DNA of 64,000 nt, taken from NCBI GenBank assembly GCA_963402885.1, contig OY727096.1:2976001-3040000 (forward strand). The letters run 5' to 3'. Positions 1 through 64,000 of the stretch are shown piece by piece. The notes beneath the pieces were generated by a model. It was not told where the DNA came from. It ran no database searches and saw nothing but the letters and a program-made list of their open reading frames with translations. Origin of the DNA: Antedon bifida (taxonomy: Eukaryota > Echinodermata > Crinoidea > Comatulida > Antedonidae). The translations under genes were made by a program, and so were the position numbers. Every line of letters starts with the position of its first letter. Position 1 is the stretch's first letter.

Positions 1-444
1 TGCCTTATTATTATATTTACACTTATGATTAATTAAAGTGTGTATTCCTTTTAGTAGCAATCTTTCAATAGTTTCATATACAGTATTTGTGTAATGTTGA
101 CTTAATAATTATTATTTAAATAACGTATCTGCAGTGTGGATATAGTTGTTTCCATTTCTTCCAATCTGTCAACAGTTAATGCATATACTGTATTTCTTTA
201 CTGTATAAGTTACTTATTCTATGCATAATTTATTGATACAATACAAAAGAAAATATCTTTTATCAAATTTCCAGTAATGTATATTACAGTGTTATTGTCC
301 TGCTTTTTATTTAAGACACTGGACTCGCTAAGATAATTTCATTATAAAAAGACATTATTGAACTTTTCGTTTAATACACTGATAACTTAATTACGAAAAT
401 AATGACAATATTACATTATTGCGGTTTCAATTTTTCCATTTAAG
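1..444. other. Intron or upstream flank, no gene recognised
   Basis: AT-rich sequence ending in a pyrimidine tract and AG acceptor (443-444) that opens the first visible exon of the adhesion GPCR. I see no earlier exon of that gene here, so its signal peptide and first exons lie to the left of the window. Confidence 0.5.
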
Positions 445-3400
445 ACAACGAGGCTCCTATGGTAACTTGCCCCGGTAATATAACCACTAATTTAACGGAT
501 GGCGCCAAAACAGTTGTAATAAACTACATGGCAACTGCAACTGACAACGTAGAAGTTGCCTCAGAAACCTTTAGCGTTCCTGCTGGTTCCATGTTTGCTG
601 TTGGCGAAACTGAGGTCACTTTTACGGCAATCGACGTTGCTGGTAACACAAAAGACTGCACATTTACGATCACAGTCCAAGGTAAGTAGATGGAATATTT
701 GATTAACATTTGATTAATTTATTTGATTAATTAGTATCAATCATGAATAGGTATATACCTCATGTGTAGGTATAAAAATAGTAACTCCATGGTGTTAATA
801 ACGCGAGTTAGAATCTTTAATTCAATATTTCAATATCTAATCATGACCCCAATGATTCCTTTCTCTTATTTACGTTTTCTTGTTTTTGTATTGTATTACT
901 GTTTCTTATTGTTTATTATTCTTGTATTATTTGTCTTCCATTATTGAATAAATGTTATTGAAATTGAATTGAAATTGATCTTATTATTATGAGGTATTTA
1001 TCATTCAATTGAATCCATTTTGATAGATTTTGAAGATCCAACGATCACATGTCCTCTATTTCCTGTCGTTGAAACCGATCCCAGAAGCCCAGAAGCCATT
1101 GTCGTCTGGGTTATCCAAGTCGAAGATAACTCTGGTGACGTAACTACATCGTCATCTCATTCGCCGGGTGATAGCTTTCCAATTGGACGTACAACTGTAC
1201 TATATGTTGCCACAGACTCCTCGGGAAATGTTGCAGAATGTTCCTTTGATTTAAATGTCGAAGGTGAGAACACGCAGGTCTTTTTGTGAACAAATAACAA
1301 CAATTATAAATTCATTTGAGTGATCCCCAGTGGAATGTCTGCCGTCGTATATATTATTAGAAAGATTGACAAAACGTAAAGCACTTTCTACACTATCAAA
1401 CTTTATGTGACAAAAAATGTGATTTGTCCATACATGGATACGATGACGTCATAACATTACCATATTTGGGGATAGCACTACCATATTTGGTCAAACTAGT
1501 TTGTAGACAGAGCTTAACACTCAAAACCTACAGTATTGGTAAAAATCAATATGTCTCTTTTCTGAAACAAAACCAATAGTAATTTTTTTATTCAGATTAT
1601 TAAAAAAAACATAAACAACGGATTCATGCAATCTTTTTACTGGTAAACAGTTAAAATTCATATTTAAATATTAATGATTGTTTTCAGATAAAGAAATCCC
1701 AAATCTTGTATGCCCTAGTAACGTTGTTAGCGACATTGACAGAAGCGTTACCTGGGAAGTTCCAGAACCTGACGATAACTCAGGAGAAGAAGTTACCTTA
1801 TCTGCTTCTGCATCTCCTGACGATGAATGGGAAGTTGGCACATATTCAGTTACATATACTGCTACTGATATATATGAGAATACTGCAACATGTTCTTTTA
1901 TGGTTTCTGTTATTGGTACGTTCTGCTATATTTCATTTTCTTCATTAGATCTTACTTAGACCGGGACATACCCGGACATATATGACTAGATTCCTCCATA
2001 ACTTCCTATATGCCATTGTGACAGCCAATTCATCTCTCTGCATACCAGTATCTGTCTCTAGTACATCAATGTATGTGAGTGCTTGTCTTCCTTGTTTAAT
2101 ACGCTTCTCTTTTTAGAGAGAGTTCATTTCATTGACTGATACAGTCGCCGATTTCTTTACCAATATGATTTCTGTTACAGATGCATGTACAGATATAGTA
2201 TGCTTAAATGATGGTGTTTGCCAGGCTGACGATGGAGAATTTCAATGTATTTGCCAAATATTCTATAGTGGAGAGTTATGCGAAATTGAACCAGGTGAGG
2301 TGAAAATTTAATGACACAAGTATATGAAGGCGATTTATTGGATTAGGCTGAAAAACACAAAAAAAGGGTAGGGTATTTTTTGGTTTGCTTTCTATTAGCA
2401 ATTCATCATATTTTATGTTTCAGATCCTCCGGTGTTTACAGTTCTTCCAAATTCCGTAACAGCTAATCTTTACGATACTGTTGAAATGATCTGCGCAGTA
2501 TTCAACTCAGACAACTGGCAATGGTACAAAGATGGCGTACCTCTTGTTTCGACAAGCAACAGAGAATCAATAACAGTGATGGTTACTATTGAAAACCAAG
2601 GTTATTACACCTGCAGTGGCTATGGAGCAGGCCCTCACAGTGCAACTCTATTTTCCTCAGATGGGGTACCACTTCTTGTTCAAGGTAAGACTACAGATGT
2701 ATTGTTTAAAAGATAAAACTACAATCTTAATACAATTCTTTATACAAAAAGTTAGGTTATCATCGATACGAAGTGAAATGATGTACGATACAGTGATGGC
2801 TTGGTTTCACCAAATTTTCTAAATTCTCAAATGAGATTTCTTTTGTAAAACTTCTTTTTAACTTCTTTTTTCAGGCATATCAGTAATCCCTGTATCTATG
2901 GCATTTAGTAAAACATTTACTGAGGACCTTAACGATCCAACTTCAACTGCTTTTAAAGATGAATCTTCGAATATATCTACGTTTGTATGTCTTATTTTAT
3001 ATTCATATACAGTACCTTTTTTGATTTGTTTCTTTTAAAACTACATTTATTTTTAATTGCAATAAACGTAAACTGTAAACAGAATGTAGTTACAGTATAA
3101 TTTGGCATGGTCTCCTGGTCTCATGGTTTTTATGTAATCGTGCACACCATTAATATACCTTAATCTTAGATTTTACGATATTCAACCGCAGATTCGTGAA
3201 AAGTATTTACACCAGTGCTGAGCTAAAACTGAAAAGAATAATTTCTTTCAGGCTCAGCAAATTATATTATTTACTTTTTTCTTCAGTTGAATAAAGAGCT
3301 GATGTTGGATGGTGGTGATACCTTCTTGCAAGTTCGTAGTTTTTCAGAAGGTAGTATCATATCGTTAGTTAACTTCTATGTGCTATTGAACGACAACACG

Positions 3401-6400
3401 TCGTATAGTGAATTTTCTGAAGCTCTTACCGTAGAACTAATAAGGATTGGCAATAATTCTGACGGGTATCTTCTCGCTGACAGGATCTTCGTAAGCAGTA
3501 CAGGTATGCGGTGTTCAATTCAATTAGGATAGTATAATACGTATTGTATTTCAATAATTCGAATATATTATCATTTTTATAATATCATTATGTATAAGTA
3601 AGAAACTTAAATGTGGTTTATTTATGTACAGTATTAAGTAAATTAGTGTATTGTACCGAAAATATAAAAATCATGTTAGAAAAAGACTATACTTATGTGT
3701 GTTCTTCCGCTTTTCTGAATTAACTTGCATATATAGATATTAACATGCCTTCACAAATGAAATTCAGTATAAAAATTAGGTACAGTATTAAATAAGTGTA
3801 TTGTGCCAAGAATATAAAATGTAGTGTTTAGGTAAAAAACCCCATAATTACGTGTTTCCTCGCTTACTGAATTAACTTTCATATAGATATTAACCATGCC
3901 TCGATCAATAAGTTCATACTTTTCTAAAGTTTTAACACGTCTCTACATGATGTATGTTGAGCCTACTTTGGCAGACGTTTGAAATAATTGTACGGAAATA
4001 GTTTATGCACTTTGCTGTTTTTCCGACAGAATCATGCTACGAAGACGTGTATGATGGCCTGTATACGTTTCCAGAGACACAAGTTGATACTATTGCCAAT
4101 TCTGTAGAGACTTGTGACGAAAGCAAAGTAAATTGTAAGCACCTTAAACGTATACATTTCTACATCTAATCCATTTTACTTTGGATATTACAAAAAGAAG
4201 TATAGAGTGTACTTCGTTTATGGATCATGTCAAAATTATTCTAATATATTTACTGCAGTAACTATACATTGTTTACTGCAGTAATTATTATCTTAGTTGT
4301 TTCAATCTAAAGTTTTATGAGGCAGTCACTGCAATAAACAGCATGTATGATCACCAAAAAAAACTTGCTAAACAATATTGCAATAACAAGTTGAGTAAAC
4401 AAATCATAGTTACTGCAGTAAGATATAATTGTACATGGTCCCTTACGTATCTAAGATTGTCCTGATCGTCAGGCGTGCTTATAGAAATTTAATTTTATTT
4501 CAATATTTGTTTTTAAACAAAATAAGATCTTCTATCGATTGCTACACGAGCCTGTGGAGGTGATGGATTTAGTCCGGCTGAGTGGGAAGATCCAGTGCAG
4601 ACCGACTGTGGGCCAGACGCAACGGCAGAACAATTATTGGACCGTATCGTAATGGTAAAGATCATATTTTAACAACCATACATTGTAAACCCAGGGAAAA
4701 GTGAAATTACAATGACAAAATTAATTTTAATCTTCGCTGTAAACCAATCTTTAGATAATAATTCTTCTACATTAATAAATAAGTTGAGTTTTGTCTGCGA
4801 AGGAATTGTTAAAGTATTGACATAATTTGATTGATGATGACAGTCTAAATAAATTCTTGCTAAAAAAACATTGTATTTGTTAGATGAATGTTACCATGGA
4901 GAACGTAGAAGAGGTTAGCAATGACGTAGAAGAGATTACAAGTAATACGGAAGAGATCACGGTCAATGCTTTAGAATCTACTGCAGAAGTTCTAGAAGAT
5001 ATCTCACAGACAGGTTCCAACTCTACGGAGGTAATTACCGTACAGTCAACAAAATCATCCATTACATTTATTACACTAAATATGAAATATGGTTTCAGTA
5101 ATACATAAGCGCATCAAGTTTAAGTTATCTTTATTGTGTTTTTAGAAACAGGTATAAAAACAAAATTGGTTGCTGGTTATAAAACAGAAAATCAATAAAA
5201 ACATCATCATAATCATAATTATAATTCCGGATGAAAACCACGCCGTATTAAACATATTCCATCGTACCATTAAAGATACATTGTCCCTCAAAAACATGAA
5301 AATGGAAGATTAATTAAATCAGACTTTGAACAGGTTATTTTGTAGTTTTAATAAAGTTAATCACTTCCGTAGAAAAAAAACACGAAAAAATAATGTTTTC
5401 ACTTATAAAATAACATAATAATTTGACTATTTTTGCTAAATAAATTTTGTTTAGATCCAATTTTTGGTCAAAGTGGATAACTATTATGCGATATTAAAAT
5501 GGCATATTCAACAACAAAAAAAGTAATTATAGTTAATGCAAATTGTTTATCGACATTCATGAGGATTGCTGTCTATGATTTATTCATAGTATATCATGAG
5601 AAGGATTCAAACAAAAAATATTAATTCTAAATAGGTAACCGACTCGATGGTGACTGTAGTGGATAATTTGTTTGGAGTAGATGAAGACATTTTGATGGAA
5701 AGTCAGGTGGAGGACCAAGCTCCTACTATGATTGTCGAAGCTCTTGAGCAACAGCTAAGTCAAGTTGAGCTTGATGAAGATGGTACGTACATGGAAGTAG
5801 CACCGAATGTCGCAGTACAGGCACAGATGATCAACGCTGACCAAATCAGTCAAATCAACACCACTTACTTGAGCTATATCTCCAAATCAAATCAGGATGG
5901 TGTTGGTAATGTCGAAGTAATTACTGATGATACACAGATACCTGAAACTGCCAATGTGTCGATTGCCTTGCCAGCTAGCATTTCTGACGTCATCAAAGAA
6001 AACAACATGACAGGTAATAGATCATCACCTGAAATTTTGAAATTAAGATTACAGGAAAAAGCAACAAATATCCACAGTACACATCGACATTTGAACTTCT
6101 CATATTAATTCCAATGTAATCAAATAAACAAATCATTAACATATCATCGACATATCAATAAACTATGAAGAAAGAAGATTACAAATAATATTATGTATCT
6201 TATGTTTTCTTATAGATTTTCGAGTTGTAGTTGTTGTTTATAATGACAGTCGCTTGTTCCAGTCAAGTCAGTTCATCAATGAAAGCTCTGGTCGACGACC
6301 AAATAGTCAGGTGATTTCTCTGTCAATACCGGATTTGGAACGAGTTGAATTGGAAGATCCGATTGTGATTACCTTTATTCCACTTGAGGTATCCATTTTA

Positions 6401-9400
6401 AATTCCTTCTTTTTAGTCGCGTGGACGCGACTCTATAGTTCACTATGTCGGTCGGTCGGTCGGTCGGTCGGTCTGGTATCACTATGCGTTTTAGCACGCG
6501 ACTTATGGCTGTTGGCCTTGTTAAATATCAGTTAGACCAACTTTTAAAGAAAGAGGTCATTTAAAAATAGAAATTTGAGAGATATTGTCATCCATGCTTT
6601 GAATTTGTACTTTCCTATGCTCTGTCTACACTATAAAACTTTATGTGACAACAAAATGTGATGTGCCCATATGGACATGATAACTACCATAATTAAGCAA
6701 ACAAGCTTGATAGTGTAGACAGAGTTTTAGTTAATTACACCAAATATTGCCACTTTTAAAGATAAATTGAACGCTCTTGATATGGGGAGTAATTAAACAA
6801 AACACACTTTGTTATAATTAATCATTCTTGTACTTGACTCCTGACCAACGTACATGATGACCAACGTACATGTGTTTGTATGTCAGATACTAGGCCTATA
6901 TAATATTGAAACTTAGTATTCTGGAGGTATAAATGCCATTTTCTGATTCCAGATTTCTGAAACAAACATAAACACAACATGTGTGTTTTGGGATTTCAAC
7001 TTGTATGGAACCGGCGGCTGGTCATCGGAGGGCTGCACTTTTGTAAATGGATCTACTGACGGTAGTGACAGGCAGTACTGTGAATGTACCCATCTTACCA
7101 ACTTCGCTATACTTATGGTGAGGAAACTAACAAAGGTGTTCCTTTAATAGGAGTTATATTATGATAATATGTTATTATGAGGTTGACAATTATGACTGTA
7201 CTGCATAAATACAGTAACAACTGTAAAATGTAAAAGGAAACTCCAATTGAAGAAAGGTACAGACTAACACTAGAAATTTAGAAGTAATCTATAAAAAAAA
7301 AAGGATTTAAAGAATAAATAACATCACAATTCAATGATAAAATGTCTCGTGCAATCGGTAGTACGAGATTTTATGCTACAATATATCTTTTTCTCTATAG
7401 GATTTCTATAACACTGACAGTGTTCTGCCTCCAGCGGCCGATATTGTAACTCTGGTTGGTCTAAGTCTATCCATAGTGTCCCTTTGCCTGACAATCCTCA
7501 CGTTTTTAACAAAAAGGTAAATTTCTTATAAATTATTTGTACTATTGGTTAACAATACACATAACACTATTTTTATTCAACTCTATATTATTAGTCCTAA
7601 AGCGAGGCATACATTAAATGGCGAATCAATTCGTCTTTATTTAGGCTGCAAACAGTTAATGCAATTCTATGTTTGATACCTGAATTTTTTAAATAGAAAT
7701 GTTAATGGTAGAATATTTACTATTCTTTTTAGACAATTCCGAAGATCTGAGCCGAAACAAATCCTCTGTCACCTCTGTGTGTCCCTGCTTTGTCTGTATG
7801 TTGTCTTCCTTGCTGGGATTGACCAAACTGGTAGCAGACGAGGGTGCATCGCAGCTGGCGCCTTGGTGCATTATTTCTTACTCTCGTCCATTTTCTGGAT
7901 GACAGTTCAGGCGGTTAATATGTACTACTTATTTGTGAAAGTTTTTGATACTCACGTGTCTCGATTTTTAGTGAAAGCCTCCTTATTTGCATGGGGTAAG
8001 TGTTTTAATATCATACCAAAATATACCGTTACTTTATAGCGCAAATTGTTACGCTCTGTCTACACTATCAAACTTTATGTGACAAAAAAGTGCTCAAATA
8101 TGGACATGATGTCATATCACTACCATATTTGGCCACATCACACTTTTTTGACAAACTAGTTTGATAATGTAGACAGAGCTTTAGTACGACGTTTGGATTT
8201 CAAACCAATTTTGGTATAGCTTTATTGTTACCAAAGCAATCTAACAACAGGGTGCTGAGCTTTGGAGATCAAAGGGTTTATCTGTGGTTGCGACACGTCA
8301 CTTTAACCGCGTGCTAAGCAGAATATATGTACATAGTAAAGTACTGTTGTTGGTATTTGTCGCATCCAGACATAAGATCAAAACTGTTACGAGTTCCTAT
8401 CTTGGCAAGGCAAGCTCAGTGTCATGTTGTTAGATTGCCTTGTTTTAAGTAAGTTAAAACTACCGACCGATACCATAATTTTAATGTATACATCTTTCGT
8501 TCATTAGGTCTACCTGTTGCGATCGTCTTAATCTGTGTTTTAATTGATATTGATGGTTACGTCAACGGCGAAGCTCAGTAAGTTTATTTTGAAGAAATTA
8601 TCTACTTGAATTATTGCAATATTGCTATGAAGTGGCGCGTGGGGTGATGATGTAATGGTGGGTTATGATATTGTGATATTATATATAATAATAAGTCTTT
8701 GCTATTGCTAATTGGAGATTAGATTATTATTTATTTTTATTTTATGTCTTTAGGAAATGTGGCCAAGGATTACCAATAGTGAATTAATCACTGTCCTATC
8801 AGATAGGTGGTAATCCCCCTGATACAGGGGCTATTTTGTGAACCGGGGTAACCCCCTACTCTTTTCGAATAATGAACTGGGTTCTTTAAAGTGCACACGG
8901 GTTATAACTGTGTACACTGGACCTACGGTTTATAGTCCTTATCCGAGAAGACTTGTTCCACCACCAGAACTAGGAGCGAGTCGGCCTCGAACCCTTGCCG
9001 ATGTTGTTGGCTCTTTAGGTACGGTAAACGGCGCCCCTGCCTTAACCGCTCGGCCATTTGACTCCTCTGAAGAATTTTAAGCTCTGTCTACACTATCAAA
9101 CTTTATGTGACAACAAAATGTGATGTGCCCATATATTGACATGATGATGTCATATCACTACCATATTTGATAATATCACCTACCATATTTGGGCACATCA
9201 CACTTTGTTTGTCAAATAGTTTGATAGTGTAGACAGAGCTTTAATGAAAACAATGTTGTACCTAAAATGATGACTTATGTTGACATTAAGTATTATTAAT
9301 AATTTTCCATTTGTTTTCAGTTGTTTCTTAACACTTCAACGGATGTACTATGGAGTGGCAATACCAGTCGCACTCTGTTTACTGTTTAACATGATCATAT

Positions 9401-9903
9401 TTGTGATGGTATTACACAGTTTAAGCAAAATGGGGAAAAATAGTAATCAAGCTAGGCCGAAGGGAACCAAACGCAGAGGGATACAAATGCTTCAGAATGG
9501 AGCGAGCATTGTGATGGTGTTGGGTTTGACGTGGCTCGTTGGTTTCTTCGCTATTGGAGAAGCTTCGGTGTTTGTACTATGGTTATTTTGTATTCTCAAC
9601 TCGTTCCAAGGTTTCCTTATCTTCGTTATGTATTGCGCTAGAAGTTCAGAGGTGCGTTCACACTGGTGGAAAATGTTACGTGCTGTTCCAAAACATACCA
9701 AAATGTTTCGATCAATTAAGTCGGGCTCCACCGCCCAATCAACGTTTTACTCAAAGTCTCATAATAACCCAAATTCTAACTCCAAATCCTACTCTTCTTC
9801 GTATCATCCGAGTGAGTCTCGAATCAAGCGAAGCGAGAAGAGTGAAGTTGTATTGGGAAAGAATTCGTTATCTTCGAATGACGTCATTCTGATGAGGCGG
9901 TGA
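445..9903 (+). CDS. Adhesion G protein-coupled receptor with HYR, EGF, Ig, SEA and GAIN/GPS domains (5' partial)
   Basis: Seventeen exons: 445-681, 1027-1263, 1688-1915, 2181-2294, 2424-2684, 2875-2984, 3287-3503, 4030-4134, 4527-4654, 4884-5030, 5635-6013, 6216-6388, 6953-7117, 7401-7516, 7733-7995, 8508-8577, 9321-9903. Phases join throughout and leave 1176 residues. Exons 1-3 each encode one HYR domain (CPGN, TCPL and VCPSN starts, aromatic TATD-type strand). Exon 4 is a six-Cys EGF module, exon 5 an Ig domain (Cys, WQWYKDG, GYYTC), and exons 6-7 a SEA-like domain with FSEGSIISLVNF. Exon 9 resembles a HormR module (CGGDGFSPAEW). Exons 10-13 form an acidic GAIN region ending in a GPS with CECTHLTNFAIL, so autocleavage is expected between L and T. 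Exons 14-17 give seven membrane segments, including GLTWLVGFFAI in TM6. The tail is Ser-rich and ends LMRR. It is probably a cell-surface receptor with a tethered agonist. The ligand is unknown. The signal peptide and N-terminus are missing from the window. Confidence 0.88.
1378..1515. mobile_element. MITE family A copy 1
   Basis: Palindromic element in an adhesion GPCR intron. Left end resembles AAAGCTCTGTCTACACTATC, right end GTAGACAGAGCTT, with the internal CCATATTTGG motifs of the family. Diverged. Confidence 0.75.
5271..5520. repeat. Dispersed repeat family C, copy 1
   Basis: Shares long similarity with 58801-59085 and 63089-63212, starting with TTGTCCCTCAAAAA, then AAGATTAAT and CAGACTTTGAA, and ending near GGTCAAAGTGGATAACTATT. 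It lies in an adhesion GPCR intron. No coding capacity was seen. The class is unknown. Confidence 0.6.
6411..6531 (+). repeat. Dispersed repeat family D with terminal hairpin and GGTC microsatellite, copy 1
   Basis: Begins TTTTAGTCGCGTGGACGCGACT, with a perfect 8-bp-arm hairpin at 6415-6432, followed by a (GGTC)n run and the conserved end GCACGCGACTTATGGCTGTT. The same sequence occurs inverted at 40276-40390. It is located in an adhesion GPCR intron just after a splice donor. Confidence 0.7.
6619..6728. mobile_element. MITE family A copy 2
   Basis: GCTCTGTCTACACTATAAAAC-type left end and TTGATAGTGTAGACAGAG right end, with a shortened middle. Intron of the adhesion GPCR. Confidence 0.75.
8053..8182. 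mobile_element. MITE family A copy 3
   Basis: Near-complete copy: GCTCTGTCTACACTATCAAA at the left, TTTGATAATGTAGACAGAGC at the right, and an internal CTACCATATTTGG motif. Intron of the adhesion GPCR. Confidence 0.85.
8836..9077 (-). mobile_element. tRNA-derived SINE, copy 1
   Basis: On the minus strand the head reads as a type II tRNA (Leu/Ser-like): A box TGGCCGAGCGG at 9056-9046 and B box GGTTCGAGGCC at 8993-8983. It is followed by the family core with GGATAAGGACTATAAACCGT and GTCCAGTGTACAC. An open frame across it is incidental. It abuts MITE A copy 4. Confidence 0.8.
9078..9242. mobile_element. MITE family A copy 4
   Basis: Complete copy flanked by TTAA-like bases on both sides, with TIRs GCTCTGTCTACACTATCAAA and its complement. 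The internal ACCATATTTG motif is duplicated. It sits in the last intron of the adhesion GPCR, directly next to the SINE. Confidence 0.88.
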
Positions 9904-11029
9904 TCAATAAAATCAGTTAGAAACATTTTTAATTAGTTAGTATTAATATATTAATCAATCGTTAAGTGCAATGTTAAGTGGTAGTATGCTGCTGGTGATT
10001 TCTCATCCGCACAAAGTCGCTCATGGAAATTTTATAGAAATACTGGAGTTATCAATAACGATGGGCCCATGTCGATGCTGCTGGACTTCGGTGGTGTTTC
10101 TGCAAATCATTATCCACTAAAACAAATTTGTATAATGTGGTCAACGAAACATGGACGCTATCATATCAAAACTATAAATTATGGCTTAAATGTGCGATAT
10201 TATTGTCAGCTGGTTTGACAACCGAGAGTAGATTATTTAGTGTTATTCTTGTATTTTATACGGTAGGCTAATTTATTATATTGTAAGAGCAATCAATCCA
10301 ATCTGATATAGTACAGCTAAATTTAATTATTAAATTAATTGAGAAAGAATTAATTAAGAAAGATTAAGAAATGTATTAATCAAGTGTTCAATATTTCCTT
10401 GAAAAGGATTCGCACATGCTAACAATAATACAGTATCAAACTTTATGTGACACAAAAAAAAAGTGATATGCCCATATATGGACATCAATACCACCATATT
10501 TAAGCATACGTACCACTATCATATTTGAGTACATCACACCTTTTTTGTCAAACTAAATTGACAGTGTTTACAGTGCTTTACACTCTAAATGAAATATGAG
10601 GTTAAGCCTATTTTAATTTATATAGACGTTTAATAGAAAACTAAAACATTGTAAGGATTCATATTTGCTTTAATATTTTAAAGATATTTTAATAAAATAA
10701 TACTGTTTGTACCCTAATAGCAAAAATATAGTATAGAATATAAATCATTAATAGCAAAATTACTCGCACAATGTTAAAAACCACACGCGTACAATCGAGA
10801 ATAAAAAATGCAATAATAAATCTCGTCATTCTGCGTTCTGTTTATGACACACACGTCACAAGCTAAGGCGACGTTTCAATTAGTTCAATATACATAGACT
10901 ACTGTTTAATTTGTGTTTTAAAAACATGTATTATTGTGACGTTAAAACTGTTATTATTTGAAGCGTTAATATGCCTTATAATGATGATGTCATACAGTAC
11001 GTCATAATTATTTAGTCAAGTTGAAATAT
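9904..11029. other. Intergenic region between adhesion GPCR and ARL5
   Basis: An AATAAA lies at 9906-9911, three bases after the receptor stop, but a downstream signal may be the one used. The rest is AT-rich and holds one diverged MITE A copy (10431-10581). I see no gene. Confidence 0.5.
10431..10581. mobile_element. MITE family A copy 5 (diverged)
   Basis: Retains CAGTATCAAACTTTATGTGAC at the left, the CCCATATATGGACAT core, and a degraded right end TTGACAGTGTTTACAGTGC. Confidence 0.65.
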
Positions 11030-11144
11030 CGGTCATCCACGGAACCGGCTCTCCAAGGTCACAACCTATTGTGAACATGCGCAGAAGAATTCCACACGCA
11101 CCGCAGAACACATCTACACATTTTTTCTATCGACGATAAGCTTG
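11030..11144 (+). promoter_or_regulatory. Putative ARL5 promoter and noncoding first exon
   Basis: GC-richer than its surroundings, with an NRF1-like ATGCGCAGA near 11076. It ends at a strong donor (G|GTAAGT, 11145). The next acceptor is at 11254-11255, giving an exon 11256-11407 that contains the ARL5 start codon. The transcription start is inferred, not seen. Confidence 0.45.
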
Positions 11145-11361
11145 GTAAGTGTTTGATTAAAAATCACCTAATTTTAAGGAATAACACCCGAACATGTAAT
11201 GATATTTAGATATTGTGATTTGGATGTTTATTTTTTATTTTGATGATGTTTTCAGAGTCTAACTAATGTGGTATTTGTGACTGAAGTAGTAACGAACGGA
11301 GGTTAGGCTAGGCCCAACCTCAAGAAGGCCATTTCAAAACAGAGCGGAGTGCTAGTTGGAC

Positions 11362-13785
11362 ATGGGGTTTCTTTTCTCCAAGATATGGAGTTTGTTCACA
11401 AACGAAGGTACGTATGCCTGGGGCTAGGCTGTCCTACGCCAGGTCTAGCTAGGCCCAGCTTGTAATCGATATGGTATTTATGAGAATATTTAATAGTACC
11501 AGTAGTAGTAAATAGTAGCAAATTAATAATATAACTGAATCTGATAATATAAAATAGAATATTTCCTAGCTTAACCTAGCCTCTACTAGTTAGAGGCCTA
11601 CTAGGCCTAGTGCGAGGCCTACAAGAAAGAATATATTTAATTAAAAAATAAAAAGGAATTTAATTACTGTACCTCTTCTACAAATTTTTAGGTAGAAAAA
11701 AGATATTAAATTACCGGTAGGCCTAATAATAATTAATAATTTTCTTTTTAATTCTTTTATAATAGAACATAAGGTCATAATAGTTGGGCTGGATAATGCT
11801 GGAAAAACTACTATTTTGTATCAAATGTAAGTATGATTATCTGGCATATTAAAAGGGACTTCTTTTTTGACATGCCGGGAATGTTATTGTTATGGTATTT
11901 TCAATAAACACTCCCTGATAAAATAGCCTATATTGCCAAATTCTACTAGAGACTACAAATGAGGGAGGTGGGCTAGACTTTCCCCACTTCAAATCTCTTA
12001 GGTAGGTAACCATGTTCCTACAGTAGCTATTAAACCGAAGTCATCGTTTGTTTTAATATAGATTAATGAATGAAGTTGTACATACCTCACCTACAATTGG
12101 TAGCAATGTTGAGGAGGTCAGGTGGCGGAATATTCAATTTTTGATGTGGGATATCGGAGGTCAAGAGTCGCTAAGGTCATCGTGGAGTACATATTATGCA
12201 GGAACGGAGGTAACTATAGTAACTTAGTTGATACTGCAGCTTTGTTGTTTTTGTAATTGTTACCATGTAATCTATAACAAAATAAAGGTACATAAGTCTA
12301 CTGTTCTTGTTGTATGAGACGCTATCAAGGAAACAGTTTTTGCTATGCACCTTTGCATTGAGCGCTTTTTCATGTACTGGATTAAAAAACACTGTACTAA
12401 TGTTAACTATATATGTGGGGTTTTTTTTCTGTTTTTAGTTTGTAATTTTAGTCGTAGATAGTACTGATCGTGAGAGGCTACACATTTCAAAAGCTGAACT
12501 ATATCAAATGTTAGCTAATGAAGTGAGTTTTATGGTTTATTTTTTACATAAAAGTTTCTCTCCGTGAGCCATGAGGGCTGGGGTGTATACTAAAAGTGGC
12601 TGAAGGAGATAGTACCAAAGTTTATACAGCGAAACTTAGTGCATAGGGTGGGATTTGAACCCATGACCTCATGAAACCATAAGATTAGTATAACTCAAAC
12701 TTAAACTGGGGTGTCTTTTCCTGAAAATTATTCACTACATGAAACTTCTGCGAATTTCAGTCACTCATTAAATTTGAGAATGTTTAATTCTCGCGAAAGT
12801 TTCTGGTTTTAAATTATGTATATAAATAATATGATTATTAAATAATATTTTTTATTTTAGGACTTAAAACATGCAGCTGTTTTATTATATGCCAACAAAC
12901 AAGATGTAAAGGGTTCAATGTCTGCAACTGAAATATCACAACAATTAAATTTAACATCAGTCAAGGATCACGGATGGCATATACAGGCTTGCTGTGCTCT
13001 TACTGGTGAAGGGTAAGTAATACACATGCCTATGTACTTTGGAGTTGCTTTGTCTGGAGTTCAACTTTATTGAAGTGGCCGAGTAGTGAGTGGCCGAGTG
13101 GTTAGAACTGTAATTACGCAGCCATAACATCGGCAAGTGTTCGAGGCTCACTCGCTCCATGGTTCTGGTGGTAGAACGAGTCTTCTCGGATAAGGACTTA
13201 CATAGCCATAGCATCGGCAAGTGTTTGAGGCTCACTCGCTTCATGGTTCTGATGGTAGAACGAGTCTTCTCGGATAAGGACTATAAACCGTAGGTCCAGT
13301 GTACACATCTAGCTCATGTCCACTTTAAAGGACCTAGTACATCTTTTGAGATGTACTAGTGTGTGTGCTAATACACACACAGCCACTGATCATAACTGGG
13401 CCCTCTGGGAGACCAGTCTTTGACTGAAGAGGTTACCCAGTATAAATAAATTCAATTTATCTACCAAAACCCATATACATACATGCACGTGCATACAACA
13501 ATTTACAATAGAAATATTGACAACATGAAAAGGAAATTATTAAATAAATATTGTTACCTGTTTTTCATATTATGAGAAACCACTTCCAATTTGATTTGGA
13601 GAAAATTATTTGGGTAAACCAGCTGTTTCCCAGTAAAAAAAACACCAAAAAACTTTCTGCTACTCCCCAGAACACTATACATTCATCTTATCAGTTTCAT
13701 TGGAAATTAATTTATCAATATTTCTGCTTTTTATTTTAGATTATACCAAGGATTAGAATGGATAGGATCCAGAATCAAGAGGTGA
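11362..13785 (+). CDS. ARL5: ADP-ribosylation factor-like protein 5 (ARL5) small GTPase
   Basis: Six coding exons: 11362-11407, 11766-11826, 12062-12209, 12439-12522, 12861-13012, 13740-13785. They join in frame to 178 residues; the vertebrate ARL5 proteins are about 179. The N-terminus MGFLFSKIW has Gly2 for myristoylation. P-loop is GLDNAGKTT, switch I holds PTIGSNVEE, switch II is WDIGGQES, then NKQD and the CCALTGEG loop. The order and spacing are those of the Arf family, and the sequence matches ARL5 more closely than ARL1 or ARF. Members work at the trans-Golgi in recruiting the GARP tethering complex. The last intron carries a SINE (13079-13456). All motifs are intact. Confidence 0.96.
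13079..13456 (+). mobile_element. tRNA-derived SINE, copy 2 (longest)
   Basis: A box TGGCCGAGTGG at 13091-13101 and B box GTTCGAGGCT near 13139. The core module (CGGCAAGTGTTCGAGG through GATAAGGACT) is duplicated in tandem. The tail reads CCACTGATCATAACTGGG and ends TATAAATAAATTCAA. It lies in the last ARL5 intron, in sense orientation. Confidence 0.8.
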
Positions 13786-14730
13786 CCTTTGGCATGCTGA
13801 CCTTTGGTGCGGTAAGAATCTTCTCTCTTTTTTCCCCCGCAAAATCATTTTTATAAAAACTTTGAACACTACGAGAGCTTGGTCAGTCATGGAAAAAAAA
13901 TCTATATGTGCGTTTATTTAGAAACGTAATTTCATATGCAATTATTATTTCGAAAACTTAGTTTTTCGTGCATTTGCCAAACAGCCAACAGAGGGCATAA
14001 TTTGTATACATCATTGGTGTTGCTAAAAAATTTCCGGCAGCGTTTTAGGCCCTATATTTTAAAAATCTTTTCAACTTGGTGTAAAAACATGAAATATAAT
14101 AGAGAGGATAGCAACCATACACAGTGCGTTTTACGTTGCGAACACGGTATTTCGTATCAGTTACCCGTGTTACAGTAGTTCAGCGATCCGAGTAACAATA
14201 GGTCCTTATTGTTTAGATAACTGTTCCTACCACTTATTGCATTACAAATTCAAAAGGTTGTTATGCTTGAGCTATTTCACCTACAATGAGAGATTTTTCT
14301 ATTCAAATATTCAAAAATTTTACAAGTTATTTCTGTCTAATAGCAAACACACCTTTAGCAAAATAGTATTATGTGTGGCATCGCTCCTTTCATTGTCACT
14401 CATCCAAAAATATTCTTATCTAATAAGTATCCCACTTTTTTGTTGAAGTTTCAAACTTAAAACTCACACACAGCAGCAGAAGTGATAGTACAGTAAATAG
14501 GCCTAACTCCTAGACTAGCTCATGACGAATTTTGCCCCTAACACCCTAAAAAACTCATGGCTATTGGTCATGTCATGTGGCTACTTCAAGTGGACAACAT
14601 TTTTTCTGAACCCATAATAAGAAAAATGTATTAATATTTTTTTAGGTGACATTTTTTCATCTTTTTCTCAACAGTAATGAAATTGATTAATAAAATATAG
14701 TATCTTCCAATTGAGTATTTTTTCTAATTG
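13786..14730. other. Region downstream of ARL5
   Basis: Probable ARL5 3' UTR and intergenic sequence. The first clear AATAAA is at about 14690, so the 3' UTR may be long. Short open frames here have no recognisable content. Confidence 0.4.
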
Positions 14731-15180
14731 GTCAACATTTGAATATTCAACAAGTTGGTCTTCAACTCATTAATATTCAACAAGTTGGTCTTCAACTCCG
14801 TAATATTCAACACGTTGGTTCTGTTATCAACTCATTAATATTCAAGAAGTTGGTCTTCAACTCATTAATATTCAACAAGTTGGTCTTCAACTCATTAATA
14901 TTCAACAAGTTGGTCTTTAACTCATTAATATTCAACAAGTTGGTCTTTAACTCATTAATATTCAACAAGTTGGCCATCAACTCATTAATATTCAACAAGT
15001 TGGTCTTCAACTCATTAATATTCAACAAGTTGGTCTTCAACTCATTAATATTCAACAAGTTGGTCATCAACTCATTAATATTCAACAAGTTGGCCGTCAA
15101 CTCATTAATATTCAACAAGTTGGCCATCAACTCATTAATATTCAACAAGTTGGTCTTTAACTCATTAATATTCAAAAAGT
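14731..15180. repeat. 30-bp minisatellite
   Basis: About 15 contiguous copies of a 30-bp unit containing CTCATTAATATTCAACAAG followed by TTGG and a variable trinucleotide (TCT, CCA, CCG, TCA). One unit near 14811 is longer and aberrant. Because 30 is a multiple of three, both strands stay open; this is not evidence of coding. There are no spacers, so it is not a CRISPR array. Confidence 0.95.
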
Positions 15181-15419
15181 CAAATGTTTTGTGACAGAAT
15201 GAGCAGCTAATAATACCATCAAGAACATGTCAGGTGGCTAAGTTTGTCTAATTGTGGTGTAGTGTTCAGTCTGTGTTTCATTTATTAACTAAACAAGAAG
15301 TAGTTGATTTATACACTACATTTAGCAGACTGTATACCCACTAACTGGAATAGCACAATTCTAGCACATGTTAAGAGATGCGTTTTTGAGAGAGAGCAAC
15401 AAAATATGCTTACCAACTG

Positions 15420-15560
15420 AAACTCTGTCTACACTATCAAACTTTATGCGACACAAAAAATGTGATGTGCCCAAATATGGACATGATGATGTCATATCAC
15501 TATCATATATGGGCACCTCACTCTTTTTTTTGTCAAACTAGTTTGATAGTGTAAGTTTTA
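15420..15560. mobile_element. MITE family A copy 6
   Basis: CTCTGTCTACACTATCAAAC at the left, GTTTGATAGTGTAAG at the right with the last TIR bases lost, and a CCATATATGG core. Confidence 0.82.
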
Positions 15561-17092
15561 GTCAGATTTTAGTTTAAAAGAAAGCGGTAATTTATAGCAG
15601 GATTTAGAGAGAAGGTTGTTTTCTGGTTGTCCACAGATGCAAATAGTTGTGCAGCTCTACAATTTTCGTAACAAGTTTAGAGAAGAGGCAGTACCAATCT
15701 TGTCCTGTTCACAATTTGTTACAAAATGTTCATGTAATTGCTGAACAATTTCTGACTTTTCAGTGTCCATTCCTTTAATAAATATGTTCATACATTTTGA
15801 ATTAATAGTTCACATGTGGTTTTTGCCAGAGTTAATATAGTGCTAAGATTTTAACTGTAAAGTTCAAGGTTGGTTGATACCAGTCTATATTTACCTTTTT
15901 TCCAAAATCTTTTGAATCAAAATATAGTTTTGTCGTAATCCTTTTCAAAAACACGATCAATTCATTACATTTATAGAAAAGACATTGAATTGTAAATGCC
16001 ATTATGCCACGGTAATTGCAAAAAATGAAATCTTTTTTTGAGGACTTTTTTTGCTATCTCCAAAAAGCTTGATTATCCACAAACGCCACTTTAACTGACT
16101 TTAATATATCCTCTACATTTTTGTCACCAATTATCCCTGTATTACTCCAATATTGTGTCGGTATGGGCATAAAAGTAATTTCTGATTTTATTTAGAGTAT
16201 CTATCTACAACCATGAAAAAACTTCTTGCCTTTTATGTGAATCCACTGAAGAAATTCAATAAAATAAGTTTTTTAACCACCATTGAATATGTACAACTGC
16301 AGATATAATAAAGATATATTTTTGTCCTATTATGCTCCTCATATTTCTTCTATAGCTAAACAAAATATAGTTAAGGTGCATTTGTCCGATCGTTTTTTAT
16401 GAGTACTAAAAGAAAATATCAATTTGTGGCCACTGTACGGGGTGCCGTTTGGAACATTTAATGTCCAAACGAATTAAATGAAAATATCAATTTGTGCCGA
16501 CTTTACGGGGCGCCGTTTGGAACATTATTGTTTAATGTCCCAATCTGCGCCCAGTGGTCAATCTGCAGTTTAATTAAACAATGTACTTTGGTGTGACTAT
16601 TTGATATCTTTTAATACAGGACCCCCTTCAACCCCTGTCCTGTTTCCCAGCTCCTTTTATTTAATACCTGTAACGTAAATATTTCGAAAGCTATAATTTA
16701 TTGCTAATAGTTACTAGTTATTAATCATTAAATATGTTTAATAATATTTAATTAACACGTTTTTTAACGTTATGTTAGGTCCTATTGTATAGTATTAGTA
16801 ATAGATTCGAAGACATTTTAGTTATTTTTTATCTAAACGTCTAAATTAAGCCTAATATATTTGTATTATATAGTACCCTTGTATAAAACCTGTTATCTCA
16901 ATTTTATGATGTTGTTGTGTGCATTATTTATTGTCAACTAGTTTCTTTTGGCATTATTCATATTTCAGAAAAAATGTTGTGCGGAATTCGTTTTATTGGC
17001 TTTTTATATCGTTATCCAATGGTAATTATTTCGATTTGTGTCACGCGATGCGGCCGATAAATGCAGCTTTGTTGCTCCGCGCGTCCGAAATC
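15561..17092. other. Intergenic, with a local direct duplication
   Basis: No gene seen. Around 16412-16540 a segment of about 75 bp is repeated in tandem: GAAAATATCAATTTGTG, then TACGGGG and GCCGTTTGGAACATT, occurs twice. The remainder is AT-rich and unremarkable. Confidence 0.5.
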
Positions 17093-17226
17093 TAAAGCTC
17101 TGTCACCACAAACCTTAGGCCTATGTGATGTGTCCATATATGGACATGATGATGTCATGTCACTACCATATTTGGGCACATCAAACTTTTTTTTTCAAAC
17201 TGGTTTGATAGTGTAGACGGAGCTTA
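17093..17226. mobile_element. MITE family A copy 7
   Basis: AAAGCTCTGTC at the left with part of the arm replaced, then GTGATGTGTCCATATATGG, and GTTTGATAGTGTAGACGGAG at the right. Confidence 0.78.
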
Positions 17227-17861
17227 ACAATTTTGTTGCCGTGGCCCAGTCTGTGACATCAGTCCGACAGAAAGCTGCAGGTTTTAAGTGAATGTTGTAC
17301 ATATTTGTTTTGAATGGAGAGAATAATTGTCATTTGTTACAAGAGTGACTGTTCCATTTAAGTCGTTAAATGGAACTTTTATTCTTAGCCAATTCATAAG
17401 CATTAATTATGCAATATTCATTATACTGGCTGAATGATGTACAGTATTATTGTGTAACTTCTTAACAATCAATAAATTGAGCCGTGAAATGTGCAAAAAG
17501 TCACATTTATGCAAACAACCACATTTGTACAAACATGGAACACTCAACAGCCTTTTGTGTTTGTTACCGTCAGTGTACAGTTTATCAAGTTTGTTATCTT
17601 TGATTTTTTTTTTCATTTGTGTTTTTTTTTAAGGCTAATTGTTCCGGATTGATAAAACGGTTAATCACAATGAATTTCGAGGGGGCGACATATTTATTGA
17701 ATATATAATACACTAACAATTTAGAATGTAACCCATTTCCCAGTCAATTGTTTTCTAATCGCAGTATGATGTAAATACAGACATCTCGTAGGATCGTGTG
17801 TGAGGTGTATTTGTTCAAACAGTATGCACCTAACAGAGTTTATTTAACCCTTTGTAAATGA
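17227..17861. other. Intergenic, no gene seen
   Basis: AT-rich with T runs. Two short overlapping frames on opposite strands (about 17.4-17.6 kb) lack any domain signal. Confidence 0.4.
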
Positions 17862-18299
17862 CATGCGGCCAGCGTCTATCCATATCTATATTATTGACGT
17901 AACCCAATTATAGACTGGATCTCTCCTAAAAGCAATCTGAACGGCCGCCGGTCGTGGGAGTTATGAACGTATTGTAACATAACAGTTCAGTCAACTGGAG
18001 AGATAGAATCGTTAGCGGTCAGTATAGTAGTAACGGGGTTATTACTGCATTGTTATCATCGACGATCCCAATTTCACTTACATACGGCCAGCGTCTATCC
18101 ATATCTGCTGTATTATTGGCGTAACCCAATTATAGACTGGATCTCCTAAAAGCAATCGGAACGGCCGCCGGTTGTGAGAGTAATAAACGTACTGTATTGT
18201 GACATTACAGTTCAGTCAACTGGAGAGATAGAATCGTTAGCGGTCAGTAGTAACGGATTTATTACTGCATTGTCATCATCGACGATCCCAATTTCACTT
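17862..18299. repeat. 219-bp direct tandem duplication upstream of GPCR 1
   Basis: Copy 1 is 17862-18080 and copy 2 is 18081-18299. Shared blocks include GGCCAGCGTCTATCCATATC, ACCCAATTATAGACTGGATC, AACGGCCGCCGGT and TCATCGACGATCCCAATTTC. The copies differ by scattered substitutions and short indels. They lie 560-1000 bp upstream of the GPCR 1 start codon and are more GC-rich than the flanks. Confidence 0.9.
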
Positions 18300-18857
18300 T
18301 TTGTGGAGAATTAATAATTACACCGTGTCTACTTATTTAAAATATTTTAATTAACAGAAAAATTAGCAAATTAATGTTCTTCTGAATGCAGCCCAGTTAT
18401 TACAAAATAGATTGTCGTAAGATGTATATTACTCTTGAGACAGAATTTGAGACAAACACTCGTCAACCTAACCATAGTGATAAATACATCGCTGACGAAT
18501 GCTTATATTAATATTCTTTGTTAATTAGATACTTGATTAATGGTTGCTACAATTAGCAGAGACGTTGAAGTTTAGGATTATTCTTATTAATTTCAGCCCT
18601 AAATTGATTGGGAGGAAAATGTAAATATAAGGAGGAACAGAATCTTGTTTGGCTTGTTAAATGAGCCGAACATGAGTGCTATTCACCATGTATCTGTATT
18701 CAACACCAAACGGTATTGAATGCAACTTTGTTTCTTAGCTCAACTCATACCAATCTGTGCGTAACGCTCCTCTCTCGGAATGTGCCTATACACCTATATA
18801 ATATTGAATATGGAGTTTCTGAGTATTTCTTGCAGAGTTTAAACCCGTTTTGAATAT
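18300..18857 (+). promoter_or_regulatory. Upstream region of GPCR 1 with TATA-like box
   Basis: TATATAAT at 18795-18802 lies about 60 bp before the start codon and could set a start site with a short leader. No other motif is convincing. Confidence 0.3.
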
Positions 18858-20573
18858 ATGTCCAAGATGTTTATTTATAGTTCAAACGGAAGCAATAGTT
18901 CTTCTCAGTCATCCACTCCGATGGACTCTAATACCGGACCGATTCCCATAGACATCGGTACTGGTGTCGGTACTCTGGAAGGCTTGCAGTTTTACTTCGC
19001 TTATGGAATTGAAGCCATTTTAGAAGTATTCATCGTCGTCGGCAACTTAATAGTCATAGCTTCCATCGTCTGCCAGAAATCCATGCGCAGAACCAAATCA
19101 AATCGCTACATCCTGAGCCTAGCCGTTAGTGATCTTCTGTGCGGATTAGCTATCCCTATAGTTGGGATTGCAACCAGTCAGTTCTCAGATTCTTTCATCG
19201 TGTCGGTTAAGGTTTGTGTAACACCTTTTTGTGTGATGGTGACCTGTTTTTGTTCGTCCATATTCAACCTAACGTGTTTGTCTTTCGATCGCTACTTATC
19301 CATTACGCAGCCATTGAAGTACCACTTGCTGACGCCGTCCAGAAGTAACGTCATCATAACTTTGGCGTGGATGTGCGCCGTTATCATCGGAATTACTCCG
19401 TTATATTGGCATGAAGAACCAGGTTTGATTGGAAGCTTTGTTTGTAAATGGGACAAAGTCATTAAAGACATGTACATCATAGGATTTGCATTCGTTGGAC
19501 TTATAATACCTACCATAACTATTCTGCTACTTTACAGACAAATATATAAGGTTGCTGTCAGTCATTCACGACAGCGTGATAAACGACAGCAGCTGTTTGA
19601 AGAGATTGTCTTAAAGCATCGAAGTACAACCAATGGCACTTCTAACAAACCGAACACGATTTACCATGCAGCAACTAAAGAAGGCCAGTCTACAACCAAT
19701 GGCACTTCTAACAAACCGAACACGATTCACCATGCATCAACTAAAGAAGGCCAGTCTACAACCAATGGCACTTCTAACAAACCGAACACGATTTGCCATG
19801 CAGCAACTAAAGAAGGCCAGTCTACAACCAATGGCACTTCTAACAAACCGAACACGATTTACCATGCAGCAACTAAAGAAGGCCAGTCTACAACCAATGG
19901 CACTTCTAACAAACCGAACACGATTTGCCATGCAGCAACTAAAGAAGGCCAGTCTACAACCAACGGCACTTCTAACAAACCTAACACGATTTGTCATGCA
20001 GCAACTAAAGAAGGCCAGTCTACAACCAATGTTTCATCAGCTTTGTATACAACTCAAAGTTCAAGTTGTTTCCAGATATTAAGAAATAAGTTATTTGTGA
20101 ATAAGACAACAGAAAATGAATCACACGCAGATGTGTTTAATAACCCTGATAGTGTAAGAAGAACGAAAACCTCTAGCAGCCCTAGTATTACTCCTCACTG
20201 CTCTGTATTTGGCAGAAGAAACTGTTCCAAGTTGTCGAGGTCCAGAAGAAGCCGTCGAGAAAAAAGAACAACGTTTACCATCTTATTAGTGGTACTCGTC
20301 TTTCTAATATGTTGGTTGCCGTTTCTTGTTGTTATTCTTCTTGAAATCGTATGTACTGAAGAATGTAATATACCTTCGTCTGTGCACGTGTGGACTGGTT
20401 TATTATGCTACGCCAACAGTGGTGCCAATCCCGTTATATACACATTCAGGACCGATGAGTTTCGAAAAACTTTCAAAGGTTTGTTATTACGCATTAGCTG
20501 CTGTGAAGGGTCATCACAAAATGATAGAACAAGTAGACGTCGCGCCGCCGGTGGTGCATCAATGAAATCGTGA
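18858..20573 (+). CDS. Class A (rhodopsin-type) orphan GPCR 1, intronless, with repeat-expanded third loop
   Basis: A single exon of 571 residues from ATG 18858. The short N-terminus carries NGS and NSS glycosylation sites. Key residues: GN in TM1 (N63), SLAVSD in TM2 (D92), C120 paired with C196, DRY 144-146, CWLP 485-488, NPVIY 524-528, and a Cys pair in helix 8 (RISCCEG) for palmitoylation. The W.GLLCYANS..NPVIY pattern in TM7 and PLKY after DRY resemble amine and adenosine receptors. However, position 3.32 is Met127 rather than Asp, so a classical biogenic amine is unlikely. The third intracellular loop (about residues 235-460) holds six 22-residue repeats. GPCR 2 at 22383 is its closest relative in the window and has the same orientation. 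Ligand and coupling are unknown. Confidence 0.9.
   Translation: MSKMFIYSSNGSNSSSQSSTPMDSNTGPIPIDIGTGVGTLEGLQFYFAYGIEAILEVFIVVGNLIVIASIVCQKSMRRTKSNRYILSLAVSDLLCGLAIPIVGIATSQFSDSFIVSVKVCVTPFCVMVTCFCSSIFNLTCLSFDRYLSITQPLKYHLLTPSRSNVIITLAWMCAVIIGITPLYWHEEPGLIGSFVCKWDKVIKDMYIIGFAFVGLIIPTITILLLYRQIYKVAVSHSRQRDKRQQLFEEIVLKHRSTTNGTSNKPNTIYHAATKEGQSTTNGTSNKPNTIHHASTKEGQSTTNGTSNKPNTICHAATKEGQSTTNGTSNKPNTIYHAATKEGQSTTNGTSNKPNTICHAATKEGQSTTNGTSNKPNTICHAATKEGQSTTNVSSALYTTQSSSCFQILRNKLFVNKTTENESHADVFNNPDSVRRTKTSSSPSITPHCSVFGRRNCSKLSRSRRSRREKRTTFTILLVVLVFLICWLPFLVVILLEIVCTEECNIPSSVHVWTGLLCYANSGANPVIYTFRTDEFRKTFKGLLLRISCCEGSSQNDRTSRRRAAGGASMKS
19623..20030 (+). repeat. 66-bp coding minisatellite in GPCR 1
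   Basis: Six full 66-bp units (19623-20018) plus a partial seventh encode repeats starting STTNGTSNKPNTI, then Y/C/H, H, A, A/S and TKEGQ. Units are almost identical at the DNA level, which points to recent expansion. The array begins at residue 256. The other frames also stay open because 66 is a multiple of three. Confidence 0.96.
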
Positions 20574-20627
20574 GATCTATAGAAAGACCGACACAAGATA
20601 TTTGTAATTATACTGTTATCAGTTGCG

Positions 20628-20661
20628 AATAAAAATTGGTAAACATTTAAGTTAAAATAAA
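20628..20661 (+). terminator. GPCR 1 polyadenylation signals
   Basis: Two AATAAA hexamers, at 20628-20633 and 20656-20661, lie 55-90 bases after the GPCR 1 stop codon. They imply a very short 3' UTR that stops before the 31-bp minisatellite. Confidence 0.6.
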
Positions 20662-20689
20662 GTGTGTTTTAGAATAAGATGCTTGTGTG

Positions 20690-21125
20690 TTCTGTCTGAC
20701 GCAATGATTCTGTGTCTTATATTCCTCTCGGATGCCAATATTCTTTGTGTTTAAGATGTTGAACAACGCCATGAGTCTGTGTTCAATTCCTGTGACGCCA
20801 GGATTCCGTGTGTTCAATTCCGGTGACGCCATGATTGTGTGTTCAATTCCTGTGACGCCAGGATTCCGTGTGTTCAATTCCTGTGACGCCAGGATTCCGT
20901 GTGTTCAATTCCTGTGACGCCAGGATTCCGTGTGTTCAATTCCTGTCGAACACCAGGATGCCATGTGTTCAAATCCTTGTCGGACGCCAGTGATCTGTAT
21001 GTTTAAATCTTTTCGAACACCAGTATTCTTTGTGTTCTCAAGTCCTGTCGGACGCCAAGATTATGTTCAATCATGTCGGTTACACAGGATTATGTGTGTT
21101 CAAGTCTTATCTGACGCGGGATATC
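20690..21125. repeat. 31-bp minisatellite downstream of GPCR 1
   Basis: Tandem units built on GTGTTCAATTCCTGTGACGC followed by CAGGATTCC. Central units (about 20780-20940) are nearly identical and those at both edges are diverged. Not coding. Confidence 0.92.
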
Positions 21126-22382
21126 TTTTATCGCAAATCCAAACATTATGTAAGACTTCAAGTAGGTAGTAACTAGATATGTTTAAAAAGGGATTGTCAA
21201 CAACTTTATAACTTTAATTGAAATCATAGAAAAAAAATGTGATATCTGTAAAGGTATTATAGCATTGTATTTGTCGTAGTGACTAATGTGTATGACAAGG
21301 TACAATTTGCGTAACACTCTTAAAATAATATCGAATAAACACTTGTAAATGACGTATGTCAATTTAAGATACATTTAGTTGGAAACATTTTATAGTACAG
21401 CTGTTAAGGAGTTTTAAGATCTTCCGGTCAACATTGACTAATATGCTCAAGCATATTCGTCAACAAAGCAATTTCACAATATTATTGTGTTACATTGTTC
21501 AGGTGTTTTTGGTTTATTTAGTGTCAACTATTGTAATAGTTCGTAAGTAATGACGGTACAAAGTTCATAATATCTATCAAGTCTATAAAACAGTTTTTGC
21601 GCGCAGTTCCCTATTTCCTTTTATCCGCTGCTGTCCTCATTTTTATTTCATTTTGATACCGGGTCACAGCATTGGTGAACGTTTTGTATAATTTCTTCGT
21701 TAAAGGTAGGCTTCAAACTTTCTACCATTTTGTTGTTTAAGTTATTCATTGTTTCATTATAACATTAAGTTAGTTCTTCCGTCGGTGCTTAAAACTTATG
21801 TAATCCTTTTCCTCGTGACATGTTCATGAGTTTCAATAGTGACTCATTATTTATACAATTTATTATTTGTAATAAAAACAAACTAATGTGAGATTTGTAT
21901 CGAATTTTTATGCTTTTCATTTAACGCCAAATACGTGTGTACACATAGGCCTATTGTGCGTATCACTGGACATTTCTTAATTTTTTTCAAGATTTTAACT
22001 AATAATAGTAAGTTGATAGTTGATTTATATTTTCCAATTGAAAATTTGAACATTTGTTTCTTCATGTTCTTAACTTCGAATGCCCGTCATTTTTGTTTAC
22101 ATTTATGTAGTCTGTCACTGAAACTTTGGTAACTATATTTCCAAAATTGTAAATTTGAGATATTTTGGATCCCGTAGATTGAAGCATTGCTGCTATTTAT
22201 AAAAATCGATCAGTGGGGGTTACATTGATAATTTTGATTGATAAGGCACATATTGAGGCTATATTTACTCTGTTAAACACGAGATTAGACTCACTGTTGT
22301 CAAACAAGTATTATATTTGTTATTTAGTTGCTTACTTCCCTTTCTGTCTTTCTAGCGATACGGTAGTAGAGTATTAATTGAC
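21126..22382. other. Intergenic and upstream region of GPCR 2
   Basis: AT-rich, no gene or clear repeat. It presumably contains the GPCR 2 promoter, but no reliable element stands out. Confidence 0.4.
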
Positions 22383-24098
22383 ATGGCTACAACGGTGATA
22401 ACCGCGACTTCGGACGATATGAACGACACCACAACATCAATGGGAGAGGTTCCGGTAATACCAATGAAGCCTGCCATTCCTGTCGACCTGGGCGTTGGTC
22501 TTGGGACGCTAGAAGGTGTAGATTTACACATTGCCGTTGGAATTGAAGCAGTTCTGGAAATATTTATTGTGTTTGGAAACATTCTTGTGATTTTTTCAAT
22601 TATTGGGTACCAGTCATTGCGTCGAACGAAAACAAACCGTTATCTCCTAAGTCTTGCTATTAGCGATCTTCTTGTTGGATTAGTTATACCGATCGGACTT
22701 GTGTCGAAATACTTTCCAGATTTCTTCTTCCGGTCAGTTCAGATTTGTGTTATGCCATTTTGTCTTATGATAACGCTCTGCTGTGCGTCAACATTTAACC
22801 TGATGGCGCTTTCGTTTGATCGTTACGTGGCCATTACAAAGCCGCTGAAATATCCTCTACTGATGACATCATCAAGGAGTAACGCCATTATCGCATGTGC
22901 GTGGTCTGGCGCCATTTTAGTCGGGACTACGCCGCTGTATTGGCACGAAGAGGCGTACTACTGGAGCGACACAGGTGAACTGTTCTCGTGCACGTGGGAT
23001 ACAATCATCACGGATTTGTACATCATAGGTTTTGCGAATATCGGACTGCTTTTACCGATAGTGGTAATTCTCATCCTGTACAGCAAGATATTCAAAATTG
23101 CTGTTAATCATTCTCGTATGCGGGATCAAAGACAACAAATGTTCGATGAGGCTATTGGAAAGCACAGACCAAGTAAGCCTACAATTGATTTGCAACCAAA
23201 GACAAAATATTCAATTGAAAACAATGATAGTTGTCCGCCGGTTGACAGCGCGCGTAAGTCGATTAGCAACGAAAAGGAAGATTCGCCTGAAAAGAGGTTT
23301 GAAAGAAAATCAAGTAACTTAAGTAACCAGACATATTTTAATGAAACATATACAGGTAGTTCGACAACAGTGGGTGATGAGTCGAGTCAAAAAGGTGATC
23401 GCGGATCGAGTAGAAAAAGTAGTACTGGATCACGTCGGAAAGGTAGTAAAATCAAACGAAGCCTCAGCCTCAATGAGGTTAAACCTTCTTCTCAGGCGGA
23501 GAACACGAATTCGGATATCGAAAGAAAAAGGAAAATGATGGCGCCAAAGAAAAGTTTATCAGCTAATAGACTTTCCCGCCTTTTACGAAGGAATAGTTCG
23601 TCGATGACAAGAGAAAAAAGAACATCTGTGACGATCTCCATTGTCGTTCTGGCGTTCGTCGTCTGCTGGTTACCGTTTATGATCATTATGCTCCTGGAGT
23701 GTTTGTGTCCAAACCAATGTGGTGTGACGCCATCTATACGCGTGTGGTTCGGGATTCTAGGCTACGCGAATAGTGGAGTCAATCCTGTCATTTATTCTTT
23801 GAGAACTGAAGACTTTAGAATAGCGATTAAACACATGTTTAGAAAATTTGGATGTTGCAAAGAAAAGACTAAGGAAATTCCCCTTCAACAACAAATGGTA
23901 AATTCTAGCAAACGTAAAATCTCGTCAATTAAAGAAACCCCAAATATAACAGACAAGGAAATATCTTCTTCGCATTTACCGTCGCCTCGTACGACGGCTA
24001 CAGCTTCTGAAACTATAGCAGAGGATTGCTCTAAGTTGGTTGATTCGAGAGGCCCAGCCTCTTCCAAAGAGCCTCTACCCATATTTTGTATTTGTTAA
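22383..24098 (+). CDS. Class A (rhodopsin-type) orphan GPCR 2, intronless
   Basis: A single exon, 571 residues from ATG 22383, related to GPCR 1 across all seven helices. Shared blocks include GTLEG before TM1, IEA.LEIFIV.GN, RRTK.NRY.LSLA.SDLL.GL and PLYWHEE. Landmarks: N66, D95, C122, DRY 146-148, CWLP 428-431, NPVIY 467-471, and a Cys pair in helix 8 (FGCCKEK). Position 3.32 is Met129, so the amine-binding Asp is absent here too. The third loop (about residues 245-405) is long, basic and Ser-rich but unique sequence, where GPCR 1 has a repeat array. The tail is about 95 residues. This is probably an ancient tandem duplicate of GPCR 1. Ligand unknown. Confidence 0.9.
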   Translation: MATTVITATSDDMNDTTTSMGEVPVIPMKPAIPVDLGVGLGTLEGVDLHIAVGIEAVLEIFIVFGNILVIFSIIGYQSLRRTKTNRYLLSLAISDLLVGLVIPIGLVSKYFPDFFFRSVQICVMPFCLMITLCCASTFNLMALSFDRYVAITKPLKYPLLMTSSRSNAIIACAWSGAILVGTTPLYWHEEAYYWSDTGELFSCTWDTIITDLYIIGFANIGLLLPIVVILILYSKIFKIAVNHSRMRDQRQQMFDEAIGKHRPSKPTIDLQPKTKYSIENNDSCPPVDSARKSISNEKEDSPEKRFERKSSNLSNQTYFNETYTGSSTTVGDESSQKGDRGSSRKSSTGSRRKGSKIKRSLSLNEVKPSSQAENTNSDIERKRKMMAPKKSLSANRLSRLLRRNSSSMTREKRTSVTISIVVLAFVVCWLPFMIIMLLECLCPNQCGVTPSIRVWFGILGYANSGVNPVIYSLRTEDFRIAIKHMFRKFGCCKEKTKEIPLQQQMVNSSKRKISSIKETPNITDKEISSSHLPSPRTTATASETIAEDCSKLVDSRGPASSKEPLPIFCIC

Positions 24099-24108
24099 AT
24101 GCCGCTTT

Positions 24109-24281
24109 AATTTACACAGACGACCGGTAACGGTAAGAAAACCGCATAGCTTGTTCCACGTAGAATCTGTATCTATCCTTAGGGAAAACCGCCCGTCCGC
24201 ACCGCATTGTGTGAAATGGTCATAAGGAATATAACAGAGATTCTATATTTATATTACCGTTACCGCTCGTCTGTGTAAATT
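24109..24281. mobile_element. 173-bp foldback/MITE (family G) in the GPCR 2 3' UTR
   Basis: Terminal inverted repeats of 28 bp with one mismatch: 24109-24136 and 24254-24281, containing TTTACACAGACGA and CGGTAACGGTAA. It starts 10 bases after the GPCR 2 stop codon. No coding capacity. Only one copy is in the window. Confidence 0.82.
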
Positions 24282-24511
24282 GGCCTTACGCATTATTTTG
24301 TTACGTGTAAAATCAATGTTTTTACTGTTCCATTGTACATAGACTGATAAGAGTATAATGTAATGTTTACGTAAACTTGGGTAGGTCAGTTAATGTGTTC
24401 GTGGTGAACCTATTTATTTCGTAATTTAGGAATTAGATTATAATGTAATCTAATCTATTTATAATCTGCTTTAAAGGATTTTAGGACTGCGCAAATAATC
24501 CTGTAATAGTT

Positions 24512-24827
24512 GTGGTTCCCGCTAGAACGCAATTCGTAACCTACGCAACGTAAGAAAATGCCCTTCCGATAATTGTGTTAGTCTCCGCCAGTGTGAAGTC
24601 AAATCTACGATGTTTGCGTCGTTGGTTCCCACTTGTGATTACGCTATGCAGCACTTTGCGTCGCTGCGTTCCGTTCTCGGAGACGCAACACACAAGAAGG
24701 ACGTGTAGACACCACACAAGCGAGTTGACCAATGACGAGCGACGGTTCGAATAATCCATCGCTTTTGATTGGTTAAATCAATTTAGTTGCGATTCGTTCT
24801 TGTGTTTCGTTCTAGTGGGAACCAAGT
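24512..24827. mobile_element. MITE family B copy 1
   Basis: Ends GGTTCCCGCTAGAACGCAA and TTCTAGTGGGAACCAAG, with internal GACCAATGACGAGCGA and its near-complement. It is longer than the other copies. The element is rich in ACGCAACG. Confidence 0.8.
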
Positions 24828-25440
24828 TACAAATTCATGTTTTAAGTTTGACGAAATTATTTATTCTTCTTTTTCGTTCCAATTTAATAGTAATAGTGTA
24901 TAAAATCGTTGGCTTCCACTTTTAGATGCCAGTGTTTCAGGGAATGTCATGTAAAGAAAATCTTTTTATTTAAGTTTCACCTCGTTCAATGTACTTTCGT
25001 TGCTTGTAGGCCTATGTTATATTTCCTTTAGTATGGCTAAAAAGGATGTCACCGTCTCAACCTTTGTGTTGACGTACATGTAAAATATATTTAAAAGTCC
25101 ATTAGACATAACAAACAAACAAAAATTACTTGGCCAACATGTTTTAATCAAGTTTAATCTACATAAATAATTTATAAATTTAACAATAAAATAATAATCA
25201 TAATGAATAAAATAATAAAAAATGTACCTTTGATGTTTTTTTTTGTGCTAAAAACTAAACGATTATTTTTAAAAAACTAATACAGTTAATAGGAATGTGT
25301 ATATTATACGCTAAAATACAATAATACTGTCATAAGTCAGTATAAGTTAAATCTTTACATAGTACTGTTATTAAATGAAACTTCCTCTTCGGAAGTACAG
25401 TAGTGGTATACCACTTTTGGGGATAAACTCACTCCTAAAG
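24828..25440. other. Intergenic between GPCR 2 and the TRIM gene
   Basis: Very AT-rich, no gene seen. The two genes converge here, so both 3' UTRs probably end within this stretch and the flanking MITEs. Confidence 0.4.
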
Positions 25441-25590
25441 TTTGGTTCCCACTATGACGCAACGCAAGGACGTAGACGCAACGCAAGCGAGCTGACCAAT
25501 GACAAGCGACTGTTCGAATAATCCATCGCTTGTGATTGGTCAAATCACTGTTACGTTGCGTTACGTCTTGGGTTGTGTCTCTAGTGGGAT
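25441..25590. mobile_element. MITE family B copy 2
   Basis: GGTTCCCACTATGACGCAACG at the left and GTGTCTCTAGTGGGAT at the right, with GACCAATGACAAGCGA inside. Confidence 0.82.
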
Positions 25591-25666
25591 CATCATTAGA
25601 TGATTTTGGGGCGATGCTCAGAACAATTATACATTCATACAGTTTCAGTTTTGTAAGCACACGTTA

Positions 25667-25848
25667 AAGCTTGGTTCCCACTAGAACGTAACGCAAGGAC
25701 GTAAACGCAACGCAAGCGTTTTAACCAATGACAAGCGAAGTTATAGACAGTTAGCAATCACAATCGAATAAGCCATCGCTTGTGATTGGTCAATTCACTT
25801 GCGTTGCGTTACGTCCTTGCGTTGCGTCGCTAGTGGGAACCACGCTTT
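25667..25848. mobile_element. MITE family B copy 3
   Basis: The best copy: AAGCTTGGTTCCCACTAG at the left and GCGTCGCTAGTGGGAACC at the right. The long inner inverted repeat is built on GCAACGCAAGGACGTA. It lies 32 bp beyond the TRIM stop codon, so probably in its 3' UTR. Confidence 0.88.
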
Positions 25849-25879
25849 ACATTTCCTCATAATATTTCTCTATGTAATG

Positions 25880-28800
25880 TTACGATATATCTTCTTCAAA
25901 AGCTACGATTGAAATTCTCTGATTGGGCACACGTGGCAAGACAGGACTCCCTGATGGTGAGCTCTTTGGTGAGTTAAACGGACTCGAGTCTCGCATCAAA
26001 TCGTTCTTAGGCCTATGGTTAATTTTAGGCCCTGTTTTTAGATTTACACGAGGGCCGTTTGTCCGTGAACTAAGAATTGGACTGCGGCGTACAGCGTATT
26101 TTGACGGCGGTAACAAACTTTCTACGTGGCGGTTTACCACATTGATCTTGGCAACTTTTCGTTCAGCGATGAACGTCGCTTTACATCTGACGCTAACGTC
26201 AGCGATATGCTCACCGTGTTCAGTTGGCCTAAAGGTGGCGCTGTATGTGCTATCGTGATTGTCTCGAAGTTTGAAACTTAGGTGTTGACCAGAGGGCGCT
26301 TTTATTTTCACAGTGGTTATGTCATCAAGTTCAATTGTGTGAGGCGTACCGGCACAAGTACAATTTGGCGTCTCTATGATAATGTAAGACAATTCGCCCT
26401 TGTAGCCTACTTGCGGATGTAAAATAAATGGATGAACCCGAATGGAAAATTTCTTCTGTAATTCGTGACCGAAAATCGTCACCCCTAGTTTATGCTCTCC
26501 GATATAGGATGGGTTGTATAGAACTTCGAACGACCCATTAGCACTGTTCCTCAACTTGTGTCTGATCGCTTCATTTGAAAACAATTCACATGATAACGTT
26601 GTCGAAATGGCATCTTTAGTTAAACCGTTGTATTTGTTACCGAACTTATCTCGCGGTTCAATAGTCACCACGCAGTCGGTATGTACGAGAGCGGATGGAA
26701 TTGAGACTACCGTTTTAGGTGGGTGAACACAACTCGCAACGATAATTCCACTTTGTATGACGTCATCGACCACGTCTATTATGACCGGTTTATTAAAACG
26801 TAACGTTCCCATTGTTTGAGGACCTATTGTTACATTGGTTGATGATAATTCCTCTAGTCTAGCTTTCATTAGTGGTTGGGATCGAGCGATCTGTACGTCA
26901 CTGCCATACTCCATTGAGTTGGTGGTAAATGTGGAGCCAGCGCACATACGAGACAACGTTTTGGTGACATCAGCACTCTGTTTGCTAAGCAACGTCGACC
27001 AGTCCGACCTCAATTTGTTCAACTGAGATAAACTATTTTGTTCTTGTTGGTTGATTGTTTGTCGACATTCATCAAAATAATCTCTGACCTACAAAATAAG
27101 AATACACAAATTGTGAGCAATGTGGCGCAGTGAATACGAATAGCTTTTACAACTTTAATTGTATTTACCAAAACAAGCTAACCGTAATTAAGATACATCT
27201 CCACATGCGCGTGATCAACTTGATAAATGGTATGCGTTAACTTTGTGTCAGTTATTCAGTATCAATATTGTCTGTCCTTAAGACTCTGTCTACACTATCA
27301 AACTTTATGTGACAAAAAATGTGATGTGTCCATATATGGACATGATGATGTCATGATATCACTACCAAATTTGGACATATCACTACCATATTTGGGCATA
27401 TCACTACCATATTTCTATCTACCTGGATCACTACCATATTTGGGCACATCACATTTTTTTTGTCAAACTAGTTTGATAGTGTAGACAGAGTTTAAAGTTA
27501 TTCGTTAGTTTTAATTTCCACCTTCCCCACGTCGAGTTTTGTCCTACTCTCCCTAAACCGTTTTTACCAATTTAATCATTTAATTTCCCCAGAGTGCATA
27601 CACAATTATACTGTAAAGTACCGTACCTGTTTTTCTGTATCATTCATTGAATTTTCTAATTCTTTCATTTCTAACTGTATATTTTCTGACTGTTTCTGCA
27701 ACGTATCTTCCTTCTCTTTCACCGCTTGTAAAAGTCGTTGAAGTTCTTCTTTATACCTGGTGACCAAGTCAGTTAGTGACGTCACGTCGTGGTTATGCTC
27801 ACTGTGCTCGTTATGTAGACATTTCCTACATATCGGTTTGTTACATCCGGGCGTCTGGCAGAAAAATTCTACAGCTTCTTTAAGGTGATCAACGCATCTT
27901 TCCCTAGATTGAGCAACTTTCCTCCTCATCGACGAGTTGAGTCTGGATAAATGGCAAACCTCGTGCGTAACCAAAGGGTGTTCGTTGTGCGCGCGTATGC
28001 AGCGCATACATATAAACGTACCGCACTCTACACACCATGCTTCGGCGGGAGCGTTTCGGTTACACCGTCTGCAACTAAGCTTCCGACGCTTTTTGACACC
28101 TTGATCTTTTTTGTATTTTTCAAGTTGATTCATGATGAAATAGTTTTCCTGGAAACCTTTGACTCCATTTGAAGGAACATAAGCCTATAATACACAAAGG
28201 AAATGTTAGTATGTGTGGGTTGGGTCACGTGCAGAGTTATTATTACCACAATAAACAGGATCCAAACATGAACACTTATGCGCTACGCAAAACCATAGTT
28301 ATAGTTACCTTATGCCTGTTTCCCACTAGAGACGCAACACAAGGACGTAACGCAACGTAAGTGAGTTGACCAATCACAAGCGATGGATTATTTGAACTGT
28401 TGCTTGTCATTGGTCAACACGATTGCGTTGCGTTTACATCCATGCGTTGCATCCTAGTGGGAACCAAGCTTTAAAAGGGAATCGAATTGCTGGGCGTGTA
28501 ATGTTTGGTCCGTGTCGTCCAACAGTGAACATTTGATGTACTTTTGTTTTAAATCGTGCATGTTCACGCACGCACGCGTGTAATTAATGATACAACAATT
28601 TATGCGCTCGTGCGCGTCAAATTCGTACGTCTTTGTCACTGTACTAACTACTACTAAATTATGTTGTATATACTCTACCATATTAATGGTCTTTGGCGCT
28701 CATTGATCAATCATGATTGTTTTGATAGATCTTCCCGGATATTATACCGTAAACACAATTACTCTACATTTTAATGCTCGCAAATTTGCTCAAATTAACC

Positions 28801-29846
28801 ACGGCGATAACCGAGTCGAGGGCGCATGAAAATGACTGGCTTTCCAATAGGCAATGGATAAGTGTATTATGCGTAATCGCAAATATTAAATCGCAAATAT
28901 TTAAACCGCGAAAATAAATGCTTTCAAACAGTATTCGTTCGGATGCTTTAGAGCGATTATTGGATGATAAAACTGTACTGACAGTGATCAACCACCTTTA
29001 ATCATTTCTGTATTTTAATTTTGTTTATGATACTGTACATTGCAACTAACCGTTAAACTTACATATCCCCATATATACATCATAGTCGAAGCGCTTGAGA
29101 GCCGACATGGTGTTGTTAGTATCTAATTTAAATGTTTATTCGTCCTCTGTCGTTTGGATAAAATGTTTATCGTATGTGAATAATTTAGAAGAATTAATTG
29201 CAGTGTGAAACCAAAACCGTTAAAGTACGCTAACTAATTGTAGATAACGCTGAACAACCACAGAACGATTTCAGTATCAATTTAGAATATCGGATAATTT
29301 TTCATTAAATAATTTGCTTGTATACTAACAATCTAAAACCACATATTTATGAATAGTTTTATTTTTTAATAAAGCCACAGTATAGCATATTTAATTGAAA
29401 TAATTTATCAAGCCAGAGACTGTTTAATAAGTTAGGCCTATCATGGTACAGGAATGCTTTAAAATAGTTAGTACTAAATGGGGCCTGAAGGCTATTATTC
29501 CATTATTCCATAATAACAATTGTTTACTATACTATATGCTATTGACAGTTAAACCACAAAGTTCATAGCCCCCGTCGTAAACTTTGATGTGCAAAATCGT
29601 GAAATTAATTATAATCATATTATGATGGATAAAACTTACCTGCATGGTACATTCTGAACAGGTAAACAAATCTTTACCCTTCGTTTCTTTCACTAGGCAG
29701 CGTTCACAGAAAGTGTGTAGGCACGGGAGGTACTTTGCCCGCCTGTTTTTCGTGTCGAATTGTTCTCCACAATCACTGCAATTCTGAAGTATGTTCGGGC
29801 ATTTACTTCTCGAATCGCGTTGAGAGTTCATTGCTTCGGTGGTCAT
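25880..29846 (-). CDS. TRIM-family E3 ubiquitin ligase with filamin-type Ig repeat
   Basis: Three coding exons on the minus strand, 29846-29640, 28184-27627 and 27088-25880, join in frame to 657 residues. The C3HC4 RING spans residues 23-66 (C23, C26, C42, H44, C47, C50, C63, C66). The link GVKGFQENYFIMNQL is typical of TRIM proteins. B-box 1 is at about 107-147 and B-box 2 at about 166-203, followed by a coiled coil (about 205-300). A filamin-type Ig domain follows at about 377-475 (DKFGN, GSFEVLYNPSYIGEHKL). A second beta-rich stretch at about 478-575 (STYSATFRPTEHGEH) looks like another, divergent filamin repeat. The last 80 residues are basic, Ser/Pro-rich and probably disordered. There are no NHL repeats, so the closest vertebrate architecture is TRIM45 rather than TRIM2/3/71. 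Substrate unknown. The MITE B cluster surrounds the 3' half. Confidence 0.92.
27281..27495. mobile_element. MITE family A copy 8, expanded
   Basis: Complete TIRs (CTCTGTCTACACTATCAAAC and GTTTGATAGTGTAGACAGAG). The central CACTACCATATTTGGGCAT module is repeated four to five times, making this the longest copy. It lies in a TRIM intron. Confidence 0.88.
28314..28473. mobile_element. MITE family B copy 4
   Basis: TTTCCCACTAGAGACGCAAC at the left and CATCCTAGTGGGAACCAAGC at the right. Located in TRIM intron 1. Confidence 0.82.
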
Positions 29847-32800
29847 AGTTTCAATGTGGCGTATATTCCCTTCTTCTCTGTTGTTATCCTATATGAGGGA
29901 AAGGGAAACGATTAAAGGAAGTAATTACGCACTGTTCTGATGTCTAACAGAAGGAAGCTGGATTTAAATATGGCAAGTCAGAAACGTCAGCAATAAACAA
30001 TATTTCTCTTTAAAAGCGTTGTATTGTCGTAGTGTACTCTTGCGTATTAAAATTATTCCTAAAATTATACTTCCTCATAACAGTATTTCGAGTAGGCCTA
30101 CGTCACGTCACAATCGGATTGGAATCATTGCTGAGTTGTATAGTAATGGATGGGTGATCCACCCTGTTAACAATGGGGGTGGGGTGTATCTCGCGTATTT
30201 GTGGGGGAATTGAAATAGAACATTTTCTAGTACTGTTACCTTTGGGGCACCCCTACTCAGTGGACACCAAAAGGGGTCACCTTTCCGTTTGAAAGAACAA
30301 GGGGAATATGCAACAATACTACAGTCTTATACAATGGGGGGACACCAAAAGGGGAGACCATTCCGTGAAAAGAACAAGGGGCTTATATGGGGGACACGCA
30401 TATGAAGAGAAATGTGTAAGTAATGGTATTATAATTATGATCTCGTCCGTGAAAAAATATAAGGATGTTTATACGTTTCATAGTAGGGCCTCACACTAAT
30501 AAAAATAATAATACTATTTATTCGGCAAAAGTTTTTAAAAAGTATACGATTTACATTTCATTTTGCCAGGAGCAAGTAATAGGCATGAGTCCAAACAGAA
30601 AACTGCTCTTACTCCAGCATTATTAATATTATTTAAAAAAACACAAAAAAAACAACTACTAATACTATCATTACTTTCATAATATGTTCATAATTAACAT
30701 AGGCCTAGGCCTCGTTTAAAAACTACAATAATTAGATTTTACAATACAGGAACCCCTCTTCCGACGATTACGTATTCTTTCCATTGACAAACCTTGCGTT
30801 AATCCACGGAGAGGCCTTATCAATAGGATGATCGACAGCTTCTGTATACTAGTAGGTTTAGACGTGACACTTGAGACACACAGTCAAACAGGACATGGAT
30901 TTTGGTTTTTTGAATTACGATTTTTTTTCTATGGATGTTCATTAAAATAGCTTACGGTATTTGAAAGGAGTTGAAATGACTGTATATATTTTTTTTTTTA
31001 AACAACATATTTATACAGGATTATATAGTATATACTATGTTATGCTATCATTGTTACTGGTAAAATGTGGTGATCTATAATTAGTCATGGAGTAAATACA
31101 AATATTGTTTGTTCCATGAATTAATCAAAGAAGCAAACTCTCTGAAAACAAAATTCGGTGAAATCCCCGGAATAAAAGAGAAAAAAAAGAAAAGAGAAAG
31201 TTATAAAATGTAAGGTAAAGTTTACCTGTTAAATAGTACTAGAAAGATATAAACACATTTGACGTTTTAGTTACGTTGTGTACTATACTTAGTACCATAG
31301 AGGAACGAAATAATAATAATAAAAAAAATAATACAGTACACGGTTCTACATTATTAACAATACCATTTTTGTTTCATGGATCGTTTTACCATACTGAATA
31401 AAAGTAGACCTCAAGCTGTGTTACATCACAAACACGTGACAATTGTACATTTATACACTTAACATCTCACAGTAGGACTTGCTTTTGACACATCGCAGTG
31501 GTATGTGTTTCCACGATGTACAGTACTGTTATAATACTTAGATAATATAGTAGTTGCGTTTGTACCGCCTTAGACGCCAAATAAAACTCGGTACTAATTT
31601 GGCAGTGGAACCTAATTTGGCGTGACACGTTCTTCAATTTTGAAGACATTTTTTTTTCTCAATTCAATTAATCAATTTGGGGAAATTTATTTACAAGAAA
31701 ACTTTACCGATATGTGACGACAATGCTCTAACGCGCGCGTATCAACTTTCGACCATACACAGTCGCTTTATTGCTCAAATATTGTGTTGCGTTATTAGTG
31801 TGGAAAACCACCATGCGAAAACCAATGATTATCCCTACGGCGGCCGTATTAATTATCATGTTCCACCACATAAAACACAGGAGTGTTTATTCGACCGGTA
31901 GAGTTGAAAGGGTAGAGCAGTACTTTACTAGTAAAAATTAACCAAAGCTATAATTCCACAATCATTAAGTTTTTTTATAAACTTAATTCTTAATAAATTA
32001 CGCATTGTAAATTTCTAAGTAGGAGAAGTAGTTGGCTCAGATAAGGTGTGCGGTAATTAATAGCCTCGTTTCGTGGGAAACCTTATTATACACTATGAAG
32101 TTAGTACTTGAAACGCAGACATAGTAAAACCAGGACATTCAAAAAATAATATTGGCCTATGTTGGTCATTTTAGGCCTACTTAAAATACAGTACAGTGTC
32201 GATCTTTATTAATTTAGGAAGAGGCTGCGACCATGACGAATGTGCGAGGACTCGCCTGTACCTGAAATAAGGTATATATTAATATTGGGTATTACATAAT
32301 ATACTGAAATTGTAATTATAAACGATAAAATAAACGATACAATAAACAATAAATAAATGTGAATTGAATGAATGAAAAATAAGAAAATTTACCACAACAA
32401 GACGTGACTTGGATCCGAAAATAGTATGTAGGCCAGATACTATATTAATTTGATTGTTAGTAACTTAGTGGAATGTTTGTTTTTCTTAATTTTATACAGG
32501 ACGTGGGCCTACCTAATTCGCTTTAATTGTTATTAACACAATTCCAGTAGTAGCTGTAAAGCCCTTTTGTTTCTAAGTACTGTATTACTTTTCAATTGTT
32601 GACCTTGAGTTAAATCTATCCGATACAATTGAACCATGATATGTTATTGAACTGAATTGATCTGTCATCTCGGTGAACTTTTAAATCAAATCAAAGTTAA
32701 GCCAGACCTAGTTTTTTGTTTTAATTATTTCATATAGATAATTAATTCTTAATCATAAATAGTAATATTTTTTATTAGAAACTTGAGTTAGACTGAAAAA

Positions 32801-33130
32801 AAACTTACCGTTTTGTTGAGGTGGTCCACTATTCGGTAGTTCTGATGTACACTCCTTGTTACCAACTAACTACTACTACACGACGCCCGGGTGGTTGTGG
32901 TAACCGTACGCCCGGTGACTCAACTCAAAGTTATGAATGATGTGTTATTGCATGAACAGTTAGCTAGCGGGTATGTAAATAGATCTCAACAAACGTAATC
33001 GTTACCGCAATGAATGCACTCGTTCCACGGGAGGAACGTTCGTCAGTCCTGCTGTCAATGTGATTACTGTTCTGGTTGACTGTTCTGACATAAACGGAAG
33101 TAGATTGCGATATGAATAATTCGCGTCAAA
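29847..33130 (-). other. TRIM 5' UTR, first intron and repeats
   Basis: The start codon exon continues leftward on the minus strand to a likely acceptor near 29892. A noncoding first exon probably ends at 32809 (minus donor CG|GTAAGT). Between them the sequence is AT-rich. It holds a 78-bp tandem duplication at 30262-30400 (GGACACCAAAAGGGG, then TTCCG, GAAAGAACAAGGGG). No other gene seen. Confidence 0.45.
30262..30400. repeat. 78-bp local tandem duplication
   Basis: GGACACCAAAAGGGG starts at 30262 and again at 30340. In both cases CCNTTCCGT and AAAGAACAAGGGG follow. Two copies only. Confidence 0.75.
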
Positions 33131-33138
33131 TGACGTCA
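33131..33138. promoter_or_regulatory. Palindromic CRE in the TRIM/ICE2 shared upstream region
   Basis: A perfect TGACGTCA lies between the head-to-head TRIM (minus) and ICE2 (plus) genes, nearer the probable TRIM first exon. Functional use is inferred. Confidence 0.35.
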
Positions 33139-34079
33139 CACAGTTGAAAGGAAAGTTTCGATCTAAAGTTCACATTGAACAAGTTCACATTGATAAACCA
33201 TAACACTTTTTGCTCTATGGATGAACCGAGAAGAAAACAATACATATCTGATTAGATGTCAGATATTGGTGATCCTGATTTTGCTTACGTACGTCACTTT
33301 GGCACGTCATAATTCCAGTTGAGCGGAGGATCAGACAAATTTACATCGAACGTCCTTTTGACCACCTCTTCATTTTATGGTTAATAATCAACAATTCTAC
33401 AACTGTCTACTGGCTCAAAGTTAATCGAACTGTTGTTGATTTTACATTGACGCCAAAAGATTGGTCAGTTCATGAGGTGCATACAACCAATAAATGAGAA
33501 ACGGTGACGTGTTTTTTGGTTTTGTGTGTATGAGTTTTTTTGTTTTTTTTTCATTTTTCCCCTAAAGCTCAACTAGTATAGATGGGTATGATTAGGAATA
33601 TTTGGTTCAATGTACATAACTTTAAAATGACAGGAATCACGGCAACAAAAAACACCTGCATCTCTAAAGTGATCAAATACAAAATTTAGCAAAATTCTGC
33701 TATAAAAACTAGTCAGACTTTTTTTAGTAGTTCAATCTGATGTTTTACTCCAAAAAAATGGAAAAATAAAATAAAAGCAAATAAACAATCCAAAACATCA
33801 AAAAAATAAAGGAAATGATAGTTCGATTTAAATTATTAGAATGTGTTTGATCTAATAATAATTCTGTAATTGAAAATTAGAAATAAAAACGAACCGTTTA
33901 TTTCCAATATGGCGTGTCATACTATAAGTACTAAAAAAACGCTCGACTTTCGTTGTTTTTTTCGTCACTCACACTGCATGCTTCTGCCTCTGGCGGTGTG
34001 TATGGTAAGCTAAGATAGGGCTAGGCCTAGGCCTAGTTTGTTGTTTATAAATTGTACGAAGCCAGCATTGCCGTTAAAC
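33139..34079 (+). promoter_or_regulatory. ICE2 upstream region
   Basis: AT-rich to 33900, then mixed sequence with a CTAGGCCTAGGCCTAG palindromic run at about 34020. The ICE2 leader is probably in the last 150 bp. No TATA box is obvious. Confidence 0.3.
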
Positions 34080-37000
34080 ATGGAAAGTAATCCTGAGGAT
34101 TGGTAAGTATTTGTTAGGTGGTTGTTATTCATTTGATCTAAGCCTAGAAAGTAGGCCATGTGTTTTTAGGCCGGACTTTGCCAGCAGTGAGTGGTGTGTG
34201 GACAAAAAGATGCCTTTTTTGGTATATTGTTTGTTTTCTAGTCAGTTCGTACTACGCACTAGGCTGCACTATTATCGGTACTTAGGTAAGGGAAAATCTG
34301 CTATGCTTATGCTTGCATGCTAGCTCTACTATAGTAGTAGTAGGTAGTTATAATATAATTATAATATGCCTTTATTAAATAAAATAGGGATAGCCAATAA
34401 ATAGTTCAATGATGTGTGTGTATGTACTGAGAGTAACTGACTGCTGGCAACACTACAGTATAGATAGAAAGTGTTGGATTCATCTGTATAAAATGGTTAG
34501 GCTAGCTAGTACTCTAGCATAATCCTTTATATACACAGTCACAGAGCAGTTTTAATTTATATATATTTGTTCAGTTTTCGAGAACCGAAGCCATTCTTTA
34601 CAGAAGAAAGCTATAAAAGACTCACCATAAAACCATCTTTGGAGAGAGTTATGGAAGAATGGTACAATGATACAAATGACAAATCAAATGAAGATTTTCT
34701 AAAAAGGTAAAAACCACCAAAAAAAATGGAGCCAATCAACCACGAAACTGTTCTGATGTTTATGGATGGACTATATGGTACCGTGTGACCCCAGAAATGG
34801 TCCCATTATTTTCCTATTTATCAATCTTCGACATTTTTATTCCATAATAAAAATAAAGATATATACAAATACAACAAATAATATGATAATGGAATGGGAT
34901 ACAAAATAAGCACAAGTGATTTAAGCATGTAACCCTAACAAAAAAGAACAAACATAGTAGTACAAACAACAACAAAAACCAAAATAACGAAATGTGATTT
35001 AAATTAATACTTAACTTAAATATTTCTATTGATATAATGTTGCTTTAATCTCTGTTTAAACAAACTTAAAGTGGGGGATTCTTTTATATAATCTGTTAAA
35101 TTATTCCAAATATAATCCATATATTATTTTGTTGCCTAAAGTTAGTGTTAATATCTAATCAAATTTTATTTTTCTGACTTAAGTTTGAACCCAGATCTGG
35201 AAAGCCCAAAGGTAGGATGCCCGTATCCCAGGAAGTCTTTTTTATCATGGTCACAGCAGAGAACATATCTGGAACTATATCACAAGTTGTCAACATGCCC
35301 ACCAGCACAGCACCCATCTCAGAAAGAGTTAAAAGAAATTGAACATTTTAAGGTAAATATTTATACATCTACCTTCTATTATATTAGCACATTAAAATGA
35401 CATTATACCATATAGATATTGTAGTTCACTATATATATATATATCAATATGCTGCTCTACACTATCAAACTAACAAAAAAATTTGATTTTCCCATATATG
35501 GACATGATGATGCCATATCACTACCATATTTAAGAATATGTCGCTACCGTATTTGGGCACATCACACTTTTTTTACTAGGGTTTGCAGATGCAAGTTGGT
35601 CAAGAGCAGGAAGAGTTTATGAACTATCTAAGGTCAATTGCACTACAACACCCTGAAGATTATTCCTTTACAAGTTCAAAGGTCAATCAGTATATGAAGG
35701 TATTTAATCTTGTTGACAATGTTGAGTGGGCTTCTTACCCCAAGGGGTTTTTTGCACAAGCACCACTAGTTAGGAACCAGCTTCCACTCCATATCTGTCA
35801 ATGTAAATCTCTTAAGCAATTCAACTTCTAAGATCTCACCTTTTCAATAATTCTTGTTGGTCTTTTAATGCTGTGAGACATCAGTAAATAAAGTTTATTT
35901 TTATTGTACCTGGTGCAATGCTTTTAAGCTAATGAGTAAACTAACCCATACGATTATAGGTTTGCTTACAGTACAGTCTCTTTTTATTTGAAATAACAGT
36001 CAAGATTATTTATATATTTTATTATTACTTTATACAATTGTGTCTTTCAGAAATATCTTGAATATTCGTTAAAGCGTATCTGTTCTGTTCCTCGTTATTA
36101 CACTTTACAACAAACGATCAGCTTAAAAGCGGGCGCCGTCTACAAAACCGATTCCATCATGAAGTTTATTCAATATTTATTTGTCAAGGTTTGAACATTT
36201 ATTAATTATTGTTGTATTATTTGGTAAAGTTTATCAAATATTCTGGCAACCTTAACATTCAATATTTATTTGTCTTTTGAAAATTGTATTTGTACTACAA
36301 AGTGTACTCCTCAATACATTCAGGAGTGTGCTGTTTGTATGTTGGTATGTAGAAGTTTACTAAATTTAAGCGTGTTGTATATCGCACTCCTCAATGGCAG
36401 TTTAGGAGTGTGTTAGGTGAGTGATCGCACTTGCTCGCCTTAAAAGACAAGGGCCTGGTTAAGGATATGAACATGTATTAATTATTGTTATATTATTTGA
36501 GAAAATTTATCACAACAATCTGGCAACCTTAACAAGTAAAACATCCCCTGAAAAATAAAGGTACAGAGTACCTCAGCCGATACATAGCCAAGCCATTCAG
36601 TACATATTGACTTCCATGTTAGTGTATTTCTAGTTTAATATAAATTTGTGTTGGTTATAATTATTTAGTAATATTTATTGTTGTTTGCTGTAGGATGGTA
36701 ACAAGGCAACAGCTTCTAAGCCCTCTTGTAGCAGCTACAAATCTTTTACAAGGAATCAAAGTATCAACAAAGACATTTTGGACAAAATTGACTCTCCTTG
36801 TTACCAGGTAACTACCATCAATTTCAATTTTGTTTTTTCTTGTTGAATAGAGGTCATTTATTTCACATTCATTTCAATATACAGTGGAACATAAATGCAA
36901 TTAATATACAGTCAACTCTCCCAAAACCAGACACCTTAGGGCTGGTTAAATATTTCTGGTTTTCTGGAAAGTCTGGTATTCAAAATGTGTTTTTAATGGT

Positions 37001-40000
37001 AAAAATTAATTTGGGACTGTTTGGAGAGTTTCCGGTTTTCAAAGAATCCGTTATTGGGAGAGTTGACTGTACAATAAATCTAGTATTATTCAAATCCAAG
37101 GTTTTTATATATTCTCTATTTTTTTTAAGGATTTGACCTCTGACCCTGTAATAGCAAGCCTGGTAGCCAAGCACCCAGTTGACTTCATAGTGTCTAGCGA
37201 AGCCTTTCTTACTATGCTTGATAACCATTCACCACACTATGAACAGCAATGGGAGATTCCATTTACTGTGCAAAGTCAAAGTAAGTAGGCCTACTTAGTG
37301 GTACTGACACATTCTTGCTACCTAATACCAGGATGGTTCTCATGACTGTATACTGCAGTAAAATGTGCTGCCATGTGTTGACATGTGTGTCCATGAGTTC
37401 CTTCTGGCTTGATATATCTGCCACTACTTAGTGCAGAGGAATGCTTTGTGACTTGTAATTGTAATTGGCTTCTATTCAATTTCAACATTTTTAAAGCTCT
37501 GTCTACACTATCAAATTTTATGTGACAAAAAAATGTGCCCATATATGGACATGATGATGTCATATCACTACCATATTTGGGCATATCACTACCATATTTG
37601 TGAACATCACTATATTTTGTGCTGTTCCTGATGGAATGGTACTGCAGATTTTATGTAGACAAGGGTTAGATTAGATAAATTATATACACAAATTAATGCA
37701 AGTAGTAATGTTAAGATCATTTAAAACAGTTTAAACATGTTATCTTTATTGTGCTCTTCAGTGGCGAATTCAACTTCTAAGAAGAAAGTTATTGTCATAA
37801 ATACTCCATTGATGAAGAAATTGTATTTGCCAAAAGTTCAAAATACCATGTATCACATGGAAGCTTTAAAACATTTTTTCATTGGGAAAAATACAAAAGA
37901 AAGTAAACCGGAAACAGATGAAAGAAAAATGGAAACAGCAATGAAATCATTACATACTTCACCAACAACAGATGAAACATTTGATTTTGGTAATGAGAAT
38001 GACATCAACAAACTGGAGACATTTACTTGTTTAAAAGGAAATGAAGATAAATTACTCAAAGGCAGTGCTAAATATAAAACATCACAGAAACTATTAAAAA
38101 ATAAACATGAAAAAGAGAATGATTTAGCAGAAAAGACATCAACCAGTTGTCATGAAAGTTTAGATTCGATCCATGATTACCCAGATGGTAGTTTAAGCAT
38201 TCTAGATCATGCTTCAGAAGTGAAACTAACAGAAAGAACTAATGAAGATCATCTGGTGGCTTCAAGTTTAATATCTTCTCAAACTGTTGAATGTGCTAAA
38301 GATCAATTTGAAATTAGTAAAATATCTTTGGAACTTGGGGAACTTAAAGATCAAAACAAAGAAGGTAAATTCCTGCCAGAGGGCAGTGTTGTCAAATTTC
38401 AAGTTCCAAAAAAGAGCTCTGACACATTGGTCATCAGAGATAAACCATTTATTAGTGATAGCAGTGATACTGAACATGAACTGGTGATAGCTCTTGACTC
38501 AAGTAGTAATGATGAATCAAATAAAAACAAGTTCATGAGTCCATCACAACCAAGCAACATCATTGAGAAAGATTCTACCAAAAGTATTGTGACAAGAAGT
38601 AGAAAAAGGAAAGAGGTTGAAGAAAATGAAGGTAAAGAATCTCATATTAATACAAACCAGAGTCAAATTGTGATGACTCAAGCATTGACCAATACACTGG
38701 ATGGGTCTACACTGTTAAGAAATAAACGACTTAAAGGAGTTTGTGAGAAGCTTCAAAATGGACAACAGAAGAAAAACTCCACAGTGTCAGCAGACAATGA
38801 TGCAGTTAATTCTAATCGATTCAGTGATGAATCAACAGAACAGACACCTCTGTCACCAGATAAAGAGGACAGAGGTGTGTCTTTAGTGTTGCCTAAGAGT
38901 CCCCTAAAGAGGACTTCTTCATCTAATAATTTGACAACGGACAACTCCAATTTGAAAGTTTCAATAGAATCCCCCAATTATGCTGTTACAGAAAATGCAC
39001 ATGTTACAAAACATCAAGAAGGTATGAAACAATTTTCTGAGAACATTGAATCTGATGGTAAAGATAAATCAAATACCAAATCACCATCAATTACTAATGA
39101 GGCAGAAGACATGTATAGTTTATGGAATTTTGGTAAATTCAAAATTCTTGTAAAATCTCAAGTTGATGGCAGATCAACAACTGATAAAACACAACAGGTC
39201 AGTCTTTCTTTATCCTCATTTTATTGTGTGTAAAGTCTACACTATCAAACAAAAAAAATGTGATGTGACCATATATATGGACATGATGATGTCATATATC
39301 ACTACCATATTTGGGCATATCCCCACCATATTTGGGCTAGTCTGTGTAGACAGAGTTTAATAAAGTTGTGTTGTGTTTTACAATTTGTTTAAACACAAGT
39401 TTATGTGTTATTATTTGTCTTTCGGTTGCCAGGAAGTTCCATTACATATTCAACCCAAATTGGAATACCAGGCTATATTTGGCCATGAGATGTTGACAGT
39501 TAGTGAGGTATGCTGTGGATGGTTGAAGCTGTTTCTCACACCAGGAGCTCAACTAGCCAGAGGTAAATTAGTATAATAGTCTGCTCAAACTTGTAAATGG
39601 TGGAAATAACCTGCGACTGGCAGCCTACTGGTCTGAATTGCACACAGGTGTGGATGACACCACAACTTTCTACTCCCCTAAGGGTCCCTTCAAGTTGTGT
39701 GCTGCCACCAAACGGCACCCGTTTGTCTGTCCATAACGACAGGGGCTGCATTGACCAGTACACCGGGTAACCACCTACTTTTCTGAAAGATGTACTGGGT
39801 TCTTTAAAGTGCACACAAGCCAGATGTGTACACTGGACCTCTAGTTTTAAGTCCTTATCCGGGAAGTCTTGTTCTACCACCAGATCAATGGTCGAGGAGT
39901 TTCTTGAACCTTGATTGTATAGGTATGGTTTACGTTGCCCCTGCCTTAACCCCTCAGCCACTCGACTTGAGCACTGAATCTATAACTTGAACTAAGCTAT

Positions 40001-41555
40001 TACAAAGAAAAAGTCATCTGAACCACTTGGTTTGTGTGTAATTCTAATTACAGGTCGGATCGATGTCTTCACATCTGAGCTTTTAAAGCTAGAGTATATT
40101 GATTTAAATAATGTTTTAAATCCTTTGGTTCCATTTAAGTAAGTTGGATTTTTTGAGTAAATAAAGGGAAAAAACACAAAACCATGAACAGAATGTACAG
40201 AGATTCCTTTTTCTGATGGAACTTACTAGCATCTGAGCTTATATAAATTTCTAAGTGCATTATACTTTAAAAAAAACAAGGCCAACAGCCATAAGTCGCG
40301 TGCTAAAACGCATAGTGATACCGGACCAACAGACAGACAGACCGACCGACCGACATAGTGAACTATAGAGTTGCGTCCACGCGACTAAAAACTCATGTTA
40401 TTACATAATGATGCATCTTATCTTATGAAAATAAAATTGAATCGAATTGTGATAAAAGAAATACCTGGTTGGTTGATTATTTTGGTCAGCTTATATCTCA
40501 CTTCTACAATCATATTCATAATTGTTATGTTTATTTACAGTCCTGGACAATCTATGAAAATGTTGCATTCATGTCTGAAAAATATGTATAGGTAAGATTT
40601 TAAAGTGTCATTATTTAAAAGAGATGAAGTTTGGCTGCATGTTCCAACCTCCTCATTATGCAAAGCTACTTGCCTTCTGACATTGTATGTAGTCTGATAT
40701 GTGGATTAAGCAATTGTGGCTCTGTTACCTGTAAGATTCTCAAATGATAACCTGAATAAATAGGGTTTTTTCCAAGAGCTAATTTAACTTTAGCTTAATA
40801 GAAAAATTAAAAAAATATAATTAATAATTAATATGATAAATAATTTCTTCTTGATGAATATCTGCCTAAAGCTCTGTCTACACTATCAAACTTTATGTGA
40901 CAAAAAAAATGTGCCCATATGTGGACATGATGATGTCATATCACTGCTATATTTGGGCATATCACTAACATATTTGGGCACATCACACTTTTTTTTGTCA
41001 AACTAGTTTGATAGTGATAGACGAAAGAAGAAAAGAGAATATGTATTGGACTAGACATTTAGTAGTATATATATAGTATATGCAAACATTCTTGTATAAT
41101 TGTAAATCATTTTGTTTAGCCTTTCAGAGGGCGAATATCTTTTATCCCACAACACGGGTGATCTTCATGCATGCATATATCAGAGCACACAACCTGCTAC
41201 AAAGAGCTCCTATGATCTTCACACATGTCACCAGAAACACCATCTAGGGCAGTATGGGTCTACAAATCACCCATGGTTACCATTAGATACCAATCAACCA
41301 CTCAAACAACATACCGATCTATTTAGGATACCGGCGACATTTCCACCAAATACTGGTAATTATTTGGATGTTTATTGTCTTTACCATTTTACTTTAATTT
41401 TTTAATTTTAGCATCCTGGTTTCTCTCTTTAAATACAAATTTATCTATATTGTTCCATAGATGTGACTACTGTGAACAAGAAGGCAGGAGAAAAACCCAC
41501 AGCTATTAAATCTTTAAAAAAAAGGAATAGAAAGAAAAAGAATGGAAAATTGTAG
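34080..41555 (+). CDS. ICE2: Little elongation complex subunit 2 (ICE2/NARG2)
   Basis: Thirteen coding exons: 34080-34102, 34575-34706, 35184-35352, 35589-35699, 36051-36188, 36694-36807, 37130-37280, 37762-39197, 39433-39562, 40054-40138, 40541-40591, 41120-41355, 41461-41555. All phases join, giving 956 residues; the human protein is about 980. The N-terminus has the conserved PRKSFLSWSQQRTYLELYHK block. A 478-codon exon encodes a hydrophilic, Ser/Lys/Glu-rich, probably disordered middle. Residues from about 760 match the NARG2 C-terminal domain (YQAIFGHEMLTVSE, GEYLLSHNTGDLHACIYQ, RIPATFPPNT). The end is a lysine-rich tail resembling a nuclear signal. In animals ICE2 works with ICE1 and ELL in RNA polymerase II transcription of snRNA genes. 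Introns carry four MITE A copies, a SINE and a family D repeat. Confidence 0.93.
35453..35578. mobile_element. MITE family A copy 9, right end truncated at a splice acceptor
   Basis: Left end GCTCTACACTATCAAAC; right side GGGCACATCACACTTTTTTT, then truncated. The exon 4 acceptor AG of ICE2 lies at 35587-35588, about 10 bp further on, so the T tract of the element serves as the polypyrimidine tract. Confidence 0.8.
37493..37618. mobile_element. MITE family A copy 10 (right end lost)
   Basis: AAAGCTCTGTCTACACTATC at the left and the repeated CACTACCATATTTG middle, but no right TIR. ICE2 intron 7. Confidence 0.8.
39231..39360. mobile_element. MITE family A copy 11
   Basis: AAAGTCTACACTATCAAAC at the left and GTGTAGACAGAGTTTAA at the right. 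It lies 33 bp after the donor of the large ICE2 exon. Confidence 0.8.
39600..39968 (-). mobile_element. tRNA-derived SINE, copy 3
   Basis: The minus-strand head at 39968-39930 reads GTCGAGTGGCTGAGGGGTTA, followed by the family core (CAGTGTACACATCTGG, TGCACTTTAAAGAACCCAGT). The left part, to about 39600, differs from the other copies. A 141-residue minus-strand frame here is incidental. ICE2 intron 9. Confidence 0.72.
40276..40390 (-). repeat. Dispersed repeat family D, copy 2
   Basis: Reverse complement of 6411-6531: AACAAGGCCAACAGCCATAA, then GTCGCGTGCTAAAACGCATA, a (GACC)n run, and CGTCCACGCGACTAAAA. ICE2 intron 10. Confidence 0.75.
40868..41026. mobile_element. MITE family A copy 12
   Basis: AAAGCTCTGTCTACACTATC at the left and CAAACTAGTTTGATAGTGAT at the right; the last bases are altered. 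ICE2 intron 11. Confidence 0.85.
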
Positions 41556-41653
41556 ACCTGGGCTTCATCAAGGGATACTTGCAGGATTTCTGAAATGAAG
41601 GAACGCTAATATTATATATATATGATGATGAAGTGAACCGATTTCTTTTTAAA

Positions 41654-41659
41654 AATAAA
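41654..41659 (+). terminator. ICE2 polyadenylation signal
   Basis: AATAAA 99 bases after the ICE2 stop codon (TAG 41553-41555), followed by T-rich sequence. Confidence 0.6.
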
Positions 41660-41807
41660 TATTATATTTAAAGGTGGTCTTCATTTTTCATGATTTTGGG
41701 GTACAATACATCTTTAAACGTAAATTTATGTAGTCACTCGTGATTTCTGATTACAGTATATATCTGTTAAATCACATAAGGAATTGAAAATATTTATTTA
41801 TACTGGG

Positions 41808-41880
41808 CGACCACGCTTCAGTCAAAGACTGTTCTCCTAGAGTGCCAAGTTATGATCAGTGTGGATGTTTGTTGCTGTGT
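41808..41880 (-). mobile_element. SINE tail fragment
   Basis: The reverse complement matches the 3' end of the 13079-13456 SINE: CACTGATCATAACT, then CAGTCTTTGACTGAAG and CCAGTATAAATAAA. Confidence 0.7.
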
Positions 41881-42182
41881 GTACGTGTGTGATATTACGC
41901 GTGCGCGGTCAGAGGTCGCGACCGTTGGTATGCAGTCAGGCGTAACAAAAACATTTTTTTTTAAATAATTTTTTTCTCTGCATTCCACATTCGCAGTACA
42001 CTCCTGTTAAATATTTCTGTACTACATTAATGCTATATCTCAAACAGCGGTTAAATAAAATGGATTCAACTAAAAATTTAAAAAATTGTATTAAAAAAAC
42101 GCTGTTATTTAGATTAGAAGAGAAGATTTTCAACGAAAGCTGAACGATAATGCCAATGTAACGAATACTGTATATCAATACC

Positions 42183-42330
42183 AGTGATTTGTAATAGCCG
42201 AAGCTCACTGATCAACAAAGATACTATAGCGCCACGAAGTGGCGCAAGATATGGAAGTCCTATCTCTTATACACTGCGCATGAGTGAAATTCCATGGGCA
42301 GCCATTCCGGCAAGCAAGTTACGCGATCAC
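42183..42330. repeat. Left arm of a 2.3-kb-spaced inverted repeat
   Basis: Contains CTGATCAACAAAGAT, a hairpin GCGCCACGAAGTGGCGC, and GGGCAGCCATTCCGGCAAGC. All three recur in reverse complement order at 44400-44515. It overlaps the promoter-like region at 42.27-42.43 kb. Confidence 0.8.
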
Positions 42331-42433
42331 ATACCCCGGAAGTGTATAAAAAACCATTGAACCACATCCACGTGTGACGTGTTGAGTGTTTGTTCGGGAC
42401 ATTTTCTGGTGTTGTATCGGGTAAATTGTAGTG
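42270..42433 (+). promoter_or_regulatory. Promoter-like region and possible noncoding first exon
   Basis: NRF1-like TGCGCATGAG (about 42275), ETS-like CCGGAAGTG (about 42336) and an E-box CACGTG (about 42370) cluster before a strong donor, GTG|GTAAGT (exon end 42433). It could start the transcript that continues at 43214, or be a distal first exon of the helicase gene. Confidence 0.4.
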
Positions 42434-43213
42434 GTAAGTTTTTAGAATATATATTTTTTTGTTAGTAAACATTAACAAAATTATTAAATTGTTGGATAAA
42501 GGTAGTTTAGGCGGGCGTTTCTGTGCAATCCTATCTAGGGCCTAGATAGTAGTAGGCGTAGGCATATTTTAATGCCGAACTAGGCCTAGGCCTATAAATA
42601 ATATTATACAAAAAAAGTCTGGGAGGATGAATGATATTGGCGGCTTGAAGATGGATCAAACAAGGCTTGGATGGATGGATGGAATAATCATAAGATTAAG
42701 AAAAAAGCTAAAAGCTGTTCGGGAATTTTTAGAATTAGGCGTTTTATTAATACAGTAATAACATTAACAGAAATAATTAAATGTAATGAAATAAAAAATT
42801 GTTATAGGGGCCTAAAAAACAATAAAAGCATAGGTAGGCCTACTAACTATTCTAAACCAAAACATTGATGATGATATTGGTTTTTTTTAAATAATAATTA
42901 TAAATATAAATTATAATTATAAATTTGATCCCCATATTTATTTTGTTCTTCATATTTATTTAAAAAATATTTAGTTAATGTAAACATTTTTGAATACTCA
43001 CTACTCCTTAATTATTATTATTTGTATTGCCATATTTCTGAACTGAACTATCTAGGTTTTCACACATTTTATTACAAATAGTATATTGACTTTTGTTTTG
43101 AATTTAAAAATATATACTGTAGTATTTTAAAATACTATAATAAGTAATTAAATGATTATGTAACAGTTCAAAAAGTGACTATTAATTTAATAATATTTTT
43201 TTCCCTATTTCAG

Positions 43214-43700
43214 AAAGATATAAGAAAGTCTGTCATCATACTGTATTACTATTGAGAAGATGGATGATTGAGTGCACAGTGACATTTTAGACAAGAATTA
43301 AATACAAAGGCCAGAACTGATGGACAATTAATATATATTAGTAATAATAATTTATAGTTTTGATTGTTGAAAAGGAGCAGTATGTGATTACAAATAAAAT
43401 CACTATTTTCACACACCTCATGGATCACTTTAAAGTGAAAGGAAATAACCAGTATTAGTAATATGAGAATTGGCTTCTTTTGTAATACATTAAGAAATCA
43501 AAATAATTATAGAATTTTCCTTGTATTTAAGAAGGCTAAACCATACATTCGTAATTGATTGAGTGTATTTTTATTCCATATCATTATTTAATTGTGTATA
43601 AACAACTTTGAAGTTAGAATTTTTCAGTCTTTTTATTGCATTCTAATCCCGTCCGTAATATTGAAAGTTGAGCTAATAAAAGTGGGTTTCCCCACAAAAC
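43214..43700 (+). ncRNA. Possible terminal exon of a spliced noncoding transcript
   Basis: A long pyrimidine tract and CAG acceptor (43211-43213) precede the exon. AATAAA at 43676-43681 is followed at once by a GTGGG-TTTC-CCCAC hairpin (43682-43695). No open frame of note. Together with the donor at 42433 this would form a two-exon RNA between ICE2 and the helicase gene. Predicted from splice and polyA signals only. Confidence 0.3.
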
Positions 43701-44399
43701 AACAAATTATGATTATGAATTTTTTTAAATAATATTTAATACTTTTACTTTTTTGACAACTATATAATTTCTTTAATTCATTAAATATTTCTATGAATAA
43801 AAAAAATTAACAATTGTTTTTGTATCTTGTAATGTATGTACAGTACTATACTACAGTTGTGGCAGATCGTTCTAAAATTCCCCTTACATTACAATGAAAT
43901 AACTTTGTAGGCCTGAAGCACACAAAATAGAGAGGGTCCAAACAGGGAAAAGAACACGTCCCCCACCATTAATTTTTAAAAAAATAAATAAAAATACAGT
44001 TGTGGACAATATATTTGGCAATTATTACAATTCATCTCCAAAAAATGCTTCTCTCGCACATAAACTGTGCCATCGTCCCAGCCTAGGCCAAACGCGGCCG
44101 ATCTTGGGCGTGAAGTGGGTAGCATCGCTCTGCACCCCGCGACACCATTTATAACTATGCCTCAACCGACTGCCTACAAAATTCGGCCTCCATACAGTCA
44201 GTGTTTATTCTGTAGCCGTTTGAGATTGGACAGTGATATACGCATATGTAAGTGTAATAACAAATGGAGTAACTTTATATAATCGAATTTTATATAAATG
44301 TTCTTTCATTTTGACGCAAAAGATAAAATAAAGTCGTACTGTTTATCGCGAAGATGTAAACCCTATTTGTTTACATTGATTTCGGTGTTGTGCCACATT
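43701..44399. other. Intergenic, partly GC-rich
   Basis: AT-rich to 44040. A GC-rich patch follows at about 44060-44180 (AACGCGGCCGATCTTGGGCG) that may belong to the helicase promoter. The short frame through it has no recognisable domain. Confidence 0.35.
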
Positions 44400-44520
44400 G
44401 CCTTCTGGGTAATCCGCTTGCCGGAATGGCTGCCCATGCAATTATCATTTTTCGAGCGTCAGTTCCATATCTTGCGCCACTACGTGGCGCTATACGATCT
44501 TTGCTGATCAATACACAAAA
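44400..44520. repeat. Right arm of the 2.3-kb-spaced inverted repeat
   Basis: GCTTGCCGGAATGGCTGCCC, then CCATATCTTGCGCCACTACG with hairpin GCGCCACTACGTGGCGC, then ATCTTTGCTGATCA. Reverse complement of 42183-42330, with a different middle. Confidence 0.8.
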
Positions 44521-44735
44521 TGGTACTGTTAAATCAGTTGAAATAGCGCCACCTATAGTTTTGTGTGAGGACTACTATACCCTACCAGATTTTGAGAATT
44601 TGGAAATTCCAAAAGTCTCCTATTACTTCTGGCAGTTTTCATTACTGTATTATACATTAATGTTCCTAATGAAACTAACTGTTCCACAACAATTATTACA
44701 GTATAAACCTACGTGGTACTAATTACTAATTAACA
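44521..44735 (+). promoter_or_regulatory. Helicase gene 5' UTR exon (probable)
   Basis: Ends at donor AACAG|GTAAG (exon end 44735). All three frames carry a stop just before the donor, so it is noncoding. The next acceptor is at 44948-44949, 10 bp before the helicase start codon. A short upstream frame (44390-44722) overlaps it. Confidence 0.4.
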
Positions 44736-44959
44736 GGTAAGAAACTAATTTCAATTTTATTTTTAAAACCAACAGTTAGGGTACTACAATAGGCCCCAGT
44801 AATAGTACTACTGGTGCTGTATTATTGAGCTAGAGTAGGATGATGGTGACTCCTCATTAGCTACGTTTTAACCTACATTGCAAGTAGGTAGGTAGGTAAG
44901 AATTATCATGGTTGATGGTATTTTGAAACATTTTTTATTTGAATTACAGTTTATACAAG

Positions 44960-47900
44960 ATGCGCAACTCCGAATCAGATCATTCATCTGGAAATCATAG
45001 GGAAAACCATTTGAAACATCATCATGGTAGATCACGTTCTAGAGATTCTAGAACTGTAAAACAGCAACCTACTGGGCGAGTGCGATCCGTCTCTCGATGC
45101 CATCCCAGTGCTACAAAAACGGGTGAACAGCCAACAGCAATTTGCTTTACTGGTGTTCAAATATATTGCTCTCCAAATTCTCATGCGCAAATTATAAAAT
45201 TATTTGACAACAATTCCATAAAATATACCTCATTCAGTCTTCTAAACAGCAAAACTGAAAAACCATTTTCTGATGTTAATGTGCTGGTTAAATCGAGAGA
45301 AGAAGCTAATCGGTGCATTCGACTGGTCGAAACAAATTTCACAGTTAATTCAAGTTCTATAATGGGTATAAATGAAGAATTAGGATCAAGTGATCTCACT
45401 GCTAAACATGATCGCATACATAGTCATACCAGGCGTAGAGCAACAAATAGTCCTCAATGTCCCAAGCAACCACTAATGGATTTTGCTAAAGATGATCGCA
45501 TGCCTAGTCATACTAGGCATAGAGCAATGAATATTGCTCAATGTCCCAAGGAACCACTAATGCATTTTGCTAAAGATGATCGCATGCAAAGTCGTACCAG
45601 GCATAGAGGAACGAATATTCCTCTATGTCCCAAGGAACCAATGAAGTTTGAAGATGCAAAATGCCTTGAAATTACTAATCTTCCACCAAAAACTCAAGAG
45701 GGAGACTTAGCTAAATTACTGACAAACCCAGAGATATGCCAAGAAAAATTATGTAAGATAAAAATAAGAAACGATCGAGCAACGCTCTTGTACAGAAATC
45801 GTGTTTCAGCAATTAATGCCTTAAGAAGACTTTATGGAGTGCATTACAAGGGGAAGATGTTAGATCTTAGACTACTAGAGCATGATGTAGAAATCGAAGA
45901 TGCGATATTCAAGGATCTGAAACGTAATCTGCAAAAGGATATTGAAGAAAAAATAACACCCATCATGTATAAATGGAATCGCGAAATCAACCAACTGGAA
46001 GATGATGTTATGAAGATAAACAGTAGTCGTAAACACAATTTCATTCCAATTGAAGAAGCCGAAAGAATTGAAGTTGAAAGACAAGACTTTAAGTTCAAAC
46101 AGGATCAATTAAAATTGTTTAGAAGTCAGTTGATGATTTTTACTGAATATTTGGAACATGAGACAGAAGAAGCAGTCAACATAGAGACTGTTGGGAAGAT
46201 CAGAAATGAACTATGGCGTGAAATCAGAAAAGCAGACAACCCGTTGCCTATATATGCATTCCGGAGTTCTATAATATACACAGTGTTTAATAACGAGAAT
46301 AATGCATGCGTTATTTTAGGAGAAACTGGGTCTGGCAAGAGTACACAAATTGCACAATACTTAGCAGATGCAAATTTTCTGCTTTCCAGTAATGTTGAGA
46401 CTAAGATTGCTTGTACACAACCTCGAAAGGTTGCTGCTATTTCTCTTGCAAAAAGAGTTGCAGAGGAGTATGGCTGTGAGGTTGGTGAGCAAATTGGTTA
46501 TATGGTTGGCTCTTTACGAAAAACAAGTTTGAACACGGTTGTAACATTCATGACCGATAGAGTTCTTCTTAACAGTCTTTTACAGGATCCGTTGCTTAAA
46601 AGCTATTCCTGTGTTGTCATAGATGAAGCTCATGAACGATCTATTGACACAGATATTTTGATTGCCCTTCTCAAGAAAGTTTCTGCTGAAAGACCAGAGT
46701 TGAAAATTGTTATAACATCTGCAACAATTGATGAAAAGGTTTTTTGTAGATATTTCAATAACTGTCCATACATGAAGATTCCTGGCAGAGTGTTTCCTGT
46801 AGAAACAATCTTCAGTGATATCGACTTTAATGTTAAAACCAATTATGTGAAAGAGGCTGTGGACATGGCACAAATGATACACGAGACAAAGAAACTTGGT
46901 GACATCTTGGTATTTTTGACATCTGCAAATGAAATAGAACGAGCTTGTGGAGATCTTGCTAAACGGCTTGGAATCGTAGGTGATAATGGAAATGCTCAAA
47001 TACTACCTCTCCATGGTAAATTACAACCACAAGATCAGTTGGCCATATTTAGTGCACCTCCTCCTGGTAAAAGGAAAATAGTATTTGCTACGAATATAGC
47101 AGAAACGTCAGTCACTATAAACGGCGTAAGGTATGTAATTGATACAGGAATGGTCAAAGAGCGTAAATATGATGCAAAAAAGAATATGAGTTTGTTGGAA
47201 GTGACAACAATTAGCCAAGCATCTGCTGAGCAAAGAAAAGGACGAGCAGGTAGAACATCAACTGGTGAATGCTTCAGACTATATTCAGAACAGGATTACG
47301 ATGAGATGGAAGCAAACAACAAACCAGAAATTTTAAGAGTGCACCTTGGAATGGCTGTTCTACAACTTCTTCAGCTTGGTATCCAAGATTTGAAACACTT
47401 TGAATTTGTTCAGCCCCCTCAAGATGGTGCGTTAGGAGAAGCTTTGAAAATGCTAGAGTTTCTAGGAGCTGTTAGTAATTATTCTCAAGAACTTACTGAT
47501 CTTGGAAAAAAAATGTCATACCTAACATTAGAACCACGCTTAGCAAAATTGGTTCTAAAATCAATTGAAAATGACATGGCTGAAGAAGGTATAATTGTGG
47601 CTGGTCTTCTTGCAGCTGGTGGCAACATCTTCTATAGATCTGGCTCAGATGTGGATAAACGCAAATCCGATGAATCAAAATTAGATTTCAGCAATGTACA
47701 CGGTGATGTATTTACTATGTTAGATGTCTATGATGAATGGAAACAGCAGCCAGAGAAAACAAGATCTAAATGGTGTGTCAAAAAGAGCATTAATGGAAAA
47801 ACTATGAAAGTTGTGGCTGAAATCATCAAAGATATAAAGAAATCTCTAAAGACAAACGACCTCTTTTCTAGCAGAGATGAAGTTACTGTCGGTTGGAAAA

Positions 47901-50900
47901 GTGAAAATGGAAGTAGGTGTTTACAAAGGTTAATTTTTTCTGTGTATGCCCAGAATCTGTGCATCTACAATGGACATCCAAAAGCAGGTTACACAAATGT
48001 TTTCCAGATGAAGACCGGTCTTTTGCATCCATCATCATCGTTGAAGTCATTAGATGTGTTTCCAAAGTGGATTGTGTACACTGAATTCAATAGAACAACC
48101 CAGGATTTTTTTCAGCATCTAACACCTGTTGAAAGTGACTGGATTTTTGAATATCATCCACAGTTAGCGAGCTCTATTGATTTCACGTCATTAAATGATA
48201 ATCAAGTGCGTGAAGTGAGGGTTCCTAGAATTGGGCCAACACTTATGGGACGCATTATACAAAAAGGTGGACAAGGATTGAGAAGCATTGAAGAACAAGT
48301 GTGCGCAATGAAACAAGATGATGCAACATTTTGTGTTATTGAATGTTGTAATGAAACTGGCACAATAGGGTTATTTGTGTCAAGGAATGTAGCAGTTAAG
48401 TCAAAGACTTTAGTTCAACAAATTGTTGATAGAGAACGTGCTTCCCTAGAAAAGCAACAACTTGAGGTAGCTATTGGTCATTCATCATCTGGTGTTCGTC
48501 AGGTTATTGAAAAGGGGGCTGAACCAAAATTCATTTTGATGCCAGATGATTTTCGAACTTTAGAAATAAGTGATGACAGTGGAAATACATTTCCAGTTTT
48601 TGAAAATTGGCTAGAAGTACACCGGCTAGAAGAACACATACATGACAAATTGAAGTTCTCTTCCCATAGCAAACAGGCTACCCGGGGAATTTGGGGGAAG
48701 GTTACATTTATTTCACCAAGAATAGCCAAATTGGTAAAACAGTGTTTCCCAGAGGAAAAAACTATGAAATGTAAGCCTGTCTGTCAAGGAATTCAAGAAC
48801 AGAATGGATTGAAACAGGAGCTGGTAGCCACTTGGAAAACGGGTGTATCCAAAAATTTTGCCTTTGTAAATTGTAAAGATGTTGATGGTGCTGCCACAAT
48901 TAGGCAGACCTTGGATGGGACGATGATTAAAGGTTCAGTAGTAGCTTGTCAATTTAAAAATGATGATGCAACAGCTTTGTACATATCAAGATTAAATGAA
49001 AGAATAACTGAAGAAGACATAGGAGATTCAATCAATTCTTTTAATTTAGGAGCTACATTCAATAGAATTTCAGTTCCAAGACGTCCTCCATGTATCGAAA
49101 AAACAGATGACCAATTTCGTGAAGATATGAAAGAGTTGCTTGTTAATTTTACTGACAAAGCAAAAATTGATGTAAGGTTTCCTCCGAAAAGGACTCCCAA
49201 GACTCCAAGAGGTGAATTTGATACTTTAAGAAGTAAACATGTAACTGCCTTTGTAATGTTAACTGGCGTACCAACTGACACAGTCAACACAATCGTAGCT
49301 CGAGCCCCATCTTTGCCAAATAATGTCGGACATCAGTTGACAATTAAACGACTAGTGAAATGTAGATTGTTTTGTCCAGGATATGTGTACAAAGTTATCA
49401 AAGATGACCTGATGTCCCTGAAACAGACAGGAGAGAAAGATTTCAAAGATGCACGTATTCGAATTAATGATAATAAAAGAGACAAGTCAAATGATGTTGT
49501 GATTCATTTAGAATTCAAAAATCCTGAGAGCATGATAAAATTGCAAACAGAGTTTGTAAAACTGATTGATGGCAATAAGATACTTATCAATGGTAGTCGA
49601 AAAGTGATCAACGAAATCAGTGTTGACTATTGGCGCCAGTTTTTGAATCAGGCCGGGCAGAGTACAAACACGCGGGCATTTTATGACAGAAGAGAACGTA
49701 CTGTTAGAGTATATGGAACTGAAGGTGACGTACAAAACATGATTGAAAGAATAAATGAATTCATTTCTGAAGCAGAAAGAAACCATTGTGAAATTAGCCT
49801 TGGTGACTTTACAAAGGCTAAAGGCAGAGCTCTTCAAAAGTTACGCAAATGGTTTGGTCCTGATTTGATCGAATTAAAAAGAAAAAGTAGTGCAGATTCT
49901 ATTTCATACATATTAAAATCTAGAATGATTGTAGTTCTTGGTAGCGATACTGCACAACACAAAATCCGAGACTTGATTAAAGAATGCCTACAACAAGAAG
50001 GAATTAGGCTTGATCAAGAAGATGTTATACAAGATGATGCATGCAGAGTTTGTTTTTCAGATGTAGAAAAAGACTCTCATCGATTGGAAGGATGTGGTCA
50101 TAATTACTGTAGAGAATGCTTGGTAAATTTGCTAATGAATTGTATAGAGACAAGAAAATTCCCTGCCATCTGCGCAAATGAGGATTGCGACCAGTCATTG
50201 TTTATGTGTGATATAAATTTACTAACCAGGGATAAAGAAACCAAAGATAAGCTCTATGCTGCCACTCTGGACACCTTCATTGCACAAAAGTGCAATAATG
50301 AATACAAGTACTGTATTACACCTAACTGTACAATGGTTTATCGTTCATCAACCGGCGAAGGACAGTTGTTCATCTGCCCTCTGTGCAATCAACAGTTTTG
50401 TACCAAGTGTAGAGTTGATCATTCTGGCATGTCTTGTGGAGAGTACACTGCTAACAAAGAAACGGGTGGAGTGATGGATTGGGCCAAGAAAAACCAAAAA
50501 GATGTTAAAATTTGTGTAAGTTTTATCATATGAATTGCAAAATTTATATAGCATGTGATTGATTGTGTACTTAGTTAATTGAACAAAATTAATTATGTAA
50601 AATGCAATTTAAATGTGTTTTAAGTAGTGTGGCGATGGATGAAACTTACATCTGCGTATCACTGTCTGTATGGAGTTACCGTATTTGAATAAACACCACA
50701 TTTGGGGTTTTTTTTAGAGGGTGTGATGGGGAGTTTATTCGAGATAAGCGTTTATTCAAGGGAGGTGTTTATTTGTTGGGTGTACTACGTGGTAGCACAG
50801 TCAAATAAATTCCCCCAAGATGTGGCAAAATGCAACACAATTAATATCAAGAAGTGATCAAAAACAGTAAGAAATGTACTGTAATGTACTTTACCATTGA

Positions 50901-51343
50901 ATTAATGCTTAATTCAATGGTAAATTATAAATCGTGGAAGAAATGTGTCGTAATTCAATATTTATATGCTTGAGGTGGGGCGTTTATTGGAGAAAAAATA
51001 AAAGCACTGGGATTTTGAGGTGGCATTTATCCAAACGATGTTCTATGGAGAATTTTATTTGAGGAGCGTTTATCCGAAGCGGGCATTTTTTCAAAAAGTG
51101 GGCCTTTATTCAAATAAAATATGCCAGTACACTATATTACATTTCTATTGCTAATCATTATGATTTATATTAAATTATCAGAAATGTGGGGCTATGATCG
51201 AGAAGACTGGCGGATGCCGGAACATGCGCTGTACCAGTTGTCATAAGTCAATGTGCTGGATTTGTGGCAAAGTCTTTGATACAGATAAAGAATGTTATGA
51301 CCATCTTCAAACCGCCCATGATGGAATTTTTGATGTCATGTAG
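44960..51343 (+). CDS. DEAH-box RNA helicase fused to a C-terminal RBR (RING1-IBR-RING2) ubiquitin ligase
   Basis: Two coding exons, 44960-50515 and 51182-51343, join in frame to 1905 residues. The start is the first ATG after the acceptor at 44949. The N-terminal 330 residues hold an RRM-like fold (about 60-130), three 28-residue repeats and a second RRM-like region (about 235-310). The helicase core has Walker A GETGSGKST (454), DEAH (555-558), SAT (587-589), TNIAETSVTI and QRKGRAGR (758-765), followed by HA2-like and OB-like regions. A KH-like GRIIQKGGQG lies near 1095, with another RRM-like stretch near 1270-1350. RING1 starts at C1695 (CRVCF, CGHNYCREC), then IBR (YCITPNCTMVY, CPLCNQQFCTKC). 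Exon 2 gives RING2, KCGAMIEKTGGCRNMRC, with the expected catalytic Cys1864. The closest known architecture is plant DEAH11/DEAH12. It probably couples RNA unwinding to ubiquitin transfer, but substrates are unknown. All key residues are intact. Confidence 0.93.
45395..45646 (+). repeat. 84-bp coding tandem repeat in the helicase N-terminus
   Basis: Three 84-bp (28-residue) units with ATCGCAT at 45411, 45495 and 45579. They encode the pattern AKDDRM.SHTRHRA.NI.QCP followed by KEPLM.F. The region is basic and Cys/His-containing but has no known fold. The units have diverged, so the expansion is older than that in GPCR 1. Confidence 0.85.
50686..51120. repeat. Degenerate GTTTATTC-type repeats in the helicase intron
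   Basis: The motif family G(G/C)NGTTTATTC(A/G)AG recurs about nine times at irregular spacing (for example AAGCGTTTATTCAAGGGAGG, GGGGCGTTTATTGGAG, GAGCGTTTATCCGAAGC). It fills most of the intron separating the RING2 exon. Confidence 0.6.
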
Positions 51344-51368
51344 TGGTATACTGAAACCATCTTATACA

Positions 51369-51727
51369 CAGTGGCGTAATGCAGATTCCTGATGCCCCTG
51401 GTTTAGGAACCCTAAGGCCGGTGTTTTTAGCCTTTTTTGACATATTTTAATGCCAGTTTTTTTCTCTGGGCACTGCTCAGGGACCCCTAGACTTGCCCCA
51501 AGTCTGTATTCATTGTCTTTTTTTTAATTTATTTGTTTTTATTTTGATTTTTGTCTGAAAAGTATCCAAGCTCAAGTAGTATACGTATGAAGCGCCATAT
51601 GTGCCAAAATAATTATCTTTTTACTAATATTAAGACAAAAATCCGTCTGGAACCCAGACTAAGGGAGCCCCATGAGCTCCGGCACCTCTGGGTTTACCAG
51701 TGAGCGCTCATAGCCATTACGGCACTG
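51369..51727. mobile_element. hAT-like MITE in the helicase 3' UTR
   Basis: Terminal inverted repeats CAGTGGCGTAAT (51369-51380) and ATTACGGCACTG (51716-51727), one mismatch. The flanking 8-mers CTTATACA and ATTATATA agree at 6 of 8 positions, consistent with an aged 8-bp target duplication of the hAT type. 359 bp, no coding capacity. It starts 26 bp after the helicase stop codon. Confidence 0.75.
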
Positions 51728-52622
51728 ATTATATACAATCTTCAGTAATAATTATTCATTTATTTTAGTTTCTTAAAAATCACAAAATATTTAAAGCAAC
51801 CAGAACAAAATTTAATATAGTAAAAGAATACTGGTACTACTGTATTATGAATAACATCCATTTAATTTACCTAAAACACGTACCAATAGGCTTTCTTACA
51901 GTCCTATACCATATATGGTTAGTTGTTGAATGCATTGCTAATATAATATTGAATAATTTTGATAAGCAGTTGTTGAATGCTAATAATACACAATAATTTC
52001 TTGTATGGACCCTGTTAAGCATGAACCAATAGGTTTGCTTACAATCCTACCATATATGGTTAAGGTGATGAATTCTAATAATGATAAATCTTTTATTTTC
52101 AGGCGTTGAATGCGAATTTTACTTATTATATTATTACTTATGTTTTTTTTTTCTAGATGTTACCGGGTTTTTAATATTTGATTACTATTATTATAATGTA
52201 CATTGATTTTAAAGTTTTTGTATCTGTAAAATTTTACTCATTTCAGCCTTTGGCTCCCTGTATGATTGCTTTGAAGGAATGAATATACCTTGAGTAATAA
52301 TAATTTACAAAACATGTTATGATAATTATAATGTAAATAATTAGAAAAAAGAAGTGCTACATTTGATCAAGGGTGTTGGATATTCCGTATCTATTTTAGA
52401 TTTAGTAAATATTGATTAATCACAAAATATTTAAAATTAAATTTTACAGCCAATTTTTTTGTATTGGAAAATTATTACATTATATATTATCGCATAATAA
52501 TTTTAAATAAAATTGATATTTTGGCCATTTTAAACCCCTAAACAATCAATGTATTTTGTTTGACAAGTTTACCCTATTTAATTTACCTCGATAAGATAAC
52601 ACACAGTTATGTTATGCAAAAT
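51728..52622. other. Helicase 3' flank, no gene seen
   Basis: Very AT-rich. There are two partial local repeats (about 51890 and 52020: ACCAATAGG, CTTACA, TCCTA, CCATATATGGTTA). No convincing AATAAA polyadenylation signal close to the stop codon. Confidence 0.4.
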
Positions 52623-55405
52623 TATCGGGTTTTTAAAATTCAATTCTTATGCAATAATATTGCTATATATGATCGTATATTGCGTTACCATCATCTTATA
52701 GTACAATAAAAACCAGTTTTGTCGAAAAATAAAAGGGTCCGTTTTTTCGAAAAATGGCCAAATTATTGGGTTTTTAAAATTCAATTATTATGCAATAATA
52801 GTACTATATATGATCGTATATTGCGTTACCATTATCGTATAGTGCAATAAAAACCAGTTTTGTCGAAATATATCAAGTTTTTAAAATTCAATTATTATGC
52901 GATAAAACTGCTCTATATGATCATATATTGCTTTATCATCATCTTAAAGTACCATAGACACCAGTTTTGTCTAAAAATAAAAAGGTCGAAAAATGGCCAT
53001 TTTTGGAAAAAATCCCTAATTATAGTACAGGGATTTTTTCCAAAAATGGCCAAAATATCAAGTTTTTAAAATTCAATTATTAGGCGATAAAACTGCTCTA
53101 TATGATCATATATTGCTTTATCATCATCTTAAAGTACCATAGACACCAGTTTTGTCGAAAAATAAAAGGGTCGAAAAATGGCAATTTTTTGAAAAAATCC
53201 CTTACTATAGTACAGGGATTATTTCCAAAAATGGCCTAAATATCAAGTTTTTAAAATTCAATTATTAGGCGATAAAACTGCTCTATATGATCATATATTG
53301 CTTTATCATCATCTTAAAGTACCATAGACACCAGTTTTGTCTAAAAATAAAAAGGTCGAAAAATGGCCATTTTTGGAAAAAATCCCTTACTATAGTACAG
53401 GGATTTTTTCCAAAAATGGCCAAAATATCAAGTTTTTAAAATTCAATTATTAGGCGATAAAACTGCTCTATATGATCATATATTGCTTTATCATCATCTT
53501 AAAGTACCATAGACACCAGTTTTGTCGAAAAATAAAAGGGTCGAAAAATGGCAATTTTTTGAAAAAATCCCTGTACTATAGTACAGGGATTTTTTCCAAA
53601 AATGGCCAAAATATCAAGTTTTTAAAATTAAATTATTATGCGATAAAACTGCTCTATATGATCATATATTGCTTTATCATCATCTCAAAGTACCATAGAC
53701 ACCAGTTTTGTCGAAAAATGGCCATTTTTTGAAAAAATCCCTTACTATAGTACAGGGATTTTTTTCCAAAAATTGCCAAAATATCAAGTTTTTAAAATTC
53801 AATTATTATGCAATAAAACTGCTCTATATGATCATATATTGCTTTATCATTATCTTAAAGTACCATAGACACCAGTTTTGTCGAAAAATGGCCATTTTTG
53901 GAAAAAATCCCTTACTATATAGTACAGGGATTTTTTCCAAAAATGGCCAAAATATCAAGTTTTTAAAATTCAATTATTAGGCGATAAAACTGCTCTATAT
54001 GATCATATATTGCTTTATCATCATCTTAAAGTACCATAGACACCAATTTTGTCGAAAAATAAAAAGGTCGAAAAATGGCCATTTTTGGAAAAAATCCCTT
54101 ACTATAGTACAGGGATTTATTCCAAAAATGGCCAAAATATCAAGTTTTTAAAATTCAATTATTAGGCGATAAAACTGCTCTATATGGTCATATATTGCTT
54201 TATCATCATCTTAAAGTACCATAGACACCAGTTTTGTCGAAAAATAAAAGGGTCGAAAAATGGCCATTTTTTGAAAAAATCCCTTACTATAGTACAGGGA
54301 TTTTTTCCAAAAATTGCCAAAATATCAAGTTTTTAAAATTTAATTATTATGCAATAAAACTGCTCTATATGATCATATATTGCTTTATCATCATCTTAAA
54401 GTACCATAGACACCAGTTTTGTCGAAAAATAAAAAGGTCGAAAAATGGCCATTTTTGGAAAAAATCCCTTACTATAGTACACGGATTTATTCTAAAAATG
54501 GCCAAAATATCAAGTTTTTAAAATTCAATTATTAGGCGATAAAACTGCTCTATATGGTCATATATTGCTTTATCATCATCTTAAAGTACCATAGACACCA
54601 GTTTTGTCGAAAAATAAAAGGGTCGAAAAATGGCAATTTTTTGAAAAAATCCCTTACTATAGTACAGGGATTTTTTCCAAAAATGGCCAAAATATCAAGT
54701 TTTTAAATTCAATTATTAGGCGATAAAACTGCTCTATATGATCATATATTGCTTTATCATCATCTTAAAGTACCATAGACACCAGTTTTGTCGAAAAATA
54801 TAAAGGTCGAAAAATGGCCATTTTTTTGAAAAAATCCCTTACTATAGTACAGGGAATTTTTCCAAAAATTGCCAAAATATCAAGTTTTTAAAATTAAATT
54901 ATTATGCGATAAAACTGCTCTATATGATCATATATTGCTTTATCATCATCTTAAAGTACCATAGACACCAGTTTTGTCGAAAAATATAAAGGTCGAAAAA
55001 TGGCCATTTTTTGAAAAAATCCCTTACTATATATAGTACAGGGATTTTTTCCAAAAATTGCCAAAATATCAAGTTTTTAAAATTTAATTATTATGCAATA
55101 AAACTGCTCTATATGATCATATATTGCTTTATCATCATCTTAAAGTACCATAGACACCAGTTTTGTCGAAAAATAAAAAGGTCGAAAAATGGCCATTTTT
55201 GGAAAAAATCCCTGTACTATAATACAGGGATTTTTTCCAAAAATGGCCAAATTATCGGGTTTTTAAAATTCAATTATTATGCAATAATATTGCTGTATAT
55301 GATCATATATTGCTTTATCATCATCTTGTAGTACAATAGAAACCAGTTTTGTCGAAAAATAAAAGGGTCGAAAATTGGCTATTTTTCAAAAAAAAATCCC
55401 TGTAT
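52623..55405. repeat. 185-bp palindromic satellite array (about 16 monomers)
   Basis: Monomer starts (T-ATCAAG or T-ATCGGG mark) at 52623, 52765, 52873, 53058, 53243, 53428, 53614, 53784, 53955, 54140, 54325, 54510, 54695, 54880, 55069 and 55255; the usual step is 185 bp. Each monomer contains an inverted repeat with arms of about 20 bp (GGAAAAAATCCCT and its complement around TACTATAGTA). Two monomers lack a 15-bp segment. Edge monomers at both ends share a subtype distinct from the core. Frames reading MIIYCFIIILKYHR across it are incidental. Confidence 0.96.
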
Positions 55406-56476
55406 TATAGTAGGCCTATAGCTCAATTCTTACGTCACACCTAATGGATATTCATGTTTATTTTGTGACGTTTCATGAGGGGTTCCCAACTTATGTAAAA
55501 ATAAATATCGCAGCCTGGGCCATGATTCCCAAAACTATTATATACTAATAGTATAGTAAACAGATTTTCTTAAAAATGCAATAACATTGAAATATTGTGT
55601 AGTGAAGTCATGTAAAAAAAAGAAATTTTGCTTTATTTTTAAAATGAGACATCTCATTTTAAGAGTTTATTTGCTATATACAATAATATTTTATAATATA
55701 CAAAAGACAAGTAATGTTTTACTGTTAACTAAGATATGGGGTTTATTTAAATTTAAATGTCATTGCCTGGCCAAGCTTATTAGGAAACTTTCAAGCTGAC
55801 CTGGCATTTTTCTCAAGTCGTCAGTCATCAAGTTCTGTAAAATCTTTTCGTGACGACCATACACCAAAAAAAGTTGAAATGCGTATACATTTAATAATAG
55901 AATCCAAGGTCATTACCTGGCATGACAACAAAAGTTGCATGACATCATAAGTCCTAGGTTGTCAAAAATTGAGGGCTCCCTACAATTACATCCTTTTTCG
56001 CCAAACAGTGGCTAAATTATACATATAAACTTGGTAAACTGAAATGCAGACTCCTTGGACATCAAGGCCATATCTCTTGAGGTATGAATCCTGGCTAGCT
56101 AGTATTTTAAATCTTTAAAATATCTGAATACTTGCCCATTTCATTCACCCACTTCCAACAAAATAGAGGAACATAATTATATATAGAGGATATGAAAGAA
56201 CAAGACAACCATGCCAATATATATAGATAAAACCTACAAAATCAGGGATAAAAAATAGACTTCTGTTCACATTCTGTGTTACCTTTCTCTGCTTTAGTTT
56301 TGTTGGTGGATTAAATTTCTAGACATACAATAAGTATTGGTATTACTTGTAACATGTTTGTCCATAGAACTGACGACTTTTAAAAACGGTGTTAGAAAAT
56401 CCTTTTAAAAATGTCTGTCAACAGTGATGTTCATTATTTTATTGCACTTGGTGATACGTATATTTCTTCGACTCCG
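55406..56476. other. Rnd 3' flank
   Basis: Between the satellite and the Rnd stop codon. On the minus strand an AATAAA lies at 56443-56438, 34 bases past the stop, and others lie near 55740. No gene seen. Confidence 0.4.
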
Positions 56477-59225
56477 TTACATTACCACGCACATTTTCCC
56501 CTTGTCTGCTTTCACAACAGTTGTTTTCACACGTACAGGCGATCTAAATCCGTCCTTTCTCCGACGAAACGATTGTCTTATTGATAATTTTCGTCCCATT
56601 GACGGTAAGTCCATATATGATTTTTGAAGACTCAGTTTACCAATTGATGCGAGGGCGGCGTTTTCGAAGACTTCCCTTACACTGAGTAAGTTTGTTTTTG
56701 CTGAACATTCTACAAAGGCTGCAGCACCGATTTGTCTGGCAACTTTTGTTCCCTGTACAATTAAAAAATATTATTATGAATAATTAATTAACAGTTTTAT
56801 TTAGCCAGCTTTGTGTATCTCACAACCAAGCAAGTGGGAAGCAGGTTTGATTTCACGCAGGTGAGGGAAAACACAATTATTGGAATTTCTTACATTGCGT
56901 CGGTTGCGTTGCGTCGCTAGTGGGAACCACGCTTAAGTGCTTGCACACAACCTTATTGGCCCACACACATCATTATGGTCGTGCGGTAATTTCCCGATTG
57001 ATCGTAATCAAAACGGTACTGGGTATGGTCTAATAGTTTTTCTACTTGAAGAAGTAAGCCCAAGAACGGTCCCGAGATAACGACTATACTTCGGCGTTAG
57101 TCGATAGAAGTTTGAAAAAATTGTTAGAGATAGAGTATACGATGTTAGATCATGATATGGTTCTGTTTATTGTGATAAACTTATTATGATGATAGATCAT
57201 GATAATTAAGTTAACATGAATGGGCCTATATTGAAAGTATAGAACTTGACAATGACTGGAGTACATTTCCAGCAGCTTTGTTTCGTCATTGATTATTTCC
57301 TACTGCTAAAATCATGATCAAAGAAAGGGAAACTAATCTTCTTCAACAAGACATGAACAGATGTTGCTGGTAGATAGCAATATTGTGTATTCCCAGTGTG
57401 ATTTTAAAGAATAGGTTACATCTGTTAATACAATTGACCCAATTGGCATTTCTATGTATTTAGTTATAGTACAATGTAAAATTAATAATAAAAACAACAA
57501 ATTTACAGTAGCATATCGATTGTTTTAAATGCTTGATTTGTATTGAATACTTTTGGCCAAATAAAAAATAGGTTTAGCTGTTTTTTCAAATCTCTTCCAT
57601 TATCAAATATTGGAGTTTCAGGACTTATTTTACAATTTTATATTTTTAAATGGTGCTATTCAGGTACTGTTGTCAGAGTGTAAAATATCTCGCAAGAAAA
57701 ACAAATTTAAATTTTGTATGTGAAACTCTTGTTCATTATTAATTTATGTAATATGTAAAATTAAGAGAAAATCTTTATGAGAACTGGTTAGTTCCATTAA
57801 CAAATTGTCTTGTGACAAAGTTACTACAAAGTTTGTCATTTTACTAATATTGTGACAATAATCTTAAGTTATCGATTCAAGGTTAACATTATTTCCTTAC
57901 CCTCTCGTGGGACACTGGTATTTTCCTCATTGTTCCCAATTCTGATAAAATTTGGACATTATTCCTTAAATCGTTTTTGCATCCTGCTAAAATGATTGGA
58001 GAATTTGAACAATAACGAAGAATCTCTGGTTGCCACTGGAATTAGAAAAAAAATTTGCATTCAAGTCCATGTGCAACAACACAAAAGATTTAGTCATACT
58101 TCTAATTTTAATAATTCATTCAAATTAAAATCATATATATGCTAATAATTTTCATTTAATAATATAAGCTAGTTAATTGAACTTAGATATAGAATTAAAG
58201 CCGAGACGTTCATCTTTGTATAAAAGGAAAACAAATTCAAAAGAGTTCATGTAATGGTACTAAATTATTGATACAGAAATGGAAAAGAAAAAATTATCAT
58301 TTTTACACATTAATTGATACCATTTTAAAATGAATTGATGGAATACAGTAACATAGTGTTTTCCTAGAGTATACAGTACATTTATCACTAAGACTTCTAT
58401 TTATTTCATTTTAAGTAAAGTAAAAGAGAGAAATATTAAACAACAAGAAATTTCAAAGCACAGTATTTTTTTTAGCCTGAATACTTGTGGTATTAAGGCT
58501 GCCAAAATCATTTAAACTTAATTGATATAAGGGCTGGGAATTGCTACTAAAAGAATTACACAATATCTAAAAATACAAAAGATACTTAATCAATGAAATA
58601 GATTAATGTTTTTAAGTTTCAAACTAGAACATTTTATTTATGAGTTTTAAAATTCTTTACTTTTAGATAGAACATTTATGTCTCACTAAGCCCTAAGGAA
58701 GTATTAAGTTGCTGATTTATCTATTGCAATTGGACTTTTATTTTCACATTTGTATATGTTGCAATTATACTGACATTAATTTTAAAGAAGTACAGTACTG
58801 TCCCAAAAAAAATTGAAAAATGAAGATTAATAAAATCAGACTTTGAATATGCCATTTTGTAGTTTTAATGAAGTTCATCACTTTCGTAAGAAAAAATATA
58901 AAATAAAATGATAATAATGAAATAAATGGCTAAATTCAGCCAGCCAATTCCAGCAGCCAAATTGATTATTTGTTGCTTTAAAATACAGTTTTTTCACTGT
59001 TTCAGGTAAAAAAAAATTTTTTTTTCCGATCCAATTTTGGGTCAAAGTGAAAAACTATTATGTGACAATTAAATTGGCATGTTCAACAAAAAAATTAATG
59101 TATCTTTAAAAGTACCTTTTCAATGACACTTTTCAATGTATCAGGTCTACTAACATCATAGCAAATAATACTCGCTGTTGTATCTGGGTAGGCTAAATGT
59201 CGTACATTATCATATTCTGATTTTC
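56477..59225 (-). CDS. Rnd-type (RhoE-like) Rho-family GTPase, last three exons (5' partial)
   Basis: Minus-strand exons 59225-59116, 58035-57901 and 56752-56477 join in frame. They cover the second half of a Rho fold: [15 protein letters not shown], then [13 protein letters not shown], a GCKNDLR base-recognition motif, and VECSAKTN. The end is a basic tail and the CAAX box CVVM, which should be prenylated. DVSRPDTL and the exon boundaries match Rnd1-3. The residue at the Ras Gln61 position is Lys, so GTP hydrolysis is probably impaired, as in Rnd proteins, which carry Ser there. Rnd proteins antagonise RhoA signalling at the plasma membrane. The exons with the P-loop and switch I were not found up to 64000 and lie beyond the window. 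Confidence 0.9.
56893..56935. mobile_element. MITE family B fragment (right end)
   Basis: CGGTTGCGTTGCGTCGCTAG followed by TGGGAACCACGCTTAAG. Only the right terminus remains, in the last Rnd intron. Confidence 0.75.
58801..59085. repeat. Dispersed repeat family C, copy 2
   Basis: Same order as 5271-5520: AAGATTAATAAAATCAGACT, TTTTGTAGTTTTAATGAAG, CCGATCCAATTTTGGGTCAA, GGCATGTTCAACAAAAAAA. It ends 31 bp from an Rnd splice donor. Confidence 0.65.
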
Positions 59226-59437
59226 CTGAAAAGACAAAAAAATAAATAAAAAATATTAAATACAGTATTGAAAAAAAAACCAAAAACATTTTTTATTGTT
59301 TCTCTTGTTCAATATCAGGCTTTCACATTTTCTTAAATTAATTTATAGCGCACCATACATATATTCGACAAAACTGCATAACATCTTTAAAACTTGGTAG
59401 AATTTATTTTGCATGTTGCATTGGACCAATATATTAG

Positions 59438-59515
59438 TTTAATATTTGGGCATATCACTATCATATTTAGGCATATCACTACCATATTTGGGAATATCAC
59501 TACCATATTTAGTTT
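59438..59515. repeat. MITE family A internal-module fragment
   Basis: Three to four units of ATATCACTACCATATTTGGG without terminal repeats, immediately upstream (in gene orientation) of the first visible Rnd exon. Confidence 0.65.
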
Positions 59516-60229
59516 GAATTGAAGCTACTCAGGCAAAAATCTTCTGCAAGACATTCTATTGATTTATTAAAGTATTAAATATCTGCATGGTGAATGAGTA
59601 CAATATTGGATTGCAGTTTATAATTAGAATTGAGAAATCACTACAATAGTATGCAATAATAACTGATATATTTCATCATCACATTATAAATCAGATAATG
59701 TAATGTAGTTGCCAGGTTGAATTCAAATGAGCTTATATTGGCATTCATTTGGATAAAACATACTGTACAATAATATTATCTTTCGTAGTTTTTTTTGTTT
59801 TCAATAGAACAACAGATTACATAGAATGAAAAACATCATAGGCCTATTGGTAAACTTTATAAGGAATAAAGGTGACAATGAGTATATACAGTAAGTTGAC
59901 ATCAAAAAAATACATTTTATTTATAGATTTTTATTGAGGAAATCCTCAAATTTTGGGTTTTTTTTATTACCGAAATATTTTAGCTTCCCATAAATAACAT
60001 TTTTAATATTGACTTAAAAAAGGAAATGAATTTGATTTATATTCTTAAAGGTAAAATGTGGAATATTTATAAATGGTTTTGTTATGATGTAAGGTTTATT
60101 AATATGTGTGACCATTTTTTAACTTTAAACCATTTTGAAGTATATTTATCAAGGGTACAGTACTGTGTGTATTAGAGTCTTAATGTGACCATACTGTAGT
60201 AAAGTTCTAATGTCCAATATTTAATATAA
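59516..60229. other. Rnd intron or upstream sequence, no exon seen
   Basis: AT-rich. Searched for a P-loop exon on the minus strand without success. Confidence 0.35.
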
Positions 60230-60412
60230 TACAAATAATGAATGTTTATGAGTGTAATGGTACAAATAATGGCATGAGGTGAATGACGAAAGGTTATATA
60301 TCAGGACAACTACCCTCTAGGACAATTACTACTAGGACAATTACCCTCTAGGACAACTACCCTCTGAAGCAACTATTTCTACCATTACACTCATAAACAT
60401 TCATTATTTGTA
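60230..60412. mobile_element. Perfect foldback element (183 bp)
   Basis: Exact 33-bp inverted repeats at 60230-60262 and 60380-60412 (starting TACAAATAATGAATGTTTAT). They flank a middle with four CTAGGACAA-type tandem units. Flanking sequence CCAATATTTAATATAAT recurs at about 60572. Confidence 0.88.
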
Positions 60413-62065
60413 TACTATTGCACACCATGTGACCCACATTCGTCCAATCAAATGACAGGAATTTATTTGTGTTATATAAACTGTAATATGGTACTTGATT
60501 CTATAGCAATGTCTGCTAGTGTACTACTGTATTAACAAAATGAAATTAGATCATACTGTAGTACATAATGCCCAATATTTAATATAATATGAAATACACA
60601 TCAGGAGTAAAACTGTAAAAAATTTGGCCATAAACCGAGAGAAAGATAACGCCACAATTCGAGCAACACTAATTTGATGTTGTCAGTTGCCACGCTTCAG
60701 CGGAGCAGATAAATACAGGAGCTATTTTGATTATTATTGGTTGACCTGTATTTCGTAACAGGTGTCAGTTTTGTGAGCGTCCAGCGACAGCGTGCCTGAA
60801 GGCATCTCCCTTGTGCGTTTCCTACAACAGTTTATCCATAGGTGTCTCCCCTACAGAGCACGCTACTTTGTTGCTAAGTGCTATTACTAAGTAGTAATTT
60901 ATATCAAATAAGTATATAGCTTGGGGTTATAATCGTCAATAATTGAGGATATGTTATTCATGAGATATCAGACCAACTCATACTGTACAGTACATACAAT
61001 TATTGATACTCGAGTACCGAAACCACTGATTCATTAGAACTTCATATTCAACTTTGAGTATGTATTAATTATTATAATACACATTATCATTCTGAATTAA
61101 ATATTGTTCATTTTCATATATTACGCTACTATTAATATTACCGGTAATCTAGAAACATTTTCATTAAAAATATTTGACTAGTACTGTATTTAATAAATGA
61201 TAATAATCCTGGTAAGAATATTGTGTAGCATTTTGATAAAATTCCCAACTTGGAAAAGTATAATATCAGGAGAATTCAGGAAAGCATAGTAAAAAGAGTG
61301 GGCACTATAAATAATAAAAATATAAAACTATTGAATGAAAGCACTTTTTTAAGCATAATTTTTTTTAGGCATCGACATCTATAGTAAACAATGGAGTAGT
61401 ACCAGGTATGGAAAATGCATTTTTCACTTTTAGTTTAACAAACAAGGTCCTAATAGTAATGTAGTAGTGGTAGAGCCTAAATAATACATATATATATATG
61501 TAGCGTCTTTATCATTTATTTATATTTGGCTCTATATTTTGTATCAAGCACTTTCGCTTTCATGATCTGCGTTAAATTTACCACGATTTATATGTATATA
61601 TACAGTACATAATTATCAATATGTTCTTTTTCCATATCTAACACAATCAGGAGGATTGAACTTTATAGGGAAGCTGAATTGAAACATTGGGCCACATCCT
61701 GCAATGATACTGTAGGGATACAATGGCAAAGTGTATGAAAAAGTTTATCAACCCTATCATGATATTTTTATTTCAAAATAGAACAGAAAGTTAAATGAAT
61801 CATTGCAATGCGTCACAATACATATTTAAAGTTTCCTAAAATACCAGGAGACTGTGACAGACACTCCAGTACATCCCAATTTAATTATACCACAGCTTGA
61901 AGGAATAACCACACCCACAAGCTAAAATTAACAGCAAATGGACTTACATGAAAAGGCTACCCCCTGTGCAGTCAGAATTCAAAATATGTAAAAAAGTTTG
62001 ATTATTAGTGACTTATTATATAATCCTATGAATGGAAAAATAATATTTTACAGCAAAAGCCTTTA
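60413..62065. other. Right-hand region, no gene seen
   Basis: Mostly AT-rich. A GC-richer patch at about 60690-60870 might be a promoter or noncoding exon, but no start or splice pattern is convincing. Confidence 0.35.
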
Positions 62066-62205
62066 ACCATGGTTCTGGTGGTATAACAAGTCTTCATGAA
62101 TAAGGACTATAAACCGTAGGTCCAGTGTACACATCTGAACTTTAAAGAACATCTTTCGAGACGAGTAGGGGGTTACCCCGGTGTACTAGTACACACACAG
62201 TCACT
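62066..62205 (+). mobile_element. tRNA-derived SINE fragment
   Basis: Starts in the core (CATGGTTCTGGTGGTATAAC) and runs through GACTATAAACCGTAGGTCCA, GGGGGTTACCCCGG and ACACACACAGTCACTG. The tRNA head is missing. Confidence 0.75.
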
Positions 62206-64000
62206 GCCACTACTTAAAAGTAGGCATTCTGGAAGGCCTCCTAGTTCTGTAATAATCAATATGTTGAATTGTGGAACTTACGACGATGAAGATGAAGAAT
62301 TAAAATTGCTAATACTGTATACATGTATTGTACAGAATTGATGAGCTAACAACAACTGTAATGTTAAATAAATTATTTTATAAATTACACATAAGAAACT
62401 ACATGTACATAAGAAACCAAATTCTCTAAAGAAACACTATTGAAATTGATTGCATTTGGCAAAACTAGACTTTCCATAGAACCTTTTCTTTCTCTTTTTG
62501 GTTATTCAAAATGGTGTCTACTTAGAGTTGATTTAATCATCAGGTGATTTTCTCTTTTGAAACAAATTTTCTTTTTTATTTAGAAATGTATTAAAATGAT
62601 TGTTGAATACGACAGCCGCAGATGAAGTTCACAAAATGATTGATTTTCTTTGTTAGGTTTTTATATGCAACATGTGGAGAGGACAAAAAAATAAATCTGA
62701 ACAATATCAGCCTCTGATCAGAAGGAAACTCTATTGAGTTGATTGATGAAAAAAGCAGTTTTAACTTTACCTCACGAGCCAAGATTATATTACCAACACT
62801 TTAACTAGAGGAAATTACTTTTCACAAACAACAGGAATAACAATAGCTCCCTATGGATAAATCATCAAGATGTGGTCGATATAGGAAAGGATCTGAATGC
62901 TAATAAATTCCGATTGAAAATCTGTCTGGGACCAAAGGAACAACATGCTGGGATTAAGACTAGAAAATATTTAAACACTTTTCAAGCTGAATTGTCTAGA
63001 AATTCATACAATTTGTCGTTACATTGTAAAATAAATTAATTTCATTATTTTATCAAATAAACATTCTCTATAATTTTTTAAGATGTATTGTCCCCCAAAA
63101 ATATGAAAAATGAAGATTAATAAAATAAGACTTTAAATAGACAATTTTGTAATGTTGTGAAACTTTTAAGCGCTGAACATTATTACCCCGGTCATTTTTT
63201 GGATCAAACACATATGGAAAAATACTCCCATAATGCAGCTACAGGTAGTAATCAGCGCAAAGTTGTGTCTTGATATAACTGCACAAGAGCAACCCTAAGT
63301 CAAGAGACTAGGCCTGTAACAATAAATGCAGTTGAACCGAGTTCAACAATCATTTAACCTATATGAGGAAACCTCAATGCTTCAAATCAAATTTTGCCTA
63401 TAAATAATACTTAACATTTAACAACATATGGCCACTGAGCCCTAGGCTAACTTGGTGAAACATCTCCTTAAATTTAACGCGATTCAATTACTATCATAAT
63501 GAATAAATCGGAGAGAAAAATGAAATCTAAAATTAGGTCAATTCACGAGAGTACTCTACACATATTAGCATTAAATATTTAGTCATGATAATACAATCCA
63601 AAGAATTTTCTGTTGACTTGGAAATTACAGATATAAAAAATATAGCTTCTATAGAATACAGTAATATTATATTATTCTTTTTACACAATGAACACTACTG
63701 GTAGGTAGTCTAAAAAGCATGTCCCCTTTGTCCTACAGTATACCAGCCAAGCTATCTTGGGGCGGATTGCTATGCAGTAAACGGTCTTAGCGCTTAGCCA
63801 GCTATAATTCGTGGCCAGTACTGTAGTCTTTATTATAGACCATTGCTACACATGCAGTAGAAATACACAGCCTAGATCAATGCAAATGATGTAATTGAAT
63901 AAACATCATAGTATAAAACACGGCAAAACAAAATGCGTTGGCTCAACGACCCTTTTTCTAACTTTTCAACAACTTTCAAAATGGTGAAAGTACACTTGAG
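62206..64000. other. Right end of window, no gene seen
   Basis: AT-rich and noncoding as far as I can tell, with one family C repeat (63089-63212). If the Rnd gene continues, this is its intron. Confidence 0.35.
63089..63212. repeat. Dispersed repeat family C, copy 3 (partial)
   Basis: TTGTCCCCCAAAAATATG, then AAATGAAGATTAATAAAAT and AGACTTTAAA. It is interrupted after about 70 bp and resumes weakly at GGTCATTTTTTGGATCAAA. Confidence 0.55.

Follow-up and report, generated by a model that had tools for sequence, protein, structure and literature searches.

Among RBR ubiquitin ligases, the Helicase (Plant I) subfamily includes Arabidopsis DEAH11 and DEAH12, the former also giving its name to Pfam models, and a paper from 2006 is said to link, in its title, ubiquitination with RNA metabolism. 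According to passages of one account, RBR enzymes act by transthiolation via the RING2 cysteine (PMC3305615), and passages of two others place the Helicase (Plant I) subfamily in both animals and plants (PMC3087547, PMC2904391). A helicase-RBR protein in an animal is not new; it is an ancient type already described in both groups. In Venus clams the ATP-dependent RNA helicase gene DEAH12 is used as a single-copy nuclear marker (PMC8765752), and the relevant passages of that paper describe it as a helicase and make no mention of an RBR module. The name DEAH12 also turns up in a fungal transcriptome paper. A search of the open-licence literature, partly through the best 10-20 titles of longer lists, found no functional study of an animal helicase-RBR member.

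The window, that is, the whole stretch of 64,000 nucleotides analysed here from the feather star Antedon bifida, holds a gene of this type, hereafter gene A. The initial annotation had proposed one protein of 1905 residues with a DEAH helicase and an RBR module. Joining 44960-50515 to 51182-51343 yields 1905 residues without an internal stop, the first part lying within an open frame of 1868 codons (44927-50533) and the stop codon at 51341-51343. The following features were assigned.

44960..50515, plus strand: exon 1, residues 1-1852 (open frame, Pfam, alignment with paralogue B), containing the RRM, helical hairpin, DEAH helicase, HA2, OB, second RRM, KH, RING1, IBR and the first RING2 Cys
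50516..51181, plus strand: intron, GTAAGT...AG, 666 bases
51182..51343, plus strand: exon 2, RING2 with the catalytic Cys1864, and stop codon
45400..45651, plus strand: 84-nt (28-residue) unit in three in-frame tandem copies (repeat search)
45662..45877, plus strand: predicted N-terminal RRM, residues ~235-306 (AlphaFold2 and Foldseek)
residues ~310-426: predicted helical hairpin after the N-terminal RRM (AlphaFold2 model)
46235..47269, plus strand: RecA1-RecA2 helicase core, residues ~426-770 (Pfam, motifs, PDB match)
47441..48163, plus strand: HA2 and OB-fold regions, residues 828-1068 (Pfam HA2_N, OB_NTP_bind)
48824..49039, plus strand: second RRM (RRM_1 over cut-off, RRM_DEAH11 just below)
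49838..49993, plus strand: KH_DEAH11 domain, PF24471, residues 1627-1678 (Pfam)
50042..50188, plus strand: RING1 with full ligand pattern, residues 1695-1743 (regular expression, PDB matches RBCK1 and ARIH1)
50267..50437, plus strand: IBR domain, PF01485, residues 1770-1826 (Pfam over cut-off)

On the evidence of the sequence, gene A is an intact animal gene, and its one large protein is predicted to combine RNA helicase and ubiquitin ligase; the length of the open frame and the E-values are the grounds for regarding it as beyond chance. With the open frames joined, the Pfam domains, the motifs and Cys1864 all fall within the single protein that had been proposed.

In the region 44960-50530, seven of the 16 Pfam families listed exceeded their curated cut-offs. 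Four belong to the helicase part (Helicase_C 53.4 bits, OB_NTP_bind 36.3, DEAD 35.1 and HA2_N 23.2) and three lie elsewhere (IBR 32.9, RRM_1 32.1 and KH_DEAH11 29.0). The core carries GETGSGKST at residue 454, DEAH at 555, SAT at 587, TNIAETS at 711 and QRKGRAGR at 758, and motifs I, Ia, II (DEAH), III, V and VI are intact. The helicase core that the initial annotation had called complete is found whole, and HA2 and OB follow it in a protein that also bears the RBR.

Of the RRM-like regions that had been noticed, the second was recovered by RRM_1 over cut-off, and the N-terminal one is supported by predicted structure, no Pfam family having passed its cut-off there. No RRM family was listed by Pfam for the gene A N-terminus even at E<=1, and in paralogue B, described below, RRM_1 reached 15.4 bits there, below the cut-off of 20.7. 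An AlphaFold2 model of residues 51-430 had a mean pLDDT of 56.6, but of the final 20 ten-residue blocks 18 reached 73-87. When this model was compared with the PDB by Foldseek, 1036 matches were obtained at E<=10 and four at E<=0.001, among the latter the Nab3 RRM (2xnr, TMt 0.85). The N-terminal RRM of gene A is therefore a predicted domain, seen by structure prediction alone. Opposite the 84-nt repeats the alignment shows mainly a gap in paralogue B.

Between OB and RING1, PF24471 passed its cut-off in both A and B. Against a cut-off of 27, this KH_DEAH11 domain of gene A scored 29.0 bits when the whole protein was scanned and 36.1 bits when a sub-stretch was, in agreement with the KH-like motif of the initial annotation. 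RRM_DEAH11 gave 22.9-26.1 bits (cut-off 27), and RBD_DEAH11, KH_DEAH11_1st and KH_DEAH11_2nd gave 15.5-17.5 bits, likewise below cut-off. The resemblance to DEAH11/DEAH12 recognized earlier is borne out by the passing KH_DEAH11, whereas the scores below cut-off of the remaining DEAH11 models count against it. A genome search with KH_DEAH11, in which all six candidates were scored, gave two places over cut-off, namely A and B. A third match at C1:31909410 stayed below cut-off (19.4 bits) in a 388-residue frame in which no helicase or RING motif was seen by eye, and it was rejected. An AlphaFold2 model of residues 1071-1852, built from a two-sequence alignment, was of low confidence (pLDDT 31.7). 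Very probably, gene A encodes an animal RBR ubiquitin ligase of the Helicase (DEAH11/DEAH12-like; Plant I) subfamily, for which an RNP-directed mechanism is proposed.

RING1, IBR and RING2 follow one another with their zinc ligands. A stretch of 121 residues across the joined junction scored 46.4 bits with IBR, in two stretches, and 33.6 bits with IBR_1 (cut-off 27), the best stretch of the latter lying in RING2. Cys1864, within TGGC, occupies the position of the catalytic cysteine. The full RING1-IBR-RING2 module with its GGC cysteine, as originally described, was hence confirmed by the RING1 pattern, by both IBR families and by Cys1864. The gene A IBR misses the strict IBR pattern, having by eye one residue fewer before its His. 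The first zinc knuckle of RING2 is C-x-C in both A and B and misses the strict C-x2-C pattern; this deviation is absent from the initial annotation and might weaken zinc binding. A micro-exon or shifted splice site restoring C-x2-C seems unlikely, since no alternative donor or acceptor fitting the frame was seen by eye beside the junction and B has the same junction. In the PDB the RBR matched RBCK1, ARIH1 and ARIH2, the top row of that search, a designed repeat protein, being set aside because no stretch of it passed on its own; a separate comparison gave matches to ARIH2, RBCK1 and HOIP.

The genome (315.6 Mb, 27 contigs) holds 12 IBR places, all 31 first-look candidates having been scored. 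Two of the 12, gene A and paralogue B on the same contig, lie in open frames of more than 1800 codons. A separate RBR-like open frame of 462 residues on this contig (L010 4267-5655, the IBR match at C9:2242346) shows no helicase motifs by eye. The searches covered this genome, PDB sequences, profile libraries and viral contigs; in the viral contigs 36 stretches matched a pattern and none was confirmed.

Further copies of the gene are located as follows.

C9:30449622-30455483, minus strand: paralogue B, 27 Mb from gene A on the same contig
C9:30449171 downward, minus strand (L011): RING2 exon of paralogue B, with a few bases deleted at the catalytic loop
C8:18742165 (L014 241-393, 1015-2112 and 2102-3625): fragment of a B-like copy, three stops inside the match

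The genome thus contains at least two giant-exon copies and a broken fragment, a new detail; the copy numbers are lower bounds because 25 of the 70 candidates were scored in the paralogue search. Paralogue B has the same domain order and splice site as gene A, and its exon-1 part runs for 1954 residues from the first ATG without a stop. Identity between the two proteins is 79% across residues 224-1855 and 55% across residues 12-158. Pairwise dN/dS, which cannot tell which copy was constrained more, is 0.272 over 1773 codon pairs of exon 1, the other codons having no partner. The ratio is 0.042 in OB, 0.135-0.153 in RecA1, RecA2 and HA2, 0.204 in IBR and 0.331 in RING1, and it is highest in the second RRM (0.447) and the N-terminus (0.477). 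Selection between the copies has been purifying, and the low ratios indicate that both enzymatic halves, motor and RBR, are constrained. By this measure, conservation between A and B is strong in the motor and in OB and moderate in the RBR.

In B, the small deletion within the RING2 exon takes out the catalytic cysteine and causes a frameshift; read in the former frame, the rest of the exon is still similar to A. Compared with A, dN/dS in this exon is 0.07 before the deletion (10 codons) and 0.295 past it (old frame, 38 codons). Since the old frame past the deletion still gives this value, the loss looks recent; it is probably recent relative to the duplication, or else a polymorphism or an assembly error. 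Both this deletion and the C-x-C knuckle shared by the two copies are new details. A branch test of B against the C8 fragment counted three synonymous and two non-synonymous changes for B and two and ten for C8 (222 codons counted, 12 gapped dropped, 2 ambiguous sites). The result leans towards constraint on B and is not significant (p=0.12).

This leads to the question of what the second copy does. A and B might be a long-kept pair in which B, recently ligase-dead, acts as an RNA helicase with its motor and RNA-binding parts constrained and as a regulator or decoy of A on the RNAs that both bind, which we hold to be a rather unlikely arrangement. An intact copy beside a cysteine-less copy in one genome would constitute a natural separation-of-function pair. 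Alternatively, the protein could act in this lineage through its helicase and RNA-binding parts while the RBR decays, its ligase weak or lost. The frameshifting deletion in B, the C-x-C of both copies and the weaker constraint on the RBR than on the motor speak for such decay. Yet gene A has its RING1 and RING2 ligands and Cys1864, dN/dS in RING1 and IBR (0.20-0.33) is well below 1, and the loss in B looks recent by the ratio past its deletion, so that decay of the RBR appears improbable beside a functional helicase-RBR ligase encoded by gene A.

The 1852 codons in one exon had been taken as a hint of past intron loss or retroposition. The giant exon may have arisen from a spliced mRNA that was retroposed long before the A-B split. 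Elsewhere in the genome DEAH helicase matches come in short stretches, an example being the three at C9:23341175-23344394, and this contrast speaks for such an origin. Against it, an acceptor-like AG is seen by eye just 5' of the start codon in both copies, and the RING2 intron stands at the same site in both. Because they keep this intron, neither A nor B is a processed retrogene. Because they share exon and intron, the giant exon predates the divergence of the two copies (dS 0.484). The later duplication that gave the C8 fragment was one of DNA. Across 702 alignment columns the fragment and B share 94.6% identity; the N-terminal end gives 88.8% (418 columns), and a further 171 columns, all of them upstream of the B start codon, give 85.4%. 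As it includes this upstream non-coding DNA, it is, by its alignment, an internally deleted, DNA-based copy of the B lineage. It is directly followed by a tandem array in which a 45-bp unit recurs about 34 times. Retroposition thus falls away for either copy and has little chance as the older source of the giant exon; an older intron loss may have taken place.

Support for the RING2 junction comes from the same comparison. Exon 1 of B ends at the same codon as that of A with the same GTAAGT donor, and its second exon opens with KCGA after AG, as in gene A; the introns measure 666 bases in A and 450 in B. By blastn (E<=1e-3) the similarity of the two loci covers the coding parts, stops a few bases inside the intron and resumes just 5' of the RING2 exon, with a conserved block at about 51168-51307 of the window; neither the interior of the intron nor the sequence upstream of the gene gave a match at that threshold. 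Conservation of donor, acceptor and exon, with the intron interior diverged, supports the junction in gene A as real. An assembly or annotation chimera, in which a helicase gene merely neighbours an RBR exon of other origin and the two are not in one transcript, would fit a junction known from genomic sequence alone, yet its probability is close to negligible, as RING1 and IBR share the open exon of the helicase and the entire layout, with the giant exon and both splice sites that join it to the RING2 exon, recurs in paralogue B.

Eight other open reading frames of at least 150 residues were listed in the window and seven were scanned with Pfam, five of which matched rhodopsin-type or secretin-type receptor, B-box or filamin families, matches that point to an animal. 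Two rhodopsin-type receptor frames (18858-20573 and 22383-24098), both of 571 residues, lie close together on the same strand. At 25880-28133 on the minus strand, frames with a filamin repeat and with B-boxes lie close to one another, perhaps as parts of one TRIM-like gene. The 498-residue frame at 37737-39233 had no Pfam match up to E 10. Just upstream of gene A, inverted arms of 48 nt (42209-42256 and 44463-44510) are 92% complementary and 2.2 kb apart; they may be the ends of a mobile element. Downstream, a 185-bp tandem repeat occupies 52870-53500 and runs at least as far as the search extended.

The most likely role of gene A would be that of an RBR ligase directed to RNPs, so that the suggestion of the initial annotation is a fair one. 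Together with the OB/HA2 platform, the RRM and KH modules would hold RNA or a ribonucleoprotein, and the DEAH motor would spend NTP, translocate along the RNA and remodel it. RING1 would bind a ubiquitin-loaded E2, the ubiquitin would move to Cys1864 in RING2, and proteins on the bound RNP would become ubiquitinated. In this scheme the domain anatomy and the selection are shown by the sequences, while RNA binding, the motor and ligase activities, their coupling and any substrate are all predicted. Coupling an RNA motor with ubiquitin ligation could allow the tagging of proteins that sit on selected RNAs.

Three known systems can be set beside gene A. DHX8/Prp22, the best PDB match of the helicase core (E 2.7e-139), and other DHX helicases have the helicase core, HA2 and OB in common with it, but to our knowledge they possess neither an RBR nor a DEAH11-type KH region. 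ARIH1, ARIH2, RBCK1 (HOIL-1) and HOIP share RING1-IBR-RING2 and the catalytic cysteine motif, and are not known to carry a helicase; in the aligned ARIH2 and RBCK1 the RING2 knuckle is C-x2-C, whereas it is C-x-C in gene A. The Helicase (Plant I)/DEAH11 subfamily combines a DEAH helicase core and an RBR in one long protein, as gene A does, and of its Pfam models the DEAH11-type KH passes in gene A, the other DEAH11 domains giving traces below cut-off. Compared with DEAH11/DEAH12, gene A is an animal gene, its protein has 1905 residues, and it carries the three-fold 28-residue repeat and the C-x-C knuckle, features that may be common to plants too.
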